Part shown: positions 1 to 64,000 of the stretch, piece by piece
How positions within the stretch are numbered: position 1 is the first letter of the stretch
Layout of the letters: each line of letters starts with the position of its first letter
Source: Lysobacter niastensis
GTDB lineage: Bacteria; Pseudomonadota; Gammaproteobacteria; Xanthomonadales; Xanthomonadaceae
Direction: 5' to 3'
DNA length: 64,000 nucleotides
Assembly: GCF_015453285.1 (NCBI RefSeq)
Contig: NZ_JADLZT010000008.1
Span: forward strand, 124,001 to 188,000
Notes under the pieces: generated by a model
Told to the model about the DNA's origin: nothing
Database searches by the model: none
The model's input: the letters and a program-made list of their open reading frames with translations, nothing else
Position numbers and translations under genes: made by a program

Positions 1-9
1 GACTCGCGC

Positions 10-1218
10 ATGGTCGCGGCCGTGCGCGACGTCCGCGTGCTGGCGCTGGCAAGCTGGCCGGCCGGGCTGGAGGTGCAGTTCCTGGCCGACTACGCCCGCG
101 GCGTCGTGAAGCTCCCGCAGGTCGAATATCCCAAGCTCGATCTCGCCGAGGTTCGCAGCGAGCTTGACGCCATCGCGAAAGCCGCCGACGAGCAACATCC
201 GCTCGGCCAGTACGTGGCCGAATCGGCGCGCAGTTGGGCGGTCGCCGCGGCGCTGTGCGAATCGCTGGGCACCGACGCCGTCACCGATTACTCGATCCAG
301 TTGTTCGGTCATCCCGGCCAGGCCCTGCCCGGCGACGGTCCGAGCACGCTGGAGGCGGCGCACCATTTCATTTCCATCGCCGACGAGCTCGACCACGAGC
401 TGCTGTCGCCCGCCGAGCACGTCACCATCTCCGCGACCGCGTTGCAGCTGCAATTGCAGCGCGAGCTCGACGACTACTTCGACGGCCGCGTGATCGAGGT
501 CGAACTCGATCCCGACCTGATCGCCAAGGCCGCGGCCGGCGCGACCCGCATCCGTCTGCGCCACGGCGCCGCCTTCAGCGATTACGACCGTCACCAGTTG
601 CTGCAGCATGAAGCGTTCGTGCATTCGCTGACCGCGCTCAACGGACGCGACCAGCACATCCTGCCCAGCCTCGCGCTGTCATCGCCCCGGGTCACCGTGA
701 CGCAGGAAGGGCTGGCGACCTTCGCCGAGCAGATCACCGGCAGCATCGACATCGGCCGCATGAAGCGCATCAGCCTGCGCATCGAAGCGGTGCAGATGGC
801 GCTGGACGGCGCCGACTTCGTCGAGGTGTTTCGCTATTTCCTGAAGTCAGGGCAATCGCCGGAGGACAGTTTCGCCTCGGCGCAGCGCATCTTCCGCGGC
901 GTGCCTACCTGCGGCGGCAGCGCCTTCACCAAGGACACGGTGTACCTGCGCGGCCTGGTCAGCGTGCACACGTTCTTCCGCTGGGCGCTGCACCAGCAGA
1001 AGCTGGGACTGTGCCGGCAGTTGTTCGCCGGCAAGATGACGCTGGGCGACGTGCAGCGCTTCGAGCCGCTGGTCGCCGAAGGCGTGATCAAGCCCGCGCG
1101 CTGGCTGCCGCGCTGGATCGCGCGCGCGAACGGACTGGCCGGCATGCTGGCGTTCTCGCTGTTCGCCAACCGCATCCGCCTGGCCAGCATCGCCGAGGAT
1201 TGCTTCAGCGATATCTGA
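10..1218 (+). CDS. QEGLA-motif protein (DUF1704, tyrosine carboxypeptidase-like)
   Basis: The translation carries the QEGLA signature at about residues 232-236 and an HExxxH zinc-binding pattern (H200, E201, H205), in the order expected for the DUF1704 family, whose members are annotated as flavohaemoglobin expression-modulating QEGLA proteins and are related to eukaryotic tubulin tyrosine carboxypeptidases. By family knowledge it is probably a cytosolic zinc metallopeptidase; its bacterial substrate is unknown. The reading frame is open to the left edge of the window, so the true start may lie upstream of the ATG given here. The 402-residue length fits the short form of the family. It is followed by a repeat-rich gap and a convergent gene, so no operon partner is visible downstream. 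Confidence 0.8.
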   Translation: MVAAVRDVRVLALASWPAGLEVQFLADYARGVVKLPQVEYPKLDLAEVRSELDAIAKAADEQHPLGQYVAESARSWAVAAALCESLGTDAVTDYSIQLFGHPGQALPGDGPSTLEAAHHFISIADELDHELLSPAEHVTISATALQLQLQRELDDYFDGRVIEVELDPDLIAKAAAGATRIRLRHGAAFSDYDRHQLLQHEAFVHSLTALNGRDQHILPSLALSSPRVTVTQEGLATFAEQITGSIDIGRMKRISLRIEAVQMALDGADFVEVFRYFLKSGQSPEDSFASAQRIFRGVPTCGGSAFTKDTVYLRGLVSVHTFFRWALHQQKLGLCRQLFAGKMTLGDVQRFEPLVAEGVIKPARWLPRWIARANGLAGMLAFSLFANRIRLASIAEDCFSDI

Positions 1219-1250
1219 CCCGTACGGCGAAATCGTGATGGAAGCAAAAT

Positions 1251-1401
1251 CCCGTTCGTCCTGAGCGTAGGCGCGCAGCGCCGGAGTCGAAGGATGAGCG
1301 GATGGGGTGCATAACGCCTCACTTGTCCATGCGGACGCCATCAAGTGTTCGTCACCCGTCCACCCCTCGACTCCGCTTCGCTACGCTCAGGGCGAACGGT
1401 G
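1251..1401. repeat. Intergenic inverted-repeat pair, CTGAGCGTAG family
   Basis: Two copies of the same sequence lie in opposite orientation: 1251-1301 reads with CTGAGCGTAG then GGAGTCGAAGGAT, and 1357-1401 is its reverse complement (CGACTCCGCTTCG then CTACGCTCAGG). They fall between two convergent genes and could act as a bidirectional terminator or mRNA-stabilising hairpin. Three more copies occur at 8261-8496, so this is a genomic repeat family. Confidence 0.8.
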
Positions 1402-1437
1402 AAGATTGGTCGGGGAGGGCCTGCGCGCAGGTTGCCG

Positions 1438-2817
1438 TCACTCCAACCGCCGCAGCGCCCCATCCTTCTCGATTACATAGTCGGCATCCTCGCTGCCGCC
1501 GACCAGGCGCACGCGTTCGCCGATGGGGACGCCGGCGTAGCTGGGGATCCCAAGCGACAGGCGCAGATAGATCCAGTGCTGGCCCGCATCGGCGGCGCGT
1601 ATTCGTACCGGGTGTCCTTCGGCGCGCGCGACCGCGTCGGCCATCGCCGGCGAGAACACCGCCTGCAGTTCGCCGACCTCGTGCATCCGCCGCATGACGT
1701 TGACGCCGTGCCACAGGCTCAGCACGGCGGCGATGCCCAGCGCTATCCGTCCGCGACGGTCGCTCCTGGCCCACACTGCCGCCGCCAGCCCCGCGATCGC
1801 AGCGGCGAAGCCGTAGCCGTACTGGTTGGCCGACTCCGCGAGGATCAGCACCGGCCCCAGCGCTGCGGCACCGACCAGCAGGAAGGCGGCGAGCCAGCGC
1901 GAGCCGGCACGCCAGAACGTCCAGGCGACCGCCAGCCAGACCAGGCCGGCGACCCACAGGCGGGCGTCGCCCGCGCCTTTCTCCAGCAGGCCGGTGATGC
2001 CGAGGCGGGTCGGGATCGACGGATACAGCTGGTACTCGAGCCAGCGCAGCGGCGCGTAGGCGAAGCTCCAGCCGTAGTTGGCAGCCTCGCGCGGGGAAAA
2101 CAGGATCACGCCAAGGCGCAGCGACAGGTAGATCGCGACCGGCACCATCGCGCCGGCCGTGGCCATCGCCCAGCTCCGGCGCCGGCCCAGCAACAGCCAG
2201 CCGAGGGCGGCCAGCCCCGGGATCACGATCGCGGACTCCTTCGCCAGCAGCCCGATCGCCGTCAGTACGGCGGCACCCGCGAAGGTCAGCACGGCGCCGC
2301 GCTCGCGCTGGGCCAGCAGGCCGGTCGCCAGCGCGCAGCCGGTCCAGATCAGGTCGCCGATCGTGCCGACCCAGCCGTGGGTGTGCATCGCGAACGGGCT
2401 CAAAGCGAAGCCCAGCGCACCGCACAGGGCCGAAGTGGCGCCCAGCCCGAAGCGGCGCAGCAACCATGCCAGCAGGGCCGCATTGAGGCCGCCCCAGGCC
2501 ACGATCACGACATGGAAAGCCTGCGGCCGGGCGAACAATGCCTCCGACAGCCACAGCCACAGCGAGAAGGTCAGCGGCCGGTACTGGAACATCTGCAGGT
2601 CGGTCCACAGCTGATCCCGCGGCATCAGGTGGGCGTCGTGGCCGGCGAAGGCGGCCCACTGCAGCTCGTCGTGGCTGAAATAGCCTGGATTGAGGATCAA
2701 TGGCAGCTGCGCGAGCAGCACACAGGCCAGCGTGGTGGCGGCGAGCATCCATGGAGCCGGCATCCATGTCGACGGGGCCCAGTGCGGCCGGAAGCTCGAG
2801 CGCATTCGTGTCCCCAC
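1438..2817 (-). CDS. Polytopic membrane protein, GT-C glycosyltransferase-like
   Basis: The 459-residue product has roughly ten hydrophobic helices. After the first helix comes a short loop with the acidic pair in SHDELQ, the position where GT-C type (PMT/ArnT-like) glycosyltransferases carry their catalytic acidic motif. A soluble C-terminal tail of about 60 residues follows the last helix. Family knowledge suggests transfer of a sugar from a polyprenyl-phosphate donor at the outer face of the inner membrane, but no specific subfamily can be named and a transport or O-antigen role is equally possible. It diverges from maeB, and its start lies about 115 bp from the maeB start. Confidence 0.6.
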   Translation of the reverse strand: MGTRMRSSFRPHWAPSTWMPAPWMLAATTLACVLLAQLPLILNPGYFSHDELQWAAFAGHDAHLMPRDQLWTDLQMFQYRPLTFSLWLWLSEALFARPQAFHVVIVAWGGLNAALLAWLLRRFGLGATSALCGALGFALSPFAMHTHGWVGTIGDLIWTGCALATGLLAQRERGAVLTFAGAAVLTAIGLLAKESAIVIPGLAALGWLLLGRRRSWAMATAGAMVPVAIYLSLRLGVILFSPREAANYGWSFAYAPLRWLEYQLYPSIPTRLGITGLLEKGAGDARLWVAGLVWLAVAWTFWRAGSRWLAAFLLVGAAALGPVLILAESANQYGYGFAAAIAGLAAAVWARSDRRGRIALGIAAVLSLWHGVNVMRRMHEVGELQAVFSPAMADAVARAEGHPVRIRAADAGQHWIYLRLSLGIPSYAGVPIGERVRLVGGSEDADYVIEKDGALRRLE

Positions 2818-2897
2818 CCTGCAGGAGAGGTTGCATTCTGCGCAACGCGTCGCGCCCCGGCCATACCGTGGCGTCCTCGGGCTTCACGTTAAGCGGC

Positions 2898-2903
2898 TAG
2901 AAT
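2898..2903 (+). promoter_or_regulatory. Probable -10 element of maeB
   Basis: TAGAAT sits 29 bases before the maeB start and is followed by CGGCGG. The same TAGAAT-CGG arrangement precedes aceE at 11008, which supports a shared sigma-70 type promoter. No convincing -35 box is present at the usual spacing. Confidence 0.4.
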
Positions 2904-2932
2904 CGGCGGCCCATCCGTGGTTTTCGCCCGAA

Positions 2933-5218
<2,286 letters not shown>

Positions 5219-5222
5219 GAGC

Positions 5223-5342
5223 GGCCCTCACCCTGACCCTCTCCCGCATGCGGGAGAGGGGACTAGAAGCAAGGCAAAGAAAAAGGACTCCCGAGGGTCA
5301 CCCCTCTCCCGCCTGCGGGAGAGGGGCAGGGGTGAGGGCTGG
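5223..5342. repeat. Two CTCTCCC hairpin repeats between convergent genes
   Basis: Two copies of a palindromic element (arms CCCTCTCCCGC and GCGGGAGAGGGG) lie at 5223-5262 and 5302-5342. Each can fold alone, and their flanking CCCTCACCC and GGGGTGAGGG can pair with each other. The position between the 3' ends of maeB and the STAS gene suits a bidirectional terminator. Related copies occur at 10760-10870, 13779-13840 and 15195-15236. Confidence 0.8.
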
Positions 5343-5352
5343 CGCCGGGAAA

Positions 5353-5739
5353 TTACTCGTCCTCGTCCGCCCCACGCAGCACCTTGCGCTGCATCGCGTC
5401 GAGATAGGCGTCGGCTTCCTCGGTCGAGGTGAAGATCTCGTTGAGCGGGACCGCCTTCACCACGTCGAACACTTTCTTGATCTGCGGCTGCGGGTTCAGC
5501 ACCAGTACCTTGCCGTTGCGCGATGCCAGCGCCTTGCGCGCCTTGAAGATCGAGCGCACGCCGGCGGAGCTGATGTATTCCAGCGACGCCAGGTCCAGCA
5601 CCAGCGACTGGATGTTCGAGGCCAGCACCGGCGCCAGGCGCCGGTCCAGTTCGTCGTAGCTGTGCGTGTCGAGGCGGCCGCCCAGCGCGATCCGCTGGTT
5701 GCCGTTTAGGGCGGGATCGATGCGGATCTGCAGGTCCAT
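5353..5739 (-). CDS. STAS-domain anti-sigma factor antagonist
   Basis: The 128-residue product is a single STAS domain with the characteristic segment LVLDLASLEYISSAGVRSI, in which the serine pair around residues 58-59 is the usual phosphorylation site of SpoIIAA/RsbV-type proteins. In such partner-switch modules the unphosphorylated antagonist binds the RsbW-like kinase and frees its target; phosphorylation releases it. The RsbW-like kinase and the SpoIIE-type phosphatase are the two genes immediately upstream on the same strand, so the module is complete. The start at 5739 is preferred over longer in-frame options because STAS similarity begins at MDLQIRIDP. The C terminus is acidic. Confidence 0.9.
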   Translation of the reverse strand: MDLQIRIDPALNGNQRIALGGRLDTHSYDELDRRLAPVLASNIQSLVLDLASLEYISSAGVRSIFKARKALASRNGKVLVLNPQPQIKKVFDVVKAVPLNEIFTSTEEADAYLDAMQRKVLRGADEDE

Positions 5740-5762
5740 GGCGGTGAGTTCCTCGTAACGGC

Positions 5763-6185
5763 TCAGGCTGCGCGCAGCACCACGCGCAGGACGTTGTAGG
5801 GTTCGTCGCGCTCGTAGCTGACGGCTTCGGCGATCTCGCGGATCAGGTGCACGCCCAGCCCGCCGATCGGCCGGTCGAGGATGCACGCCTCCAGGTCGGG
5901 CATGGGTTGCGACAGCGGATCGAACGGCTTGCCGGTGTCGCGGAACTCGACATGCAGGCGGTTTCCGTGGCGCGCGATGTCGACCACGATCTGCTTCTGT
6001 CCATCGCGCGAGGCTTCCTCGACGCCGTGGTCCATCGCGTTGCAGACCACTTCTTCGGCGATCAGCTGCATGTCGTCGCGCACTTCCGGTGCGACGCGGT
6101 GTTCGGCGAGTGCGCGGTCGATCGCCGTGAGCAGTTCGCCCAGGTGTTCGCGCTGGTGTGGGACTTCGATCCGTAGCTGCATCAT
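5763..6185 (-). CDS. RsbW-like anti-sigma regulatory kinase
   Basis: This 140-residue protein is a single GHKL ATPase domain: the N box is EEVVCNAMDHG, the G1 box is FRDTGKPFDP and the G2 region is GGLGVHLI. Such proteins phosphorylate the STAS antagonist and sequester a sigma factor or another output protein. The ATG at 6185 overlaps the stop of the upstream phosphatase gene by four bases (ATGA), so the two are translationally coupled; a second ATG follows directly at 6182. The STAS gene begins 23 bases downstream. No sigma factor gene lies nearby, so the partner protein must be elsewhere or may not be a sigma factor. Confidence 0.88.
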   Translation of the reverse strand: MMQLRIEVPHQREHLGELLTAIDRALAEHRVAPEVRDDMQLIAEEVVCNAMDHGVEEASRDGQKQIVVDIARHGNRLHVEFRDTGKPFDPLSQPMPDLEACILDRPIGGLGVHLIREIAEAVSYERDEPYNVLRVVLRAA

Positions 6186-8131
6186 TCGCCTCCGTCGGTG
6201 TCCGTGGCCAAGCATAGTGCCAATACGGTGATGTCATCCGATTGTGGCGCCGCGCCGCTGAACCGGTGCGCGGCCGACACCAGCGCCTGGCGCAACGCAC
6301 CCGGGTCGCTACCCGGTTGCAGCGCATCCATCAGCCGTTGCGTGCCGAATGCCTGCTGGCCGCCGTCGAACGCTTCGGTGATGCCGTCGGTGTAGGCCAC
6401 CAGTGCGTCGCCCGGTTCGAGTCGGCCGCGCCACACCGGATAGTGCTCCTCGATGTCGATGCCGAGCGGGCCCGCCGCCTCGACCGCCAGGAACTCGCGG
6501 CTGCCGTCGGCGCGCAGCAGCACCGGCGGCTCGTGCGCGGCGCTCGCCAGCCGCAGCTCGCCGTCATCGACGTTGATGCGCCCGCACAGCACGGTCGCGA
6601 ACATGCAGGTGTCGTTGCCATCGGCCAGGCGCGTCGCGGCCGTGCGCAGCGCGTCTTCCACCGAGCCGCCGCGGCTGGTGGCCACTTCCAGCACCGTCAT
6701 CGCCCGCGCCATGAACAGTGCCGCCGGAACGCCCTTGTCGGACACATCGCCGATCGCGAACCACAGTCGGCGTCCGTCGCGCACGAAGAACGTGTAGAAG
6801 TCGCCGCCCACCGCCTTGGCCGGTTCCAGCATCGCGTGCGCGCGCAGTACGCGGCCGTTGCCGCGCAGCACCGGCGGCTCCGGCAGCATCGCCAGCTGGA
6901 TGTCGCGCGCGATCGACAGCTCGCTTTCCAGCTTCTGCCGCGCCGCGCCCATCTGCTCGATGCGACGCAGTTGTTCCTTGATCGAACCGCGCGCATGGTC
7001 GAACGCGCGCGCCAGCAGCCCCACCTCGTCGCGGCGCAGCGTGTGCGGCACGGGCGCCTCGTAGTTGGCTTCTGACAGGTGTGTTGCGGACGCAGCCAGT
7101 TGCTGCACCGGTTTACCGATCCGCCCGGCCAGTCGCCGCATCAGCAGCATGCACAACCCGGCGAGCAGCAGGCCGGTCGCGCCCAGCGCCATCAGCAGGC
7201 GATTGAGGCGCGCGATGATCAGCCGATACGACTGCGACACCACCACGGTCCAGCCGGTCTCGCCGACCGGCTCGACGACGCTGAAGCGCTTCTCGCCGCT
7301 GGACGCGTCGATGTGCACCAGTTGCAGATGGCGGCGTTCGCGCACCGCTTCAACCGCGGGCAGCAGGTCGCTGCGTCCGGCCAGCCGGACGAAGCGCTCC
7401 ATGGTCATTTCGCGGGCGACGGTCACGTCCGGGTTGAACGCGATCATCCCGCCCGGCGCGACCAGACTCGCGCGCCAGCCGGGCAGGTAGGCGACCGTCT
7501 GCAGGCTGTCGGTCAGCGCGGTCAGCGGCAGGTCCAGGCTGACCATCCCGGCGCCCTGCGGCAGCGGCTTGTTGTAGGTAACCATCCAGCGGTTGCCGGC
7601 GGTCTCGCTGAAGTAAGGCTCGGACCACCAGCCCCGCGCGCTGTGCAACGTGCGTTCGTACCAGGGCTTGCTGCGGTAGTCGTAGTCCTCGGCGACGAAG
7701 TCGCGGTCGGCGCGGCCGTCCACGTGCACGTAATGGGCGTACGGGGTTCCGCCGGCGACGCGCGGTTCCAGCGCCAGCAACCCGCCGGCGCAGCCCGGTG
7801 TCGCCTTGACCAGCGAGCGCAGGGTGCTGGTCAGCGCCGCGGGATCCAGTCCGGAATGCGCCGCGAGGTCCGACAGGCCATCAGTGCTCACCGTGACCGC
7901 GAGCATCGTCGCATCGAGTTGCTCGGCGGCCTGCTGCGCGTTGGCCATCGTGTCCAGGCGCGCGTCGCGGTCGACCTGCTGTCGCAGGTACCAGGCCACG
8001 CCGCCGACCATCAGGCACACCAGCAACACGCCGACCATGCCCGACCACAGCGCGATCCGCGTCCGCAGGCTGTCGCGCTTGCGCACGCGATCAACCGGTC
8101 CCAGCGGCAGCGCCTCCAGTCGAGTGGCCAT
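6182..8131 (-). CDS. Sensor PP2C (SpoIIE-type) serine phosphatase with periplasmic Cache and HAMP domains
   Basis: Order of parts: a transmembrane helix near residues 25-45, a periplasmic dCache-like sensor region to about 290 (with the typical YRSKPWYERT segment), a second helix near 300-325, a HAMP linker, a short coiled coil, and a PP2C/SpoIIE phosphatase domain from about 410 with FYTFFVRDGRRLWFAIGDV and DKGVPAALFM providing metal-binding aspartates. The role inferred is to dephosphorylate the adjacent STAS antagonist in response to a periplasmic ligand. The start at 8131 has a GGAAG sequence about eight bases upstream; an in-frame ATG at 8146 is the alternative. First gene of the three-gene partner-switch operon. 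Confidence 0.88.
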   Translation of the reverse strand: MATRLEALPLGPVDRVRKRDSLRTRIALWSGMVGVLLVCLMVGGVAWYLRQQVDRDARLDTMANAQQAAEQLDATMLAVTVSTDGLSDLAAHSGLDPAALTSTLRSLVKATPGCAGGLLALEPRVAGGTPYAHYVHVDGRADRDFVAEDYDYRSKPWYERTLHSARGWWSEPYFSETAGNRWMVTYNKPLPQGAGMVSLDLPLTALTDSLQTVAYLPGWRASLVAPGGMIAFNPDVTVAREMTMERFVRLAGRSDLLPAVEAVRERRHLQLVHIDASSGEKRFSVVEPVGETGWTVVVSQSYRLIIARLNRLLMALGATGLLLAGLCMLLMRRLAGRIGKPVQQLAASATHLSEANYEAPVPHTLRRDEVGLLARAFDHARGSIKEQLRRIEQMGAARQKLESELSIARDIQLAMLPEPPVLRGNGRVLRAHAMLEPAKAVGGDFYTFFVRDGRRLWFAIGDVSDKGVPAALFMARAMTVLEVATSRGGSVEDALRTAATRLADGNDTCMFATVLCGRINVDDGELRLASAAHEPPVLLRADGSREFLAVEAAGPLGIDIEEHYPVWRGRLEPGDALVAYTDGITEAFDGGQQAFGTQRLMDALQPGSDPGALRQALVSAAHRFSGAAPQSDDITVLALCLATDTDGGE

Positions 8132-8260
8132 GGCCCGTCTTCCCATCCCCTGCGCCGCCCCAGCGCCCGATCATTAGTACGGACGGCGTGAAGGAAACGG
8201 AACGGCCGCGGATCAGGCCCCGCGGCCCCAGGGCGAGACGGGCTCGCGGCTGCTGACCCT

Positions 8261-8496
8261 CCGTTCGTCCTGAGCGTAGGCCGTAGGCCGGAGTCGAAGG
8301 ATGAGCGGGCGGCAGAGCGTACTGTCGCTTTGCCATGCGAGTCGGGCGCCGAAGTGTTTCCGCACCCGTCCACCCTTCGACTCCGCTTCGCTACGCTCAG
8401 GACGAACGGTGAGGGTTGGTCTGGGTGGTGATGAGGCCCACCTAATCCCGTTCGTCCTGAGCGTAGGCGCGCAGCGCCGGAGTCGAAGGATGGTCG
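8261..8496. repeat. Three CTGAGCGTAG-family repeats
   Basis: Copies at 8261-8309 and 8447-8496 are in the same orientation, and 8367-8411 is inverted between them, so neighbouring pairs can form long hairpins. The 399-base gap from 8132 to 8530 holds these repeats and no convincing gene. It separates the start of the phosphatase operon from the 3' end of the TonB receptor gene. Confidence 0.8.
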
Positions 8497-8530
8497 GGCT
8501 GGAGTGCGCGTACTGCTCTCGCTTGGAGCC

Positions 8531-10645
8531 TCAACGCGGCCCCCAGCCCAGCCCCACGCTCAGCGTGCGGCCCGCACCCGGCTCGAAATAACGCTCGTTG
8601 GCCTCGTTGACGATGACCGAGCCCACGAAGTCGCGGTCGAACACGTTGTCCACGCGCACGAACCCGTGCCAGCCCGATCCCGGCACGCGCCACTGCAGGC
8701 GCAGCGCGAACTGCGCGTAGCCGGGCGCGGCCTCGGTGTTGCGGTCGTCGGTGTCGATGTCGTCGCTGGCGCGCATCTCCACCGCCGCATCGAACGCGCC
8801 GCTGCCGGCCGCCCAGGCCAGTTCGGCGTAGCCGTTCGCGCGAGGGATGCCCGGCACGCGGTTGCCCGCCGCCACCGTGCGCGTCACCGGCACGCCACCG
8901 ACGACGACGCCGTAGCTGAAAGGCGTAGTGAAACGCGCACGCAGCAGGTTGGCGGTGGCCACGTACGACCAGCGTTCGCCGAACGCGCCCTCGATGCCGC
9001 CCTCGATGCCCTCGCGACGCGTACGCCCGGCGTTGGCGAAGCTGGCGCGGCCGCCGCGATTGTCGGCCGGAACGATCTCGTCCTCGCCGTCGATGCGATA
9101 CACGGCGACGCTGGCTTCGAGTCCGTCGCGCCGCCAGCGCGCACCGACTTCCGCGCTGTCGAAGCGCGCCGCACGCAGGTCGTTGAAACCGGCGCTGCCG
9201 TCGGGCCGGTACGACAGTTCGGTCACCGTCGGTGTCTCGAAGCCGCGGCCGAGGCTCGCGAACATCTCGCCCGAATCGAACGCACGCGACACGCCCAGCG
9301 ACGCCGCGGTCTCGCGGTAATCGAGCGTGCCGCTGTCGTCGCCGTTGCCGGGCGCGATGTAGTGGTCGTGCGATTCGAAGTCGATGCGCGCGTGGCGCAC
9401 CGCCGCCAGCGCGTTCCATTGTTCGGCGAAACGCCAGCCGCCGCTGACGAACGCCTCGCGGTCGTCGATGCGGTTGTCCTCGTCGCGGCGCAACCGGCCA
9501 CGCACGCCGAGCACGGTGTCGGCCGGCGTGGTGCCGACGAAGTTCTCGTAGCCGCGACGGTCTTCGTCCAGGCGTCCCGCTTCCACGCCCACCGCCAGCG
9601 CGCCGCGCGTGAACTCCCAGCGATGCCCGGCCTCGATCCCCGCCGAACGCCGGCCCAGGTCGATCACGCCACCGGCACTGGTCGGCGCGCGCTGTGCCGC
9701 CACCGGTACCGCGAGGAATTGCACGACGTCGCGATCGATGCCGTAGCCGCCCAGCCAGTACGCGCGGCCCGGTGCATAGGTGTCGTCCCAGCGCACGCCG
9801 GCCTGCGCGTTGTCGATCTTCTTGCGCGTGTCGAACAACAGCGCCGCTGGATCGGTGCCGTGCGGCTCACGTTCCCATTGCGCGCGCGTCAGGCCGAGCG
9901 GGTCGTCGGTGTACGGCTGCGACAACCCGCCCGCGACCAGGCGCAGACGCCGGTCCGCATCCGGCGACCACTGCGCGACGGCATCGAGTTGCGAGCGTTC
10001 GGCGGCGCTGTGCGGGCGCTCGCCGTCGGTGACGAAGCGGCTGCCCAACGCCTGCCAGCGCCAGTCGGCGTCGCTGCTCGCGCCTTCGATGCCGGCCTGC
10101 GCGCGGTGCGTGCCGTGCTCGCCGATCCAGCCGTCGGCGCGCACGCCGGTGGGGCCGTCGAGCACGGTCTCGGCGACGATCGCGCCGCCGGCCGCGTTGC
10201 CGTACTGCAACGCCAGCGGCCCGCGCAGCACCTCGATGCGATCGAGCGAGCCGAGCGGGAAGTTCGCCGCCTGGCCCTGGCCGTCCAGCGCCGACGACGG
10301 AATGCCGTCCACGATCAGCCGGATGCCGCGGATGCCGAATGTCGAGCGCGCACCGAAGCCGCGACTCTGGATCTGCAGGTCCTGCGCGTAGTTCTGCCGG
10401 TCCAGCACACCGATGCCGGGCACGCGCACCAGCGTTTCCGCCAACGACACCTGCCGTTGCCCGGCCCGCAGCGTCTCGCCATCGATCACGCTGACCGCGC
10501 CGGGAAAATCCGCCAGCGCCTGCCGCACGCCCGACACCTGCACGGTATCGAGCGTGGTCGCGTCTTCGCGCTGCTGCGCAGGCAGCGCGGCAGCGTGCAG
10601 GACGAGGGCGGCCGCGAGGCCGCGGCGGAGGGTGGGGGAGGTCAT
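8531..10645 (-). CDS. TonB-dependent outer-membrane receptor
   Basis: The 704-residue protein has a signal peptide (about 1-25), a TonB-box-like start (DTVQVSG near residue 35), a plug domain with LAETLVRVPGIGVLDRQN and RGFGARSTFGIRGIRLIVDG, the IEVLRGPLALQYGNAAGGAI segment, and a 22-strand-type barrel ending in an aromatic-rich strand. It fits FecA/ferric siderophore-like receptors and would import a ferric chelate or another TonB substrate across the outer membrane; the ligand cannot be told from sequence. The start MTSPTLRRG is chosen for the signal peptide; an upstream ATG at 10663 lacks one. No FecIR-type regulators are adjacent. Confidence 0.88.
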   Translation of the reverse strand: MTSPTLRRGLAAALVLHAAALPAQQREDATTLDTVQVSGVRQALADFPGAVSVIDGETLRAGQRQVSLAETLVRVPGIGVLDRQNYAQDLQIQSRGFGARSTFGIRGIRLIVDGIPSSALDGQGQAANFPLGSLDRIEVLRGPLALQYGNAAGGAIVAETVLDGPTGVRADGWIGEHGTHRAQAGIEGASSDADWRWQALGSRFVTDGERPHSAAERSQLDAVAQWSPDADRRLRLVAGGLSQPYTDDPLGLTRAQWEREPHGTDPAALLFDTRKKIDNAQAGVRWDDTYAPGRAYWLGGYGIDRDVVQFLAVPVAAQRAPTSAGGVIDLGRRSAGIEAGHRWEFTRGALAVGVEAGRLDEDRRGYENFVGTTPADTVLGVRGRLRRDEDNRIDDREAFVSGGWRFAEQWNALAAVRHARIDFESHDHYIAPGNGDDSGTLDYRETAASLGVSRAFDSGEMFASLGRGFETPTVTELSYRPDGSAGFNDLRAARFDSAEVGARWRRDGLEASVAVYRIDGEDEIVPADNRGGRASFANAGRTRREGIEGGIEGAFGERWSYVATANLLRARFTTPFSYGVVVGGVPVTRTVAAGNRVPGIPRANGYAELAWAAGSGAFDAAVEMRASDDIDTDDRNTEAAPGYAQFALRLQWRVPGSGWHGFVRVDNVFDRDFVGSVIVNEANERYFEPGAGRTLSVGLGWGPR

Positions 10646-10740
10646 CGCGGCATAGACAACCACAGGTCGGGCGGCGCGCCTACCCGCAACTCCGTCCCCT
10701 ATACCGAACTTGGGAGGCGCCCCCTTCGAAGCTACGAACC

Positions 10741-10872
10741 TCTCCCACTCCCCAGAGAACGTCCCCTCTCCCGCTTGCGGGAGAGGGCTAGGGTGAGGGC
10801 GCTTTTGACTTTGCGATCAGGCGTCGAAGAGCACCCTCACCCCAACCCTCTCCCGAAAGCGGGAGAGGGGGC
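10741..10872. repeat. CTCTCCC hairpin repeats upstream of aceE
   Basis: Two more copies of the CTCTCCCGC/GCGGGAGAGG family lie at about 10760-10801 and 10830-10872 in inverted arrangement. They fill the middle of the 422-base gap (10646-11067) between the divergently transcribed TonB receptor gene and aceE; apart from the aceE -10 element nothing else is recognisable in that gap. Confidence 0.8.
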
Positions 10873-11007
10873 GGTTCCCAAGACGTTGCGGGCTCCCAAC
10901 CATCCACCCCCGCACGTCCCCCCATGTCCACACGACATCAGCCCGAATACCTTGCAAACGTTGCCAACTGGGCCGCCCACAGGGTCGGACGACCCGTCCT
11001 TCGCTGT

Positions 11008-11013
11008 TAGAAT
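11008..11013 (+). promoter_or_regulatory. Probable -10 element of aceE
   Basis: TAGAAT preceded by TGT and followed by CGGGG lies 54 bases before the aceE start and resembles the element before maeB. A clear -35 box is not visible. Confidence 0.4.
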
Positions 11014-11067
11014 CGGGGCTCTAATCCCCGCCCCACAACGAGGCGCGGCCACGGGGCCGCGATGTAA

Positions 11068-13767
11068 ATGACTTCTCTCCACGCCGTCATCCACGACCTG
11101 CTTCAGAACGACCCGGACCCGACCGAGACCCGCGAGTGGATCGAGTCCGTCCAGGCCGTCATCGAGCGCGAAGGCGCGCAGCGCGCCCATCAGCTGCTCG
11201 AGGGCATGGTCGAGGTCACGCGCCGCGCCGGCGCGCATCTTCCGTTCTCGCCGACCACCGAATACGTCAACACCATTCCCGCGCACCTGGAGGCAAAGAG
11301 CCCCGGCGACCACGCGATGGAATGGCGCATCCGTTCGATCCTGCGCTGGAACGCGCTGGCCATGGTCGTGCGCGCCAACCGCAAGCCCGGTGACCTCGGC
11401 GGCCACATCGCCAGCTTCGCGTCGGCGGCCACGCTCTATGACGTCGGTTTCAACCACTTCTGGCGCGGCCCGGAAGGCGACCACCCCGGCGACATCATCG
11501 GCGTGCAGGGCCACAGCTCGCCCGGCATCTACGCGCGCTCGTTCCTCGAAGGCCGCATCAGCGAATCGCAGCTCGACCACTTCCGCATGGAAGTCGACGG
11601 CCGCGGCATCAGCTCCTACCCGCACCCGTGGCTGATGCCGGACTACTGGCAGGTCGCCACCGTGTCGATGGGCCTGGGCCCGCTCGCCGCCATCTACCAG
11701 GCGCGCAACTGGAAGTACCTGGAAGGCCGCGGCCTGATGCCGAAGACCGACCGCAAGGTCTGGGCGTTCCTCGGCGACGGCGAAACCGACGAGCCCGAGA
11801 GCCTGGGCGCGATCTCGGTCGCCGGCCGCGAAGGCCTCGACAACCTGGTCTTCGTCATCAACTGCAACCTGCAGCGCCTCGACGGTCCGGTGCGCGGCAA
11901 CGGCAAGATCATCCAGGAGCTGGAAGGCCAGTTCCGCGGCGCCGGCTGGAACGTCATCAAGACGATCTGGGGCAGCTACTGGGATCCGCTCCTCGCGCGC
12001 GACACCACCGGCAAGCTGCGCCAGCTGATGATGGAAACCGTCGACGGCGAGTACCAGAACTGCAAGGCCTTCGGCGGCGCGTACACGCGCGAGCACTTCT
12101 TCAACAAGTACCCCGAGACCGCGCAGCTCGTCGCCAACCTCAGCGATGACGACATCTGGCGCCTCAACCGCGGCGGCCACGATCCGCACAAGGTCTACGC
12201 GGCGTACCACGAAGCGGTGAACACCAAGGGCATGCCCACCGTCATCCTGGCCAAGACGGTCAAGGGCTACGGCATGGGCGCGGCCGGCGAGTCGCTCAAC
12301 CCGACCCACCAGACCAAGAAGCTCGACGACGAAGCCGTGCGCCTGTTCCGCGACCGCTTCAACATCCCGGTCACCGACGCGCAGCTGGCCGAAGGCAAGG
12401 TGCCGTTCTTCCACCCGGGCGAGAAGTCGCCGGAAGTGGAATACATGATGGAGCGCCGCAAGGCGCTCGGCGGCTTCCTGCCGCAGCGCCGCCGCAAGGC
12501 CAGCACCTCGCTCGAAGCGCCCAAGCTGGAAGTCTTCGACCGCCTGCTCAAGTCCAGCGGCGACCGCGAGATCAGCACCACGATGTCGTTCGTGCAGGCG
12601 CTCAACATCATCCTGCGCGACAAGCAGGTCGGCCCGCGCTGCGTGCCGATCGTCGCCGATGAGGCGCGCACGTTCGGCATGGAAGGCCTGTTCCGCCAGC
12701 TCGGCATCTACGCGCCGCAAGGCCAGAAGTACAAGCCGGTCGACCGCGACCAGCTGATGTACTACCGCGAGGACGAGGCCGGCCAGGTGCTGGAAGAAGG
12801 CATCACCGAAGCAGGCGCGTTCTCCAGCTGGATGGCCGCGGCCACCAGCTACAGCACCAACGACCTGCAGATGCTGCCGTTCTACATCTTCTATTCGATG
12901 TTCGGCTTCCAGCGCATCGGCGACAGCGCCTGGCAGGCAGCGGACATGCGCTCGCGCGGCTTCCTGCTCGGCGCCACCGCCGGCCGCACCACCATTAATG
13001 GTGAGGGCCTGCAGCACGAGGACGGCCACAGCCACCTGCTGGCCAGCGCCATCCCCAACTGCCGCGCCTACGACCCGACGTTCGGTTTCGAAGTGGCCGT
13101 CATCCTGCAGCACGGCATGCAGCGCATGCTCACCGAGCAGGTGGACGAGTACTACTACATGACCGTGATGAACGAGAACTACACCCACCCGGACATGCCG
13201 GAAGGTGCAGCCGAGGGCATCATCAAGGGCATGTACCTGCTGAAGGACGCCGGCAAGCCGAAGAAGGGCGAACTGCGCGTGCAGCTGCTCGGCTCCGGCA
13301 CCATCCTGCGCGAAGCCATCGCCGCGGCGGAAATGCTCGACAAGGATTTCGGCGTCACCGCCGACATCTGGTCCTGCCCCAGCTTCACCGAGTTGGCGCG
13401 CGACGGCGAAGACGCCATCCGCCACAACCGCCTCAACCCGGAAGGCACGCAGCGCAAGCCCTACGTCACCACGCTGCTGGAAGGCCGCCAGGGCCCGGCG
13501 ATCGCCGCGACCGATTACGTGCGCGCCTTCTCCAACCAGATCCGCGAGTTCGTGCCGATGAAGTACACGGCGCTGGGCACCGACGGCTTCGGCCGCTCGG
13601 ATACCCGCGCCAACCTGCGCCGCCACTTCGAAGTGGACCGCAACTACATCGCCCACGCCGCGATTGCCGCGCTGGCCGCGGAAGGCAAGATGACGGCGAA
13701 GGACGTCGCCCGCGCGATCAAGCAGTACAAGATCGACGGAGAGAAACCGAACCCGCTGGGCGCGTGA
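11068..13767 (+). CDS. aceE: Pyruvate dehydrogenase E1 component, homodimeric
   Basis: The 899-residue product is full length for AceE. It contains the thiamine-diphosphate binding signature GDGETDEPES followed by a downstream asparagine (FVINCNLQRLDGPVRGN), the transketolase-like central domain (IVADEARTFGMEGLFRQLGIY) and the C-terminal domain ending in IKQYKIDGEKPNPLGA. It decarboxylates pyruvate and acetylates the lipoyl group of AceF in the cytosolic pyruvate dehydrogenase complex. The aceF and lpd genes are not in the window downstream; instead a terminator and an HPP-family gene follow. The last ~90 codons are repeated in diverged form at 14898-15166. Confidence 0.97.
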   Translation: MTSLHAVIHDLLQNDPDPTETREWIESVQAVIEREGAQRAHQLLEGMVEVTRRAGAHLPFSPTTEYVNTIPAHLEAKSPGDHAMEWRIRSILRWNALAMVVRANRKPGDLGGHIASFASAATLYDVGFNHFWRGPEGDHPGDIIGVQGHSSPGIYARSFLEGRISESQLDHFRMEVDGRGISSYPHPWLMPDYWQVATVSMGLGPLAAIYQARNWKYLEGRGLMPKTDRKVWAFLGDGETDEPESLGAISVAGREGLDNLVFVINCNLQRLDGPVRGNGKIIQELEGQFRGAGWNVIKTIWGSYWDPLLARDTTGKLRQLMMETVDGEYQNCKAFGGAYTREHFFNKYPETAQLVANLSDDDIWRLNRGGHDPHKVYAAYHEAVNTKGMPTVILAKTVKGYGMGAAGESLNPTHQTKKLDDEAVRLFRDRFNIPVTDAQLAEGKVPFFHPGEKSPEVEYMMERRKALGGFLPQRRRKASTSLEAPKLEVFDRLLKSSGDREISTTMSFVQALNIILRDKQVGPRCVPIVADEARTFGMEGLFRQLGIYAPQGQKYKPVDRDQLMYYREDEAGQVLEEGITEAGAFSSWMAAATSYSTNDLQMLPFYIFYSMFGFQRIGDSAWQAADMRSRGFLLGATAGRTTINGEGLQHEDGHSHLLASAIPNCRAYDPTFGFEVAVILQHGMQRMLTEQVDEYYYMTVMNENYTHPDMPEGAAEGIIKGMYLLKDAGKPKKGELRVQLLGSGTILREAIAAAEMLDKDFGVTADIWSCPSFTELARDGEDAIRHNRLNPEGTQRKPYVTTLLEGRQGPAIAATDYVRAFSNQIREFVPMKYTALGTDGFGRSDTRANLRRHFEVDRNYIAHAAIAALAAEGKMTAKDVARAIKQYKIDGEKPNPLGA

Positions 13768-13836
13768 TGCTTCATGCCCCCTCTCCCGTTTACGGCGCCC
13801 GAAGGGTGTCCAGAGGTGAGAGGGTTGGGGAGAGGG

Positions 13837-13866
13837 AAAGGCGGCCGCGAGGGCGCCTTTTCTTTT
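13837..13866 (+). terminator. Rho-independent terminator after aceE
   Basis: AAAGGCG at 13837-13843 pairs with CGCCTTT at 13854-13860 and is followed by TCTTTT. It lies about 70 bases after the aceE stop and just upstream of the HPP gene. A related hairpin occurs at the same position after the aceE tail copy (15240). Confidence 0.7.
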
Positions 13867-13900
13867 CTGGTTCCCACCTTCCTGCCTGCAACGTGCATCA

Positions 13901-14875
13901 ATGAGCCAGTCCCCGTTTCTGCATGAGCTCCGCCTGTTGCTGGGCATCGAGCGCAACACCACCCGGCATGGCGAGAAGTGGATCTCCGGCGTTGGCGCGG
14001 CGATAGGCATCCTGGCCGTCTGGTGGCTGACGCGCTGGTCTTTGGGCGATGCCGCCACGCCGGCCGGCGTGTTGATGATCAGCTCGATGGGCGCTTCGGC
14101 CGTGCTGCTTTTCGCCGTGCCGCACGGCGCCTTGTCGCAGCCCTGGGCCGTGATTGGCGGGCATCTGGTCTCGGCCGCGATAGGAGTCACCTGCCAGCGC
14201 CTGCTACCGGGCCACGCCTGGACCGCGGCGTTGGCCGTCGGCCTGGCGGTGGGCGCCATGTACTACCTGCGCTGCATCCACCCGCCCGGCGGTGCGACGG
14301 CGCTGACCGCTGTCATCGGCGGTCCGGACATCCACGCCCTGGGTTACCACTACCTGCTGGTGCCTGTGCTGGTGAACGTGCTGGCCATCCTGGCGATGGC
14401 CGTGGCGTTCAATGCCGCGTTTGCGTGGCGCCGCTATCCCGCGCACCTGCACCGTCGCCAACAGCCTTCCCGCATCACCCAGCCCGCGCAGCGCCAGTTC
14501 GAGTTGACCCAGGAGGACTTCTCCGCCGCCATGGAGCAGCTCAACTCCTATGTAGACATCACGACCGAGAACCTGACCGAATTGCTGGAACTGGCCAAGC
14601 AGCACGCCGAGCGCAACATCACCCACCCCGATGCCATCGTGCCCGGCCGCTACTACAGCAACGGCAAGCTGGGCCGGTTGTGGAGCGTGCGGCAGTTGCA
14701 GGCGGGAGTTGCACACGTTCCCGGCACCGGCGCGGGCACAGCCCCGTTGCGCTATCACGTGGTCGCTGGCGATCAGGCAGGGCAGTCCGGCAGCAGCGGC
14801 GCGGACGAATTCCGGCAGTGGGCGCGCTTCGAAGTCGTGCCCCAGGACAATGGCCGCTGGGTCAAGGCGGATTAG
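13901..14875 (+). CDS. HPP family integral membrane protein
   Basis: The 324-residue protein opens with about four to five transmembrane helices (roughly 25-175) containing the family signature around CIHPPGGATALTAVIGG, and ends in a hydrophilic cytosolic domain of about 140 residues with LTEEDF-like helical text and a possible CBS-derived region. HPP proteins are inner-membrane proteins; some cyanobacterial relatives have been linked to nitrite transport, but the substrate here is unknown. It is bracketed by aceE with its terminator on one side and a diverged copy of the aceE 3' end with a related terminator on the other, which suggests it arrived or was rearranged by recombination through aceE sequence. 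Confidence 0.85.
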   Translation: MSQSPFLHELRLLLGIERNTTRHGEKWISGVGAAIGILAVWWLTRWSLGDAATPAGVLMISSMGASAVLLFAVPHGALSQPWAVIGGHLVSAAIGVTCQRLLPGHAWTAALAVGLAVGAMYYLRCIHPPGGATALTAVIGGPDIHALGYHYLLVPVLVNVLAILAMAVAFNAAFAWRRYPAHLHRRQQPSRITQPAQRQFELTQEDFSAAMEQLNSYVDITTENLTELLELAKQHAERNITHPDAIVPGRYYSNGKLGRLWSVRQLQAGVAHVPGTGAGTAPLRYHVVAGDQAGQSGSSGADEFRQWARFEVVPQDNGRWVKAD

Positions 14876-14897
14876 GGCAAGGAAGGAAGGCTGCCAG

Positions 14898-15166
14898 GGG
14901 GCGGTGCTACCGATACGTGCGCGCCTTCTCCAACCAGGGTCCGCGAGTGCGTGCCGATGAAGTCCACGGCGCTGGGCACCGACGGCTTCGGCCGTTCGGA
15001 CACCAGCGCCAAACTGCGCCGCCACTTCGAAGTGGACCGCAGCTACATCGCCCACGCCGCCATCGCGGCTCTGGCCGCGGAAGGCAAGATGACGGCCAAG
15101 GGTGTCGCCCGAGCGATCAAGCAGTACAAGATCGACGGAGAGAAGCCGAACCCGATTGGGGCTTAA
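14898..15166 (+). pseudogene. Duplicated, diverged 3' end of aceE
   Basis: From about 14898 the DNA repeats 13500-13767 at roughly 90 percent identity by eye, including ACGTGCGCGCCTTCTCCAAC, and ends with the same protein tail, IKQYKIDGEKPNP followed by IGA. The copy has small indels near its left end (GGGTCCGCGAGTG), so it cannot be read as a complete E1 domain; an ATG at 14951 opens a 71-codon frame that is probably not a functional protein. The order aceE, terminator, HPP gene, aceE tail, terminator is what single-crossover or site-specific integration into the 3' end of aceE would leave, one end being the displaced native or incoming tail. Confidence 0.85.
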
Positions 15167-15239
15167 GTCGCCAACACCCCCGCGCTCGCGGGAACCATCT
15201 CCTCTCCCGCTCGCGGGAGAGAGCTAGGGTCAGGGCAAG

Positions 15240-15261
15240 AAGGCGGCCGAGAGGCCGCCTT
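15240..15261 (+). terminator. Hairpin after the aceE tail copy
   Basis: AAGGCGGCC (15240-15248) pairs perfectly with GGCCGCCTT (15253-15261) around a GAGA loop. It corresponds in position to the aceE terminator, but its T run is weak (CGTCGTT). It marks the end of the duplicated segment and the left edge of the low-GC island. Confidence 0.65.
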
Positions 15262-15262
15262 C

Positions 15263-15647
15263 GTCGTTCCAATCAATCGCTACGGTCCTTGGCGCTAAGG
15301 CAGTTAGATAGAACTAGGACTCGATACAGCCGATGTCCAGACAAGTCGCCGGTCCGAGCCTGGCGCTGGTCTAGATCTTGCACATGGACCCCACCGAGGC
15401 GCGCACACGATCGCTGAGAAGTGTGATCTGTTGGACATACTTGAATCTCCCGAATAGCATCCGGACAGGGGGGAGTTTGGTCCGGCTGGGTCGACGGGCG
15501 AACATGTCTCGCCACTGTCCTTCCCCCTAGGGACGAAGCCGCAACTGGCGGCAACACAGGGTTACGGGGGATTTGGATGGATCGATGTGTTTCTTTGCTT
15601 GCCGAGGCAGGCAACGTGCAGCGCGTGGCAATCCTGTGGGGTGCTCG
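15263..15647. other. Gap upstream of the defence operon
   Basis: This 385-base gap has no convincing gene. It marks the shift to lower GC. A weak sigma-70-like pair, TTGGAC at 15431 and TAGCAT at 15455, is the best promoter candidate for the operon that starts at 15648; no operator or controller-protein box is recognisable. Confidence 0.3.
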
Positions 15648-18257
15648 ATGAATCCGCAGATCGAGCAGTTCGTAAAGGAAATCAGGCAGAGGTTGCCTGC
15701 ACATGGATCACCCGAGTCTGCTGCCAATGAGCTGCGCAGCTTCATCGTGAGTGTGACCGGGACGTTCTCGCCCGAAATGGAATCAAACCTTGCCGAGGCG
15801 CTCGGTCAAGTGCAGAGCACGCTGCAGAAGGTTGAGATTCTTAGGCGAAACTCGCTTACCAAAACGCGCGACGACTGGTATCCGGGTCCTGCAGCTACTG
15901 ATCAGCACTGGCCGGCTTTGCAAGGCTACCTGCGGAACGCCAAGAATTGGGATCACGAGTCGATCGGCGTCATTGACGAGAGTTCCAGCGAAGTCGTGTC
16001 CCTCCTGGCCAATCCGGCGGAAGAACAGTTCCGCTGCAGAGGTCTTGTCGTAGGGTATGTCCAGTCCGGCAAGACGGCGAACATGACTGCCGTGATCGCA
16101 AAGGCGGTCGATGCGGGTTACAACCTGATCGTGCTGCTCGGCGGAGTGACGAACAAACTGAGGGCGCAGACCCAGCGGCGTCTGCTCAGCGACATTGTGG
16201 AGCGCCATCGCCATATGTGGCAGCTCTACACGACCGTCGATGACGACGGCGATTTCGCTAGGCCGCCCAACGGTCAGTTCACGATGCCGGTGACTGGTCG
16301 CGCCCAGCTCGTCGTGATGAAGAAGTGGACATCTAGGCTGAATGCATTTCTGCAGACAGTGGAGCGCACTCCGCCGACTGTTCTGAGGTCACTCAAGACG
16401 CTGATCATCGACGACGAGTGCGACCAAGCATCCGTCAACTCTTCGTCGAAAGAGCATGACATGACGAGCATCAACGAGGCGATCAGGAAGATCATTCGGG
16501 CCCTGCCAGCAGTCTCATATGTGGGCTACACCGCAACGCCATTCGCGAACGTCTTCATCAACCCATTTCCGCACAACAAGGACGAGCTGGACGATCTGTA
16601 CCCGGAGGATTTCATTACTGACTTGCCGAGACCGAAGGACTATTTCGGAGCGAGGGAAGTCTTCGGCTTTGACCCGGTCGATGCGGCCAATGACGAAGGG
16701 GCATCGGCCGGGCGCGACATGATCAGGATCATCCTCGCTGATGAAGTGGCAAAGGTGCGTCCTGCCAGCAACAAGGATCGCGGAACCTTCATGCCGGCAA
16801 TAGCCAAGGAACTGGAGCGGGCGCTGCTCTGGTTCCTAATTACGAGCGCACTCCGGCGGCGGCGCGGTCAAGCAGGGTCCCATATGACCATGCTTGTGCA
16901 CACATCTCCCAACGTCAATCAGCACACCCGCATGGCGGAATCGATCCGCGCGTGGCTTACCCTGCATGCTGACGCGATCAGGAACGCGAGCGGCGGCGCT
17001 TGGGATCTTCTCAAGGAGGTCTGGGCACTCGAAACCGACCGCGTCCCGCTTGAAGGGAAGGATGAGAACTCGCTGGATCCCGATGGGCTGCTGCCTTGGT
17101 TGAAGGAGGTGCTCGGCAAGCTGGAAGTGGCCGTAGAGAATGGCGAAAGCGTTGAGCGGCTCAATTATGCGGACGAGGCCAAGACCTATATTGTCGTCGG
17201 CGGCTCGGTCCTGGCTCGTGGCTTGACCTTGGAAGGCTTGTGCGTTTCCTACTTCCTCCGCACCTCGCAGCAGTACGACACCCTGCTTCAGATGGGGCGC
17301 TGGTTTGGGTTCCGTCATGGCTACTCTGAGCTGCCTAGGCTCTGGGTGACGCAGGATCTTGTGTCGAACTTTCGTGCACTGGCACGGATCGAGGAGGAGA
17401 TTCGGGAGGACATCGCCTTCTATCGCGAACGCAAGGCATCTCCCCTCGAGTTTGCAGTAAAGGTTCGCCAGATTCCCGGGCTGGCCATCACGTCAGCCGC
17501 CAAGATGCGGCACGCATACAGGACAAGCATCAGCTTCGAGGGCAAGCACGTTCAGACGATACGCTTCGACCATCGAAAGGATGGCATCGTGTCTTCCAAC
17601 TGGTCGGCAGCGAGTCGCTTCATTGATGAGGCAAAGGCGAAGGGGAAGTTCGACCACGAACGCGGTGTTTTCGAGGCCGTCCCCTTGGCCTCTGTCCGAA
17701 AGTTCCTGCTGGATTTCCAGATCTCCGATCAGCACCTGGACCTGAAGCAGGACATGCTCCTGAGCTACCTGGATAAGGCCGCTGCAGGCCTTGGCTTTTG
17801 GAACGTGGCGGTTGTTGGGCCGGAGAGGGGACAGGCTTCTAGCCGGGCACTCGGTTTCTTGGGCAACGTCCCGACCAACAGGCGATCGAGATTGGCGGAG
17901 TCAGGGGAGTACGCCGACATCAAGGCTTTGATGTCGATGCGGGACATCCTGGTGGATGCGGACGATTCGCGCGTGAGCCCTGGCGATAAGTGGAAGGATC
18001 TGAAGGGCCGGAGGCCCCAAGTGCCTCTGCTGCTGCTCTATCCCATCGAAGCGGAGTCGAAGCCCTCGGCACCGACCATTTCAAAAGACGGACGCCCCAC
18101 TCGTGTTGCACTCGATGCCGTCGATGACCTGATCGGCTTCGGCATCGTATTTCCGGGTGCACTCGACAGGTCGGGTGGCTACTACTCGGTAGAACTGGAC
18201 GTCCCCACGCCTGAGCAACTTGAGGATGATGGCAGTCAGGGAGACGAGAATGGTTGA
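15648..18257 (+). CDS. Z1-domain superfamily-2 helicase, core of the defence operon
   Basis: The 869-residue protein shows a Walker A site GYVQSGKT at 136-143, a Walker B/DEAD-like DDECD at 255-259, the motif III-like segment GYTATPFANVF shortly after, and C-terminal helicase motifs in LARGLTLEG and QMGRWFGFR. This set, and the text around Walker A, identify the Z1 domain found in endonuclease-type proteins of restriction-like operons. It probably moves along or opens DNA with ATP and recruits the neighbouring nuclease. ATG 15648 is chosen because the protein has good charge pattern from MNPQIEQFVKEI and the upstream frame is not family-like. It overlaps the next gene by eight bases. The DNA is clearly less GC-rich than aceE. 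Confidence 0.85.
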   Translation: MNPQIEQFVKEIRQRLPAHGSPESAANELRSFIVSVTGTFSPEMESNLAEALGQVQSTLQKVEILRRNSLTKTRDDWYPGPAATDQHWPALQGYLRNAKNWDHESIGVIDESSSEVVSLLANPAEEQFRCRGLVVGYVQSGKTANMTAVIAKAVDAGYNLIVLLGGVTNKLRAQTQRRLLSDIVERHRHMWQLYTTVDDDGDFARPPNGQFTMPVTGRAQLVVMKKWTSRLNAFLQTVERTPPTVLRSLKTLIIDDECDQASVNSSSKEHDMTSINEAIRKIIRALPAVSYVGYTATPFANVFINPFPHNKDELDDLYPEDFITDLPRPKDYFGAREVFGFDPVDAANDEGASAGRDMIRIILADEVAKVRPASNKDRGTFMPAIAKELERALLWFLITSALRRRRGQAGSHMTMLVHTSPNVNQHTRMAESIRAWLTLHADAIRNASGGAWDLLKEVWALETDRVPLEGKDENSLDPDGLLPWLKEVLGKLEVAVENGESVERLNYADEAKTYIVVGGSVLARGLTLEGLCVSYFLRTSQQYDTLLQMGRWFGFRHGYSELPRLWVTQDLVSNFRALARIEEEIREDIAFYRERKASPLEFAVKVRQIPGLAITSAAKMRHAYRTSISFEGKHVQTIRFDHRKDGIVSSNWSAASRFIDEAKAKGKFDHERGVFEAVPLASVRKFLLDFQISDQHLDLKQDMLLSYLDKAAAGLGFWNVAVVGPERGQASSRALGFLGNVPTNRRSRLAESGEYADIKALMSMRDILVDADDSRVSPGDKWKDLKGRRPQVPLLLLYPIEAESKPSAPTISKDGRPTRVALDAVDDLIGFGIVFPGALDRSGGYYSVELDVPTPEQLEDDGSQGDENG

Positions 18258-19248
18258 GCGGCCTATCGAGCGCTGGGCGAGGCTGCGAGCCTCGGGGGCT
18301 GGTGACGGTGCAGTGGAAGTTCCAAGCCTCTCTTCGCTTGTCGAAACCGGCTACGGTCCGATCAGGTTCGCGGTTGGTCCCAGCGGTGAGCCACGCCTGA
18401 TGGTGCCCTGCGGAACCGGTGTATCACTGAAGTCGGAAGCATCGAACGGCAAGCTGGCTGTCACCGTGTCCAAGTACGACGTCGATGGTCGCAAGACGCT
18501 CTTCATCGACGTAATGTGCGTTGAGCGGGCACTGGACACGGTATTCGCGGAGCTTGCCGACGAGATTGTTCACCGGGTATCCACGGGGCAAGGGCCGGTG
18601 GCTGCCGTGGAGGGGACAATCGCTGATTTCCGTGATCTCTTACGTGATGCTCAGACACAAACGGTTAAAGATCCGCAGATCGTGGGGCTGTTGGGCGAGC
18701 TCCTCGTACTTCGGTGGCTCGTGGAGTCCTCTCCGCATGCGATCGAAGCGTGGACCGGACCATACGATCAGAGGCACGACTTCCGTCGGCGGGAGCACGC
18801 GATCGAGGTCAAGACATCTACCCGCGCCGACACCACGTCCGTGACAATCAGCAGCTGTGAGCAGCTCTCGGAGCCAGCAGGGGGGACTCTCTCGCTCGTC
18901 CATCTGAATGTGGAGCGCGCCGATGGCGGCGAGCTCTCCGTCTCCAGTTTAAGCAATGAGATCATTGCAGCGGGCGTTGCGCAGCATGCCCTTGGAAGGG
19001 CGCTCGCCGAGATGGGGTGTCTCGATCCGAATGCGGCCGAATGGAACAGAGTTTCCTACGCCTTGGAGAAAGCCAGCGGCTATCGGGTTGGTCCGGGCTT
19101 CCCCAGGATCACGTCGACCCAGTTCCCGGGAGGAGTTATGCCGGAAGGAATCGAGTCTATCGTCTACGTGGTCGACCTGAAGGTCGCCCGACAATTTCAA
19201 CTCTCGGAACTTGAGTTGAAGGCTGCTTTCTCGAGGATGGCATCGTGA
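18250..19248 (+). CDS. PD-(D/E)XK nuclease of the defence operon
   Basis: The 332-residue protein has the restriction-endonuclease fold signature: E150 in GLLGELLVLRWL, D177 in RHDFRR, and E186-V-K188 in AIEVKTS, the arrangement of the DUF4420-type PD-(D/E)XK family. It is the likely DNA-cutting subunit. The chosen ATG at 18250 overlaps the Z1 stop (ATGGTTGA) and has AGGGAGA about seven bases upstream; ATGs at 18220 and 18229 are possible but lie deeper in the Z1 gene. The 3' end overlaps the next gene by four bases through GTGA. N-terminal ~110 residues look like a separate beta-rich domain of unknown role. Confidence 0.82.
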   Translation: MVERPIERWARLRASGAGDGAVEVPSLSSLVETGYGPIRFAVGPSGEPRLMVPCGTGVSLKSEASNGKLAVTVSKYDVDGRKTLFIDVMCVERALDTVFAELADEIVHRVSTGQGPVAAVEGTIADFRDLLRDAQTQTVKDPQIVGLLGELLVLRWLVESSPHAIEAWTGPYDQRHDFRRREHAIEVKTSTRADTTSVTISSCEQLSEPAGGTLSLVHLNVERADGGELSVSSLSNEIIAAGVAQHALGRALAEMGCLDPNAAEWNRVSYALEKASGYRVGPGFPRITSTQFPGGVMPEGIESIVYVVDLKVARQFQLSELELKAAFSRMAS

Positions 19249-21092
19249 GAGGGCTCGAGCTTTACAGTGAACCCTTCGCAAAGACAGGCAACATGGCGGC
19301 AGAGGGTTTCAAGCGTCTCTTGGGTCGGCCGACGCTGGGTCTTCTGCAGACGTTGATAAGGGAGGGTATCCAGAACGTGCTGGATGCGTCCCATGGGGCC
19401 GAAGGCCCTAAGGTCCTGATTCGTCTGCGCACGCTTACAGCAGAGCAACGGAAGGCCCTTTCTGAAGGAGTTTTGGTAGAGAGACCGCGCGGCGACTCGA
19501 CGCGTGCAGACATCGACGCAGCGCTGTCCAAGTCGGACCTTCGTGTTCTTGAGCTCTGCGATTTCGGAACCGAGGGCCTTTCAGGTCCAACGAGGGCCGA
19601 TGCACCACACGATGGAGAGGAGCCTCTCAACTTCGTTAACTTCCTCCGTAACGTCGGCGCGGCGAGAGATACACACCACGGCGGCGGTACCTACGGGTAC
19701 GGAAAGAGCTCGTTGTACGCGATAAGCAGCTGTTCCACGATCGTCGTCGACAGTCAGACTCGCTGCGCCAATCACGCCGAGCGCCGACTCATGGCCTGTC
19801 ATCTTGGCGCCGCGTTCGACGCTACGGGAAGCGATGGCGAGCGTCGGCGGTACACCGGCCGCCATTGGTGGGGGATCCGGGACGGTGTCGATTCGGTTGA
19901 TCCTGCTACCGATGAAAGGGCAGCTGCGCTGTCCGAAGAGCTAGGGATGTTCCCCAGGGGGCGTGCTCAGACGGGCACCTCCATCCTGATCATTGATCCG
20001 CTGTTGGGAGACGACGCTTCCCAGTCGGCGATTGAAGACATCGTCGAAACCGTGCTGTGGAACTTCTGGCCCAGAATGGTCTCGTCTACGCCACAAGCAA
20101 GAAGGCTCACAGTGGAAGTGGAGCTTGAAGGCGAAAGCGTTCCTGTGCCGAGTCCCGAGGAATTTCCACCGCTGGACCTCTTTGCCTCGGCGATGTCGGA
20201 GCACCGAGCCAAGGGAGCTGATCTTCAGTCAATTGTGTGCGGCAACGCCAGGAAGCAGCTCGGCAATCTCGTCCGAAAGAATGGGCTGCGTGCAGAGCGA
20301 CGCTGGCCGGCCACAAGGGAGGGGTCGTTGATTCCAAAGCAGGCCAGTCATATCGCGCTGATGCGGCCTGTCGAGCTGGTGGTCAAGTACATCGAGGGGG
20401 ATCCGCTTCCGGACCGCCGCTTCGACTGGGCTGGTGTCTTCATCTGTTCGGATAGTGACGAGATCGAGGAGGCATTTGCACTTGCGGAACCTCCTGCACA
20501 CGACGACTGGATTCCTGACAACCTTCCGAAAGGGAACGCAAAGACATTCGTCCGCGTTGCTCTGAGACGACTTAATGAGATCGCTCGGCCGCCGAGCAGT
20601 CACGCGCTACCCGCCACAGCATCAGTTGAAGCTGGCCCGTCCCTGGCGGCGACTGCCGCCAGGATGGGAGCGTTCCTGGATGCTGTATCCGCCACGGGGC
20701 CGGGTAGGCCACCACGCAAGCCTGGCGCTGTATTGCCTCGGAAGTCGCTTGCCGTTTCAGCGCCGAAGTTCGAGGGATTGCAGCTAGATGCTGCAGGTCG
20801 ACCCTTGGCCAAGTTCAGTGCGGAGCTGCACAACGATGGGTCGGACGCGAACCTGCATTTGATTGTTGCCCCCTACCTGGTGGTTGATGGGGGCTCTACA
20901 GATGCAGCCGACCTGCCTGAAGGGTTCGAGTTGAATGTTTCGCAGATCCTGCTGGGCGGCCTGAGAAAGGCCGTGGAAGGTCCCTGGATCAAGGTCGGGC
21001 GAGACGGTGGAACGGTCGAGATGCTTGTGCCCACTGTAAAAGAAGCCGCCGTCGGCGTGAGGCTCCAACTCAAATCCGGGAGGCCTGAATGA
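19245..21092 (+). CDS. MORC/MutL-like GHKL ATPase of the defence operon
   Basis: The N-terminal third is a GHKL ATPase: E40 and N44 in the N box REGIQNVLDAS, D106 and G108 in CDFGTEGLSG, and the phosphate-binding G2 loop GGGTYGYGKSS at 146-156. The lysine and serine after the last loop resemble MORC and MutL relatives. The rest (to 615 residues) includes a likely S5-like domain and a C-terminal beta-rich part ending in a conserved-looking VRLQLKSG. By analogy it would clamp or loop DNA through ATP-driven dimerisation and license the nuclease. It uses a GTG start overlapping the previous stop, and its own TGA overlaps the next ATG, so expression is coupled. Confidence 0.8.
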   Translation: MRGLELYSEPFAKTGNMAAEGFKRLLGRPTLGLLQTLIREGIQNVLDASHGAEGPKVLIRLRTLTAEQRKALSEGVLVERPRGDSTRADIDAALSKSDLRVLELCDFGTEGLSGPTRADAPHDGEEPLNFVNFLRNVGAARDTHHGGGTYGYGKSSLYAISSCSTIVVDSQTRCANHAERRLMACHLGAAFDATGSDGERRRYTGRHWWGIRDGVDSVDPATDERAAALSEELGMFPRGRAQTGTSILIIDPLLGDDASQSAIEDIVETVLWNFWPRMVSSTPQARRLTVEVELEGESVPVPSPEEFPPLDLFASAMSEHRAKGADLQSIVCGNARKQLGNLVRKNGLRAERRWPATREGSLIPKQASHIALMRPVELVVKYIEGDPLPDRRFDWAGVFICSDSDEIEEAFALAEPPAHDDWIPDNLPKGNAKTFVRVALRRLNEIARPPSSHALPATASVEAGPSLAATAARMGAFLDAVSATGPGRPPRKPGAVLPRKSLAVSAPKFEGLQLDAAGRPLAKFSAELHNDGSDANLHLIVAPYLVVDGGSTDAADLPEGFELNVSQILLGGLRKAVEGPWIKVGRDGGTVEMLVPTVKEAAVGVRLQLKSGRPE

Positions 21093-22003
21093 GTTCTCGG
21101 ATTGCATTTCCGTTCCTAGTTCTGCCCGATGGTGTTGTCTCCTTCGGAGGATGGATGATCGGGGATCCCGGGGCTCCGTTGGCTGCGGCAGGGGCCTTGC
21201 TGGAGAACTGGGACTACGCCCGGGATCTTGAGGTTGGGGCTTCTGTAACGATTGACTGGGCTGCTGCTGCCGCTGCGTTGCAGCTTCCGATTTCCGCGCT
21301 CAAGCTCAAGCTGTGCCTTATCGCAGGTACCGGCACGGGCAACCTGCCCCGCAGACAGGACCGTCTTTGCGAAAGGGTTGTCGATAGCTCCATCCGAGAA
21401 TCCCATCTTTCAGCGGTTGTCTTGGGTAGCAATCTGTCGGGCCGGTTGCGGCTTTCCCTGGTGGTAACTCTCGTTGCCCCATGTGAAGGTGGCACAGTGC
21501 TTTCCCCCCAGGTTCAGGGGGCTCGCTTGTGGCAATCGCGACAGGACATCCTGATCGAAGATGGAGGCGATTCCCGCTTTCCTCTGGAGACTGCGAGTTT
21601 CACCGAAATATTCAAAGGGAAACCGCACGAGAACGCGCCTTGGTATCTGCACTGGACGCCCGGCGTGCTTCAGGCGGATTTCTCCGCATGCGTCAGGCTC
21701 TATGTGAACTCGGACCGACCTGACGTTCTTGCGCGCTTTGTCGAAGGTGACGCCCCCACTCTTCAGGCGATCTTGGGGGATGTTGTGTCGCAGATGGTGG
21801 AATCCGTGATTGCTAAAGAAGATGCCGCTGAGCTCTTGGCAGAGTGTGGGGAAGGCTCTGTTGGGCAGCAGGTTCAGCAATGGCTCGACTTCGCATTCCC
21901 AAGCCAGGAAGTCGGGAGCATCAAAGCCCTATGCGATCAGAAGCCGGGCACATTCCGGGCCGCGATCCTTGCCGCAATGGAGACGAAGGGGTCTCAACAA
22001 TGA
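21089..22003 (+). CDS. Unrecognised defence-operon protein A
   Basis: I do not recognise this 304-residue protein. The first ~200 residues are beta-strand rich with many short hydrophobic stretches and little charge clustering; the last ~90 are mainly helical and acidic (AKEDAAELLAECGEGS). No signal peptide, membrane segment, zinc-binding cysteine cluster or nuclease motif is seen. Its ATG overlaps the MORC-like gene's stop (ATGA) and its TGA overlaps the next ATG, so it is almost certainly a subunit of the same complex, perhaps a structural or DNA/target-sensing one. The function is inferred only from context. Confidence 0.7.
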   Translation: MSSRIAFPFLVLPDGVVSFGGWMIGDPGAPLAAAGALLENWDYARDLEVGASVTIDWAAAAAALQLPISALKLKLCLIAGTGTGNLPRRQDRLCERVVDSSIRESHLSAVVLGSNLSGRLRLSLVVTLVAPCEGGTVLSPQVQGARLWQSRQDILIEDGGDSRFPLETASFTEIFKGKPHENAPWYLHWTPGVLQADFSACVRLYVNSDRPDVLARFVEGDAPTLQAILGDVVSQMVESVIAKEDAAELLAECGEGSVGQQVQQWLDFAFPSQEVGSIKALCDQKPGTFRAAILAAMETKGSQQ

Positions 22004-22776
22004 GCATTCTGTTGATGCCTCGCCTCACCTCGCTCGGCGTGTCGGCGGTTCTGGAGTCGGCGGGCTCGGTGGCGCCGACGCCGGAGGGGGCGAAAGCAAT
22101 TCTGGAAGACGGCGCGTCGATGCGGTCCTTTGCCGCCAGTGGCGGCAATCGCGCGGAAGAACTTGCGTGGAACGTTGGGGCGGCCTTAAGGGAAATCGCC
22201 ATCAATTCGGGGTTTCCCGGGAACCCCAGTCAGGTGGCTCGCTCGAAGTTCGACCGTGAGGCAGCCATCTACCTGGCTGCTCATCCGGACCTCGCAACCG
22301 GAGAAGCCTTGCGGGACGACGTGTGGGCGTACATCGCGACTATCGTGGTTCCCGATCTTGTCGCATGGCGGTTCCCCGACCGCGGGCAGCACCGGTTTGA
22401 GGGCGGCGTTCGCAACGCGCTCCAGCGCTTGTGGTCCAGAGGGACTGTTCTGGATCGAGGGGAGCATCACGTTGCTCGATGGGGGCTCGTTCAGGAGTTG
22501 AGCGAGGACGCTGCCGTCCAGATATTCGAGCGCGCATCAATCGCCGGAAACAGGCCGCTCGCCGTCGCGTTGGCGGAGTGCTGGGTGCGAATGGCTGGCA
22601 AGATCGGGCGCGGGAATATGGAGGATGTCATGCGGAGGGCTACCAAGCTGATCAGGCTCCGAAACGAGATTGTGGATCTCGCTGGCCTTCCTGCCGCGGA
22701 ACTGGACACCTTGGTGGCTTCGAGCTTCGACTTGGCCTGGGAGTCGATCAGCGCTGACTCGCTTACGGCCTGTTGA
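22000..22776 (+). CDS. Unrecognised defence-operon protein B (possibly DUF6339-like)
   Basis: This 258-residue protein has a central block DDVWAYIATIVVPDLVAWRFPD followed by RFEGGVRNALQRLW, a pattern that I associate, without certainty, with DUF6339 proteins found near restriction systems. It is largely helical and without membrane segments. The ATG at 22000 overlaps the previous stop (ATGA); an upstream in-frame ATG at 21844 lies well inside the previous gene and is not favoured. It is the last gene of the coupled block; its stop codon lies inside a TTGACA promoter-like element and a terminator-like hairpin follows 30 bases later. Role unknown. Confidence 0.7.
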   Translation: MSILLMPRLTSLGVSAVLESAGSVAPTPEGAKAILEDGASMRSFAASGGNRAEELAWNVGAALREIAINSGFPGNPSQVARSKFDREAAIYLAAHPDLATGEALRDDVWAYIATIVVPDLVAWRFPDRGQHRFEGGVRNALQRLWSRGTVLDRGEHHVARWGLVQELSEDAAVQIFERASIAGNRPLAVALAECWVRMAGKIGRGNMEDVMRRATKLIRLRNEIVDLAGLPAAELDTLVASSFDLAWESISADSLTAC

Positions 22777-22802
22777 CAATTCCAGGGTTCGTGCGATCCT
22801 GG
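22773..22802 (+). promoter_or_regulatory. Promoter-like element with CCAGG/CCTGG inverted repeat before the methyltransferase
   Basis: A perfect -35 hexamer TTGACA (22773-22778) overlaps the stop of the preceding gene. A weak -10 candidate, GATCCT, lies 16 bases later. Between and around it are CCAGG (22782-22786) and CCTGG (22798-22802), an inverted repeat with 11 bases between arms; both are CCWGG, the Dcm/EcoRII recognition sequence. The arms could be an operator or methylation target for autoregulation by the following cytosine-5 methyltransferase; whether that enzyme recognises CCWGG is not known. Confidence 0.4.
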
Positions 22803-22805
22803 AGC

Positions 22806-22828
22806 TGAGGCCGTCCGGCCTCATTTTT
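22806..22828 (+). terminator. Terminator or attenuator hairpin in the methyltransferase leader
   Basis: TGAGGCC (22806-22812) pairs perfectly with GGCCTCA (22817-22823) across a four-base loop and is followed by TTTTT. It ends 18 bases before the methyltransferase ATG and lies downstream of the only good -35 box, so it could both end the upstream operon and attenuate the methyltransferase. Confidence 0.6.
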
Positions 22829-22846
22829 CGTGCTCGCGTTCCGAAT

Positions 22847-24358
22847 ATGCAAATACCCGTAGTCGACATTTTTGCCGGTCCTGGCGGGCTGGGTGAGGGT
22901 TTCTCAGCCTTTGTGCCAAAGCCCTCGTCGCAGGCTGCCCCTTTCCGAATTGCTATTTCGGCTGAGATGGAAAGCAATGCAGCGAGGACGCTTCGCTTGC
23001 GCGCGTTCTTCAGGCAATTCGCACCAGGTGAGGCGCCGGCGAGCTATTACGATTACGTGGCTGGGCGTACCGGCCAGCCTTGGACCGATGCGACGGAAGC
23101 GCAATGGGTCGCGGCAGGGGAAGAGGCGCGGCAGTTGACATTGGGTGTTCCGGACCATGATGCGTTCCTCCGCGAAAGAATTCGCCCCGTCGCTCAACGT
23201 GATCAGCCCTGGGTTCTTATTGGTGGTCCACCGTGCCAGGCGTACTCGCTTGTCGGCAGGTCCAGGAACTTGGGCAAGGCCGGATACAAGGCCGAAGAGG
23301 ATCACCGCCATTTCCTTTACACGCACTACCTGAAGATCCTGAAGGAATTCAGGCCCGCGGCGTTCGTAATGGAGAACGTCAAGGGCATCCTTTCGTCCAA
23401 GGTCGGTGGTGAGTTGATGTTCCCTCGGATTCTCGAGGACTTGCATCAACCTGGTGGTCGGAATGGGCCGAGATACCAGATCGTTCCGTTGGTCATTTCG
23501 AATCACGACTCCGACAAAGATGTGGCGGGAAAGCGCTTCATCCTTCGAGCCGAGGAGTTGGGCGTTCCCCAAGCAAGGCATCGCGTGGTGCTTCTCGGAT
23601 TGATCGAGGGCATCGACCCGGCCAAAGGCAAGCGCCTTGTTCCACTCAGTGAGCGATTCGGCGTTTCCGACGTCATCGACGGTCTTCCGAAGCTTCGCAG
23701 TGGCGTTACAGACCGTGAGGTCGGAAGTTGGTGCGAATTCGCAGAGTACGTGCTGGAAAAGGCGCGCGACGCATCCAACGACGAAGCTGTCGCCGCCAAG
23801 CTGGAGAAGTTTGCCGCGAGCGTGAAAAAGCGCGACCCGGGAATGGGGGGGCGCTGGATTAAGGGAGCGACTGACGGGGATAGAGTTCCCGATCACCTGA
23901 GGTCGTGGCTGATCGACCCGAGGCTGGATGGCGTTCTGAACCACGAGGTGCGAGAGCACATGGCTTCGGACCTGAAACGCTATGCCTTCGCGTCGGCATT
24001 TGCGCGAGTTCATGGGCATTCTCCCCGTGGGGCGAAAGAGTTTCCCTCAGCCCTCTATCCAAAGCACAAGAACTGGAAGAGTGGAAAATTTGTTGACCGC
24101 TTCAAGGTCCAGCTGTCCGGTGCACCGAGCTCGACGGTAACAAGCCATCTCTGCAAGGATGGGCACTACTTCATTCATCACGACCCGAGTCAGCTTCGCA
24201 GCCTGTCTGTTCGCGAGGCCGCACGCCTCCAGACTTTCCCAGACAACTATTTCTTCGAGGGATCTCGCGGAGCGCAGTTCAAGCAGGTGGGTAACGCCGT
24301 ACCTCCCTGGATGGCTCGGCAGATTGCGGGCGTCGTGCACTCGTATCTGAAGCCTTGA
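22847..24358 (+). CDS. DNA (cytosine-5) methyltransferase
   Basis: The 503-residue enzyme shows the C5-methyltransferase motifs in order: motif I DIFAGPGGLGEGF at residue 7 onward, the catalytic Cys130 in motif IV GGPPCQAYS, motif VI MENVKG with E176, motif VIII PQARHRV, and motifs IX-X VREAARLQTFPDNY and FKQVGNAVPP. It would methylate cytosine in the host's recognition sequence with S-adenosylmethionine, protecting host DNA from the nuclease system. The region between motifs VIII and IX (about 250-440) is the target recognition domain and sets specificity, which I cannot read. The start at ATG 22847 places motif I at the N terminus. Converges on vsr with three bases between stops. Confidence 0.93.
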   Translation: MQIPVVDIFAGPGGLGEGFSAFVPKPSSQAAPFRIAISAEMESNAARTLRLRAFFRQFAPGEAPASYYDYVAGRTGQPWTDATEAQWVAAGEEARQLTLGVPDHDAFLRERIRPVAQRDQPWVLIGGPPCQAYSLVGRSRNLGKAGYKAEEDHRHFLYTHYLKILKEFRPAAFVMENVKGILSSKVGGELMFPRILEDLHQPGGRNGPRYQIVPLVISNHDSDKDVAGKRFILRAEELGVPQARHRVVLLGLIEGIDPAKGKRLVPLSERFGVSDVIDGLPKLRSGVTDREVGSWCEFAEYVLEKARDASNDEAVAAKLEKFAASVKKRDPGMGGRWIKGATDGDRVPDHLRSWLIDPRLDGVLNHEVREHMASDLKRYAFASAFARVHGHSPRGAKEFPSALYPKHKNWKSGKFVDRFKVQLSGAPSSTVTSHLCKDGHYFIHHDPSQLRSLSVREAARLQTFPDNYFFEGSRGAQFKQVGNAVPPWMARQIAGVVHSYLKP

Positions 24359-24361
24359 TCC

Positions 24362-24802
24362 TCAATCTGGAACTTCGATCGATCTTTGGTTGGAAGTTAT
24401 GAAGTCGACCACGCGACCAATCGCGTGATCGCTATTGGACCTCAGCGCGCACTCCCAGACGACGGCAACCCGCCATCCCAGATCGCGAAGCTTCTCTTCG
24501 TTCGCATGGTCTCTGACCTTGTTGGCTGCGATCTTCGCCACCCAGAAATCTGTTCTGGTGGCAGGGACAGTCGCGAAGCGGCACCCGTGGTGGCCGTGCC
24601 AGAAGCAGCCATGAACGAAAACGGCCACTTTGTGGCGCGGAAGAGCCAAATCTGGCCGTCCCGGAAGGTCTCGTGGCGATAGCCGATAGCGAAACCCCAG
24701 GCGGTGGAGAAATCTTCGGACGAGCATCTCCGGCTTTGTATTGCGAGACCGGATCGACGCCATCATCCGGGATCGGACTTCGGGGGAGACTACGTCTGCC
24801 AT
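24362..24802 (-). CDS. vsr: Very short patch repair endonuclease
   Basis: The 146-residue protein begins MADVVSPEVRSRMMASIRSRNTKPE and has LPGRPDLAL and VFVHGCFWHGH, the canonical Vsr features, including catalytic Asp in the PD-type fold and the zinc-binding Cys and His residues. It nicks beside T:G mismatches made when 5-methylcytosine deaminates, limiting C-to-T mutation at the methyltransferase's sites. It is convergent with the cytosine methyltransferase, the usual pairing. An ATG five codons upstream (24817) is the alternative start. Confidence 0.93.
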   Translation of the reverse strand: MADVVSPEVRSRMMASIRSRNTKPEMLVRRFLHRLGFRYRLSPRDLPGRPDLALPRHKVAVFVHGCFWHGHHGCRFATVPATRTDFWVAKIAANKVRDHANEEKLRDLGWRVAVVWECALRSNSDHAIGRVVDFITSNQRSIEVPD

Positions 24803-24991
24803 CCGAACAGGTCCCAACGTATTCCGACAGATATCACAATCATACGCACTGCACGGCTGCCAGGTAGGTCCGATCCCATTGGCAGAGTACGAATCCGCTT
24901 CGCTCTTGCGGGAGCCTATTGGGGTGGGGCGGCCATCATGTAGTGCCGATCACTGTTTCAGTTCCGATCTGCGATCGCGGCCGAATGCATG

Positions 24992-25185
24992 GAGCTCCAA
25001 GCCCCACTCGCCGAGCAAATAGCTCCATCGCCCGAGCTCTGAGCTCCATCGTCGGAGCAAATAGTCACAGTTGCCGAGCAGATTGCTCGGACGTCCGAGC
25101 ACCTGAGCTCCATCGCCCGAGCAAATAGTCACGGATGCCGAGCTCTGAGCTCGGGCGGTGGTGAAAGTTTCACCACGCGCCGAGC
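24992..25185. repeat. Cluster of GAGCTC-cored repeats
   Basis: Irregular repeats beginning GAGCTCCA occur at 24992, 25041, 25105 and 25211, with GAGCTCGG at 25147. Units at 25041 and 25105 share a longer block including GAGCAAATAGTCAC and TGCCGAGC. Small palindromes lie within, for example CCGAGCA/TGCTCGG at 25074-25090 and a nine-base arm pair GTGGTGAAA/TTTCACCAC near 25158. Spacing is uneven and the unit diverged. The gap 24803-25288 contains this cluster and the adjoining terminator and no gene. Confidence 0.65.
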
Positions 25186-25228
25186 AAAAAGCCCGGCGCG
25201 CGGAGTGGGGGAGCTCCACGCGCCGGGC
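25186..25228 (-). terminator. Rho-independent terminator of the 25289-25768 gene
   Basis: On the minus strand, a 15-base arm pair (25214-25228 with 25191-25205, one mismatch, core GCCCGGCGCG) is followed by TTTTT at 25190-25186. It lies about 60 bases after the stop of the gene ending at 25289. Confidence 0.75.
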
Positions 25229-25288
25229 TCGAACAGTCAACGCGCCTGTCGGGGTGGCTCCCGCGAGGCGTTACAGAGGGCCTTGCCT

Positions 25289-25768
25289 CTACGCGGAGAC
25301 CGGGTCGGCCGGCTTTTCCGACGGCGACGGTGCGCTCCGGTTGAAACGCCCTGACAGATCACGGCGGGCGGCTTTCAGGGCTTCGTTCTTGCCGGCCACC
25401 TTCAGCAGGGCGTAACCCTCCAGCGAACAGGCGATCACGTCGCTGCCCAAGGCCAGCACGGTGTCGTCCAGGCGTTCCACCTGCTGCTTCAGTTGCAGCA
25501 GGCGCGGACGCAGCAGGTCGAGTGCGGCCAAGTCGCCCATCGCCATGCCCACGTTGACCGTACCGGGCACGATCTGCGGGTTCGCGGCGAGCACTGCGAG
25601 CGTTTGACGACAGAACACTTCGGACTTCTCGCCCATCTTGGTCAGCTCGCGCCGCTGCTGCGGCTGCAGTGCCAGCATCTGCGCGAAGATCGCGCGCAAC
25701 GTGGCGATGGCGGCGTCGAGTTCGGCAACCTGCGGGTCCGTCAGATTCACTTGGATGAGGTTTTGCAT
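25289..25768 (-). CDS. Conserved small helical protein of unknown function
   Basis: I recognise no family with a function. The 159-residue product is almost all alpha-helical with heptad-like leucine spacing (LRPRLLQLKQQVERLDDTVLALG), suggesting a coiled-coil bundle, and ends in a short Ser/Pro-rich tail. It is cytosolic by appearance. ATG 25768 is preferred because it has AAGGAAACC a few bases upstream and the protein similarity pattern begins at MQNLIQVNL; longer frames are low-complexity. It has its own strong terminator. The composition is closer to the GC-rich host than to the neighbouring defence genes. Confidence 0.7.
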   Translation of the reverse strand: MQNLIQVNLTDPQVAELDAAIATLRAIFAQMLALQPQQRRELTKMGEKSEVFCRQTLAVLAANPQIVPGTVNVGMAMGDLAALDLLRPRLLQLKQQVERLDDTVLALGSDVIACSLEGYALLKVAGKNEALKAARRDLSGRFNRSAPSPSEKPADPVSA

Positions 25769-26000
25769 AGCGGTTTCCTTGCGTCCTTTTAGCGAGTCCG
25801 GATGTGCCGGACGGTCCTTGCTCCGCCGCGATCCGTGCGGACGGTTGCTGCATGCCGACGGGTCGGCGAGGGAGCGGGGCCAGTGTGGATGCAGTGCGCG
25901 ACTGTGACACCGGCGATCCACGCAAATGTGCCTTGACGTGCTCGCAGTGCCGGTAGCAGATTCGCTTGCAAGGAGCGTCGAAACTCCGACACATGGCGGT

Positions 26001-26172
26001 ACCCACCTCCGAAAGACCGGTGGGTTTTTTGTGCCCGTACTGCGGGTGCGCCGACGCTGAAAGTCTCTGCGTCGGGAGGGCGGCTAATACAACACCCGCA
26101 AGGGGAATACGCCCGCCGACCATGTGCGGTTTCGAACCTCCCGACACCTTGCGTCGCGTCCGCGACGCAAGC
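26001..26172 (+). ncRNA. Candidate structured RNA or leader with nested hairpins
   Basis: Several perfect stems follow one another: CCCACC/GGTGGG (26002-26007 with 26019-26024) followed by six T; TGCGGGTG (26041-26048) with CACCCGCA (26093-26100), enclosing CCGACGC/GCGTCGG (26051-26057 with 26069-26075); and TTGCGTCGCG/CGCGACGCAA (26149-26170, loop TC). The first looks like a terminator of a short plus-strand transcript; the rest lie in the leader of the XAC0095-like gene at 26198. The 25769-26197 gap contains no convincing protein gene. The fold is a reading by eye. Confidence 0.4.
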
Positions 26173-26197
26173 CGGCAAGGCTGCCTGGAGAATCGAG

Positions 26198-26449
26198 ATG
26201 CGAAAGGATCATCGCACCAACCCCGCCACGCCCAAGGCCAACGCGCCGATGGGCTACGTGCTCCCCGAAGACGCCCACCTGGCCCTGGTCCAGACCCGCG
26301 ACCACCTGCGCCTGCTCGCGCGCCTCACCGAACCACGCACCGACACCGGTGCGGACGAGCTGCCGCTATGTCCGCTCGCGCTGGCCCACTGCTTCGATCG
26401 GTTGGCTCGGGATCTGGACGAGGTGGTGGGGGCGGCAGTGTGGGGCTAG
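26198..26449 (+). CDS. XAC0095-family small protein (copy 1)
   Basis: The 83-residue product has the core GYVLPEDAHLALVQTRDHLRLLARL followed by LPLCPLALAHCFDRLARDLDEVV, which matches the XAC0095 family of small proteins typical of Xanthomonadaceae. It has no signal peptide and consists of two predicted amphipathic helices; its function is unknown. A paralogue with the same core is at 62642-62899. The start MRKDHR corresponds to MRKETR in the paralogue, and GGAGA precedes it. The long hairpin-rich leader is unusual for so small a gene. Confidence 0.75.
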   Translation: MRKDHRTNPATPKANAPMGYVLPEDAHLALVQTRDHLRLLARLTEPRTDTGADELPLCPLALAHCFDRLARDLDEVVGAAVWG

Positions 26450-26767
26450 ACCTGTGGCGCAAGCACGGCTCCAGCAATGCCTCGTAAAGGAGACGTAGGA
26501 GGCGAGCTGAAGAAGCTGTTAGCCGAACAGGTCGTTGAGGACGGAGCGTCCAAGGAGGCTATGCAGAAAGAGCCGGAGATTGATCGCTCGGACTGGGCCG
26601 GGCTGATCTTATGGCCGCTGCTGACCAGCGGCAGGCGATGTCCGCTCACGGCCAAAAGCAGAGATTCCGCCAACCTCTAGGCCGAGGTCAGATCGGCTCC
26701 GACACCTTCCAGGTTCCGTTCATGATCGGTCTCTGCCGTCGGCGCAGGCGCATCGGAGCTCGACTCG
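26450..26767. other. Gap without a convincing gene
   Basis: A 67-codon plus-strand frame at 26477-26680 has no recognised similarity and no good ribosome-binding site. The only clear feature is the palindromic repeat at 26638-26668. Confidence 0.4.
26638..26668. repeat. Dispersed TGTCCGCT palindrome, copy 1
   Basis: ATGTCCGCT, a GGCC core and AAAGCAGAGAT form an imperfect palindrome. Related copies are at 29997-30025, 31706-31735 and 37568-37596. Confidence 0.55.
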
Positions 26768-27394
26768 CTAGCTAGTACGAGCGACAAGGGCTTGAACTTC
26801 ATTCCTTCTAAAATGCGGGATTGCGAATGTCTGGTCATAGCTCGCCCACAGGACATGATCGATAACCGTCCACCTCGATCCCGCTAGCGCCAGGATCAGT
26901 TCTTCCTTTGCGAGAGATCGGTGCTCCTCAGTGTCGTATCCGTTATAGCGGAGCGTCGCAACAAGAACTTCTGGAGACTCAAGAATGCCAATTGCAGGAT
27001 CATCTGGAAGTGGAGCCTCGCCGGCGTCAAGATGATTCGAGAGGAAGAATGCAACCGTCCATCCATCCTGATTCGGCTGCTTACGCAGCGGGATTGGGAA
27101 CATCCTGAACTCGCCAGTCGTTTGGAAGATCGGCGAGGTCATCTCCATCTTCTCTCGACTCTCATTGTCGCCATGTATGTAGTCGGCCAGCTTCTCTCGG
27201 GCCGCTCCCACAGCTGCGTCGTGGCCTCCTTCCGCGAAGACATGAGCAAGCAATGCCGGCGCGTATCGCCTGATCTCCACGTGCCCAACGATGCCTTCCA
27301 TGTGATACGCAGGCTCGGAACCGAGACGAATGCCGAAGAATCCTGGTATCGATCTAAGGGTGTCGGTTAACAATGGTTTAGTTGTGCCGTTCAT
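26768..27394 (-). CDS. SOUL-family haem-binding protein
   Basis: The 208-residue protein contains the SOUL/HBP fold landmarks: YHMEGIVGHVEIRRYAPALLA near residue 30-50, REKMEMTSPIFQ in the centre, and VAFFLSNHL toward the C-terminal half. SOUL proteins bind haem or tetrapyrroles; the bacterial role is unclear. No signal peptide is present from the chosen ATG at 27394, which has GGAGAG just upstream; the frame is open further upstream to 27580 but that part is not family-like and would run into the neighbouring gene. The DNA here is among the least GC-rich in the window, which supports recent transfer. Confidence 0.8.
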   Translation of the reverse strand: MNGTTKPLLTDTLRSIPGFFGIRLGSEPAYHMEGIVGHVEIRRYAPALLAHVFAEGGHDAAVGAAREKLADYIHGDNESREKMEMTSPIFQTTGEFRMFPIPLRKQPNQDGWTVAFFLSNHLDAGEAPLPDDPAIGILESPEVLVATLRYNGYDTEEHRSLAKEELILALAGSRWTVIDHVLWASYDQTFAIPHFRRNEVQALVARTS

Positions 27395-27537
27395 AACGTC
27401 TCTCCAGCACGTGTTCTTGCTCGTGATGTCTCTCTTGGCCGGGAACGGCCTTGTGATGGACGTTGTCGCAGAAGACTCAAGCGGCGGCGGAAAGTCCCGA
27501 CTCTTGTCCGCCAATGCGCCGCAGTGGTGCTCCCGCG

Positions 27538-27942
27538 TCACCGCAGGAAGCGCTCCAGCCCGTTGTAGCGTTGACGCCATGCACGCATTGACCTTGCGCT
27601 AAGGCTGCTATCGATCGAGAAATGCTTGGCGTCCCTGATATCCGAAGCCATCAGGAACATCAGAGATGCGGACTGCTTGCCTATCCGCGCATCGATAAGC
27701 GACATCGCCTTGATATCAGCAAGCAGCTGCTCAAGCGTCAACTCTTGCTCCTTTGTGAACCAAGCAAGACCGCTTCGCAGACGCATGGACACCCGGTCGA
27801 AGAGGTTCGGATTCGCAACACTCTTAGGCACAAGGCTGGGCATCCCTTCGTTCTCAGCCCGCTGCGTCGCGAACTCGTCTTCGTCGTCGCAAGCCGGCTG
27901 AGCCAGGTACAGGGAAATTCGTTCTGAGACTTGAGTAGTCAT
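27538..27942 (-). CDS. Hypothetical protein, unrecognised
   Basis: The 134-residue product is not recognised. It starts MTTQVSERISLYLAQPACDDEDEF, is rich in charged residues, and its second half is predicted helical. The start is well supported by GGGAGAGG four bases upstream of ATG 27942. It lies 143 bases upstream of the SOUL gene on the same strand, so the two may share a transcript. Its low GC matches its neighbours and not the chromosome. Confidence 0.5.
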   Translation of the reverse strand: MTTQVSERISLYLAQPACDDEDEFATQRAENEGMPSLVPKSVANPNLFDRVSMRLRSGLAWFTKEQELTLEQLLADIKAMSLIDARIGKQSASLMFLMASDIRDAKHFSIDSSLSARSMRAWRQRYNGLERFLR

Positions 27943-28238
27943 GGGACCTCTCCCGAACGGCATCGAGTAGGTTGCCCCCCACTCGTCGATACCTGTCAAC
28001 TTTCAACGCACGGCATGGGATCAATAGTGCCCATACTGAACGTGCATGTTATTGGGAAGGTCGACAACTTACCCTCTGTCGGCCGACAGCAGGGATTGGT
28101 GATGCGGCATGAAGGGGATGCGGCGCCGAGTGGCCGTTACAACCGGCGCCTTAGTGCCATATGATCATGCGCCAGTTGCCGTTATCCAGTCGTGACTGAG
28201 TATAGGAAATAGCGGGGCTTCGCCCATCATCCCGCATC

Positions 28239-28568
28239 TCACCAACCATAGAGCGCCAATGTCGTGAGTGCCGCAATGCCCGTGATAGCCGTGAACCAGT
28301 ACGCGGCCAACATGAGGGTCCGGTAGCGACCGCAGTAACGAATGCCATCTCCATCCAAGCTGTCCAAATACTCACGGTGGTGCAGATAGAGCATCGTGCT
28401 GCGCGCACTCAATACAGTCCTGTCTCGCCAAATGATGGGCTGCTCGGCATGCAGCCATTGCTGTGGATGCCGCACCTTCAATCGATGCAGAAATGCAAGC
28501 CATATCACGGTTTCTGCCGCGATCGCGGCTGCAAACAACAAACTCGCGATGGTGGTGAACTGGTTCAT
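28239..28568 (-). CDS. Small membrane protein, unrecognised
   Basis: This 109-residue protein has a hydrophobic helix at about residues 5-27 and a second at about 85-107, separated by a basic, tyrosine-rich loop (LSARSTMLYLHHREYLDSL). Both termini are probably on the same side of the inner membrane. The ATG lacks a strong ribosome-binding site. No family is recognised. The 27943-28238 gap upstream of SOUL-side genes contains nothing I can name. Confidence 0.5.
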   Translation of the reverse strand: MNQFTTIASLLFAAAIAAETVIWLAFLHRLKVRHPQQWLHAEQPIIWRDRTVLSARSTMLYLHHREYLDSLDGDGIRYCGRYRTLMLAAYWFTAITGIAALTTLALYGW

Positions 28569-28635
28569 GAGGATCTAGAGGACGCGGGAGGAACCCCAAG
28601 CGGACGTTTGAAGAAGAGCCTAACTAGGCGAGCGG

Positions 28636-28821
28636 TCAAGGTGCTTTGTCACCTCGTCGAGGCTCGGCTCTCCGCTCCGGCTTGTGGTCCCGGCTCGTAT
28701 CGCGCTCGTTGTCATCGTCTGGCGGCGCCCGTTGACCAGGCTGATCCGCGCGGCTTTCAGGTTTGCGCAGCTCGCCGCGTGCCATTTTTGCTTCGCTTTC
28801 ATGGCCATGCAGTGTGCTCAT
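28636..28821 (-). CDS. Possible small hydrophilic protein
   Basis: A 61-codon frame starting MSTLHGHESEAKMARGEL has AGGA about ten bases upstream and encodes a highly charged, Arg/Asp/Pro-rich, probably disordered product. A longer in-frame ATG exists at 29013. There is no recognised family, and the call rests on composition and the ribosome-binding site only. Confidence 0.3.
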   Translation of the reverse strand: MSTLHGHESEAKMARGELRKPESRADQPGQRAPPDDDNERDTSRDHKPERRAEPRRGDKAP

Positions 28822-29468
28822 CTGCTTTGGTCCTGAATCAGTATCGGTTGGACGCTTAGGCGTCGGGCAAACGGCGGCGTCAGGCTGCTCGGTTACGCGA
28901 GTGCCGTTACGTTGAAGACCCCGCTTCCAGAAACACGAGTCCCCGTCGGCAGCAAGTATTCGCCTTTTCTCATTAGCGCAGGATGAGGGCGAATGCCGCG
29001 CTTCGACGAACAATGCACTTTCGCTGAGGAAGCGATTTGTTCAGGCCAAGCGGCACTAGAGGGAGCAAGCAAGATCATCGTCCCGGTCGGAGGTCCTTGG
29101 GGTAACCTCCGAATGGCGCCGTAGCTTCGGCGTCGAGCTGCCGTTCTCGGCGACCCACGAGAACTTGATGGGAGCAGGAAGCATGCTCGTCTGCTCGTCG
29201 TGAGCGGGCACGATCCCGTGGCGCCAGCGGCAATGCACAATGTCAGGTGACCACCCTCCCATGAAGCGTGGTCCAGATAACATCTAAGTAACAACGCAAG
29301 GCGCACTCTCCCTTGGCACTACGACGCAATGTCGTAACGGCCACTCAGCCGCGCTGCACTTCCCCCCCATTTCTCCGCACTGAGCCTCGCGTCCCTGCCA
29401 CCGGCAGGGGCCACGGCTTCGGCCGCTTTCGATTTCGCAACCGCGAATCACACTCCAAAGGCAATCTT
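28822..29468. other. Long gap without a convincing gene
   Basis: About 650 bases with several short frames on both strands, none with similarity, good start or codon bias. It includes the transition from the low-GC island back to GC-rich sequence at about 29.3 kb and the leader of the fasciclin gene. I see no repeats or RNA gene here. Confidence 0.4.
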
Positions 29469-29912
29469 ATGAACACCATGACCAATACCCCCAGCACCAA
29501 GAACCTCGTCGATACCGCCGCCGCCAACGGGTCGTTCAAGACCTTCGGCAAGGCCATCGAACGCGCCGGCATGAACGAAACCCTGCGTGGCACGGGCCCG
29601 TTCACCGTCTTTGCCCCGACCGATGCCGCGTTCGACAAGTTGCCGGTCGGGAAGTTGGAGAATCTTTTCAAGCCCGAGAACAAGGAAGAACTTGTTTCGC
29701 TGCTTAACTACCACGTCGTCAATGGCCGCAAGCTCGTAGCCGACATCGGCAAATGGGATACGGCCAAGACGGTCAATGGCCAGTCCGCTCCGATCAAGAT
29801 GACCGACGACAAGGTCAGCATCGACGGCGCGCTGGTCACCTCGGCCGACATCGGCTCGAGTAACGGCGTCATCCACGGCATCGACAAGGTCAACATCCCG
29901 ACCAAGCTGTAA
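29469..29912 (+). CDS. Fasciclin-domain protein
   Basis: The 147-residue protein is one fasciclin (FAS1) domain with its H1 region GPFTVFAPTDAAFDKLP and H2-like ending GVIHGIDKVNIPTKL, plus the YHVVNGR segment. FAS1 proteins are usually exported and mediate adhesion, but no signal peptide is present from ATG 29469; the upstream frame back to 29313 is arginine-rich and not a signal. Either it acts in the cytosol or a different leader has been lost. A strong terminator follows, so it is monocistronic. Confidence 0.85.
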   Translation: MNTMTNTPSTKNLVDTAAANGSFKTFGKAIERAGMNETLRGTGPFTVFAPTDAAFDKLPVGKLENLFKPENKEELVSLLNYHVVNGRKLVADIGKWDTAKTVNGQSAPIKMTDDKVSIDGALVTSADIGSSNGVIHGIDKVNIPTKL

Positions 29913-29935
29913 TGATGTTGCGGTGAGCTAGAAAG

Positions 29936-29965
29936 AACGGCGGGGCTATTGCTCCGCCGTTTTTT
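29936..29965 (+). terminator. Rho-independent terminator of the fasciclin gene
   Basis: AACGGCGG (29936-29943) pairs with CCGCCGTT (29954-29961), followed by a run of six T, 24 bases after the stop codon. Confidence 0.9.
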
Positions 29966-29996
29966 CTGGCGCGGGGCTAGCGACTGCCGTACTTCA

Positions 29997-30025
29997 ACGA
30001 CCGCTTCCGGCCACAAGCGGACTTC
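29997..30025. repeat. Dispersed TGTCCGCT palindrome, copy 2
   Basis: ACCGCTTCCGGCC followed by ACAAGCGGACTTC forms the same kind of imperfect palindrome around GGCC as at 26638, 31706 and 37568. Confidence 0.5.
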
Positions 30026-30163
30026 ACCATGCCGTCACTCCTGCGGGGGCATGAAGCGATATTTCCGGCCGCCTGTGTCCAGGCTGAGCGCGGCGGCCGG
30101 CACCATTGCCGCCGCATTGCCGGCCGCGGTGTTCGTCTAGTGTCACTCTTCAGGGGAAATGCC

Positions 30164-31696
30164 ATGCGCTCGCTGCATATTGCCGTCGCTACATTCGTGT
30201 CGAGTACGCTGCTTCTCGCCAGCTGCCAGCGCACGGAGACACCGCCCCCATCCACTGCCTCGCCCACGAAGGCCGCGCTCGCGGAAACGGTCTCGCCAAC
30301 CCAGGTGCCGCCACCGACCTCCGCCGCTGACATCGCCGGCACGCCACCCGGGACGGTGATGACGCCGGGGTATATCGAAACCGTGGGCCGGATGATCTAC
30401 GTGTAGGGCTGGCCACTGGTGAACCATTACAACCGTGCGCTTGCCCTAGCGGATCTGCCCGAACCGGGCCGTAACGGCGGCGTGTTGCCAGTGGCGCCTC
30501 CGGGGTCCATCAGCATGCTGACCGACTATATCCAGGCCGACCAGAAGTTCGTGACCTGTCCGAATCAGGACACCGTCTACGGTGCCGGTTACCAGCACGT
30601 CGATACGCAGCCGGTCGTCATTCAGGTGCCGGACTTCGGGGACCGGTTCTTCGTCTATCAAATGGCCGACTCGCGCACGGAATCGTTCTGCTCCATCGGC
30701 AAGCAGTACGGCACCAAACCCGGGTTCTATCTCTTAGTCGGACCGAACTGGAAGGGAGAAGTGCCCAAGGGCATCAACGCCGTGTGTCGCGCATCGACCG
30801 ACCTGATCGCCGTGCTGCCGCGCGTCTTTATGGATGACACCCCCGAAGACCGTGAGGCGGTGCGGCCCCTGGTGAACCAGGTCGTTCTGTACCCGCTGGA
30901 TCAGTTTGACGGGAAACTGAAGACGAAGGATTGGTCGAAGACGCCCGTGTTCCCGGCTCCGAAAGTCGAAGGCGGGGGCGAGATCAAGTTTGTCGTGCCC
31001 GAAAAGTTCTTCGACCAGCTTCCCACCGTGATGCAAGGCGTGCCGCCGTTGCCCGGCGAGGAGGCGTTGTACTCGACCGCCCGCTCGGTACTGGACGCGG
31101 CAGCGAAGGATCCGAAGATCAAGGAACAACTGGTGCGCATCGCCGTGGCGACCGAGAAGGATGTGATCGCACCGTTGTTCGACTTCCGCAACAACGGCCG
31201 CCCTGTCGGCAACGGTTGGACTTCGCCGTCCAACGGCGCGAAGTGGGGCTTCGATTACCTGTCGCGCACGGCGTCGGCAAAGTCGAACATCTACGACAAT
31301 GCGCCCAATGAAACGCGCTACATCTACACCGACGTCGACTCGAACGGCGGCCGGCTGACCGGCGCGGGCGGAAACGCCTACACCGTCACCTTCGCCAAGG
31401 GACAGACGCCGCCGGTGAAGGGCTTCTGGTCGCTGACGTTGTACAACAAGCACCACCTGTTCGAACCCAACGCGCTCAACCGCTTCGGCGTGGGCACCAA
31501 GAACAAGGACCTAAAGCTCGGTGACGATGGCTCGTTGACGCTGTACATCCAACATGCGTCACCCGGTCCCGACAAGCAAAGCAACTGGTTGCCGGCACCG
31601 GCAGACGAGTTCTCGCTCTATATCCGTGCGTATTGGCCGGACGCTCCGATCACGGAAGGCAGTTGGATGCCGCCAGCAGTAACCAAGGTCCACTAA
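30164..31696 (+). pseudogene. DUF1254/DUF1214-type lipoprotein gene broken by an in-frame amber codon
   Basis: The first 80 codons encode a lipoprotein signal (lipobox LLASC) and a Pro/Ser/Thr-rich linker, and end at TAG 30404-30406. The frame continues without shift as GWPLVNHYNRALAL and runs to 31696 with typical DUF1254 and DUF1214 text (NQDTVYGAGY, KGFWSLTLYNKHHLF). Family members carry a tryptophan in the motif YVWGWPLV, so the likely lesion is TGG to TAG at that tryptophan (codon 81). A GTG at 30419 could restart a 425-residue product but without signal peptide. Intact paralogue: 37630-38754. A nonsense mutation or sequencing error are both possible. Confidence 0.85.
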
Positions 31697-31705
31697 CTCG
31701 AGCGT

Positions 31706-31735
31706 AATGTCCGCTTTGGGTCGTTAGCAGACATC
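31706..31735. repeat. Dispersed TGTCCGCT palindrome, copy 3
   Basis: AATGTCCGCTTTGGG followed by TCGTTAGCAGACATC; arms TGTC/GACA. Lies just downstream of the broken DUF1254-type gene. Confidence 0.55.
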
Positions 31736-31794
31736 TCCGATGCTTGCTCGATGTGATGTCATTTGAAATCTTCGAATGACTTGATCACGAAGCA

Positions 31795-31836
31795 ACGCCG
31801 ACGCCGACGCCGACGCCGACGCTGACGCTGACGCCA
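31795..31836. repeat. Hexanucleotide microsatellite
   Basis: Seven ACGCCG/ACGCTG-type hexamers in tandem. They are in the gap 31697-31992 between two broken genes, so no coding effect is expected unless the frameshifted SnoaL frame is used. Confidence 0.9.
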
Positions 31837-31854
31837 GCGCTCAGTCGCCACCCC

Positions 31855-31886
31855 GCACATTCACGCAAGCGAACCCGGTGTGAAGC
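31855..31886. repeat. 32-bp direct repeat, left copy
   Basis: GCACATTCACGCAAGCGAAC and the following 12 bases match 34841-34872 with two differences in the same orientation. The two copies flank the SnoaL/LytTR/LytS module. Confidence 0.8.
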
Positions 31887-31992
31887 CGCACGCGCCTCGT
31901 GTGCCGCCACATCCAACTCGCGACTGTGGCGACACCTCTGACCTTGTGAGACTGCTGTTGGTCGGCTATGCGAGGCGCTGCGTCGGCCTGGG

Positions 31993-32542
31993 TCAGGGAG
32001 CACCAGCGGTAGAGCTTCCGTCGGTCGCCGGCGTCGCTGCGGGTGTCGGCAACATGCCCAGTTGTTTCATCAACCCCCAGCGAATCGGCGCATGTCCATT
32101 CTTCAGCGATTCGCCCATCAGCCACTCGGAACAGCGTCGTGCCCGTGACTTGCACTGCGCGACCGGTGGCCGGAACGCCGTTGCCGGCGCCAGTGTTGGT
32201 ACCGCGCGCCGTCCAGCGCACCGCCACCAGATCGCGCTCAGCCACTTGTTTATCGACCGTGATCTTCAGATCCGGAAACGCCTCGCGCCATCCCCGGGCT
32301 TCGGCCATGCCATGGGCATGGGTGAAGGTTGCCCTGCCGCCGTGGCCAACGAAGTCCGCACTGTACGGCACCTCGAATCGACCCTGATTGAGACCTTCCT
32401 CGTACACCCTGCGGGTGATCGACTTGTTGAGCTCCACGGACTCAGCGCGAACGCCGTCGGACGCATTGGCCCCACACGGCATTACGCCGGTGAGAGCGAC
32501 GATGGTTGCCACTGCGGACAGCAGGATGTTGTACGTTTTCAT
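31993..32542 (-). pseudogene. SnoaL-like (ester-cyclase type) secreted protein gene with a frameshift
   Basis: From ATG 32542 the product has a signal peptide (to about residue 28) and a SnoaL-like NTF2-fold domain with ELNKSITRRVYEEGLNQGR and FPDLKITVDKQVAERDLVAVRWTARGTNTG. Family text continues to RIAEEWTCADSLG, then changes into non-family sequence. Removing one C from the C5 run at 32074-32078 restores LMKQLGMLPTPA and a stop at 31993, matching the tail preserved at 34613-34699. As it stands the frame continues to 31841. The function of such small secreted SnoaL proteins is unknown. A true mutation or a homopolymer sequencing error are both possible. Confidence 0.75.
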
Positions 32543-32749
32543 GGCCAGCTCCGTAACGCGGAAGTGCGTGTTGCGGATCATGGGCCGTCGTACGGACGCT
32601 CGCGTGCCCTTGGGGGCAGGCGGACGCGGCGGTGGGAGGAGTGGGGGCTGCGCAGGGACGAGAGCGTGTCATGCATCGGCGCAAACGCGCGGAGGAGCGC
32701 GGTGCCATGCCTGGCTCGCCCAGAAAGCGAGTGGTGCGGAGAACAGCGA

Positions 32750-33511
32750 TCAGCCAAGCAACTCGTCGAGCACCGCCCGATAGCGGCGGCTGCCGTTTAC
32801 CTGCGCGCCAGTCTTGAGGAGAACGACGAAGTCTCCATTGAACATTGGCTGCACTTCGCGAATCTGGGCAATGCTGACGAATGCCGCTCGCGATACCCGG
32901 ATGAAACGTTGTGGGTCCAGGCGGGACTCGAGGCTGGCCATCGTCTCGCGCATCCGGTGCTGTTTCGCGCCCGTGTGGATCTCGACGTAATTTCCTGCGG
33001 CGACAATGCGATCGACCTCGTCGATGTCGACCAATCGAACGCGACCCTCGGAGCGGATGGCGAGTCGCGCGGGGTAACGCTGCAGTTCTCCTCGGTCGAT
33101 CGACATCAAGGCCTCGGAAACGCGGCGGATGAAGCCGTCATCGGGATGGGCCAGGTGGGAACGAGCGCGCTGCAGTGCACGGCGAAAGCGTTCCGGATCG
33201 ATCGGCTTCAGCACGTAGTCGAGCGCTTGCGCATCGAACGCTCGCACGGCGTGTTGATCGAATGCGGTCACGAATACGACCGCTGGCATGCGGTTGCCAC
33301 CGATGGCTTCAATGACGGCGAACCCATCGAGTTCGGGCATCTGCACATCGAGGAAGACGAGGTCGGGCGAAAGCGCGCTGATCGCCGAGATCGCAGCTTC
33401 GCCGTCACCGCACTCTTCGACGACTTCGATGTCCGGCTCCTGCTGCAGCAGCCGCAATATCCCGCGGCGGGCGACCGGTTCATCGTCAACGATCAGTACG
33501 CGGATGGTCAT
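32750..33511 (-). CDS. LytTR-family response regulator
   Basis: The 253-residue protein has a receiver domain with D9-D10, the phospho-acceptor D55 in LVFLDVQMPE and the conserved lysine in YVLKPID, followed by a LytTR DNA-binding domain from about residue 150 (VDIDEVDRIVAAGNYVEIHT, FIRVSRAAFVSIAQI). It should be phosphorylated by the adjacent kinase and act as a transcription factor on direct-repeat sites. Its ATG overlaps the kinase stop by four bases. The likely targets are nearby genes, but no LytTR box could be identified with confidence. Confidence 0.92.
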   Translation of the reverse strand: MTIRVLIVDDEPVARRGILRLLQQEPDIEVVEECGDGEAAISAISALSPDLVFLDVQMPELDGFAVIEAIGGNRMPAVVFVTAFDQHAVRAFDAQALDYVLKPIDPERFRRALQRARSHLAHPDDGFIRRVSEALMSIDRGELQRYPARLAIRSEGRVRLVDIDEVDRIVAAGNYVEIHTGAKQHRMRETMASLESRLDPQRFIRVSRAAFVSIAQIREVQPMFNGDFVVLLKTGAQVNGSRRYRAVLDELLG

Positions 33512-34629
33512 GTGACAGTGCGCCAAGGTAGCTCGATCTCGGCGATGACGCCGCCGGCGTCGGAATTTCGCACGTCGATGCGTTGCCTGTCCGCATACAG
33601 CAAGCGCAACCGCGCCCTGGTGTTGGCCAGGCCGACGCGTTCGGTCGCCGCAGGTGGTAGACCTCGGCCGTCATCGACAACGCGCAGCAGGAGGGAGTCG
33701 CCCTGCCGGTCCGCGTTGATTTCCACTCGCCCCGGTCCGGCGCGCGTGGCCAGCCCATGGCGCAGCGCGTTCTCGACCAGGGGTTGGAGGATCAGGTTCG
33801 GAACCCGCGCTTCGAGCACCTGATCAGGAATGAGGATCTGGTAGCTCAGGCGCTCGCCGAAGCGGGCCTGCTCGATCTCGAGATAGTTCTCGAGAAAGCC
33901 AATCTCTTCGCCGAGCGTCACCTCATGCGCGTCGGTGCTGTCGAGCGAGCGGCGCAGCAACGCGCTGAGTTGCAGGAGGATCCGATCTGCCGAGTCGACA
34001 TTCTCGTGCATCAGCACCGAGATCGTGTTGAGGGCGTTGAAAAGGAAGTGTGGCTGCAGCTGGGTGCGCAATGTCTGCAGGCGGGCATCGGCCAGCTGCG
34101 CTTCGAGGCGGAGTTGCCGACGATCCTTTTCCCGCGCGGCCCGCACGAGTCGCTCCACATGTGCCGCGGCGACGATCAGCCAATACACCGGGAGGTTCAG
34201 CAGAAGCGTCGTGCTGAGCAGCCGGCTGAAGGTGCCGAGCCAGGTGGGTTCGACCTGGGTTGCGCCGATGACGGGCGCCGCCAGCGCGAAGAGCGCCAGG
34301 TTGACCAGGGCGCAGGTCGCCGAAGCGACGCCGTGCACCGCAAGCGCGCCAAGGAGGCGCGGTCGCTGCAGCGGCAACCGCGCCTCGAGTCGCAGCGCGA
34401 TCGGCGTGAGGGCCGCCCAGACCGCGGCCCAGACGAGCCAGATGGCACTGGCACGTGCCCACGCCAACGGTTCGCCGCGCACCTGTGCAGCAAACCAGGC
34501 CTGCCCGGCGAAGAGCATCGCGACCAGCGTCCACGCCGCCAGAATGGCGACGCCCCGGCGACCGATTCCGGACCCGGTCTCCACCACCGGTCGCGCCCCT
34601 TCGCGCTCTTCTCTAGCGAGCTGTGCCAT
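33508..34629 (-). CDS. LytS/YehU-type sensor histidine kinase
   Basis: The 373-residue kinase has four predicted membrane helices (about 25-165) without a large periplasmic domain, then the His_kinase domain with H-box LQPHFLFNALNTIS and a HATPase region with LVENALRHG and VVDDGRGLPP. It pairs with the LytTR regulator translated from the overlapping downstream gene. Its ATG at 34629 lies inside the 3' end of a SnoaL-like coding remnant (overlap of 17 bases), so the operon was once snoaL-kinase-regulator. Confidence 0.92.
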   Translation of the reverse strand: MAQLAREEREGARPVVETGSGIGRRGVAILAAWTLVAMLFAGQAWFAAQVRGEPLAWARASAIWLVWAAVWAALTPIALRLEARLPLQRPRLLGALAVHGVASATCALVNLALFALAAPVIGATQVEPTWLGTFSRLLSTTLLLNLPVYWLIVAAAHVERLVRAAREKDRRQLRLEAQLADARLQTLRTQLQPHFLFNALNTISVLMHENVDSADRILLQLSALLRRSLDSTDAHEVTLGEEIGFLENYLEIEQARFGERLSYQILIPDQVLEARVPNLILQPLVENALRHGLATRAGPGRVEINADRQGDSLLLRVVDDGRGLPPAATERVGLANTRARLRLLYADRQRIDVRNSDAGGVIAEIELPWRTVT

Positions 34630-34699
34630 CGGCCGGGCTGCCTCCAGTCGCCGACCCCGTCGCCGGCGTTGGCAGCATACCCAACTGCTTCATCAGCCC
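34613..34699 (-). pseudogene. 3' remnant of a SnoaL-like gene
   Basis: On the minus strand the frame reads GLMKQLGMLPTPATG and ends at TAG 34615-34613. This matches the frame-corrected tail of the SnoaL-like gene at 31993-32542, but nothing upstream of 34699 in any frame resembles the rest of the domain. The 5' part has been lost, leaving the tail that overlaps the kinase start. Confidence 0.65.
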
Positions 34700-34840
34700 G
34701 GGCCGGGAGTGACGACCGGGGGCCGCGGTGTGGTGAGTGGAGGCTGCAGCCGGATAGGACTCGTTGTTGGAGCGCGCGTTCGAAGAGGCGTCGCGGTGGC
34801 ATCTCCTATGCGGTGTGTCTTGCGTGCAACACGCCAGCTC

Positions 34841-34872
34841 GCACATTCACACAAGCGAACCCGGCGTGAAGC
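34841..34872. repeat. 32-bp direct repeat, right copy
   Basis: Partner of 31855-31886. It lies in the 34700-35033 gap upstream of the PASTA-domain gene. Apart from this repeat and the remnant just before it, I see nothing in that gap. Confidence 0.8.
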
Positions 34873-35033
34873 TCCGAACGCATCGCATGCGGCCCGGAAC
34901 CTGCATGGCCGGATGCCTCGGGCACACCCGTTCGCGTTATCGACATGACCGTCGAAACGCCTTCGGTGCGCGTGCAGCCATGGGGTCTCCCATCGATACG
35001 CGCGCACGCATCGCCACTGGGTTCCGCATCGTG

Positions 35034-36854
35034 ATGCGGCGGCGTGCCGGCTTGCGCGTGGGTCTGCGCCTGCTCGCCGCGCTGGCGATCGCCTGTGCGA
35101 GCACGGGTGCCTGGGCGTGCGACGAACACAAGACGCAGGCTGGCGGAAAGAGCGCCCAGATCCTCGTGCCGGGCGTGATCGGCGACTCCGAGCGGCTCGC
35201 CATCGAATGCCTGCGCCGATACGGCTATACGCCGAAGCTCGGTGGCGTCATCCAGTCGGATCGTCCCGAGGGCACCGTGGCGCGGACGGTGCCCGCCGAA
35301 GGCACCACGCCGGTGGGGAAGTCCCGGCTCGCCGTCGTGGTGGAGTACTGGGTGTCGGCCGGTGCGACGGGGTACGACCCACAGGCAACGAACGCAGCAG
35401 CCCTGGCAGAAGAAGCGGCCTCTCGAAGGGATTCAACGAAAGAGACGCGCACCGTCCGCGTTCCGGACCTGCAGGGGCGATCGCTCTCCTCGGCGAAGAG
35501 CCGGTTGAAGTTCAGCCGCCTGGTGCCGGGCGAAGTCTCGTGGCACGCGCGCGGCGCCAAGGCGGGGCGCGTGCTCGAGCAGGTGCCCGCCGCGGGAACG
35601 CGGGTCCCGCTGCGCACGCGCGTGGATCTGGTGGTGTCGAACGGCGGGCAGGCCGCACTCGTCCCCGATGTCGTGGGCAAAGAGGAGATGAGCGCCATCG
35701 GAACGCTCTCGTCCAACGGTCTGAACGCAACCAGGCAGGGGCGCATCGACTCGCCGCGGCCAGCGGGGACCGTGCTTCGGACCGTTCCGTCCGCGGGATC
35801 GGAGGCGCCCTCCGGTGCCGTGACTTACTGGGTGGCATCGGGCCGGAACGTCGTCCCGGACCTGCGCGGCAAGACGCGCGCGGAGGCGACGCAGGCGCTT
35901 CGTGCGTCCGGATTCGCGATCGGCAATGCGCCGCCGCGGTTCGATGACGGCAAGCCGAACCGCGTCGTCGAACAGAAGCCCGAGGCAGGCGCGGTCGTTA
36001 CCCTCAGCGCGCCGGTGTCGGTGTCGCTCGGCAAACCGCGAACGGTGCCCAAGGTCGTCGGCATGCTGGAGCGCGATGCGCGCAAAGCCCTCGCGGCCGC
36101 GGGGCTGAAGGGCGCGAGGGTTGGCGCGGACACCGTGTCGTCGCAAGGCGCGCGCGTGGTGTCTTTGGAACCGCGCGCGGGGATGCGGGTGAAGAAGAAC
36201 GCCACGGTGCGGTACACGTTGGCGCAGCCTGCCATCGCGGGTACGGATACAGTCGGTCCAGATCAGGCCATTCCCGATGCAGGAGCAACGTCATCCGCAT
36301 CAGCTGCGCCCACCAACGAGGTCACGCCGCAACGCAATGACGATGCGTTTGCGAACTACGACCGCGCGCTGGCTGCGGACAACTCCAGCATTCCGACGGA
36401 CGAGGGCGCACAGCGCGCCCCGGTGGTGACCCTCGACACTCCGCCGACCCGAGAGAACGTCGCACCGGTTCGCGACGACGTTCCGCCAGCTCGCGAAGCC
36501 ATTGCACCCACTGCCGACACCGGCACGGACGTAGGGAAGCCAACATCTGACTTCCTGCAGGACGCCATCGCGCTCGTGCAGCGCGGCTGGCGGGTCATCG
36601 CCGGCTCGACCACCCTGGCGCTGGTGCTCGCGGGCGTCTGGTGGACGCAGCTGCGCAGCTGGCCATGGCATTGGCCGCCGCCGCGCCCGCGCACGAATGT
36701 TCGGCTCAAGCCCGCCGAACCGCCATGGCCGATGATGAGTCCGCTGGATCACGATCCATCGATGGACGTGCGCATCCGCGTGGCCCTGGCGCAGGGCGAG
36801 ACGACTTTCGATACAGCGCTTCCGTTGCTCGACACGGAGATCCGACATGGCTGA
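35034..36854 (+). CDS. Five-PASTA-domain protein with C-terminal membrane anchor
   Basis: From ATG 35034 the protein starts with MRRRAGLRVGLRLLAALAIA, a signal peptide ending near GAWA. Five PASTA repeats follow (opening at LVPGVIG, VRVPDLQG, LVPDVVG, VVPDLRG and VPKVVG), then an acidic linker of about 100 residues, one transmembrane helix (GSTTLALVLAGVWW) and a basic cytosolic tail of ~75 residues. PASTA domains bind peptidoglycan or beta-lactams in Gram-positive kinases; here they are periplasmic and there is no kinase domain. Earlier in-frame starts at 34980 and 35031 exist. The 3' end overlaps the next gene by eight bases. Confidence 0.85.
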   Translation: MRRRAGLRVGLRLLAALAIACASTGAWACDEHKTQAGGKSAQILVPGVIGDSERLAIECLRRYGYTPKLGGVIQSDRPEGTVARTVPAEGTTPVGKSRLAVVVEYWVSAGATGYDPQATNAAALAEEAASRRDSTKETRTVRVPDLQGRSLSSAKSRLKFSRLVPGEVSWHARGAKAGRVLEQVPAAGTRVPLRTRVDLVVSNGGQAALVPDVVGKEEMSAIGTLSSNGLNATRQGRIDSPRPAGTVLRTVPSAGSEAPSGAVTYWVASGRNVVPDLRGKTRAEATQALRASGFAIGNAPPRFDDGKPNRVVEQKPEAGAVVTLSAPVSVSLGKPRTVPKVVGMLERDARKALAAAGLKGARVGADTVSSQGARVVSLEPRAGMRVKKNATVRYTLAQPAIAGTDTVGPDQAIPDAGATSSASAAPTNEVTPQRNDDAFANYDRALAADNSSIPTDEGAQRAPVVTLDTPPTRENVAPVRDDVPPAREAIAPTADTGTDVGKPTSDFLQDAIALVQRGWRVIAGSTTLALVLAGVWWTQLRSWPWHWPPPRPRTNVRLKPAEPPWPMMSPLDHDPSMDVRIRVALAQGETTFDTALPLLDTEIRHG

Positions 36855-37467
36855 CGCGAATCGTATGGCGGGCGGCAACGACGTGGTTGCCGACAGCCCC
36901 AGGACGCTGCGCGAACTGCTTCCGCGCGAGCTCGATGGGCTGGAGACGGTCATCGAGGACGGCCTGAGGAAGGAAGCCAACGGCAACCTGTCGACGCTCG
37001 TGTGGCGCTTCGTGCGCGCCAGTGCCGCCGAGGACGTGAGCAAGGCGCTCGACGCCGATGTCTGGCCGGTGTTGGCCCACGCCTGGGCGAAGGCAAAGGA
37101 ACTGCACACCTATGCCGACAGCTCGCCGGACGAAACGCGCGTCGTCCATCTCGGCAATCACGACTTCATGACGGCCGTGCATCCCGAATTGACGGTGGAC
37201 ATCGGCGCGCCGCCCTATCCGCCGCCGCTGGTCTTCACACTGGAGATCGCAGCGCACATCGACGCCGCCACGCTGCGCATCCGGCAAGGACGCATCGTCG
37301 CCCTGGAGTCCGCCGACGCCTGGGTCTACGCGCAGTTGAAGTACGGCAACGAACCCCTGCACAAGAAGGAATCCCCCGTGCTCAGGCTGCCGGCCGAGTG
37401 GACGTTCGAACCCGGGGTGCCGATCGAGCCCCAGCATGCGCAGCAGGCGGGCGAGCGGGCTGCGTAG
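36847..37467 (+). CDS. Cytosolic partner of the PASTA protein, unrecognised
   Basis: The 206-residue product is not recognised. It is acidic, soluble, and contains a beta-rich middle (PPPLVFTLEIAAHIDAATLRIRQGRIVALESADAWVYAQLKYG) that resembles packing in small structural or chaperone-like proteins. It overlaps the PASTA gene by eight bases and is probably translated with it; a physical interaction with that protein's cytosolic tail is a reasonable inference, not an observation. Confidence 0.6.
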   Translation: MADANRMAGGNDVVADSPRTLRELLPRELDGLETVIEDGLRKEANGNLSTLVWRFVRASAAEDVSKALDADVWPVLAHAWAKAKELHTYADSSPDETRVVHLGNHDFMTAVHPELTVDIGAPPYPPPLVFTLEIAAHIDAATLRIRQGRIVALESADAWVYAQLKYGNEPLHKKESPVLRLPAEWTFEPGVPIEPQHAQQAGERAA

Positions 37468-37567
37468 CCCGGAGAAGTGGCTAGATGAGATTCCCTGTCT
37501 AGAGTGGGCCTAGTTGGCCCGCTCAAACACTGCCCCGCGGAACCCGAATACAACGTGAGACCACTCG

Positions 37568-37596
37568 ATGTCGGCTATCGGCCAGAAGCGGACATC
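37568..37596. repeat. Dispersed TGTCCGCT palindrome, copy 4
   Basis: ATGTCGGCTATCGGCC followed by AGAAGCGGACATC; arms GATGTC/GACATC. Situated at the 3' end of the intact DUF1254-type gene. Confidence 0.6.
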
Positions 37597-37629
37597 TGTA
37601 CCGGGCGTGGAGCGGCAACACGTCGAAGC

Positions 37630-38754
37630 TCAGGACGCAGGTATGGCTTCCGGAAACTTCCAGGTGCCGTCGAGGATGGCCTGCTTCGGGCGGTAGAGCC
37701 GCACCCAGTAGCTCCAGCCTTTCACGATCGGCAGGCAGTTCGGCACCTTGCCGTCACAGCCACCGAACTGGATGGTGACCGAACCGTCGGCTGCTTTCTT
37801 TGCGGTGACGTCGTTGACCGAATATGCGTCCAGATCGTTCTTGTGGAAGTAGCCATCCGGCCCGTACACGCTGACCGACCAGAAGGCATCGACCGGAACA
37901 CCTGGCTTGATCTTAATCGTGTGCACTGTCTTCCCGTCGTTCTTCGGCGGCACGACCGTCAGGTAGAGCGCGTCCTTCTCGTTGTTTCCGCCCCAGCCGC
38001 TGGCGGCACCGATCAAGTGTTTCTCCGGGTCCACCTTCCCTCTCGGACCAAACATCCCGCGGCTGTCGGTCAATGTCGCAGCACGCTGGATCAGCTGTGC
38101 ACGGACACTGTCTTGGCTCGCCGAATCCCAGTCGGGGACGTCCCAGGAACCTGTACCGGCCTGCTCCACCTTGACCTGATCCTGTAACGCGTGCGCTGAC
38201 TTCATGTCCACCGGATCGTTCGGATCGGCAAAAGTCCGAACGCCGATCAGCACATACCGCGTTTCGGCGTCGCCCTTCGAAACGGTGAATGTCGCCGGTG
38301 CGTACACCGTCTTCAGCGCGTACTCGTCCTGGTCGATCACCAGGGCCGACATGAAGCGCTTGCCCGGATCCGGCAACGTGACCGTTACCGGGCCTGCTTC
38401 GAGGTCGAAAACTCCAGGCGAATACAGCGTGTCACGATTCGATCGGATCACCGACTGGTTGTCGATCGGCATCAACTCGCGGAGGATCCCGAGCTTGCCG
38501 ATGCCACTCCCCGCGACCCGATTGCCGAAATACTTGTCGCTCTCTGCGCGGACGAAGTTCTCTTCGGTCACCAGTGTCGGCTGCGAAGCAGAGGCCGACG
38601 TTGGTATCCCAGCATCCGCCGGCTGAGACGTGCCCGACGCCGCCGGCTCGGAAGGGGCCACGGAATCGGTCGGCTTCTGGCACCCTGCGGCCGCCACGAC
38701 GATGCAGGCGACGAAGGCCGCGCACACGTGCGTTGCATTGTTTCGGGCATTCAT
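37630..38754 (-). CDS. DUF1254/DUF1214-type lipoprotein (intact paralogue)
   Basis: The 374-residue product has a lipoprotein signal with lipobox VAAAGC (Cys25), a Ser/Thr/Pro linker, and a DUF1254-like region with NRDTLYSPGVFDL followed by a DUF1214-like C-terminal half with VPVDAFWSVSVYGPDGYF and WSYWVRLYRP. The function is unknown; members are often exported and co-occur in accessory regions. It lacks the N-terminal YVWGWPLV part present in the broken paralogue at 30164-31696, so the two are different subtypes. Confidence 0.8.
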   Translation of the reverse strand: MNARNNATHVCAAFVACIVVAAAGCQKPTDSVAPSEPAASGTSQPADAGIPTSASASQPTLVTEENFVRAESDKYFGNRVAGSGIGKLGILRELMPIDNQSVIRSNRDTLYSPGVFDLEAGPVTVTLPDPGKRFMSALVIDQDEYALKTVYAPATFTVSKGDAETRYVLIGVRTFADPNDPVDMKSAHALQDQVKVEQAGTGSWDVPDWDSASQDSVRAQLIQRAATLTDSRGMFGPRGKVDPEKHLIGAASGWGGNNEKDALYLTVVPPKNDGKTVHTIKIKPGVPVDAFWSVSVYGPDGYFHKNDLDAYSVNDVTAKKAADGSVTIQFGGCDGKVPNCLPIVKGWSYWVRLYRPKQAILDGTWKFPEAIPAS

Positions 38755-39118
38755 AAGGCCACCTTCTCGATGTGGGGAAGCACCATGCCTCGACGAAGAG
38801 CAGCAGTCTTGGTCTGGTCGCGTTTATCGGGTGTGAGGAGGGTCGGAAGCTGCCGTTTGCCGCATCATTCAAATGTTGGTCATGCTGTCGGGGGCTGATC
38901 GACTTCAGGCCGGTTCACCGAGCATCTTTGCCGTCGTGCGCAGCTAGCAAAGCATCAGTCGCAAATACCTGGCTCGGCTTCTTGGCGAGTCGTAGGGTCA
39001 TTACCAAGGCTTGCGCAGCGAGGCTCGTTGTTGAAAATGGCCGTGCCCCTCCGCGGTGCTCAAGTGGGCGCTCGACCTAACTACCCAGCAAGATCGTCAC
39101 GCCAGGAGCTCCACCCGC
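38755..39118. other. Gap between divergent genes
   Basis: 364 bases between two divergent genes hold short unconvincing frames only. AGGAG lies 12 bases before the start of the next gene. No repeats or clear promoter are seen. Confidence 0.4.
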
Positions 39119-41260
39119 ATGGACGCCAACCCCACCGTTTCCGCTCGCCCGCGCGATCCGCGCTTCCTGATGCTGTGGCCGCTGCTGCTGGGCCTGGCCA
39201 CGTTCTTCGCGCTGGGCGGTGCAGGCATCCTCGCGCCGGGCAATGTCGGCTGGCTGGCGCATAGCGATCTTGCGCAGAGCTATCTCGGTTGGGCGTTCTA
39301 TCGCGATGCGCCGTGGTCGTGGCCGCTGGGGGCCAACCCGGCCTACGGGTTGGAGATCGGATCGTCGGTCTACTACTCCGATTCGATACCGGTGCTGGCG
39401 ATCTTCTTCAAGGCGCTGGCCGCCTGGCTGCCCGCGCCGTTCCAGTATTTCGGCTTGTGGGTGATGGCGTGCTTGGTGCTGCAGGCGTGGTTCGCGTGGA
39501 AGCTGGCCGGGCTGGCGTCGCGCGATGTGTGGTTCCGCACCGTCGCCGTGCTGCTGCTGGTGACCGCGCTGCCGATGCTCAACCGCATCGGCGGGCACAT
39601 GGCGCTGGTCGGGCACTGGACCATCCTCGCCGGTCTGTACCTGTGCCTGCGACCGCATCGGGATCGACAGGTGTTCTGGTGGGCGCTGCTCATCGCCGGT
39701 GCGATGGCGATGCATGCGTATCTGTTCGTGCTGGTCGGCGTGCTGTGGGTCGCCGACCTCGCGCATCGTCATTGGGAAGATCGCCGCACGATGCCGCGCG
39801 GCGCCAAGGCCGGTCTGCTGAAGGAGTCCGGCATCGTGATCGGTGCGGCGCTGGCATCGGCCTGGGTGTCCGGACTGTTCATGGTGTCCGGGCGCGGCAT
39901 GCGCGCGCAGGGTTTCGGCCATTACAAGATGAACCTGCTGGCGCCGTTCGACAGCGCAGGCTGGTCCGCGTTGGGGCTGCACTTCCAGACGGCGGCGGGT
40001 GAGTACGAGGGTTTCAACTATCTCGGCGCCGGCGTAATGCTGCTCGCAGCACTCGCGCTGCTGCTGTTCGTGATCAAGCGCGCGGATCACCGCTGGACGA
40101 CGCGCAACACTGTGCTGCTCGCGATGGCGTCGGCATTGACCTTGTTGGCCATGACCCACGTCATCGGTATCGGCGGTGCGCAGTTGCATCTGCCGTTGCC
40201 GGCCAAGCTGGTGGACAAGCTGCAGGGCCTGCCGGTGCAGGCCACCGGACGCCTGTTCTGGGCGGTGTATTACCTGATCGTCGTGGCGGCGCTGTTCGCC
40301 CTCGCGCGCACGCTCAAGCCGATGCCGCTGCGTCTGGTGCTGCTGGCGATGCTGATGTTGCAGGCCATCGATCTGTATCCGGGTCTCGCGCGGTTGCGCC
40401 AGTCGAACCTGTCGCGCGCGGAGGCGACGCTGCCGACGGAACTGCGTTCGCCGTTCTGGGCGCAGGCCGCCGAGCGGTATCGCCACGTGCGTCGCCTGCC
40501 GACCAAAGCACTGGCCCCGGGCTGGGAGCCGGTCGCGTTCTTCGCCCAGCAGCACGGTATGGGGACCGACATGGTCCAGGTGGCGCGGCTGGACGTGAAG
40601 CCGTTCTGGCAACTGGAGCAGCGCAAGCGCGCGCGCCTGTTCGAGGGCGATCCGGAACCCGACTCGCTCTACCTGCTCACCAACGACACGCTTGACCTCG
40701 CGCGCGCCGCACTCGTCGATCCGCGCGATGCGCTGTTCCGCCTCGATGGCCAGATCGTGCTCGCGCCCGACTGGGGCACCGCATTACCGGCCGGTGCCGA
40801 GAACCTGCGCAGTGGCGATGCGGTTCGCGATGCCGGGCCCTATCAATTGCCGTATCGCGCGGACTTCCGCCAGGGCAGCCAGGCGCGCAGCCTGCTGGGC
40901 GCCGATGGCGAGCGCATTGACGCCGCGCAGCACTACATTCCCATGCACGGCGCCACGCTCTATGTGCCTGCAGATGCGGACACGACGGCGACGCTGCATG
41001 CCACGTTCGAACTGCAGGCGTTGCCGCCGATGCCCCCATCGGCGCGCCTCAACGTGCGCATGGACGGCCGGGAGATCGCGCGAGCCATGCCCGACGCCGA
41101 CGGTCGTTATCGCGTGTCCGTCGACGTTTCGCCTGCGCGCAACCCTGCTCACTTCCGCCGCCTGGACCTGCACTTCGACCTGCCGCCGGCGTCGGAGAAG
41201 CAGTTGCGGAAATGGAAGGTGGGCGTGGCGGCGATGGAGGTCAGCGCGGTCGCGCCATGA
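39119..41260 (+). CDS. Large polytopic membrane protein, DUF6311-like
   Basis: The 713-residue protein has about 10 to 12 membrane helices in its first ~450 residues and a soluble beta-rich C-terminal domain of ~250 residues. The opening, with HSDLAQSYLGWAFYRDAPWSWPLG and SVYYSDSIPVLAIFFK, is characteristic of DUF6311 proteins and resembles GT-C glycosyltransferases. A role in transferring or flipping cell-surface sugars is inferred only from topology. ATG 39119 is chosen for the AGGAG upstream and for family start; a longer frame begins at 39056. Confidence 0.75.
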   Translation: MDANPTVSARPRDPRFLMLWPLLLGLATFFALGGAGILAPGNVGWLAHSDLAQSYLGWAFYRDAPWSWPLGANPAYGLEIGSSVYYSDSIPVLAIFFKALAAWLPAPFQYFGLWVMACLVLQAWFAWKLAGLASRDVWFRTVAVLLLVTALPMLNRIGGHMALVGHWTILAGLYLCLRPHRDRQVFWWALLIAGAMAMHAYLFVLVGVLWVADLAHRHWEDRRTMPRGAKAGLLKESGIVIGAALASAWVSGLFMVSGRGMRAQGFGHYKMNLLAPFDSAGWSALGLHFQTAAGEYEGFNYLGAGVMLLAALALLLFVIKRADHRWTTRNTVLLAMASALTLLAMTHVIGIGGAQLHLPLPAKLVDKLQGLPVQATGRLFWAVYYLIVVAALFALARTLKPMPLRLVLLAMLMLQAIDLYPGLARLRQSNLSRAEATLPTELRSPFWAQAAERYRHVRRLPTKALAPGWEPVAFFAQQHGMGTDMVQVARLDVKPFWQLEQRKRARLFEGDPEPDSLYLLTNDTLDLARAALVDPRDALFRLDGQIVLAPDWGTALPAGAENLRSGDAVRDAGPYQLPYRADFRQGSQARSLLGADGERIDAAQHYIPMHGATLYVPADADTTATLHATFELQALPPMPPSARLNVRMDGREIARAMPDADGRYRVSVDVSPARNPAHFRRLDLHFDLPPASEKQLRKWKVGVAAMEVSAVAP

Positions 41261-41454
41261 CGGCAGCCGCGGCCCTCACGACCGAGCGCCTGAATGCGTT
41301 GGGCTGGCCGGCCGGTCGTCCAGTTCGCTTGTCCTCCGTCACAGATGCGGCAGACGCCGGTGATCCGGGCTTGATCCCCGGCGCGCCCTGACGCAAAAAG
41401 GACGTCTGTCGTCCGGCCTAGCCGGGCGTTGATTGGCCGAACGTGCGGGGCAGT

Positions 41455-41859
41455 ATGCAAGACAGGAGCGGGACTATTCGGGTGTGGCCCGTCGCGATGG
41501 CGGGTGCTGCCGTGCTGGTGGTCGTCGGTGTACTCATTTATCGCGTGGCGTCAGTGCCGGTTCCGGATGCGGCGCGACCGGTATCCAAGGCCGCGCCGAC
41601 GATCGAAGCCCCCTCAGCCGCTTCCACCGTCGAGTCGGTGCCCGTCGAGGCTCCCATCGCCGTTCCCACCCCGGAGCAATCGCGTGAAGCGTCCTGGCGC
41701 GCGGCGCGGGAGGAGGCCATCCGCGTGCAGCAGGAACTGCGCGCACAGGAGTTGGCGCGCAAGTCCGCTGAGCAGGTACAGGCGAAAAGCGTGCGTTGCA
41801 TCGAAGGGCAGCGCATGAAGCGCGTCGAGAACGGCTGGGTGCAAGCGGGCCACTGCTGA
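41455..41859 (+). CDS. Single-pass membrane protein, unrecognised
   Basis: The 134-residue product has one N-terminal membrane helix ([17 protein letters not shown]), then a Pro/Ala/Val-rich stretch, a helical [17 protein letters not shown] segment and a C-terminal motif [22 protein letters not shown] with two cysteines. The last part recurs in small Xanthomonad envelope proteins. Function unknown. An upstream GTG at 41443 is possible. The 41261-41454 gap shows nothing of note. Confidence 0.55.
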
Positions 41860-42034
41860 CCGCCGGGCGGCGTGGCGCATTGCGGGCCACGCTTTTTTAA
41901 CGACGCGATGCGCGGTGACTCCACTGCGCATGGAACGCTCATTCCCACGGCTCGCGGCGGCGGCCGGGCATTGGAGTCCGTGCGGGCGGCCCCATCTGGT
42001 AGGTACGTTCCCCTTCCTCCCCCCGGAGCCGTCC

Positions 42035-42484
42035 ATGAGCGAGTACCGCAAGACCCCCGACGCCATCGCCCGGCTGACCCCGGAGCAATACCGTGTCACC
42101 CAGGAAGGCGCCACCGAGCGCCCGGGCACCGGTGAGTACCTGCACACGACCGAACCCGGCATCTATGTGGACATCGTGTCCGGTGAGCCGCTGTTCGCCT
42201 CGTCGGCGAAGTTCGACTCCGGCTGCGGCTGGCCCAGCTTCACCAAGCCGATCGAGCCGACCAACGTCAACGAGCTGCGCGACACTTCGCACGGCATGAT
42301 CCGCACCGAGGTGCGGTCGGCAAACGGCGACAGCCATCTGGGTCATGTGTTCACCGACGGTCCGCGCGATCGCGGCGGGCTGCGTTACTGCATCAACTCG
42401 GCGTCGTTGCGCTTCGTTCCGCGCGACCAGATGGAAGCTGCCGGCTACGGCGCCTGGATCGGCCAGGTGGAGGACGTGCGATGA
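42035..42484 (+). CDS. msrB: Peptide methionine-R-sulfoxide reductase
   Basis: The 149-residue protein carries [10 protein letters not shown] and HLGHVF, and the catalytic cysteine in [12 protein letters not shown], the MsrB landmarks. The two CxxC zinc pairs of many MsrB proteins are absent (LFASSAKF replaces a cysteine-bearing segment), so it is a zinc-free subtype. It reduces methionine-R-sulfoxide in the cytosol with thioredoxin. ATG 42035 is preferred over a longer frame. The stop overlaps the msrA start by four bases, so both stereospecific reductases are made together. Confidence 0.95.
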
Positions 42485-43002
42485 GCAGTGCAAATGCGGG
42501 ACTGGAGCGCGCCATCCTTGCAGGCGGCTGCTTCTGGGGCATGCAGGACCTGATACGGCGCATGGACGGCGTGGTGTCCACGCGCGTGGGCTACAGCGGC
42601 GGCGACGTGCGCAACGCCACGTATCGCAACCATGGCACGCACGCGGAAGCGGTGGAGATCGTGTTCGATCCTGCGCGGATCAGCTATCGCGACCTGCTGG
42701 AGTTCTTCTTCCAGATCCACGACCCGTCCACGCAGAACCGGCAGGGTAACGACATCGGCACGTCGTACCGCTCGGCGATCTTCTACACGACGCCCGAGCA
42801 GCAGCGCGTCGCGCTGGACACCATCGCCGACGTCGACGCGTCAGGTCTGTGGCCGGGCAAGGCCGTCACCGAAGTGACGGCGGCAGGCGACTTCTGGGAA
42901 GCCGAACCCGAGCACCAGGACTACCTGCAGCACTATCCCACCGGCTACACCTGCCACTTCGTGCGTCCGGACTGGAAGCTGCCGCGGCGCAAGGCCGGTT
43001 GA
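42481..43002 (+). CDS. msrA: Peptide methionine-S-sulfoxide reductase
   Basis: The 173-residue protein shows the MsrA active-site motif GGCFWG with catalytic Cys17 and the following VGYSGG and YRSAIF segments. It reduces methionine-S-sulfoxide; together with the coupled msrB product both stereoisomers are repaired. A resolving cysteine may lie in YTCHF near the C terminus. A nine-base-pair hairpin follows at 43009. Confidence 0.96.
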
Positions 43003-43008
43003 GCCGAA

Positions 43009-43033
43009 GAAGCCGGGCTCCGTGCCCGGCTTC
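43009..43033 (+). terminator. Hairpin after msrA
   Basis: GAAGCCGGG (43009-43017) pairs perfectly with CCCGGCTTC (43025-43033), loop CTCCGTG. A T run is absent, so it may be a Rho-assisted or stabilising hairpin. Confidence 0.55.
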
Positions 43034-43118
43034 CTGTCGCTGACGCTTGCCGCCTGGATGGGCGGCACCGGAGGCCGTGCTAGATTTCAGCCGGGGACTT
43101 TAACCACATAGGGATGTT

Positions 43119-44633
43119 GTGGCTTTCATCCGTTGCCCGGACTGCGGGCTGCAAGTCAGCGATCTTGCCATCTCGTGCGTTTCCTGCGGCCGGCCCATGG
43201 CGCAACAGGCGGAGCCCGCAAACGCCGGCTCGCCCGAATCGATGGATACAGGCGGCGCATGGTTCCTTCATGTGCTGGATGGGCGACGGCTCGGTCCGCT
43301 GACGATCGACGAGGTTCGCGCGTACTACACCTCGGGCATGGTCCGTGCGCAGGACCGCGTGATCGGCCCAGGAATGTCCGGGCCCATACCGGCTCCCGAG
43401 GTGGCCGCATTGCTGCAGGTGCGCGCGCCGGTGGACACCTCGCCGCAATTGCGGGCGCCGCCGCTGATTCCCACCGCCGCGTCTTCCGCGCCGCCGGCCG
43501 AGGCCGCGACCACTGCGCAAGCACCGCATGCGCCCAGTGCCGGCGGCATGTCGCCGGCCGTGCCGCCATCGCCTCAGGCCTTCCGTCCGGCGAGCAGGTT
43601 CGACATGGCCGAGGCTCCACCCGGGCTCGGCTGGCGCTTCGCGTTGCTGTGGCTGGCGGTGCTGTTCGTCGTGCAGATGTCTTCGCTGCCTGTCGGCGCA
43701 TTGGGCGCGACGCATTCGCTGCGTGCGTTCATAGCAGCGTCGTTGCTGCGCTTCCTTTCGGTCGCGGCCGGATGCACCGCTGTCGTCATGTTGCTGAGCC
43801 GGCTGTTGCGAGGCCGCTGGGCGGACGCGAAGGATGCGCTGCTCGCGATGACGTTGGTTTTCGCGGTGTTGTTCGGCAATCGCTTCCTGCAACCGCCGCC
43901 GCGCGCGGCGTCCGGGAACGTGCAGGCTGCATCGGAGGCGTCTGGCCAGGCAGGCCGTTTCTCCGTCGTCGGGGAACTGTCCCGCGCACAAGCGCCGTCC
44001 CAGGCGCAACTCCAGGCACCATCGGCGAGCACCGTCGCCGCTCCGGCCGCACGCATCAAGCGGGATTGGTTCGGAGAGGGAAAGATCCTGGGCGCAAAGG
44101 GCGACTGGGAGGCCGTGTTGAAGCTCGCGACCGAATGGACGATTGCGGAGCCGGACGAACCGGCCGCCTGGTCGATGCAGGGGCTTGCCTACGATGAACT
44201 CGGGCAGCCGCACCAAGCCATCAAGGCTTACAAATACGCGCTGCACCTGGACCCGGAGTCCGCCATCACCTGGGACAACCTGGGGTGTGTGTACGAGCAC
44301 CTTGGGCAGCACCAGGATGCGATCAACGCGCACTCGAAGGCGCTGCAGCTGGACCCGAGGTTTCCCAGTCCCTGGAACAACATCGGCGTCGTGCATGCCA
44401 GGACGAGCCAGAACGCCGATGCGATCGACGCGTTCAAGAAAGCCGTCGAGCTCGATCCCTCGTTCGTGAAGGCCTGGAACAATCTCGGCTCGATGTATCG
44501 CGACATCGGCCGCTATTCCGATGCTGCCGCGACCTACCGCCAGGCATTGCAAGTGGAGCCGGGCAATGCCAACGCCACCGACGGGCTCAGCGATGCGCTT
44601 GCGATGGAACAGCGTGCTTCGGGCGGCAGCTAG
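43119..44633 (+). CDS. Zinc-ribbon/GYF_2/TPR membrane protein
   Basis: The 504-residue protein begins with a zinc ribbon (CPDC and CVSC), then a GYF_2-like domain (WFLHVLDGRRLGPLTIDEVRAYYTSGMV), a Pro/Ala linker, three to four membrane helices (about 170-260), and a C-terminal block of four TPR repeats (AAWSMQGLAYDELGQPHQAIKA and successors). GYF_2 and TPR domains bind proteins, so it may anchor a protein complex at the membrane; no enzyme motif is seen. The GTG at 43119 is the start consistent with the zinc ribbon at residue 6. Confidence 0.75.
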   Translation: MAFIRCPDCGLQVSDLAISCVSCGRPMAQQAEPANAGSPESMDTGGAWFLHVLDGRRLGPLTIDEVRAYYTSGMVRAQDRVIGPGMSGPIPAPEVAALLQVRAPVDTSPQLRAPPLIPTAASSAPPAEAATTAQAPHAPSAGGMSPAVPPSPQAFRPASRFDMAEAPPGLGWRFALLWLAVLFVVQMSSLPVGALGATHSLRAFIAASLLRFLSVAAGCTAVVMLLSRLLRGRWADAKDALLAMTLVFAVLFGNRFLQPPPRAASGNVQAASEASGQAGRFSVVGELSRAQAPSQAQLQAPSASTVAAPAARIKRDWFGEGKILGAKGDWEAVLKLATEWTIAEPDEPAAWSMQGLAYDELGQPHQAIKAYKYALHLDPESAITWDNLGCVYEHLGQHQDAINAHSKALQLDPRFPSPWNNIGVVHARTSQNADAIDAFKKAVELDPSFVKAWNNLGSMYRDIGRYSDAAATYRQALQVEPGNANATDGLSDALAMEQRASGGS

Positions 44634-44750
44634 GAATAGCGCTTTGGAGGGGGGCAGAAGAGCTCCGTCACTGCGCGGCCCAGGAGCGAACGGCGACCCG
44701 ATTTCTGGATAATGTGTCGGACCGCCCCGGGTGTTGTCGCAGGAGCCGCC

Positions 44751-46160
44751 ATGTCCCTCCGTACTTCCGCGATTGTTCCCTTGCTAGCCCTGGCGCTGAG
44801 TGCCGCCCACGCCGCACCGCCCCAGACGCTGCGCGTTGACATCCAGCACGGCGGCGACGCCAAGGGCGAGCACTACGCACTGGAGCGCGTGGTGGTGGAG
44901 CCGTTGCCGTGGCCGGGCAATCCGGCGCGGCCGATCGACGCCACCAACCGCGGTACGCAGAAATTCGAAGTCATCGATCCGGACAGCGGCCGCGTTCTGT
45001 ATTCGCGCGGCTATAGCACCGTCTTCGGCGAGTGGCAGACCACCGACGAGGCGAAGGAGATGCAGCGCAGCTTCCAGGAGTCGCTGCGCTTCCCGATGCC
45101 GGCGAAACCGGTGCTGGTGAAGGTGTACAACCGCGATGCCGGCAATGGCTTCGCATCGCAATGGTCGGTGCGGGTGGACCCGCAGGCGCTGGACGTGGAG
45201 CGCGCCTCGCGGCCGGCCCCGGCCAAGCCGATCGCGATCCGCCACAACGGAGACCCGGCCCACAAGGTCGACCTGCTGCTGCTCGGCGACGGTTACACCG
45301 CAGGTGAGATGAAGAAGTTCGAGGCACGTGCGCGTGCGCTGGCCGACCGGCTTTTCGCTGTGTCGCCATTCAAGGAGCGCGCGGCCGACTTCAACGTCTG
45401 GGCGCTGGCGTTGCCGGTGCCCGAGTCCGGTGTCAGCCGGCCGTCCACCGGCGTGCATCACGTGTCCGCGACCGGTGCGCGCTACGACATCTTCGGCAGC
45501 GAACGTTACGTGCTGACGCTCGACAACCGCGCGTTCCGCGAAGCGGCCCAGTACGCGCCGTACGACGCGGTCGAGATCATGGTGAACGGCGAGACCTATG
45601 GCGGCGGTGGCATCTTCAACCAGTTCAGCACGGTGGCGGCCGACAACGACTGGCGCGACTACGTGTTCGTGCACGAGTTTGGCCACCACTTCGCGGGTCT
45701 GGCCGACGAGTACTACACCTCGCCGGTCGAATACGCCGCCGTCGACACGCCGCGCGTCGAACCGTGGGAGCCCAACGTCACCGCGCTCCTCGATCCCCGC
45801 CACCTGAAGTGGCAGGACCGCGTGACCGCGGCAACGCCGGTTCCGACGCCGTGGCCGAAAGCGCAGTTCGAGGCGCACCAGCGCGATGTCCAGGCACGCC
45901 GCAAGCAGCTGCGCGCCGATCGCAGGCCGGAGGCGGAGATGAGCGCGCTGTTCCGCGAGGAACAGGCGTACTCCGATGCGCTGTTCGCCGAGGCCCCGCA
46001 GCGCAATGCGATCGGTGCCTTCCAGGGCGCCAACTACTCGGCGACCGGCTACTACCGCCCGCAGATGCAATGCATGATGTTCACCCGCGCCGACGCGTTC
46101 TGCGACGTCTGCGCACACGCGATCGACCAGATCATCGATCTGTACAGCGCGGAGAATTGA
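44751..46160 (+). CDS. Secreted M64-family metallopeptidase
   Basis: The 469-residue protein has a signal peptide to about residue 21 and a catalytic domain with HEFGHHFAGLADEYY at residues 308-322, the HExxH zinc site of the IgA-peptidase M64 family. An N-terminal beta-rich domain (YALERVVVEPLPWPG) precedes it. It is expected in the periplasm or outside the cell, cleaving proteins of unknown identity. ATG 44751 has AGGAG a few bases before it; a 13-codon longer frame begins at 44712. Confidence 0.88.
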   Translation: MSLRTSAIVPLLALALSAAHAAPPQTLRVDIQHGGDAKGEHYALERVVVEPLPWPGNPARPIDATNRGTQKFEVIDPDSGRVLYSRGYSTVFGEWQTTDEAKEMQRSFQESLRFPMPAKPVLVKVYNRDAGNGFASQWSVRVDPQALDVERASRPAPAKPIAIRHNGDPAHKVDLLLLGDGYTAGEMKKFEARARALADRLFAVSPFKERAADFNVWALALPVPESGVSRPSTGVHHVSATGARYDIFGSERYVLTLDNRAFREAAQYAPYDAVEIMVNGETYGGGGIFNQFSTVAADNDWRDYVFVHEFGHHFAGLADEYYTSPVEYAAVDTPRVEPWEPNVTALLDPRHLKWQDRVTAATPVPTPWPKAQFEAHQRDVQARRKQLRADRRPEAEMSALFREEQAYSDALFAEAPQRNAIGAFQGANYSATGYYRPQMQCMMFTRADAFCDVCAHAIDQIIDLYSAEN

Positions 46161-46269
46161 GCCGGCATGCATGGCTTCATGCTCCCCCGCCTTTTTCCGG
46201 CGTCCTCTTGACGTCGAACTGACCGGCGTCGCGCTATACGTCAGCGCACGGCCGCGGCAGGAGAAGGGC

Positions 46270-46716
46270 ATGCGCAGGATCCTCATGGCGATGGGCTCGC
46301 TGTTCGTCGGTGTAGCGTGCGTGCCTGTCTCCGCGCAGCAGGTGACCGGAGCGCATGACGTGCTGCAGGGCCACTGGACCGCGACGCAGGCTGTACGCGA
46401 TGGGCAGGCGGCCGGCGACGTCGTCGGGCATCGGATCACCTTCGAAGGTGATCGCTTCCGCATCGAGTCCGGCGAGGGCAAGCCGCTGCACGAAGGAACG
46501 TTCCTCGACGATCGCCACGCGGTTCCGTCGTCGATCGACTTCACGCATGCGCAAGGCACGCTGAAGGGCAAGACGTGGCGGGGCATCTACGCTGTCGAAG
46601 GCGACACGCTGAAGGTGTGCGACAACGCTCCCGACCTCGCCAGGCCGCGACCGGCGGCATTCGAGGCCTGCACCCGGACGGGTTATGTGCTGATCACGTT
46701 CCGGCGCGCCCGCTGA
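46270..46716 (+). CDS. Exported small protein, TIGR03067-like
   Basis: The 148-residue product has a signal peptide (to about SAQ at residue 23) and a beta-barrel-like domain beginning LQGHWTATQAVRDGQ with TWRGIYAVEGDTLKVCDN, a pattern seen in TIGR03067 proteins. The function is unknown. It lies three bases from the convergent TPR gene's stop. Confidence 0.65.
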   Translation: MRRILMAMGSLFVGVACVPVSAQQVTGAHDVLQGHWTATQAVRDGQAAGDVVGHRITFEGDRFRIESGEGKPLHEGTFLDDRHAVPSSIDFTHAQGTLKGKTWRGIYAVEGDTLKVCDNAPDLARPRPAAFEACTRTGYVLITFRRAR

Positions 46717-46719
46717 CCA

Positions 46720-48291
46720 TCAGAAAGAGGTGTTGTCTCCGTAGATCGCATAGCGACCGATGCGTCCCACCTTCGCCACGGCCGCCTGCACGTCTTTCCG
46801 CGCGAGCAGCGCCTCGCGCGCTGCCCGCGCATCGACGTCGCCGGGAAGCGGCTCGGGCAGGAGGTAGCCCTGCAGCCATTCCAGCATGCCGCCGCGATCC
46901 TCGGGCGAGGCGAGCTGCCTCATGACCTGGCCCGCGGCTTCGTCGAGTTCGCCTGCGCGGAGCAGGGCTTCGAGATAGACGGCCTGCCCGTCGTCGCGGT
47001 GATCGCGCAGGTAGGCGAGCGCGCGGCGTGCATCACGTGTCCGTCCGCTCTGCCGTGCGGCGCAGAGCCGTACGTTGTTCTCCACCATGCGGCCGAAGCC
47101 GCTGATCGCATCGCCTGCCTTGTCGATGGCCTGCAGGGCATCGACGGGCCGATCGAGGCTGCAATAGAGCGTGCCCAGGTTGAGGGCCTGGCTCACGTTG
47201 ACGCCGCCATCCTCGGTGAGCTGGCTGGCCCGGACCATCTCGGCCAGCGCTTCGTCGTCGCGGCCCAGTCGCCGCAGCGCCATGGCCCGGTTGTTCATCA
47301 CCCACACCTGCTCTTCGATGTCCTTGAAGGCCGGCGCGTCGACCGGCGCCTCGGCAACGGCGGCCAGGGACCGGTCGGCCAACGCGACGGCCTCCTCGTG
47401 CATGCCGACGGTCAGCAGCGCATACGTCAACTGCATGCGCAGCTCGAGGTTGTCGGGCTGCAGGCCGGTCTGCTGATGCAGCTCCTCTACTCTCCGCTGC
47501 GCAGCGAGGAGCGGGTCGAAGGCCGAGGCGTCGGCGTCGATGGCTGCGTCGAAGCGCATGTCGCTGCGCAGTCGCACCAGGTCCAGCGGGTCGTCGATGC
47601 GCCGGACCGCCGCGCGAACGCCGTCCATGTCGCCGCGCTCGGCGCGGGCCACGGCCAGGCTGTACCAGGCGGCGCTGTCGCCGCCTCCGGTCGTCTTCCA
47701 GTTGGCGTCGAACAGCGCCTGCAGCAGTTTCAGCCGCACCGGCGAATCGAAGTCGAGCGAATTGCGCAGGCGGTGGATGTGGCTTTCATCGACGTTGGGC
47801 AGCAGCTGCGGCCAGCGTTCGATGACCTCGGTGAAGGCCGTGGCGGCCTCCTCGACGCGATCCAGGTCGTACTCCAGGTACGACAATCGATACCAGTCGT
47901 CGGGATCGGAGTCGGCATAGCTGGTGGCGAGACGGTACAGGTCGCGGGCGCGTTCGGTCTTATCGAGTTTGACCGCCATCCAACCCGCCGTGGACAACGC
48001 GGTGCGCTGCTCGCTATCGGATAGGAGCGCGAACATCGGGTCGGCGAATACCTCGGCGAAGGCCTGGTCGGCGTTGCGATAGTTCTCTTCGCGCGCCATC
48101 GCATGCGCGGACGCGAGGCGCTGGCGGAAGAACCGGGAGCGCATGTCGGCGTCGCCGCCCGTATTGTTCGATGTCGTCGATGTCGTCGATGTCGTCGATG
48201 TGGCCGGGGCGTTGTCCGCCCATGCACGGGCCGGACCGATGCCCGCACAGGCCAGGCCGATCGCGAACGCCAGAGCGCCGTATCCCTTCAT
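46720..48291 (-). CDS. Exported TPR-repeat protein
   Basis: The 523-residue protein has a signal peptide ending near AWA and then a low-complexity Ser/Thr stretch (three STT units), followed by multiple helical TPR-like repeats to the C terminus. It resembles NfrA/PgaA-type periplasmic TPR scaffolds without a beta-barrel. The partner is unknown. The STT stretch comes from a nine-base microsatellite, so length variation in frame is possible. Confidence 0.7.
   Translation of the reverse strand: MKGYGALAFAIGLACAGIGPARAWADNAPATSTTSTTSTTSNNTGGDADMRSRFFRQRLASAHAMAREENYRNADQAFAEVFADPMFALLSDSEQRTALSTAGWMAVKLDKTERARDLYRLATSYADSDPDDWYRLSYLEYDLDRVEEAATAFTEVIERWPQLLPNVDESHIHRLRNSLDFDSPVRLKLLQALFDANWKTTGGGDSAAWYSLAVARAERGDMDGVRAAVRRIDDPLDLVRLRSDMRFDAAIDADASAFDPLLAAQRRVEELHQQTGLQPDNLELRMQLTYALLTVGMHEEAVALADRSLAAVAEAPVDAPAFKDIEEQVWVMNNRAMALRRLGRDDEALAEMVRASQLTEDGGVNVSQALNLGTLYCSLDRPVDALQAIDKAGDAISGFGRMVENNVRLCAARQSGRTRDARRALAYLRDHRDDGQAVYLEALLRAGELDEAAGQVMRQLASPEDRGGMLEWLQGYLLPEPLPGDVDARAAREALLARKDVQAAVAKVGRIGRYAIYGDNTSF
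48170..48196. repeat. Nine-base coding microsatellite
   Basis: Three perfect GATGTCGTC units, encoding repeated Ser-Thr-Thr on the minus strand; the unit length preserves the frame. Confidence 0.9.
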
Positions 48292-48553
48292 GCCGCCCCC
48301 ATCCTGGACGCCCCTCCCCACGGGAGGCGTTGTACGAAGTGTGTCGCGGGCAGGGCGTACTGTCGATGGCACCGCACGGGATGCGGGCGGAGGTCGTCCT
48401 GGCGCGTCATCCCGCCCGCGGGATGCTCACTCCCTGTTTGCCGGCCTACTCCGCGCCGCCGGCGTCACCAGATCATTCCCTGCCGCTGGCGTCCCAGACC
48501 CATCTCATGCCGGGCGCCGGCGTTCATTCACTCCCCCAAGTCAGGTAATCCCC

Positions 48554-49300
48554 ATGAGCAAGCTCGCAGGAAAAGTGGCCGTCGTGACCGGTGCGTCCAA
48601 GGGCATCGGCGCCGCCATCGCCACCGCATTGGCCGCCGAAGGCGCGGCCGTCGTCGTCAACTACGCCTCCAGTCAGGAGGCGGCCGACAAGGTCGTCGCG
48701 GGCATCACCGCTTCTGGTGGCAAGGCCATCGCCGTGCGCGGCGACGTGTCGAAGCAGGCCGAGGCGCAGGCCATCATCGATACCGCCGTGAAGCAGTTCG
48801 GCCGGCTCGACATCCTCGTCAACAACTCCGGCGTCTACCAGTTCGCCCCGCTGGAGGAGATCACCGAAGACGACTTCCATCGCCACTTCAACATCAACGT
48901 GCTCGGCCTGTTGCTGACCACGCAGGCGGCGGCCAAGCACATGGGCGAAGGCGGAAGCGTGATCAACATCGGCTCGCTGGTGACGCGCATCGTGCCGCCG
49001 GGCAGCGCGGTCTACACGGGCACCAAGGGCGCGGTCGACGCCATCACCGGCGTGCTCTCGCGTGAGCTTGGTCCGCGCAAGATCCGCGTAAACGCCATCA
49101 ACCCCGGCATGGTCGAAACCGAAGGCACGCACGCCGCGGGCTTCATCGGTTCGGACTTCCACTCCAGCGCCGCCGCGCAGACGCCGCTGGGCCGCATCGG
49201 CCAACCGGGCGACATCGCTTCGATCGCGGTGTTCCTCGCGTCCGATGACGCCGGCTGGCTCACCGGCGAGCAGCTGTTCGCCGCGGGCGGCGCGCGCTGA
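48554..49300 (+). CDS. Short-chain dehydrogenase/reductase
   Basis: The 248-residue protein has the SDR NAD(P) site TGASKGIG near residue 12, the structural NNSG motif, catalytic serine in INIGSLVT and the YTGTK active-site Tyr-Lys, with NPGMVETEG typical of FabG-like classical SDRs. Substrate is not predictable. ATG 48554 gives the usual SDR length; a longer frame upstream is not family-like. Monocistronic by appearance. Confidence 0.9.
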   Translation: MSKLAGKVAVVTGASKGIGAAIATALAAEGAAVVVNYASSQEAADKVVAGITASGGKAIAVRGDVSKQAEAQAIIDTAVKQFGRLDILVNNSGVYQFAPLEEITEDDFHRHFNINVLGLLLTTQAAAKHMGEGGSVINIGSLVTRIVPPGSAVYTGTKGAVDAITGVLSRELGPRKIRVNAINPGMVETEGTHAAGFIGSDFHSSAAAQTPLGRIGQPGDIASIAVFLASDDAGWLTGEQLFAAGGAR

Positions 49301-49365
49301 CGCAACAGGGCGGGGCGAAGGCATCTGTCTTCGCCTCGCCGCGGGAGCGATGCGGCCCGCGAGGG

Positions 49366-50139
49366 TCAGATCTCCCCGAGGATCCGCTGCTGCTCGCGGT
49401 CGAAGGTCGCCTGGTCGATCAGGCCGTCGGTCATCAGCTGGCGCAGGCGGGCAAGGCGCTCTTCCAACGGGCCCTTGCCCGTCGCCGGCAGTGACGCCTT
49501 GCCCTGCAGGCCGTCGTGGATCGCGGCAACCGCGAACACGCGGTCGAAGATCATCTGATAGAGCTCGGCATATCGGTACTTGTAGCTCTTCCAGCCTTTC
49601 GTCTGCGGCATCAGGTCCATGCCGGCGAAATCCTCCGTCGCCAGCAGCTTCTTCTGCGCGTCGAACACCGAAACGGTGATGTCGTACTTGAACGACGGAC
49701 GGAAGCCGCCGAAGTCGAAGCGCCAGTCACGCAGGTTGACGACCATGGCCAGGCCGTCAGTGGCTAATGGCATGGCGTGCATGCCGGTGTCCACCGACGA
49801 ACCTATCGGCGTGACGTGATAGACAGGCTTGAATCCGGCCGTGGCGAACCCGAGCCGCAGCCGCTCGCCGAGGTAGGCCGACATGGTGCTGCCGTCATGG
49901 GTGCCGTGGCTGATCGGGATGCCATAGAGCTCGCGCGAGACACCCTCGAAATCCTCGCGCTTGTCGCCGTTGAGCACGTAAGGCCGGTTGTCGATCACTG
50001 TCAGGCCGATGGGCTGGGCCGCGGCCGACGTAATCGGCACCCGCATCGCGGTGCCCTCGGCCGTCAACTTGACCGCCATGGCGGCCGGTGAGGCGATGGC
50101 CAGCGCGAATGTCAGCGCGAGCGCGTAGCTGGAACGCAT
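49366..50139 (-). CDS. Exported protein with C-terminal SHOCT-like domain
   Basis: From ATG 50139 the 257-residue product has a signal peptide ending near PAAMA, a beta-rich middle (FKYDITVSVFDAQKKLL), and a final helical hairpin, LEERLARLRQLMTDGLIDQATFDREQQRILGEI, the SHOCT (short C-terminal) domain, which mediates protein association. The function is unknown. A longer in-frame start at 50232 lacks a signal. Confidence 0.75.
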   Translation of the reverse strand: MRSSYALALTFALAIASPAAMAVKLTAEGTAMRVPITSAAAQPIGLTVIDNRPYVLNGDKREDFEGVSRELYGIPISHGTHDGSTMSAYLGERLRLGFATAGFKPVYHVTPIGSSVDTGMHAMPLATDGLAMVVNLRDWRFDFGGFRPSFKYDITVSVFDAQKKLLATEDFAGMDLMPQTKGWKSYKYRYAELYQMIFDRVFAVAAIHDGLQGKASLPATGKGPLEERLARLRQLMTDGLIDQATFDREQQRILGEI

Positions 50140-50305
50140 GGATACCCTCCCCGTGGGTATGTGTGGCGGACCGAATGATAAGTCGGAGTTTCGCCTATCC
50201 GTGCTGGCGGGTGCCCATCCGCTTGCCGCCATCCCCGCGAACGCATACGGTTAGCCGTCGCGCGTTCATGGGGATGGGCGCGCACCCAGACAGCCGGGGA
50301 CGACC

Positions 50306-51721
50306 ATGGTCAGTCGCAAGGGATGGGCCGCGCTCGGCGTGGCCTTCGGGCTCAGCGCGTGCGGGGGCATGGGCAAGTCCGCGGAAGAGCGTATCGGCGA
50401 TGCAATGCCGCCGGGCAGCGAGGTGCTGGCCGCCAAGGCGCGGCTTGATGCGCTGGGACGACAGCAAGGCGTCGACCTGCGCACCATCGAAACCGAGTAC
50501 CAGGCGCGGCTGACGAATCGCGTCGTCGACTGCGCGCACGGCTACCGGCCGTCGATGTTCTCCAGCAGTGAACGCATCCGCACGGCGCTGACCGACAAGG
50601 ACTGCTTCACCCGCACCGATGCAGCGCTGCACGACTGGATCATGTATCGCCGCATCGGTGCACTGCTGTCGGCGCCGCCGCTGCGGCCGCTGCCAAAGAC
50701 GACGCCGGCGATGATCGTCGCCGCCGACCGCATCCAGGGCGCTACTTTCGCCGAGCGTGCAGGCGTCGCCGTGTTCGAGCTGTCCAGGCGCTTCCAGGTC
50801 GTCGACATCGCCAGCCGCGCCACGATCAGCGAGGGTGAGACAGACGGATCGCCGCCCGTGTCGGTATCGCCCAACGGCCGGTTGTTCGTGGCGGGGCAGG
50901 GCAGCGACGCACAGGTGCGCGATGCCGCGACCGGCGAGGCACTGGCGACGTTCACGGGCGTGCGGCCCTACCAGTTCCACTGGGTCCACGACACCGGCGC
51001 GATCTTCTGGCCGCGTCGTCCCGCCGAGGACGGCGGGCGCACGCGGATGGAACCGGTGTACCTGGATTTCACCAGTGGCCGGGAAACGCGCATCCCGATG
51101 ACCGGCATGGAGGTGGACCGCGTCGTGCCCGTTCCGGGCCAGGCCGCTCGGTTCGCGGTGTTCCTCAACAACCGCGTCGGCACTGTGCAACTTCGCCAGG
51201 CAGCGCAGGGCTGGGACGCGCAACTGCTGTCCGAGAGCGTGCTGTCCACCAACGGTTGGGATCGAGGTGCCGCGTTGACCGCGGACGGCCGCACGTTCTT
51301 CGGCACGCGCGAGTCGCTGCAACTGGTATCGCTCGACGCGATGCTGTCGCGCACGGTGACGCTGAAGCCGCTGCGCCTGGTGGCTGCGGTGGCGACCCCG
51401 GACCCGGACCAGGTATTGGTGCGCGGCTTTTTCGAAGGCGCGCCCGACATGGGGTACGAGGACTACGTGTATTCGATCGGCCAGCGCACGCTGGCGAAAG
51501 TCGAGCGCGATCGACAGCAGTCGGGCTGGATCATCTACATCCCCGCACTACAAAGAAACGCTGTCGTCGACGGCAGCAGGATCGCGCTGCTCGAGCGCCT
51601 TCCCGTGGCGCTGGCGGCCGATGTCGATCCGTATCTCGAACAGCGGGCGCAGGAGCTCGCCGACATGGTCAAAGCGCGTCGCAACGTGATGCTGGGTGCG
51701 ACGCAGCAGGCGCCGAACTGA
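50306..51721 (+). CDS. Beta-propeller-like lipoprotein
   Basis: The 471-residue protein starts with a lipoprotein signal (lipobox FGLSAC, Cys19) and continues with repeated short beta-strand blocks including PPVSVSPNGRLFVAGQGSDAQVRDAATGEAL, which resembles a WD40/YVTN-type propeller blade. It is likely attached to the inner leaflet of the outer membrane facing the periplasm. Function unknown. The gene stands alone between divergent and co-directional neighbours. Confidence 0.7.
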   Translation: MVSRKGWAALGVAFGLSACGGMGKSAEERIGDAMPPGSEVLAAKARLDALGRQQGVDLRTIETEYQARLTNRVVDCAHGYRPSMFSSSERIRTALTDKDCFTRTDAALHDWIMYRRIGALLSAPPLRPLPKTTPAMIVAADRIQGATFAERAGVAVFELSRRFQVVDIASRATISEGETDGSPPVSVSPNGRLFVAGQGSDAQVRDAATGEALATFTGVRPYQFHWVHDTGAIFWPRRPAEDGGRTRMEPVYLDFTSGRETRIPMTGMEVDRVVPVPGQAARFAVFLNNRVGTVQLRQAAQGWDAQLLSESVLSTNGWDRGAALTADGRTFFGTRESLQLVSLDAMLSRTVTLKPLRLVAAVATPDPDQVLVRGFFEGAPDMGYEDYVYSIGQRTLAKVERDRQQSGWIIYIPALQRNAVVDGSRIALLERLPVALAADVDPYLEQRAQELADMVKARRNVMLGATQQAPN

Positions 51722-51793
51722 ATGACCGATTGAACGGAAGCGTCATGCATGCAGCGTAGGATGGATGCCCGCGACGCGACGGCCTCCACCACC

Positions 51794-52420
51794 ATGCGAT
51801 ACCCGCTGGTCATCTTCGACTTCGACGGCACGCTGGCCGACTCATTTCCGTTCTTCCTGCAGGCGCAATACGCGCTGGCGGAGCGGCACGGGTTCGCGCC
51901 GATCGCCAGCGATCGCGTGGATGCCTTGCGTCGCCTCGGAACGCGCGAGCTGATGCGCGAGCTGAACGTGCCGGCGTGGAAGCTGCCGATCGTCGCCACG
52001 GACTTCATCCGGGCGATGCGCGAAGCGCCGCCGGTGCCGCTGTTTCCGGGTGTCGCGCAAGCGCTGGCGCATCTGCACGAAGGCGGCGTGCGCCTGGCGA
52101 TCCTGACGTCCAACTCGGTGGACAACGTCCGCCGCGTGCTCGGCGAAGAGCTTGCGGGGACGATCGAACTGTTCGACGGCGGCGCCCACATGCTCGGCAA
52201 GCACAGCCGCCTCGCGCGCCTGATCCGACGCGCGGGTGCCGAACGTTCGCAGGCGGTCTACGTCGGCGACCAGCTCAGCGACCACGAAGCCGCGCGCCGC
52301 GCCGGGATCGCCTTCGCTGCGGTCGGATGGGGGTACACCCATGCCGACTCACTGCGCGCAGCCAATCCCGAGGAATTCCTGGCCGAGGTTGCCGAGCTGC
52401 GGCGGTTCGCCGGCGGCTGA
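51794..52420 (+). CDS. HAD-superfamily phosphatase, phosphoglycolate phosphatase-like
   Basis: The 208-residue protein shows HAD motif I DFDGTLADS at residue 8, motif II ILTSNSVDN, and motif IV YVGDQLSDHEAARRAG, and an alpha-helical cap between motif I and II (subfamily I). It resembles Gph-like phosphoglycolate phosphatases. ATG 51794 places motif I near the N terminus; a frame from 51749 adds 15 residues without similarity. Confidence 0.88.
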   Translation: MRYPLVIFDFDGTLADSFPFFLQAQYALAERHGFAPIASDRVDALRRLGTRELMRELNVPAWKLPIVATDFIRAMREAPPVPLFPGVAQALAHLHEGGVRLAILTSNSVDNVRRVLGEELAGTIELFDGGAHMLGKHSRLARLIRRAGAERSQAVYVGDQLSDHEAARRAGIAFAAVGWGYTHADSLRAANPEEFLAEVAELRRFAGG

Positions 52421-52454
52421 CACTCCGCTCCGGTGGATGCGGGTGTCGGCGGAC

Positions 52455-53366
52455 TCAGCCGCCACCCTCGGCGTCCGGCGGGGGCGGAGGATCGGGCGGC
52501 TGGCAGAGGGCGCACGTACCGCCCCAGTGGTCGTCGTCCGCCTGGGCCAGCGTGCGCTCGATATAGCCCTGCCGACTACGCATCAGCGTGTCGTTGCGAG
52601 CGCCGTAGCGCACGGCGGCCTCGTACAGCACGGCCGCATTCTCGATTGGGCCACCCGCCAGGTTCAGTGTCGCCCAGTCCTGCAGCAGGTTGGCGACGAT
52701 GGGGTCGGTGGGGCGGACGAACTGCAGGCGTTCGTGCAACTGGTAGCTCAGCGCGACATGCAGTTGCCACGCAGTCACCGGCTTGCCGTCGTTGCCGGGC
52801 GGCATGGCCTTGGGCATGGGCGGAACCAGTGCCGGTTCAAAGGCGACGCCGGCCACCGAATGGCCCTTGAGGTAAGCACGGTCGCTGGCGATCGCGAGCT
52901 TGGCCTGCAGGATGCGTGCGTGCAGCCACTCCGTACCCAGGTGCTCATTGCGGTTACGCTGGATGCCGATGCGGATCCAGCGCAAGGCGACGGCATCGTG
53001 ACCGGCAAGCTCCAGGGCGGTGCCCAGGTTCGCGGCGGTCTCGTGGTGGCCGGGGAAGCGCCGTTCGACGAAGAGGAAATGGCGCACGGCCGCGGCGTAC
53101 TGGCCCTGGTAGATCAGCAGCACCCCGAGGTCGGTCAGGTGGGCGAAGTCCGGCTTGGCGCGGGCGTTCGCGATGGTCTGCCGGGCCTCCCTGTTCCAGG
53201 AGTCGCGCCGGTCCTGTCCGAACGTCCAGTCGGCGAACTCCTGCCCCACGAACCACTCCGGTTCGAACCGCCGTCCCGTGTTGTCGGTGGCCACCGTGTT
53301 GATGCAGGCCATGGCCGCAGGCGCGAATCCGAGCAGCATCGCGCAGGCCAAACTCCGTATGCGCAT
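52455..53366 (-). CDS. Exported TPR-like protein
   Basis: The 303-residue product has a signal peptide (LLGFAPAAMA), then helical repeats (LTDLGVLLIYQGQYAAAVRHF, ETAANLGTALELAGHDAVALRW) and a Pro-rich C-terminal tail with CALC. It is likely periplasmic. No specific family is recognised. ATG 53366 is chosen for the signal peptide. Confidence 0.65.
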   Translation of the reverse strand: MRIRSLACAMLLGFAPAAMACINTVATDNTGRRFEPEWFVGQEFADWTFGQDRRDSWNREARQTIANARAKPDFAHLTDLGVLLIYQGQYAAAVRHFLFVERRFPGHHETAANLGTALELAGHDAVALRWIRIGIQRNRNEHLGTEWLHARILQAKLAIASDRAYLKGHSVAGVAFEPALVPPMPKAMPPGNDGKPVTAWQLHVALSYQLHERLQFVRPTDPIVANLLQDWATLNLAGGPIENAAVLYEAAVRYGARNDTLMRSRQGYIERTLAQADDDHWGGTCALCQPPDPPPPPDAEGGG

Positions 53367-53539
53367 CAAGGTCCCCGGCTGATCCGCCGTCCCCACGGCG
53401 TCGACCGAGTGTGCGGGCAATGCACCACGGGTGTCGATGCTGGCGGCGGCCGCTCGCTCACCGCCCGGCCGTTGGTGAGGGCAGGCGGCAGGCGGCCCGT
53501 GACGAGCCCGTCTGCGCCGGTCTTTCCAGGAGAACGGCC

Positions 53540-53950
53540 ATGACCATCCGCGGCAGCTGCCTGTGCGGCACCGTGCGCTACCAGATCGAAGGGCCGTTCG
53601 CGGGGGCCGGCCATTGCCATTGTTCGATGTGCCAGAAGGCGCACGGGGCGGCGTTTGCGACCTGGGGGTTCGTCGACCCGGAGGATTTCCGCTGGAAGGC
53701 CGGCAAGGCCGCCGTCACCGCCTATCCGTCGTCGCCGGGACGCGAGCGGCTGTTCTGCAGCAAGTGCGGCTCGCCGGTTGCCGCGATGCACAACGGCAAG
53801 GTCTCGGAGGTGGTGCTCGGATCGGTGGACGGCGACCCGGGAGTGCGGCCGCGCGAGCACATCTTCATGGAGTCAAATGCGTGCTGGCACACGATCACGG
53901 ACGAACTGCCGCAGTTCGAGCGCTGGCCCCCGGGATTGGGGCCGATGTGA
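53540..53950 (+). CDS. GFA-family (glutathione-dependent formaldehyde-activating-like) protein
   Basis: The 136-residue protein has the zinc-binding cysteine pattern GSCLCGTVRYQ, HCHCSMCQKAHG and FCSKCGSPV of the GFA family. Most members outside the founding enzyme have unknown substrates. Its ATG has AGGAGAACGGCC just before it. Confidence 0.9.
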   Translation: MTIRGSCLCGTVRYQIEGPFAGAGHCHCSMCQKAHGAAFATWGFVDPEDFRWKAGKAAVTAYPSSPGRERLFCSKCGSPVAAMHNGKVSEVVLGSVDGDPGVRPREHIFMESNACWHTITDELPQFERWPPGLGPM

Positions 53951-53975
53951 ACGTGCCGGACGCGATACGCGCGGC

Positions 53976-55298
53976 TCACCTGGCGGCAGCGTCGCGCTTG
54001 GTCAGTGGCCGGGCGGCGAGGCGGCCGCGCTCGCAGTCGTCCAGCCGGTACGCCAGGTAGCGGTCGTACAAGGTCGTGTACACGTTGTGCAGTCCGAGCT
54101 CGATGCGAAACGGCGTGCGCGGATTGCGATCGAACAACCGGACGATGTGGAACGCCACCGGCTTGATGCCCTGGCGATGCACGTAGACACGGAAGCCGCG
54201 ATAGAACGGTTCGTCCAGCAGCGCATCCAGCTGCGCGACGGCCACCTTGGCATTGTCAGGCAGTGCGGCTCGCAGTGTCGGATCTCGCTCATAAAGCAGG
54301 CGCTCGAAATAGCGGTACGGTCGCGGCGCGGGCACCGCCGCGACGATCTGCCGGGCAAGCAGCCAGGCATCGTGGTTGACGCGGTTGTAGTGTTCGAAGC
54401 CGGCGTGCTCCCGCAATGCGGCAGCGGCCTCGGCGCTGACGTCGTAGACGACGAAGTTCTCGGCCTGGTTGTTGATGTCGTCCAGCGTGCTTTCGTCCAG
54501 CACGTGGAAGATGAAGCCAGGTACGCCCATGAAGGCCTGGCGGCCTAGCGCAGACGCGGCAACCGCACGGCCGTCTCGCGCATAGGTGCCTGCGGAGCTG
54601 CCGAGCAGGATGCTGCGCGTTGGCCGTATGCGCATGAAGGTGCCGATGACGATCTCGTCCGCGTCGAACGCCTCGTCGAATGCGGCCATGCCATACAGCT
54701 CCGCCTGGGCGGCGTACTGGGCGATCTGCCGACCGACGCCGCACTCGGCGCGGATGCTGCCGTCGTAGAAGCCGGCAATCGCCTCCGAGTTGCGGCCGCG
54801 CGGAATGTAGCCGCGACCGAACCACGCGATCGGCTGCCAGCCATCGCGAGCCGCGCCGCCCGCGCCGAAGCCGATCCAGCCGGTTTGCAGCGCGGTGAAG
54901 CGGAAGCCGTCGTTGCCGGCAAGGCGATCGGCCGCGCGTCGTGTCGCGTCGCCCAGCGCGAAGCCATAAGCGCACCGCGTCGCCGGATGCAGCATCAGCG
55001 ACTTCATCATCCTGTCGCGTGCGACGGCGTCGAGGTCAACGGGCATCCGCACGACCAGGTCGCCGGCAGCGTGCGCTTCGTCGAGGCTGGCGCGATCGCA
55101 GGGCGTGCCGCCGTGGATCTCGATGGCATCGACTGCGGCCGACTGGAAACGCCAGCCCAGGTCGGACAGCAGCTGCGAGCGACACGACGTTGCACCGTCC
55201 GGAGGCGTTGCCGAGGCGCTGGCACTGGCCAGCAGCGCGGCGCACGCAACCCGCAGCAAGCGGCCGCGGAACAACGGGCGGCGGGCACGCGATGTCAT
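53976..55298 (-). CDS. Secreted protein, unrecognised
   Basis: The 440-residue protein starts with a basic N terminus and a hydrophobic signal peptide ending ASASA. The mature part is mixed alpha/beta without a catalytic motif I recognise; it has PRSRYF-like basic segments and cysteines in pairs (TSCRSQ, TPCDRAS). The 3' end converges on the GFA gene with 25 bases between stops. It may be a periplasmic enzyme or envelope factor, and I do not assign one. Confidence 0.55.
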   Translation of the reverse strand: MTSRARRPLFRGRLLRVACAALLASASASATPPDGATSCRSQLLSDLGWRFQSAAVDAIEIHGGTPCDRASLDEAHAAGDLVVRMPVDLDAVARDRMMKSLMLHPATRCAYGFALGDATRRAADRLAGNDGFRFTALQTGWIGFGAGGAARDGWQPIAWFGRGYIPRGRNSEAIAGFYDGSIRAECGVGRQIAQYAAQAELYGMAAFDEAFDADEIVIGTFMRIRPTRSILLGSSAGTYARDGRAVAASALGRQAFMGVPGFIFHVLDESTLDDINNQAENFVVYDVSAEAAAALREHAGFEHYNRVNHDAWLLARQIVAAVPAPRPYRYFERLLYERDPTLRAALPDNAKVAVAQLDALLDEPFYRGFRVYVHRQGIKPVAFHIVRLFDRNPRTPFRIELGLHNVYTTLYDRYLAYRLDDCERGRLAARPLTKRDAAAR

Positions 55299-55381
55299 CC
55301 GGGCACTCCACGGTGCGGTGCCCCGAGCCTACGCCCGGGACACTCTGTGAAATGTGTGCAGCCGGTGTGCCCGGTGTCAGC

Positions 55382-55840
55382 TCAGTGGCGCATCGGCGCC
55401 CTGGTCTCGGCGCGGTGTGCAGCCGGGGCCGACACCTCCTCCATCACGTCGGCGATGGCGCGGCGCTTGCCGGACAGCGCGACGTCGGCGGTGGCGACGA
55501 TGCCGATCAGGTGGCCGCGATCGTCGACCACCGGAACGCGACGGATCTGCGCTTCTTCCATCATGTGGACGCAGTCGGTCAGCGTGGTCTTGGTGCTGAC
55601 GGTCTTGGCTGGCGAGGTCATCGCATCCGCGGCGGTGCCTGTAGCGGGATTGCCGCCATTGGCGATGACGCGAACGACGATGTCGCGGTCGGTAATGACG
55701 CCCAGCGGTCGGCCTTCGGCATCGACGACGGGAATCTGGCCACAGTCGTTCGACAGCATCATCGCCGCCACTTCGGGCAGTGGCGTATCGACGTGGCAGC
55801 TGACCGGATCGCGCGTCATCACGGTTTCGATGGAAGCCAT
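55382..55840 (-). CDS. Two-CBS-domain protein
   Basis: The 152-residue protein consists of two CBS motifs (MTRDPVSCHVDTPLPEVAAMM with GQIPVVDAEGRPLGVITDRDIV; and MTSPAKTVSTKTTLTDCVHMM with RRVPVVDDRGHLIGIVATADV), a pair that usually binds adenosyl nucleotides. Free-standing CBS pairs act as cytosolic sensors of energy state. Ends in a basic tail. Confidence 0.9.
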   Translation of the reverse strand: MASIETVMTRDPVSCHVDTPLPEVAAMMLSNDCGQIPVVDAEGRPLGVITDRDIVVRVIANGGNPATGTAADAMTSPAKTVSTKTTLTDCVHMMEEAQIRRVPVVDDRGHLIGIVATADVALSGKRRAIADVMEEVSAPAAHRAETRAPMRH

Positions 55841-56203
55841 GGCATTGCCTTCTTCTTCGGGGGATGCATCGACGTTATCCGCACGTGTGTTATGGCATTG
55901 CCAATTCGATGCAGACGTTGACGTGGCAGTGATGAATCCGGCTATTCGCTTAACGAAAACGTTAGGCGTGTATCAACGATCACGAGGTGAGCCATCACCG
56001 TGCCATTCGGCATGGCCCAATAAACTACGCGCGCCTTAGGGAGGAATGGGAGTTCAGACGAGGACCGCTCAGACGAGTACCTGATCATCCTTAAGGTGAA
56101 GCAGATCCCACGATCTGTCATCGAACCGCTGGCCGGCTCCGTCGGCCGGCGGTTTTGTTTGCGCGCGGCAAAGCGCGCGAATCGCATTCATCCGTGCCGG
56201 CGT
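55841..56203. other. Intergenic gap with a plus-strand terminator
   Basis: No convincing protein gene is present. CCGCTGGCCG (56126-56135) pairs with CGGCCGGCGG (56143-56152), one T-G wobble, followed by TTTTGTTT, a strong plus-strand terminator without an annotated plus-strand gene upstream. Before it is a 30-codon frame ending DEYLIILKVKQIPRSVIEP that may be a remnant. GCTTAAC and GTTAGGC lie four bases apart near 55948. Confidence 0.5.
56126..56160 (+). terminator. Orphan Rho-independent terminator
   Basis: Ten-base-pair stem, loop GCTCCGT and T-rich tail; its transcript would start within 55.85-56.12 kb. Confidence 0.7.
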
Positions 56204-56995
56204 TCAAGGCAACGCGGGCATCTCGGACGCGGCGCGCGCCGCATCGACCACGCGCAACACGTCCGCTCCGCCGAGCGTGCCCGCGGGCTTGGCCTGCACG
56301 ACCTTCCACGGCTGGAACAGCAGGTTCGGACTGCACACGCGCACGTAGGTGGGGCGAGTGGCATCGACCGTCAGCTGCAGGGGCATGCCGAACGCGAGGT
56401 CGCCGATGCGCGCGGTCAGTTCGTGGCGGGCGGGTGTCGCCCGGGTCACGATGGCGGCGTCATGGCCGAGTTCGGCGATGCGCTCGCCGTCGAGCAGGAT
56501 GTCGACCGTGCCGTGCGCGCAGCTGCGTCCGGGCATGTACACGTGAATCAGTCCGTAGGCATGGGTTCCCGGAGGCGACGCCGCCAGCAGCGATCCTTTG
56601 ATCCGGGCGTGCCATTTGCGCGCCTGCTCGCTGGCGGTATCCCATGCGGATCGCTTTTCCAGCAGATGGGTCAGCACGCGCCCGTCGTCCGCGTAGGCCA
56701 CCATCAGGCTGTAGTTGCGGTAATCGTCGTTCTCGCCAGTCGATGCGGAAGGCAGGGCATAGATCCACAGGTCGCCGCTGGTACGCCACGACCACACCGC
56801 GACGTTGATGTCGCGCAGGTCCAGCGTCGGTGGGCCGAACTTGGCGCGTGCCTGTGCCAGGGTCGCGCCGTCGTCGTAAAGGAACGAGGCCTGGTCCGGA
56901 GTCGCCGGCAGGCCCTGCGCAGCCTTCTGCCGCGTCGGCACGTAGATGCACGCGGACAGCATCAGGCAGACGGCGAGCAGGGCCGGGCGTTGCAT
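56204..56995 (-). CDS. Lipoprotein, unrecognised
   Basis: The 263-residue product has a lipoprotein signal with LMLSAC (Cys16) and a mature part of beta-rich segments including DINVAVWSWRTSGDLWIYALP. A short peptide after the cysteine gives no clear Asp for inner-membrane retention, so outer-membrane location is likely. Family not recognised. Confidence 0.6.
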   Translation of the reverse strand: MQRPALLAVCLMLSACIYVPTRQKAAQGLPATPDQASFLYDDGATLAQARAKFGPPTLDLRDINVAVWSWRTSGDLWIYALPSASTGENDDYRNYSLMVAYADDGRVLTHLLEKRSAWDTASEQARKWHARIKGSLLAASPPGTHAYGLIHVYMPGRSCAHGTVDILLDGERIAELGHDAAIVTRATPARHELTARIGDLAFGMPLQLTVDATRPTYVRVCSPNLLFQPWKVVQAKPAGTLGGADVLRVVDAARAASEMPALP

Positions 56996-57158
56996 GCGGG
57001 GTGTTCATTCGACGAAGGAGCCTCCCGGTCAACGCATCGCGCGAAAGGCGCAGGCCATGGCGTGTTATCCCGAAGTCATGGGGACTCATGGCCGGTGGAC
57101 ACGCCGGGCGCATTGGCCGGATGCTTCTCCGCATCGCCCGTTCGGGCAGGGGGCTGCC

Positions 57159-57620
57159 ATGCTGTACCGGTTATTCCCGGCACGCGCCGACAACGGATTC
57201 CGCGGCCATGTGCTCGCGCTGTGGCTGTTCGTGCCGATAGTGCTGATGAAGCTGGCGATCAGCCTGCTGCACATCCTGTCCGCCGACGGCGGCGCGCAGT
57301 CGATATCCACGATGCCGCTCGACACCTATCCACCGGGAGCGGCACAGAACATCGTCGGACTGATGGCGCGCATGGGACTGGAGCAATGGCTGCTCGCCCT
57401 GGTGTCACTCGTCGTGCTGCTCCGCTACCGGGCACTGTTGCCGCTGATGTACCTGCTGCTGGTGCTGCACTACGCCGCCCACCATGTCATCGCCGCGATG
57501 AAGCCCCTGGCGCTGGCGGGCACGTCGGGCGCGGGCACGCCGGCGCTGGTGATCGCGGCGGCGGGTTTCGCCGGCCTGGTGTTGTCGCTGACCGGCAAGG
57601 GCTATCGCAGGCCCGGGTGA
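57159..57620 (+). CDS. Small integral membrane protein
   Basis: The 153-residue product has about four membrane helices (VLALWLFVPIVLMKLAISLL, LEQWLLALVSLVVLL, ALLPLMYLLLVLHYAAHHV, LVIAAAGFAGLVLSL). The start ATG 57159 is the first consistent with helix 1 placement; the longer frame from 56946 is basic and not family-like. No function recognised. Confidence 0.7.
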   Translation: MLYRLFPARADNGFRGHVLALWLFVPIVLMKLAISLLHILSADGGAQSISTMPLDTYPPGAAQNIVGLMARMGLEQWLLALVSLVVLLRYRALLPLMYLLLVLHYAAHHVIAAMKPLALAGTSGAGTPALVIAAAGFAGLVLSLTGKGYRRPG

Positions 57621-57627
57621 TGCCGCA

Positions 57628-58164
57628 TCACCCGGCGCCGGTGCGCACGTGGAACCCCAGGGCGCCGGCGACCAGGCGCAGCGCCTCGTCGTCGTGCTGG
57701 CGCGTGATCCAACCGGCATGGTCCTCGCTACCGGTTTCCCACGTCCACAGGGTGTAGTGGTACTCGCGCAGGCGGTCGTAAGCGCGGTTGATCAGCGAGG
57801 GAACTTCGACGTCGTCGAGGTCTTCGTCGTCGTCCAGGTCCCATTCGATGTGCAGGTTGAAGCGCGCGGCCAGTTCGTCGAGGCTGTCGATCAGCGCGTG
57901 CGGATCGTCCTCGGCGACGAAGAAGCCCGCCTTCCAGTCGATCGCATCGCGCAGCAGCCAGACCGGATCGCCCTCTTCGCCGGCATTGGACTGGGCATCC
58001 TGATAGGCGGCGAACTGCTGCATCGCGGAGTCCTCGTCGCCGGGATTGATCAGCAGCAGCAACTGCCAGACCAGCGCTTCCTGCGCGGCCTCCTCATCGA
58101 CGTCGGACTCGTGGCCGAAGGTGTGGTCGAAGTTGTCGTCGGGGTCGAACTCGGGCGTGGCCAT
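57628..58164 (-). CDS. Acidic cytosolic protein, DUF6630-like
   Basis: The 178-residue protein is very acidic (DPDDNFDHTFGHESDVDEEAAQEA and DLDDDEDLDDVEV) with a helical LLLLINPGDEDSAMQQFAAYQ block that I associate with DUF6630. Soluble; function unknown. Convergent with the membrane protein, eight bases apart. Confidence 0.7.
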   Translation of the reverse strand: MATPEFDPDDNFDHTFGHESDVDEEAAQEALVWQLLLLINPGDEDSAMQQFAAYQDAQSNAGEEGDPVWLLRDAIDWKAGFFVAEDDPHALIDSLDELAARFNLHIEWDLDDDEDLDDVEVPSLINRAYDRLREYHYTLWTWETGSEDHAGWITRQHDDEALRLVAGALGFHVRTGAG

Positions 58165-58233
58165 GGCGGCACCGCGGCATGCAGGGGATGCATAGGATAG
58201 GCCCGTGCGGCGCGCATGGCGCGAGTACTAGAA

Positions 58234-58256
58234 AGGGGCCCCGTGAAGGGGCCCCT
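58234..58256 (-). terminator. Rho-independent terminator of the RcnB-like gene
   Basis: A nine-base-pair stem AGGGGCCCC/GGGGCCCCT with a five-base loop, followed on the minus strand by TTTCT. Confidence 0.75.
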
Positions 58257-58302
58257 CGAGAACCGGAAGCGAGCCGGTCCGCGCGAGCGGACAGGCGCAT
58301 GC

Positions 58303-58647
58303 TCAGTAGCCCAGTGCCTCGGTGATCAGTCCGGAGGCGACATCGACCAGCAGGTAACGGTCGTCCATCGGGCGCACCCAGCGGTAGCCGGCCGGCGGTG
58401 CGTGCAGGCGGTAGACGCGGTAGTCGTCGACGTAATAGCGCGGCTCGATATACGCGATCGGGATGCGTTCGCCACGCTTCCAGGCCTGCTTCTCCCAGCC
58501 CTTGTGCTTGCCGTTGTCGTGACCCTTGTGGTCCTGGGCGTGCGCGGGCTTGTCCTTGTCGCCAGCCAGGGCCGGCGTCGCCGCGAATGCGATGGCGGCG
58601 AGCGGGATCGCGAGCAGTACAGCCTTCTTCGATGTGGTCTTCTTCAT
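58303..58647 (-). CDS. RcnB-family periplasmic protein
   Basis: The 114-residue protein has a signal peptide ending PALAG, a His/Lys/Asp-rich region (HAQDHKGHDNGKHKGW) and the C-terminal PPAGYRWVRPMDDRYLLVDVASGLI characteristic of RcnB-like proteins, which take part in nickel and cobalt homeostasis in E. coli. The metal role here is inferred from the His-rich segment. Well terminated. Confidence 0.85.
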   Translation of the reverse strand: MKKTTSKKAVLLAIPLAAIAFAATPALAGDKDKPAHAQDHKGHDNGKHKGWEKQAWKRGERIPIAYIEPRYYVDDYRVYRLHAPPAGYRWVRPMDDRYLLVDVASGLITEALGY

Positions 58648-58744
58648 GAAGCCTCCTTCCTGCGGGCACGTTGTGCGGGCGACGGGAACGTATCGCCGCC
58701 GCGGTGAACGCGCCGGCACAATCGCCTGAACGCTGAGCAACGGT

Positions 58745-59575
58745 TCAGTTGGTGCCCGCTTCGAACATCCCCGCCTGTGTGAAGAACTGCCGGAGGCGTT
58801 GCATGGAGGGAGGCGTGAAGAACGGGCAATCGTTGTGCCCGCATTCCAGTGGCACCAGCGTGGCGTCGGGGGCGGCCTTCAGCAGGATTTCGCTGTGGCG
58901 GTATGGAATGACCTCGTCGCTGCGGCCATGGAAGATCAGCACGGGCCGCCGGAAGCCGCGCAGCCGCGCGACGTTGTCGTAACGATCGCGCGCGATGAAG
59001 GCCGGCGCACCCAGTGAACGAGCGAAGTCATCGATCGAGGCGAATGGCGCCAGCAGCACCAGTGCGCGCACGGGGCGTTGCCGGCTCAACGCGGAGGCTG
59101 GGCCGGTTCCGATCGAACGGCCGATCGCCGCGATGCGCGCAGGATCGACATCGGGCCGCCGCGCGAGCCAGTCGTAGCCCGCGCGCGCGGCTTCGTCCAG
59201 CGATTCCTGCGAGGGGCTACCGGCGCTGCCGGCGTAGCCGGGGTACTCGATCGCCAACACGTGCACGCCCATCGCGGTGAGGGGTTCGAGCATGTGGAGG
59301 CTGTCGTCGACGAACTCGGCGTTGCCGTGGAAGTACAGCACCGCCGGTGCGCGACGGCGGTCGGTGCGGGCCGGCAGCAGGACACCCTGCACGTTGCCGA
59401 ACGAAGCCGGGATCAGCACGGTTTCCGAGCGCTCGGGCGGGGTCAGGCCCACGCCGAATGCATCCGTCGTGGAACCCGGAAACATGACCGAGCGCTGCTG
59501 CAGGAACAGCAAGGCGAGATAGCAGACGTAGACGGCGATGGCTGCGCCGACGATGAGCATGAGGCCGCGAAGCAT
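58745..59575 (-). CDS. Membrane-anchored alpha/beta hydrolase
   Basis: The 276-residue protein has an N-terminal membrane helix (LMLIVGAAIAVYVCYLALLF) and an alpha/beta hydrolase fold with oxyanion segment LYFHGNAEF, nucleophile elbow GRSIGTGP, and catalytic His near ECGHNDC. It resembles BEM46/YfhR-like serine hydrolases. Substrate unknown. Confidence 0.85.
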   Translation of the reverse strand: MLRGLMLIVGAAIAVYVCYLALLFLQQRSVMFPGSTTDAFGVGLTPPERSETVLIPASFGNVQGVLLPARTDRRRAPAVLYFHGNAEFVDDSLHMLEPLTAMGVHVLAIEYPGYAGSAGSPSQESLDEAARAGYDWLARRPDVDPARIAAIGRSIGTGPASALSRQRPVRALVLLAPFASIDDFARSLGAPAFIARDRYDNVARLRGFRRPVLIFHGRSDEVIPYRHSEILLKAAPDATLVPLECGHNDCPFFTPPSMQRLRQFFTQAGMFEAGTN

Positions 59576-59654
59576 GGGGTGGCCCTGCGAGTGCGGATGG
59601 CGGCATCGTATCGCCGCCCGGTGGACAGAGCCATGCCGCGGCATCAGCCGGCCG

Positions 59655-59897
59655 CTACGGCCAACGCCGCCACGCCACCAGCGCCACCATCGTCATCAGC
59701 ACCGCGGCCACGAACGGCACCAGCGGGCTTTCGCCGCGCGCGGCCGTGGTCGCGACATTCCACGTATTCCAGCCGGCGCCTGCGGCCAGCGCCGCGATGC
59801 ACAGCCACTTCGCGATGCCGGATTGTTCCGTGCCGGTGTGGCGTGCCGGGTCCGGGTCGCGATTCGTATGCCGGTTGGCGTGCCTGTCCATGGCCAT
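59655..59897 (-). CDS. Small membrane protein
   Basis: An 80-residue product with a hydrophilic His/Arg-rich N terminus and two hydrophobic helices (WLCIAALAAGAGW and LVPFVAAVLMTMVALVAW). No family recognised. The start could also be six bases downstream at MDRHANRH. Confidence 0.5.
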   Translation of the reverse strand: MAMDRHANRHTNRDPDPARHTGTEQSGIAKWLCIAALAAGAGWNTWNVATTAARGESPLVPFVAAVLMTMVALVAWRRWP

Positions 59898-60061
59898 GCT
59901 CCCTGGAGCGTCGATGCCAGTTCATCATAGCTCTACGTAGATCGTAGATGGCAAGAGGGATCGCCGCAGGGTGCACCCGCGCCGCGACCGCCCGCCTGTG
60001 CCGCCAACGTTCGATCAGGAGCCCGGTTCGCCCGGGACCCCAGACAACCTCCGGAGCCGAC

Positions 60062-61084
60062 ATGAGCACGCCCACTCCCGCCAGGATCATGCAGGTCGGC
60101 ATGGGCTTCTGGCCCGCCAAGGTATTGCTGGCGGCGGTGGAGCTGGGCGTGTTCACGACGCTCGGCAGCCGCGCGCTGACCGGTGCCGAACTGCAGCAGG
60201 CCCTGTCGCTGCATCCGCGCGCCAACCCGGATTTCTTCGACGCGCTGCTGGCGCTGGGGTTCCTCGAACGCGACGGCGACGGCCCCGGCGCCCGCTACCG
60301 CAACACCGCCGAGACCGCGCTGTTCCTCGACCGCAGCAGCCCGCAGTTCCTGGGCGGATTCCTGGAAATGGCCAACGCGCGGCTGTACCCGTTCTGGGGC
60401 GACCTCGGCGAGGCGCTGCGCACCGGGCAGCCGCAGAACGAGGTCAAGCACTCCGGCGCGCCGATGTTCGCCGAGCTTTACAGCAAGCCGGAGCGGCTCG
60501 AACAGTTCATGGACGCGATGACTGGCATCTCCGCCGGCAACTTCCAGTCCTTCGCCGAGAAGTTCGACTTCTCGCGCTACCAGACGCTGTGCGACGTCGG
60601 CGGCGCCACCGGCCAGCTGTCGATGATCGTGGCTCGCGCGCACCCGCACATGCGCTGCATCTCCGGCGACCTGCCGGAGGTCACGGCGATTGCCACGCGC
60701 AAGATCGCCGAGGCGGGATTGAGCGATCGCGTCAGCGCACAACCGGTGGACTTCTTCGCTGCGCCGTTGCCGAAGGCCGACGTGATCACGATGGGCATGA
60801 TCCTCCACGACTGGAACCTGGAGAAGAAGCGTCACCTGATCCGCGCCGCCTTTGATGCGCTGCCGCCGGGAGGGGCCTTCGTCGTCGTCGAGAACCTGAT
60901 CGACGACGCACGCCGCGAGAATGCGTTCGGCCTGATGATGTCGCTCAACATGCTGATCGAGTTCGGCGACGCGTTCGACTTCACCGGCGCGGACTTCGAC
61001 CGCTGGTGCCGCGAAGCCGGCTTCAGCCGTACCGAGGTGATACCGCTCGGTGGCCCGGCAAGCGCGGGCGTGGCCTACAAGTAG
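60062..61084 (+). CDS. SAM-dependent O-methyltransferase
   Basis: The 340-residue protein has a winged-helix dimerisation domain (GVFTTLGSRALTGAELQQAL) and a methyltransferase domain with DVGGATGQLSMIVARAHP and GMILHDWNLEKKRHLI, the pattern of plant-type O-methyltransferase/hydroxyneurosporene methyltransferases. It probably methylates a small-molecule hydroxyl; no biosynthetic cluster surrounds it. Confidence 0.88.
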   Translation: MSTPTPARIMQVGMGFWPAKVLLAAVELGVFTTLGSRALTGAELQQALSLHPRANPDFFDALLALGFLERDGDGPGARYRNTAETALFLDRSSPQFLGGFLEMANARLYPFWGDLGEALRTGQPQNEVKHSGAPMFAELYSKPERLEQFMDAMTGISAGNFQSFAEKFDFSRYQTLCDVGGATGQLSMIVARAHPHMRCISGDLPEVTAIATRKIAEAGLSDRVSAQPVDFFAAPLPKADVITMGMILHDWNLEKKRHLIRAAFDALPPGGAFVVVENLIDDARRENAFGLMMSLNMLIEFGDAFDFTGADFDRWCREAGFSRTEVIPLGGPASAGVAYK

Positions 61085-61179
61085 CACAGACGACCGGTGC
61101 GCTCCCACTCCTCCGCGAGCAGATCGCCGGTCTCAAGGCTTGGACGACATCACCGCGTGGGGATCGTGCTGGATCGCCG

Positions 61180-62106
61180 CTAGCGTCCGGCGCGGACTTC
61201 GCCGATGCGCTGCTGCAGGTAGGCGTACCACTCGCCCTGGACGCGTTCGACCGGACCAATCAGACGTTCGAAATCGTCAAGCGAACCGCCGCGTGCAATC
61301 AGCTGGCGGTAGGCCGCTGCGTAGTGGCCATCGCGGTACTCGAACAGGAAGTGGGTCAGGCTCCAGTAGCCGATGTAGTGCGGGTTCACGCTGCGGCCGA
61401 TGTCGCCACGGCGGCTGGTGATGATTTCATGCAGCGACAGGATCCGGCCCTTGCGCAGGTCGTCCTGCAGGTCGCCGCTGAGTGCCAGTTCCGGCAGCCA
61501 CCAGATGGGATAGGCGCCGACGTCGATGGTGCCGGGCTTCAGCACGCCATTCTCGATGCGACTCGCGCCGAAGTAGCTGGCCAGGCCTTCGTCGATCCAC
61601 ACCGCACGGGGGAAGCCTGCAAGTTCGCGATTGAGCTGGTGCGTCGCCTCGTGCAGCATCCAGTGGTAAGGATTCGCGCCATCGGCGTAATAGGCGTGGC
61701 AGACCGGCTGCAGGTAATACGCCTCGGCCCACGGACTGCTGCGGCTGCGCGACTGGAACTCGGCGCGGTCGCGATAGAGCACCAGCTGCAGACCGGTCGC
61801 ACCGGCATTGGGCGGGATCGCGTCGCGGAAGAACGCCGAATACGCGTCGTGCAGATGCTCCACCGCGGCGGCCACCTGTGCGGTCTGCGCGCGGGTGGCG
61901 GTCGATGTGATCGCGTAATGCGCGGTACGCAACATCTGCGAGGATCGTGCGCGCCCCGAATCGGGAGACGCTGCAGCCGGCGCGGCGCGTGCTGTCGAGC
62001 CATCGCGGCTATCCCCGCGTGCATCGCGTGCACCCGGCCAATGCAGGCCGAAGTAAGCCGTCGTACCGGCCAGCAACGCAAGCAGCAGGGGTGTCTTGTG
62101 CCTCAT
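61180..62106 (-). CDS. Exported DUF1570-like gluzincin peptidase
   Basis: The 308-residue protein has a signal/anchor (LLLALLAGTTAYFGL), a Ser/Ala-rich linker, and a metallopeptidase-like domain with HEATHQLNRE and the downstream WIDEGLASYFGA glutamate, the zinc-site arrangement of DUF1570 proteins. Inferred periplasmic. It follows the XRE gene with eleven bases between, so both may be one transcript. Confidence 0.7.
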   Translation of the reverse strand: MRHKTPLLLALLAGTTAYFGLHWPGARDARGDSRDGSTARAAPAAASPDSGRARSSQMLRTAHYAITSTATRAQTAQVAAAVEHLHDAYSAFFRDAIPPNAGATGLQLVLYRDRAEFQSRSRSSPWAEAYYLQPVCHAYYADGANPYHWMLHEATHQLNRELAGFPRAVWIDEGLASYFGASRIENGVLKPGTIDVGAYPIWWLPELALSGDLQDDLRKGRILSLHEIITSRRGDIGRSVNPHYIGYWSLTHFLFEYRDGHYAAAYRQLIARGGSLDDFERLIGPVERVQGEWYAYLQQRIGEVRAGR

Positions 62107-62117
62107 GCGCACGGAGC

Positions 62118-62489
62118 TTACGCGCTGCCGAGCAACTCCAGCAGTGCCCGCCGCCGCTTCGGCGACAGCCGGGCAAACAGATCGATCAGCTTGCGCTGAT
62201 CTGCGCTGGCGTAGGGGAACGGCGCGGCCTCGCGCACGGAAAGTCCGTCCAGCACCATGGCGCCGCGTCCGGTGATCAGCCATTCGATGGCGACGCCGGT
62301 CTGCGTGGCCAAGGCGATGATGCGTTCCAGTTCGGGCAGTGCGAGTCCGCCAAGCCATTTGCGTGAGGTTTCGCGGCTGACGTCGTGCTGGCAGGCGAGC
62401 GCGGTGGTTCTCCCGCGGCCCTTGGTGAAGCCAACATGGTCCAGCGCCTGGTTGAGGCGGCGCGCGAAAGCAGCGTGCGTCGTCGGCAT
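62118..62489 (-). CDS. XRE-like DNA-binding regulator
   Basis: The 123-residue protein has an N-terminal helix-turn-helix around ALACQHDVSRETSRKWLGGLALP, like lambda-type repressors found in XRE regulators, and a short C-terminal helical part with LIDLFARLSPKRRRALLELL. It probably controls the downstream peptidase-like gene or the divergent XAC0095-like gene across the 152-base gap. Confidence 0.78.
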   Translation of the reverse strand: MPTTHAAFARRLNQALDHVGFTKGRGRTTALACQHDVSRETSRKWLGGLALPELERIIALATQTGVAIEWLITGRGAMVLDGLSVREAAPFPYASADQRKLIDLFARLSPKRRRALLELLGSA

Positions 62490-62641
62490 TCAATCCCCGT
62501 CGGCCAATGAAAAAAAAGCGCAGGCCATTGTTGCGTTGGGCTCGCTAGCAACGGGCCAAATTTCGATGGTTGACAGAGCCAAATTATAGGGTGGCATACC
62601 ATCATGCAAGTCGACTGCGTCGACTGTTGATGGAGTCACAC

Positions 62642-62899
62642 ATGCGAAAGGAAACGCGTGTAACACATGGCGTCGCGAACGGCGCATCGGGTTACCTGCT
62701 CACCGAGAATGCGCACCTCGAATTGCTACAGGTGCGCGATCAGTTGCGATTGCTGGCCCGGCTCACCGAGCCCGTTGCCTCAGGCGACGCCGCAGAACTC
62801 GCGCTGTCGCCGCTGGCGCTGGCGCATTGCTTCGAGCGCCTCGCCATCGACCTGGATGGCGTCATCGACGCCGCGCGCTGGCGGCGGCCATCGCAATGA
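62642..62899 (+). CDS. XAC0095-family small protein (copy 2)
   Basis: An 85-residue paralogue of the protein at 26198-26449; both start MRK and share GYLLTENAHLELLQVRDQLRLLARLTEP then LALAHCFERLAIDLDGV. Function unknown. TTGACA lies about 70 bases upstream at 62571, and a short palindrome GTCGAC-TGC-GTCGAC at about 62612 lies between promoter and start. It is divergent from the XRE gene. Confidence 0.75.
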   Translation: MRKETRVTHGVANGASGYLLTENAHLELLQVRDQLRLLARLTEPVASGDAAELALSPLALAHCFERLAIDLDGVIDAARWRRPSQ

Positions 62900-62956
62900 A
62901 TTGACTGCGTCCGCATTACGCTTGCCTGCGGTATCTGAACGGCAAGGAGAGGCAGC

Positions 62957-63361
62957 ATGGCGTCGATACGACGGGAAATCCGCGTGGCGGCTGAACCGGC
63001 GAGCGTGTGGGATGCGCTGCGCGACGTCGGCCGCTTGCACGAACGGCTGGTGCAGGGCTTCGTCACCGATTGCCGCCTCGAAGGCGACGTGCGCGAGGTG
63101 ACGTTCGCCAACGGCATGACCGTGCGCGAGCTGATCGTGGACGTTGATGACGAGCATCGGCGCGTGGCGTGGTCGGTGCTGGGCGAGCCTTTCCGTCACC
63201 ACAACGCGTCGGTTCAGGCCTTCACCGAAGATGGCGGAACGCGGCTGGTCTGGATCGCGGACCTCTTGCCCAACGAGCTTAAACCGCAGATCGACGCGAT
63301 GGTCGAGCAGGCTATGGTGGCGATGAAACGCACGCTGGAGCGCAACGCCGGAAATGTCTGA
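62957..63361 (+). CDS. SRPBCC (polyketide cyclase-like) protein
   Basis: The 134-residue protein has the START/SRPBCC pattern with VWDALRDVGRLHERLVQGF near the N terminus, a beta sheet around TFANGMTVRELIVDVDDE and a long C-terminal helix KPQIDAMVEQAMVAMKRTL. It binds a hydrophobic ligand by family; the ligand is unknown. Confidence 0.8.
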   Translation: MASIRREIRVAAEPASVWDALRDVGRLHERLVQGFVTDCRLEGDVREVTFANGMTVRELIVDVDDEHRRVAWSVLGEPFRHHNASVQAFTEDGGTRLVWIADLLPNELKPQIDAMVEQAMVAMKRTLERNAGNV

Positions 63362-63433
63362 CTTTCATAGGCCGGCTCGCGTTGACGCGTCGTAGCCAGG
63401 CCTGTGGTTAGTCTCGCAGCTGGAGGTGCCCGC

Positions 63434-63889
63434 ATGATCCATGACGCCCTGCGCGAGAGTCACGAACGCCAGCGCTCGCTGTGCCGCAGGCTGCTGCGCA
63501 CGCAGCCGCACGACCAGCGCCGCATCGACCTGTTCCGCGAGTTGCGCATCGAACTGGCTGCTCACGAGGCGGCGGAAGAGCGCTTCCTGTACGTGCCGAT
63601 GCTGATGGACGATCGCGGCCTGAACTCGTCGCGCCATGCCCTGCACGAGCACCACGAGATCGACGAGCTGGTCGAGAAGCTGCGCGAAGGACGGCCTGGC
63701 GATCGCGGCTGGATGAACACTGCAAAGGCCTTGTCCAAGCAGGTGCACCACCACCTGCGCGAGGAGGAAAGCAAGTTCTTCCAGATGTCGGGCAAGATCC
63801 TCAGCGCCACACAGAAGCAGCGGCTGGGCCGCAAGTACCTCGCCGACTACCACAGCATGCACCGCAAGCTCAGTGCGGACGGCGACTGA
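63434..63889 (+). CDS. Haemerythrin-domain protein
   Basis: The 151-residue protein has the histidine/glutamate pattern HERQRSL, LAAHEAAEERFLYVPM, LHEHHEIDEL and VHHHLREEESKFF, that of haemerythrin HHE cation-binding domains, which bind a di-iron centre for O2 or NO response. Soluble. GTG 63404 is a less likely start. Confidence 0.88.
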   Translation: MIHDALRESHERQRSLCRRLLRTQPHDQRRIDLFRELRIELAAHEAAEERFLYVPMLMDDRGLNSSRHALHEHHEIDELVEKLREGRPGDRGWMNTAKALSKQVHHHLREEESKFFQMSGKILSATQKQRLGRKYLADYHSMHRKLSADGD

Positions 63890-63901
63890 CGCGCTGTCGC
63901 G

Positions 63902-64000
63902 TCAACTCGACCAGCGTTCGGCCAGTGCGCGCAGTACGGCGGCGCCATCGCCGCGCCAGGCGCTGCCGTGCATGCACGCCAGTGTCGTGGGCTTGGTTTG
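63902..64000 (-). CDS. C-terminal end of an MBL-fold metallohydrolase (partial)
   Basis: The last 32 codons before the TGA at 63904-63902 read TLACMHGSAWRGDGAAVLRALAERWS, a C-terminal pattern I associate with MBL-fold (flavodiiron-like) hydrolases. The gene runs off the right edge of the window. Confidence 0.6.
   Translation of the reverse strand, partial: QTKPTTLACMHGSAWRGDGAAVLRALAERWSS

What the first reader, a model, noticed from the sequence alone, without database searches (positions are those of the whole stretch)
15648..24802. Seven-gene MORC/Z1 restriction-like defence system
In order: Z1 helicase, PD-(D/E)XK nuclease, MORC-like GHKL ATPase, two unrecognised proteins, C5 cytosine methyltransferase and convergent Vsr. 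The first five genes overlap by 4-8 bases each. Helicase, nuclease, GHKL clamp and protective methylation together suggest a system that senses unmodified DNA and cuts it after ATP-dependent remodelling. From memory, Iyer, Abhiman and Aravind (2008) predicted MutL/MORC ATPases in restriction-modification systems with Z1 proteins; I do not know of a characterised member with exactly this seven-gene set.
Basis: partly seen in the sequence, partly recalled or inferred. Interest (0 to 1): 0.85.

Follow-up and report, generated by a model that had tools for sequence, protein, structure and literature searches.

The report
Composite restriction-type phage-defence operon
A bacterium carries a seven-gene island that looks like a restriction-modification defence put together from two building blocks that also occur apart, a DNA motor with a nuclease and a three-gene ATPase cassette, next to a DNA methylase and its repair enzyme; this kind of system has been predicted before, and I found no report of a test of it.

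Summary
The seven genes are real and correctly placed. HMMs confirm Z1 motor, DUF4420 nuclease, C5 methylase and Vsr. The third protein is a GHKL-type ATPase by motifs, but not MORC: the MORC motif is in 0 of 41 aligned sequences, the paraMORC2 residues ExxxH in 41 of 41. The order Z1-DUF4420-GHKL-P4-P5 recurs in 75 of the 80 loci kept by a scan with the GHKL. The set fits "Type I" of a putative defence system proposed in silico (PMC9523054), so the kind is not new. Added here: the operon is a composite. Z1 and DUF4420 are homologous to MzaC/MzaD of MZA; GHKL and P5 to PADLOC candidates PDC-M33A and M33C (DUF6339), whose trio occurs without Z1 or DUF4420 beside varied restriction genes. A same-genus genome has an MZA-type operon at the same chromosomal site. 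The methylase follows the core only weakly; its target-recognition domain covaries with P5 but not clearly with the other core proteins (37 of 5000 permutations), making P5 the best candidate site reader. The signal is modest. Function untested.

The parts
15648..18257 (+). Z1-type superfamily II ATPase/DNA motor (869 aa), homologue of MzaC
   Evidence: PF10593 E 7e-66; NCBIfam MzaC 348.6 bits, cut-off 1500; Walker A GxVQSGKT 36/36, DThhQXuRhFG 35/36 aligned sequences; hhalign to the MzaC-like protein of L129 E 5e-102
18250..19248 (+). DUF4420 PD-(D/E)XK nuclease (332 aa), homologue of MzaD
   Evidence: PF14390 1.6e-47; E150, D177, E186-x-K188 invariant in 40/40 aligned sequences; hhalign to the MzaD-like protein of L129 E 5e-23
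19245..21092 (+). paraMORC2-like GHKL ATPase (615 aa, GTG start), homologue of PADLOC PDC-M33A
   Evidence: motifs I-III 41/41, ExxxH columns 41/41, MORC motif 0/41; PDC-M33A in 41/41 members at E up to 0.01; hhalign to a nine-sequence M33A alignment E 5.5e-26; no Pfam match of its own
21089..22003 (+). P4 (304 aa): predicted beta-sandwich (about residues 3-159) plus helical C-terminal part; no family found
   Evidence: AlphaFold2 pLDDT 91.9, pTM 0.65; generic beta-sandwich matches, best Z 8.4; no sequence link to PDC-M33B
22000..22776 (+). P5 (258 aa): all-helical, distant DUF6339/PDC-M33C relative; candidate site reader
   Evidence: PF19866 in 46/63 sequences at E up to 0.1, own E 0.0088 below cut-off; hhalign to an eight-sequence M33C alignment E 1.3e-6, probability 90.7%; pLDDT 94.9, pTM 0.90; covaries with methylase TRD; 10 of 44 conserved positions are Arg
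22847..24358 (+). C5-cytosine DNA methyltransferase (503 aa)
   Evidence: PF00145 6.9e-40; PADLOC DrmMII 1.9e-84; GGPPCQ, ENV and QARHR motifs seen in the translation
24362..24802 (-). Vsr-type very short patch repair endonuclease (146 aa), convergent
   Evidence: TIGR00632 151.1 bits, cut-off 97.85
11068..13767 (+). aceE, whose 3' end borders the variable site (context, not part of the system)
   Evidence: match in 30 of 30 genomes searched, own included; name from family knowledge
14885..15162 (+). second copy of the aceE 3' end (286-column alignment, 88.8% identity)

Best explanation
It is a composite, ATP-dependent restriction-modification type defence. Shown: the C5 methylase and Vsr pair, the Z1 motor with intact ATPase motifs, the DUF4420 nuclease with intact E-D-ExK, the paraMORC2-like ATPase with intact GHKL motifs, and the conserved five-gene operon. 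Inferred: the methylase marks a host DNA site and Vsr repairs the T:G mismatches that 5-methylcytosine deamination leaves; P5 (with P4 and the GHKL ATPase, which would close on DNA like a MutL-type clamp) recognises the site when it is unmethylated; this licenses the Z1 motor to move along DNA and DUF4420 to cut. Z1+DUF4420 form one exchangeable module (shared with MZA, where MORC and AIPR take the other place) and GHKL-P4-P5 the other (GHKL and P5 shared with PDC-M33).
For: HMMs and catalytic motifs. Operon in 75 of 80 loci; methylase in 71 and Vsr in 62 of 80, no Vsr without a methylase. P4 and P5 profiles hit the same 2 of 369 class genomes, own included. Z1/DUF4420 are homologous to the MzaC/MzaD-like proteins of an MZA-type operon at the same aceE site of a same-genus genome; GHKL, P4, P5 show no similarity to its MORC and AIPR. 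GHKL and P5 are homologous to PDC-M33A/C; 9 of 9 M33 trios opened have a DNA methylase within about 5.2 kb. The characterised Z1 proteins N.CglI/N.NgoAVII hydrolyse ATP on unmethylated sites, only with their nuclease partner, in systems with a C5 methylase (passages of PMC4267653). Core proteins co-diverge (Spearman 0.71-0.88), the methylase follows weakly (0.24-0.29); TRD covaries with P5 (partial r 0.197, 37/5000) and with the control Vsr (0.31, 0/5000), not significantly with Z1, DUF4420, GHKL or P4; P5 signal also with the methylase at the far end of the operon (0.287, 75/3000, 15 loci).
Against: No experiment. The GHKL fold rests on motifs and on homology to PDC-M33A (itself without Pfam match in the two tested), not on a structure. 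The P5-TRD signal is small: about 0.007 nominal, about 0.04 after correction for five proteins; sliding windows elsewhere reach nearly the same values (P5 0.25, Z1 0.22, GHKL 0.21). Before dereplication other pairs also stood out (TRD-DUF4420 13/300, catalytic part-Z1 4/300, catalytic part-P5 10/300), and with the methylase downstream P5 correlates with the catalytic part too (0.228, 85/3000). The Vsr control correlates with the catalytic part as well (0.283), so it is not a clean control. In 9 of 80 loci no methylase was found (some contigs are short). P5 has no recognised DNA-binding fold. P4 has no detectable similarity to PDC-M33B.
Confidence: 0.55

Rival explanations
1. An MZA-like abortive or DNA-structure sensing system in which the methylase and Vsr only travel along: the five-gene core senses a phage replication intermediate and acts without reference to methylation.
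For: The methylase follows the core far more weakly than the core genes follow each other (Spearman 0.24-0.29 against 0.71-0.88), its place and orientation vary, and 9 of 80 loci show none. MZA shares Z1 and DUF4420.
Against: Methylase in 71 of 80 loci; M33 trios also lie near methylases (9 of 9 opened); TRD-P5 covariation; the MZA-type operon of L129 has methylase and Vsr too.
Confidence: 0.25
2. A plain Type II-like restriction system: DUF4420 is a site-specific endonuclease and Z1, GHKL, P4 and P5 only help.
For: E-D-ExK invariant in 40/40 aligned sequences; TRD-DUF4420 partial r is positive (0.125, 13/300; 0.081; 0.117).
Against: TRD-DUF4420 is not significant after dereplication (808/5000; 280/3000); five-gene conservation in 75/80; two Rhizobiaceae plasmids and L071 keep Z1-GHKL-P4-P5 without DUF4420.
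Confidence: 0.12
3. Not a defence but a DNA repair or epigenetic maintenance cluster (GHKL + Vsr + methylase acting as a private mismatch repair).
For: GHKL proteins and Vsr are partners in mismatch repair (argued in PMC2292703).
Against: Sits in a site of variable content where some same-genus genomes carry MZA-type genes or PADLOC matches such as PDC-S49 and PDC-S36 (in one search, 5 of 10 proteins matched, one of them just outside the site); patchy distribution (P4 in 3 of 398 phylum genomes); Vsr in only 62/80.
Confidence: 0.05

Closest known systems
Miller et al. 2022 putative defence system, Type I (PMC9523054)
   Same: Core of Z1 protein, PD-(D/E)XK protein and C5 methylase plus three further genes, associated with DNA repair endonucleases (section read; Fig. 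5 legend)
   Different: I could not see which the three genes are (figure and supplement not held); the section reports no experiment; a link to PDC-M33 is not in the section
MZA (mzaABCDE; Gao et al. 2020, recalled, not held; summarised in PMC9523054)
   Same: Homologous Z1 motor (MzaC) and DUF4420 nuclease (MzaD)
   Different: No match to MzaB, MzaE or MzaA; paraMORC2-like GHKL, P4 and P5 instead
PADLOC candidate PDC-M33 (A, B, C)
   Same: GHKL homologous to M33A; P5 distantly to DUF6339/M33C; same gene order and similar lengths
   Different: P4 has no detectable similarity to M33B; no Z1 or DUF4420 in 9 of 9 trio stretches of 14-17 kb
CglI / NgoAVII (N-protein Z1 motors)
   Same: Z1 SF2 ATPase with C5 methylase and separate nuclease; ATP hydrolysis on unmethylated sites (passages)
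   Different: Nuclease there is PLD+B3, not DUF4420; no GHKL trio mentioned in the passages
Iyer, Abhiman and Aravind 2008 MORC/paraMORC operons, third type (PMC2292703)
   Same: SFII helicase with DThhQXuRhFG, RE-fold protein with E-D-ExK, cytosine methylase, Vsr, GHKL
   Different: GHKL here is paraMORC2-like, not MORC (paraMORCs with such genes are also described there)

Membership tests
Miller 2022 Type I | Z1 + PD-(D/E)XK + C5 methylase core | tested here: met
Miller 2022 Type I | three further genes (six in all) and nearby DNA repair endonuclease | tested here: met
   GHKL, P4, P5 plus Vsr; by count, not identity
Miller 2022 Type I | identity of the three further genes | not testable with these tools
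   figure and supplement not held
MZA | MzaC and MzaD homologues | tested here: inconclusive
   homologous but far below NCBIfam equivalog cut-offs: 348.6 of 1500 and 67.5 of 420 bits
MZA | MzaB (MutL/MORC-type GHKL) | tested here: not met
   no MzaB match at E 1; hhalign probability 0.2%
MZA | MzaE (AIPR) and MzaA | tested here: not met
   no match for any of 7 proteins (for the methylase only 25 of 55 families were shown); P4/P5 against AIPR below 1%
PDC-M33 | M33A | tested here: met
   PADLOC 2e-12, best stretch residues 34-168, 41/41 members, profile E 5.5e-26
PDC-M33 | M33B | tested here: not met
   no PADLOC match, profile probability 1%
PDC-M33 | M33C | tested here: inconclusive
   no PADLOC match for P5; DUF6339 in 46/63 sequences at E up to 0.1; profile 90.7%, E 1.3e-6
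MORC family (Iyer 2008) | GhXhhpXXRhl motif | tested here: not met
   0 of 41 aligned sequences
paraMORC2 (Iyer 2008) | GHKL motifs plus conserved ExxxH | tested here: met
   41/41 here and 9/9 in PDC-M33A
paraMORC2 (Iyer 2008) | ExxxH lies in an S5 domain | not tested
   no structure predicted for the GHKL (both jobs went to P4 and P5)
CglI/NgoAVII | R-protein with PLD nuclease and B3 domain | tested here: not met
   no such match in any of the seven proteins

The most novel reading that the evidence does not exclude
The paraMORC2-P4-P5 trio is a portable site-sensing cassette for restriction systems: the DUF6339-like protein reads the unmethylated target of whichever methylase it travels with, the GHKL ATPase clamps, and the cassette gates unrelated cutting enzymes (Z1+DUF4420 here; AlwI, EcoRII-C or MutH/Sau3AI-type enzymes elsewhere). 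It can be exchanged for the MORC+AIPR pair of MZA, as the two operons at one aceE site suggest.
Probability: 0.3. Interest if true: 0.72.

Novelty: new member of a known kind. Interest (0 to 1): 0.48.

Why it matters
If right, it joins predicted systems (Miller Type I, MZA, PDC-M33) into one modular scheme: a motor-nuclease module and a sensor module exchanged independently. It gives a named candidate (P5/DUF6339) for the specificity part of Z1- and paraMORC-type restriction, testable by swapping one gene, and bears on what bacterial relatives of eukaryotic MORC ATPases do.

Tried and rejected
MORC identity: rejected (0 of 41). P4 or P5 as a split AIPR: no sequence support. P4 as a detectable PDC-M33B homologue: not found with one sequence or nine; only place and length agree. 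P5 against a single M33C protein was also negative (probability 3.7%); only the alignment gave a match. Profile searches of P4, P5, GHKL and Z1 against PDB sequences gave nothing useful. Fold searches: P4 only generic beta-sandwiches (Foldseek best E 2e-3; VIA-align best Z 8.4 over 103 residues, 3.1 A; its helical part barely tested); P5 no clear match (Foldseek best E 1.1; best Z 6.6 over 80 residues, 4.1 A). A missing match does not show a new fold. Linkage as the cause of the P5-TRD signal: not supported, since it persists with the methylase upstream, though that set has 15 loci and in the downstream set the catalytic part correlates with P5 as well. No relative was confirmed in IMG/VR viral contigs (79 pattern matches, none confirmed); megablast in E. 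coli genomes gave none; the annotated phage collection was not searched.

Parts given to calls: 80 of 316 confirmed relatives were kept by the tool, the closest ones, so 75/80 speaks for the close GHKL subfamily only. Alignments held the window plus 40 of 79 GHKL, 35 of 71 Z1, 39 of 77 DUF4420 (every second locus), 75 of 75 P4 and 62 of 77 P5 (200-320 aa only) homologues. For covariation, methylases under 480 aa (10 of 66 by the lengths) and P5 of 420 aa or more (one, L086) were left out; 54 loci; 51, then 37 after dropping loci with Z1 differing by 15% or less; 40 (window included). The first P5 model, on which the order count rests, was spoiled by a fused long frame; a model rebuilt from five seeds found P5 in 77 of the 80 loci. 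Only 6 of the plasmid records were opened, chosen by me for variety.


Full report
Observation. The first five overlap by 8, 4, 4 and 4 bases; 70 bases separate P5 and the methylase, and Vsr is convergent. Pfam, PADLOC and NCBIfam confirm Z1, DUF4420, C5 methylase and Vsr. The third protein has no Pfam match, but GHKL motifs I-III are in 41 of 41 aligned sequences (window plus 40 of 79 homologues), with E40, N44, D47, D106, G147, G148, G151, G153, K154, G244 and T245 invariant.

Which GHKL. Iyer et al. 2008 (parts 1 and 2 of 4 read) separate MORC, by GhXhhpXXRhl, from paraMORC2, by a conserved ExxxH. The MORC motif is in 0 of 41; the columns E415 and H419 are invariant in 41 of 41 (a narrower regular expression found 38 of 41). 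The only PADLOC match is PDC-M33A, in 41 of 41 members at E up to 0.01. A nine-sequence alignment of PDC-M33A-type proteins has the same E and H in 9 of 9 and matches ours by profile at E 5.5e-26 (profile columns 34-454; such E-values are for one comparison).

Recurrence. A scan of species genomes with the GHKL gave 316 confirmed relatives, of which the tool kept the best 80; none was confirmed in viral contigs. Of the 80, 75 have Z1-DUF4420-GHKL-P4-P5 in this order on one strand. Of the other five, L076 and L083 end at a contig edge where genes are missing; L052 shows no Z1 but has only 2377 bases before DUF4420; L048 starts within the GHKL gene and shows P4 but no P5; L071 lacks DUF4420. Methylase was found in 71 and Vsr in 62, no Vsr without methylase; their place and orientation vary. 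By record titles the hosts include Pseudomonadota, Cyanobacteria, Actinomycetota, Planctomycetota, Verrucomicrobiota and Myxococcota (phylum names recalled). In 398 genomes of the phylum, Z1 occurs in 26 and P4 (single-protein search) in 3, own included. P4 and P5 profiles hit the same 2 of 369 class genomes, own included. Two Rhizobiaceae plasmids carry Z1-GHKL-P4-P5 with no DUF4420 found in 20.9 kb.

A composite. Eleven same-genus genomes were read downstream of aceE. In 5 of 11 the window's sequence at 25969-26208 reappears 1.5-5.6 kb into the stretch, so the part between varies; in the window a second copy of the aceE 3' end (286 columns, 88.8%) lies inside it. One genome, G407 (L129), has there MORC/MzaB-like (PADLOC 5.8e-121), MzaC (2.7e-237), MzaD (1.3e-18) and MzaE/AIPR (2.4e-83), then Vsr and a C5 methylase on the other strand. 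Its first protein matches HATPase_c_3 (4.4e-30) and reads GFYVYRNGRLL, which fits the MORC motif by eye. Z1 and DUF4420 of the two operons are homologous (hhalign E 5e-102 and 5e-23); GHKL, P4 and P5 show nothing against MORC and AIPR. Elsewhere in the genus, 10 proteins from eight of the genomes were tested with PADLOC: 5 matched, 5 did not; the L119 match lies just beyond the conserved segment.

The other module. The Pfam family DUF6339 occurs in 3 of 398 phylum genomes (the window's own P5 is not among them). In these three it is the last of three genes: a GHKL protein, a protein of 278-288 aa, DUF6339; a C5 methylase lies in all three stretches (about 5.2 kb away in L165) and Vsr in two. 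PADLOC names the members tested PDC-M33A, B and C (M33A of L164 was not tested there). tblastn with two M33B proteins found 15 and 17 plasmids, nearly all of Bacillota. The six records opened show the trio near AlwI and Dam genes; near AlwI, Vsr and C5 methylase; near N6 methylase, S subunit, another methyltransferase, helicase and GIY-YIG genes (two near copies); near MutH/Sau3AI-type and dcm genes; and near an EcoRII-C enzyme and dcm, where DUF6339 is annotated as a short frame. So 9 of 9 trios opened have a DNA methylase within about 5.2 kb; HMMs find no Z1 or DUF4420 in these 9 stretches of 14-17 kb, while our GHKL model matches all nine (4.9e-9 or better). The plasmid records are a sample I chose. 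P5 matches M33C by profile at 90.7% (E 1.3e-6), though not with one sequence, and PF19866 in 46 of 63 sequences at E up to 0.1. P4 does not match M33B.

Who reads the site. In 37 dereplicated loci the five core proteins co-diverge (Spearman 0.71-0.88) while the methylase follows weakly (0.24-0.29). I asked which core protein tracks the methylase target-recognition domain (TRD) beyond the rest of the core. Vsr, which must know the site, served as control: partial r 0.31, 0 of 5000 permutations. P5: 0.197, 37 of 5000. Others: DUF4420 0.081 (808), Z1 0.042 (1441), P4 -0.003 (2514), GHKL -0.081 (4171). P5 against the methylase's catalytic part: 0.085 (767); Vsr against it 0.283 (0), so the control does not isolate specificity. 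Without requiring Vsr (40 loci) P5-TRD is 0.219, 15 of 3000; with the methylase downstream 0.211, 100 of 3000 (25 loci), there with 0.228 (85) for the catalytic part; upstream 0.287, 75 of 3000 (15 loci), catalytic part 0.063. The earlier run with 54 loci not dereplicated gave P5 0.225 (1 of 300) and DUF4420 0.125 (13 of 300) for the TRD, and for the catalytic part Z1 0.121 (4), P5 0.113 (10) and P4 0.086 (27 of 300). Suggestive, not strong: sliding windows elsewhere reach 0.22. P5's conserved positions are rich in arginine (10 of 44, against 23 of 258 overall; hypergeometric 0.0016), compatible with binding nucleic acid. Its model is confident and all-helical without a clear match. P4 is a beta-sandwich plus helical part.

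Mechanism. The Z1 proteins N.CglI (dimer) and N.NgoAVII (monomer) are SF2-type ATPases that hydrolyse ATP on DNA with unmethylated sites, only with their nuclease partner, at rates the authors take as consistent with translocation (PMC4267653, passages). I infer the same for this Z1, with DUF4420 cutting, and the GHKL trio in place of the B3 site-reading domain.

Prior knowledge. Miller et al. 2022 (section read; figure legend) proposed this composition as Type I, in silico. The held library returned only that paper for 'mzaABCDE', none for 'DUF6339' and none for 'PDC-M33'; in the listings I recognised no functional test of this set. Many subscription papers are not held, so this does not show that none exists.

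Verdict. A genuine, widespread, probably defensive operon; a new member of a system type already predicted. The added value is the modular composition, the correction to paraMORC2, and P5 as a testable site reader.

Noticed in passing
window 13479-13763 and 14885-15162: Second copy of the aceE 3' end (88.8% identity) with a TM_HPP gene (13901-14875) between the copies; the stretch after aceE varies within the genus.
   Followed up: partly
L129 480-9918: MZA-type operon (MORC, Z1, DUF4420, AIPR) with Vsr and C5 methylase at the same aceE site in a same-genus genome.
   Followed up: yes
L120, L125, L127, L128 after aceE; L119 just beyond the site: Other defence-like genes in same-genus genomes: PDC-S49, dCTPase-like, PDC-S36, DzbA-like, and an HNH/REase in L119.
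   Followed up: partly
L082 17968-19938 (-), L087 13153-15114 (-): In two cyanobacterial loci a second, different paraMORC2-like GHKL gene lies on the opposite strand near the system.
   Followed up: partly
L086 12843-15179: P5 is 779 aa in Enhygromyxa: DUF6339 at the N-terminus (3.5e-10) and a long extension without Pfam match.
   Followed up: partly
L005, L006: Rhizobiaceae plasmids with Z1-GHKL-P4-P5 but no DUF4420, flanked by AAA ATPases, a helicase, EcoRII-type and Vsr genes.
   Followed up: partly
L067 4182-11840: Methylase, Z1 and GHKL frames are broken into several pieces in a Devosia MAG; sequencing errors or decay.
   Followed up: no
L163 1498-4421 (-): A PDC-M33 trio followed on the same strand by HD-CE and ORC-CDC6-like genes.
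   Followed up: no
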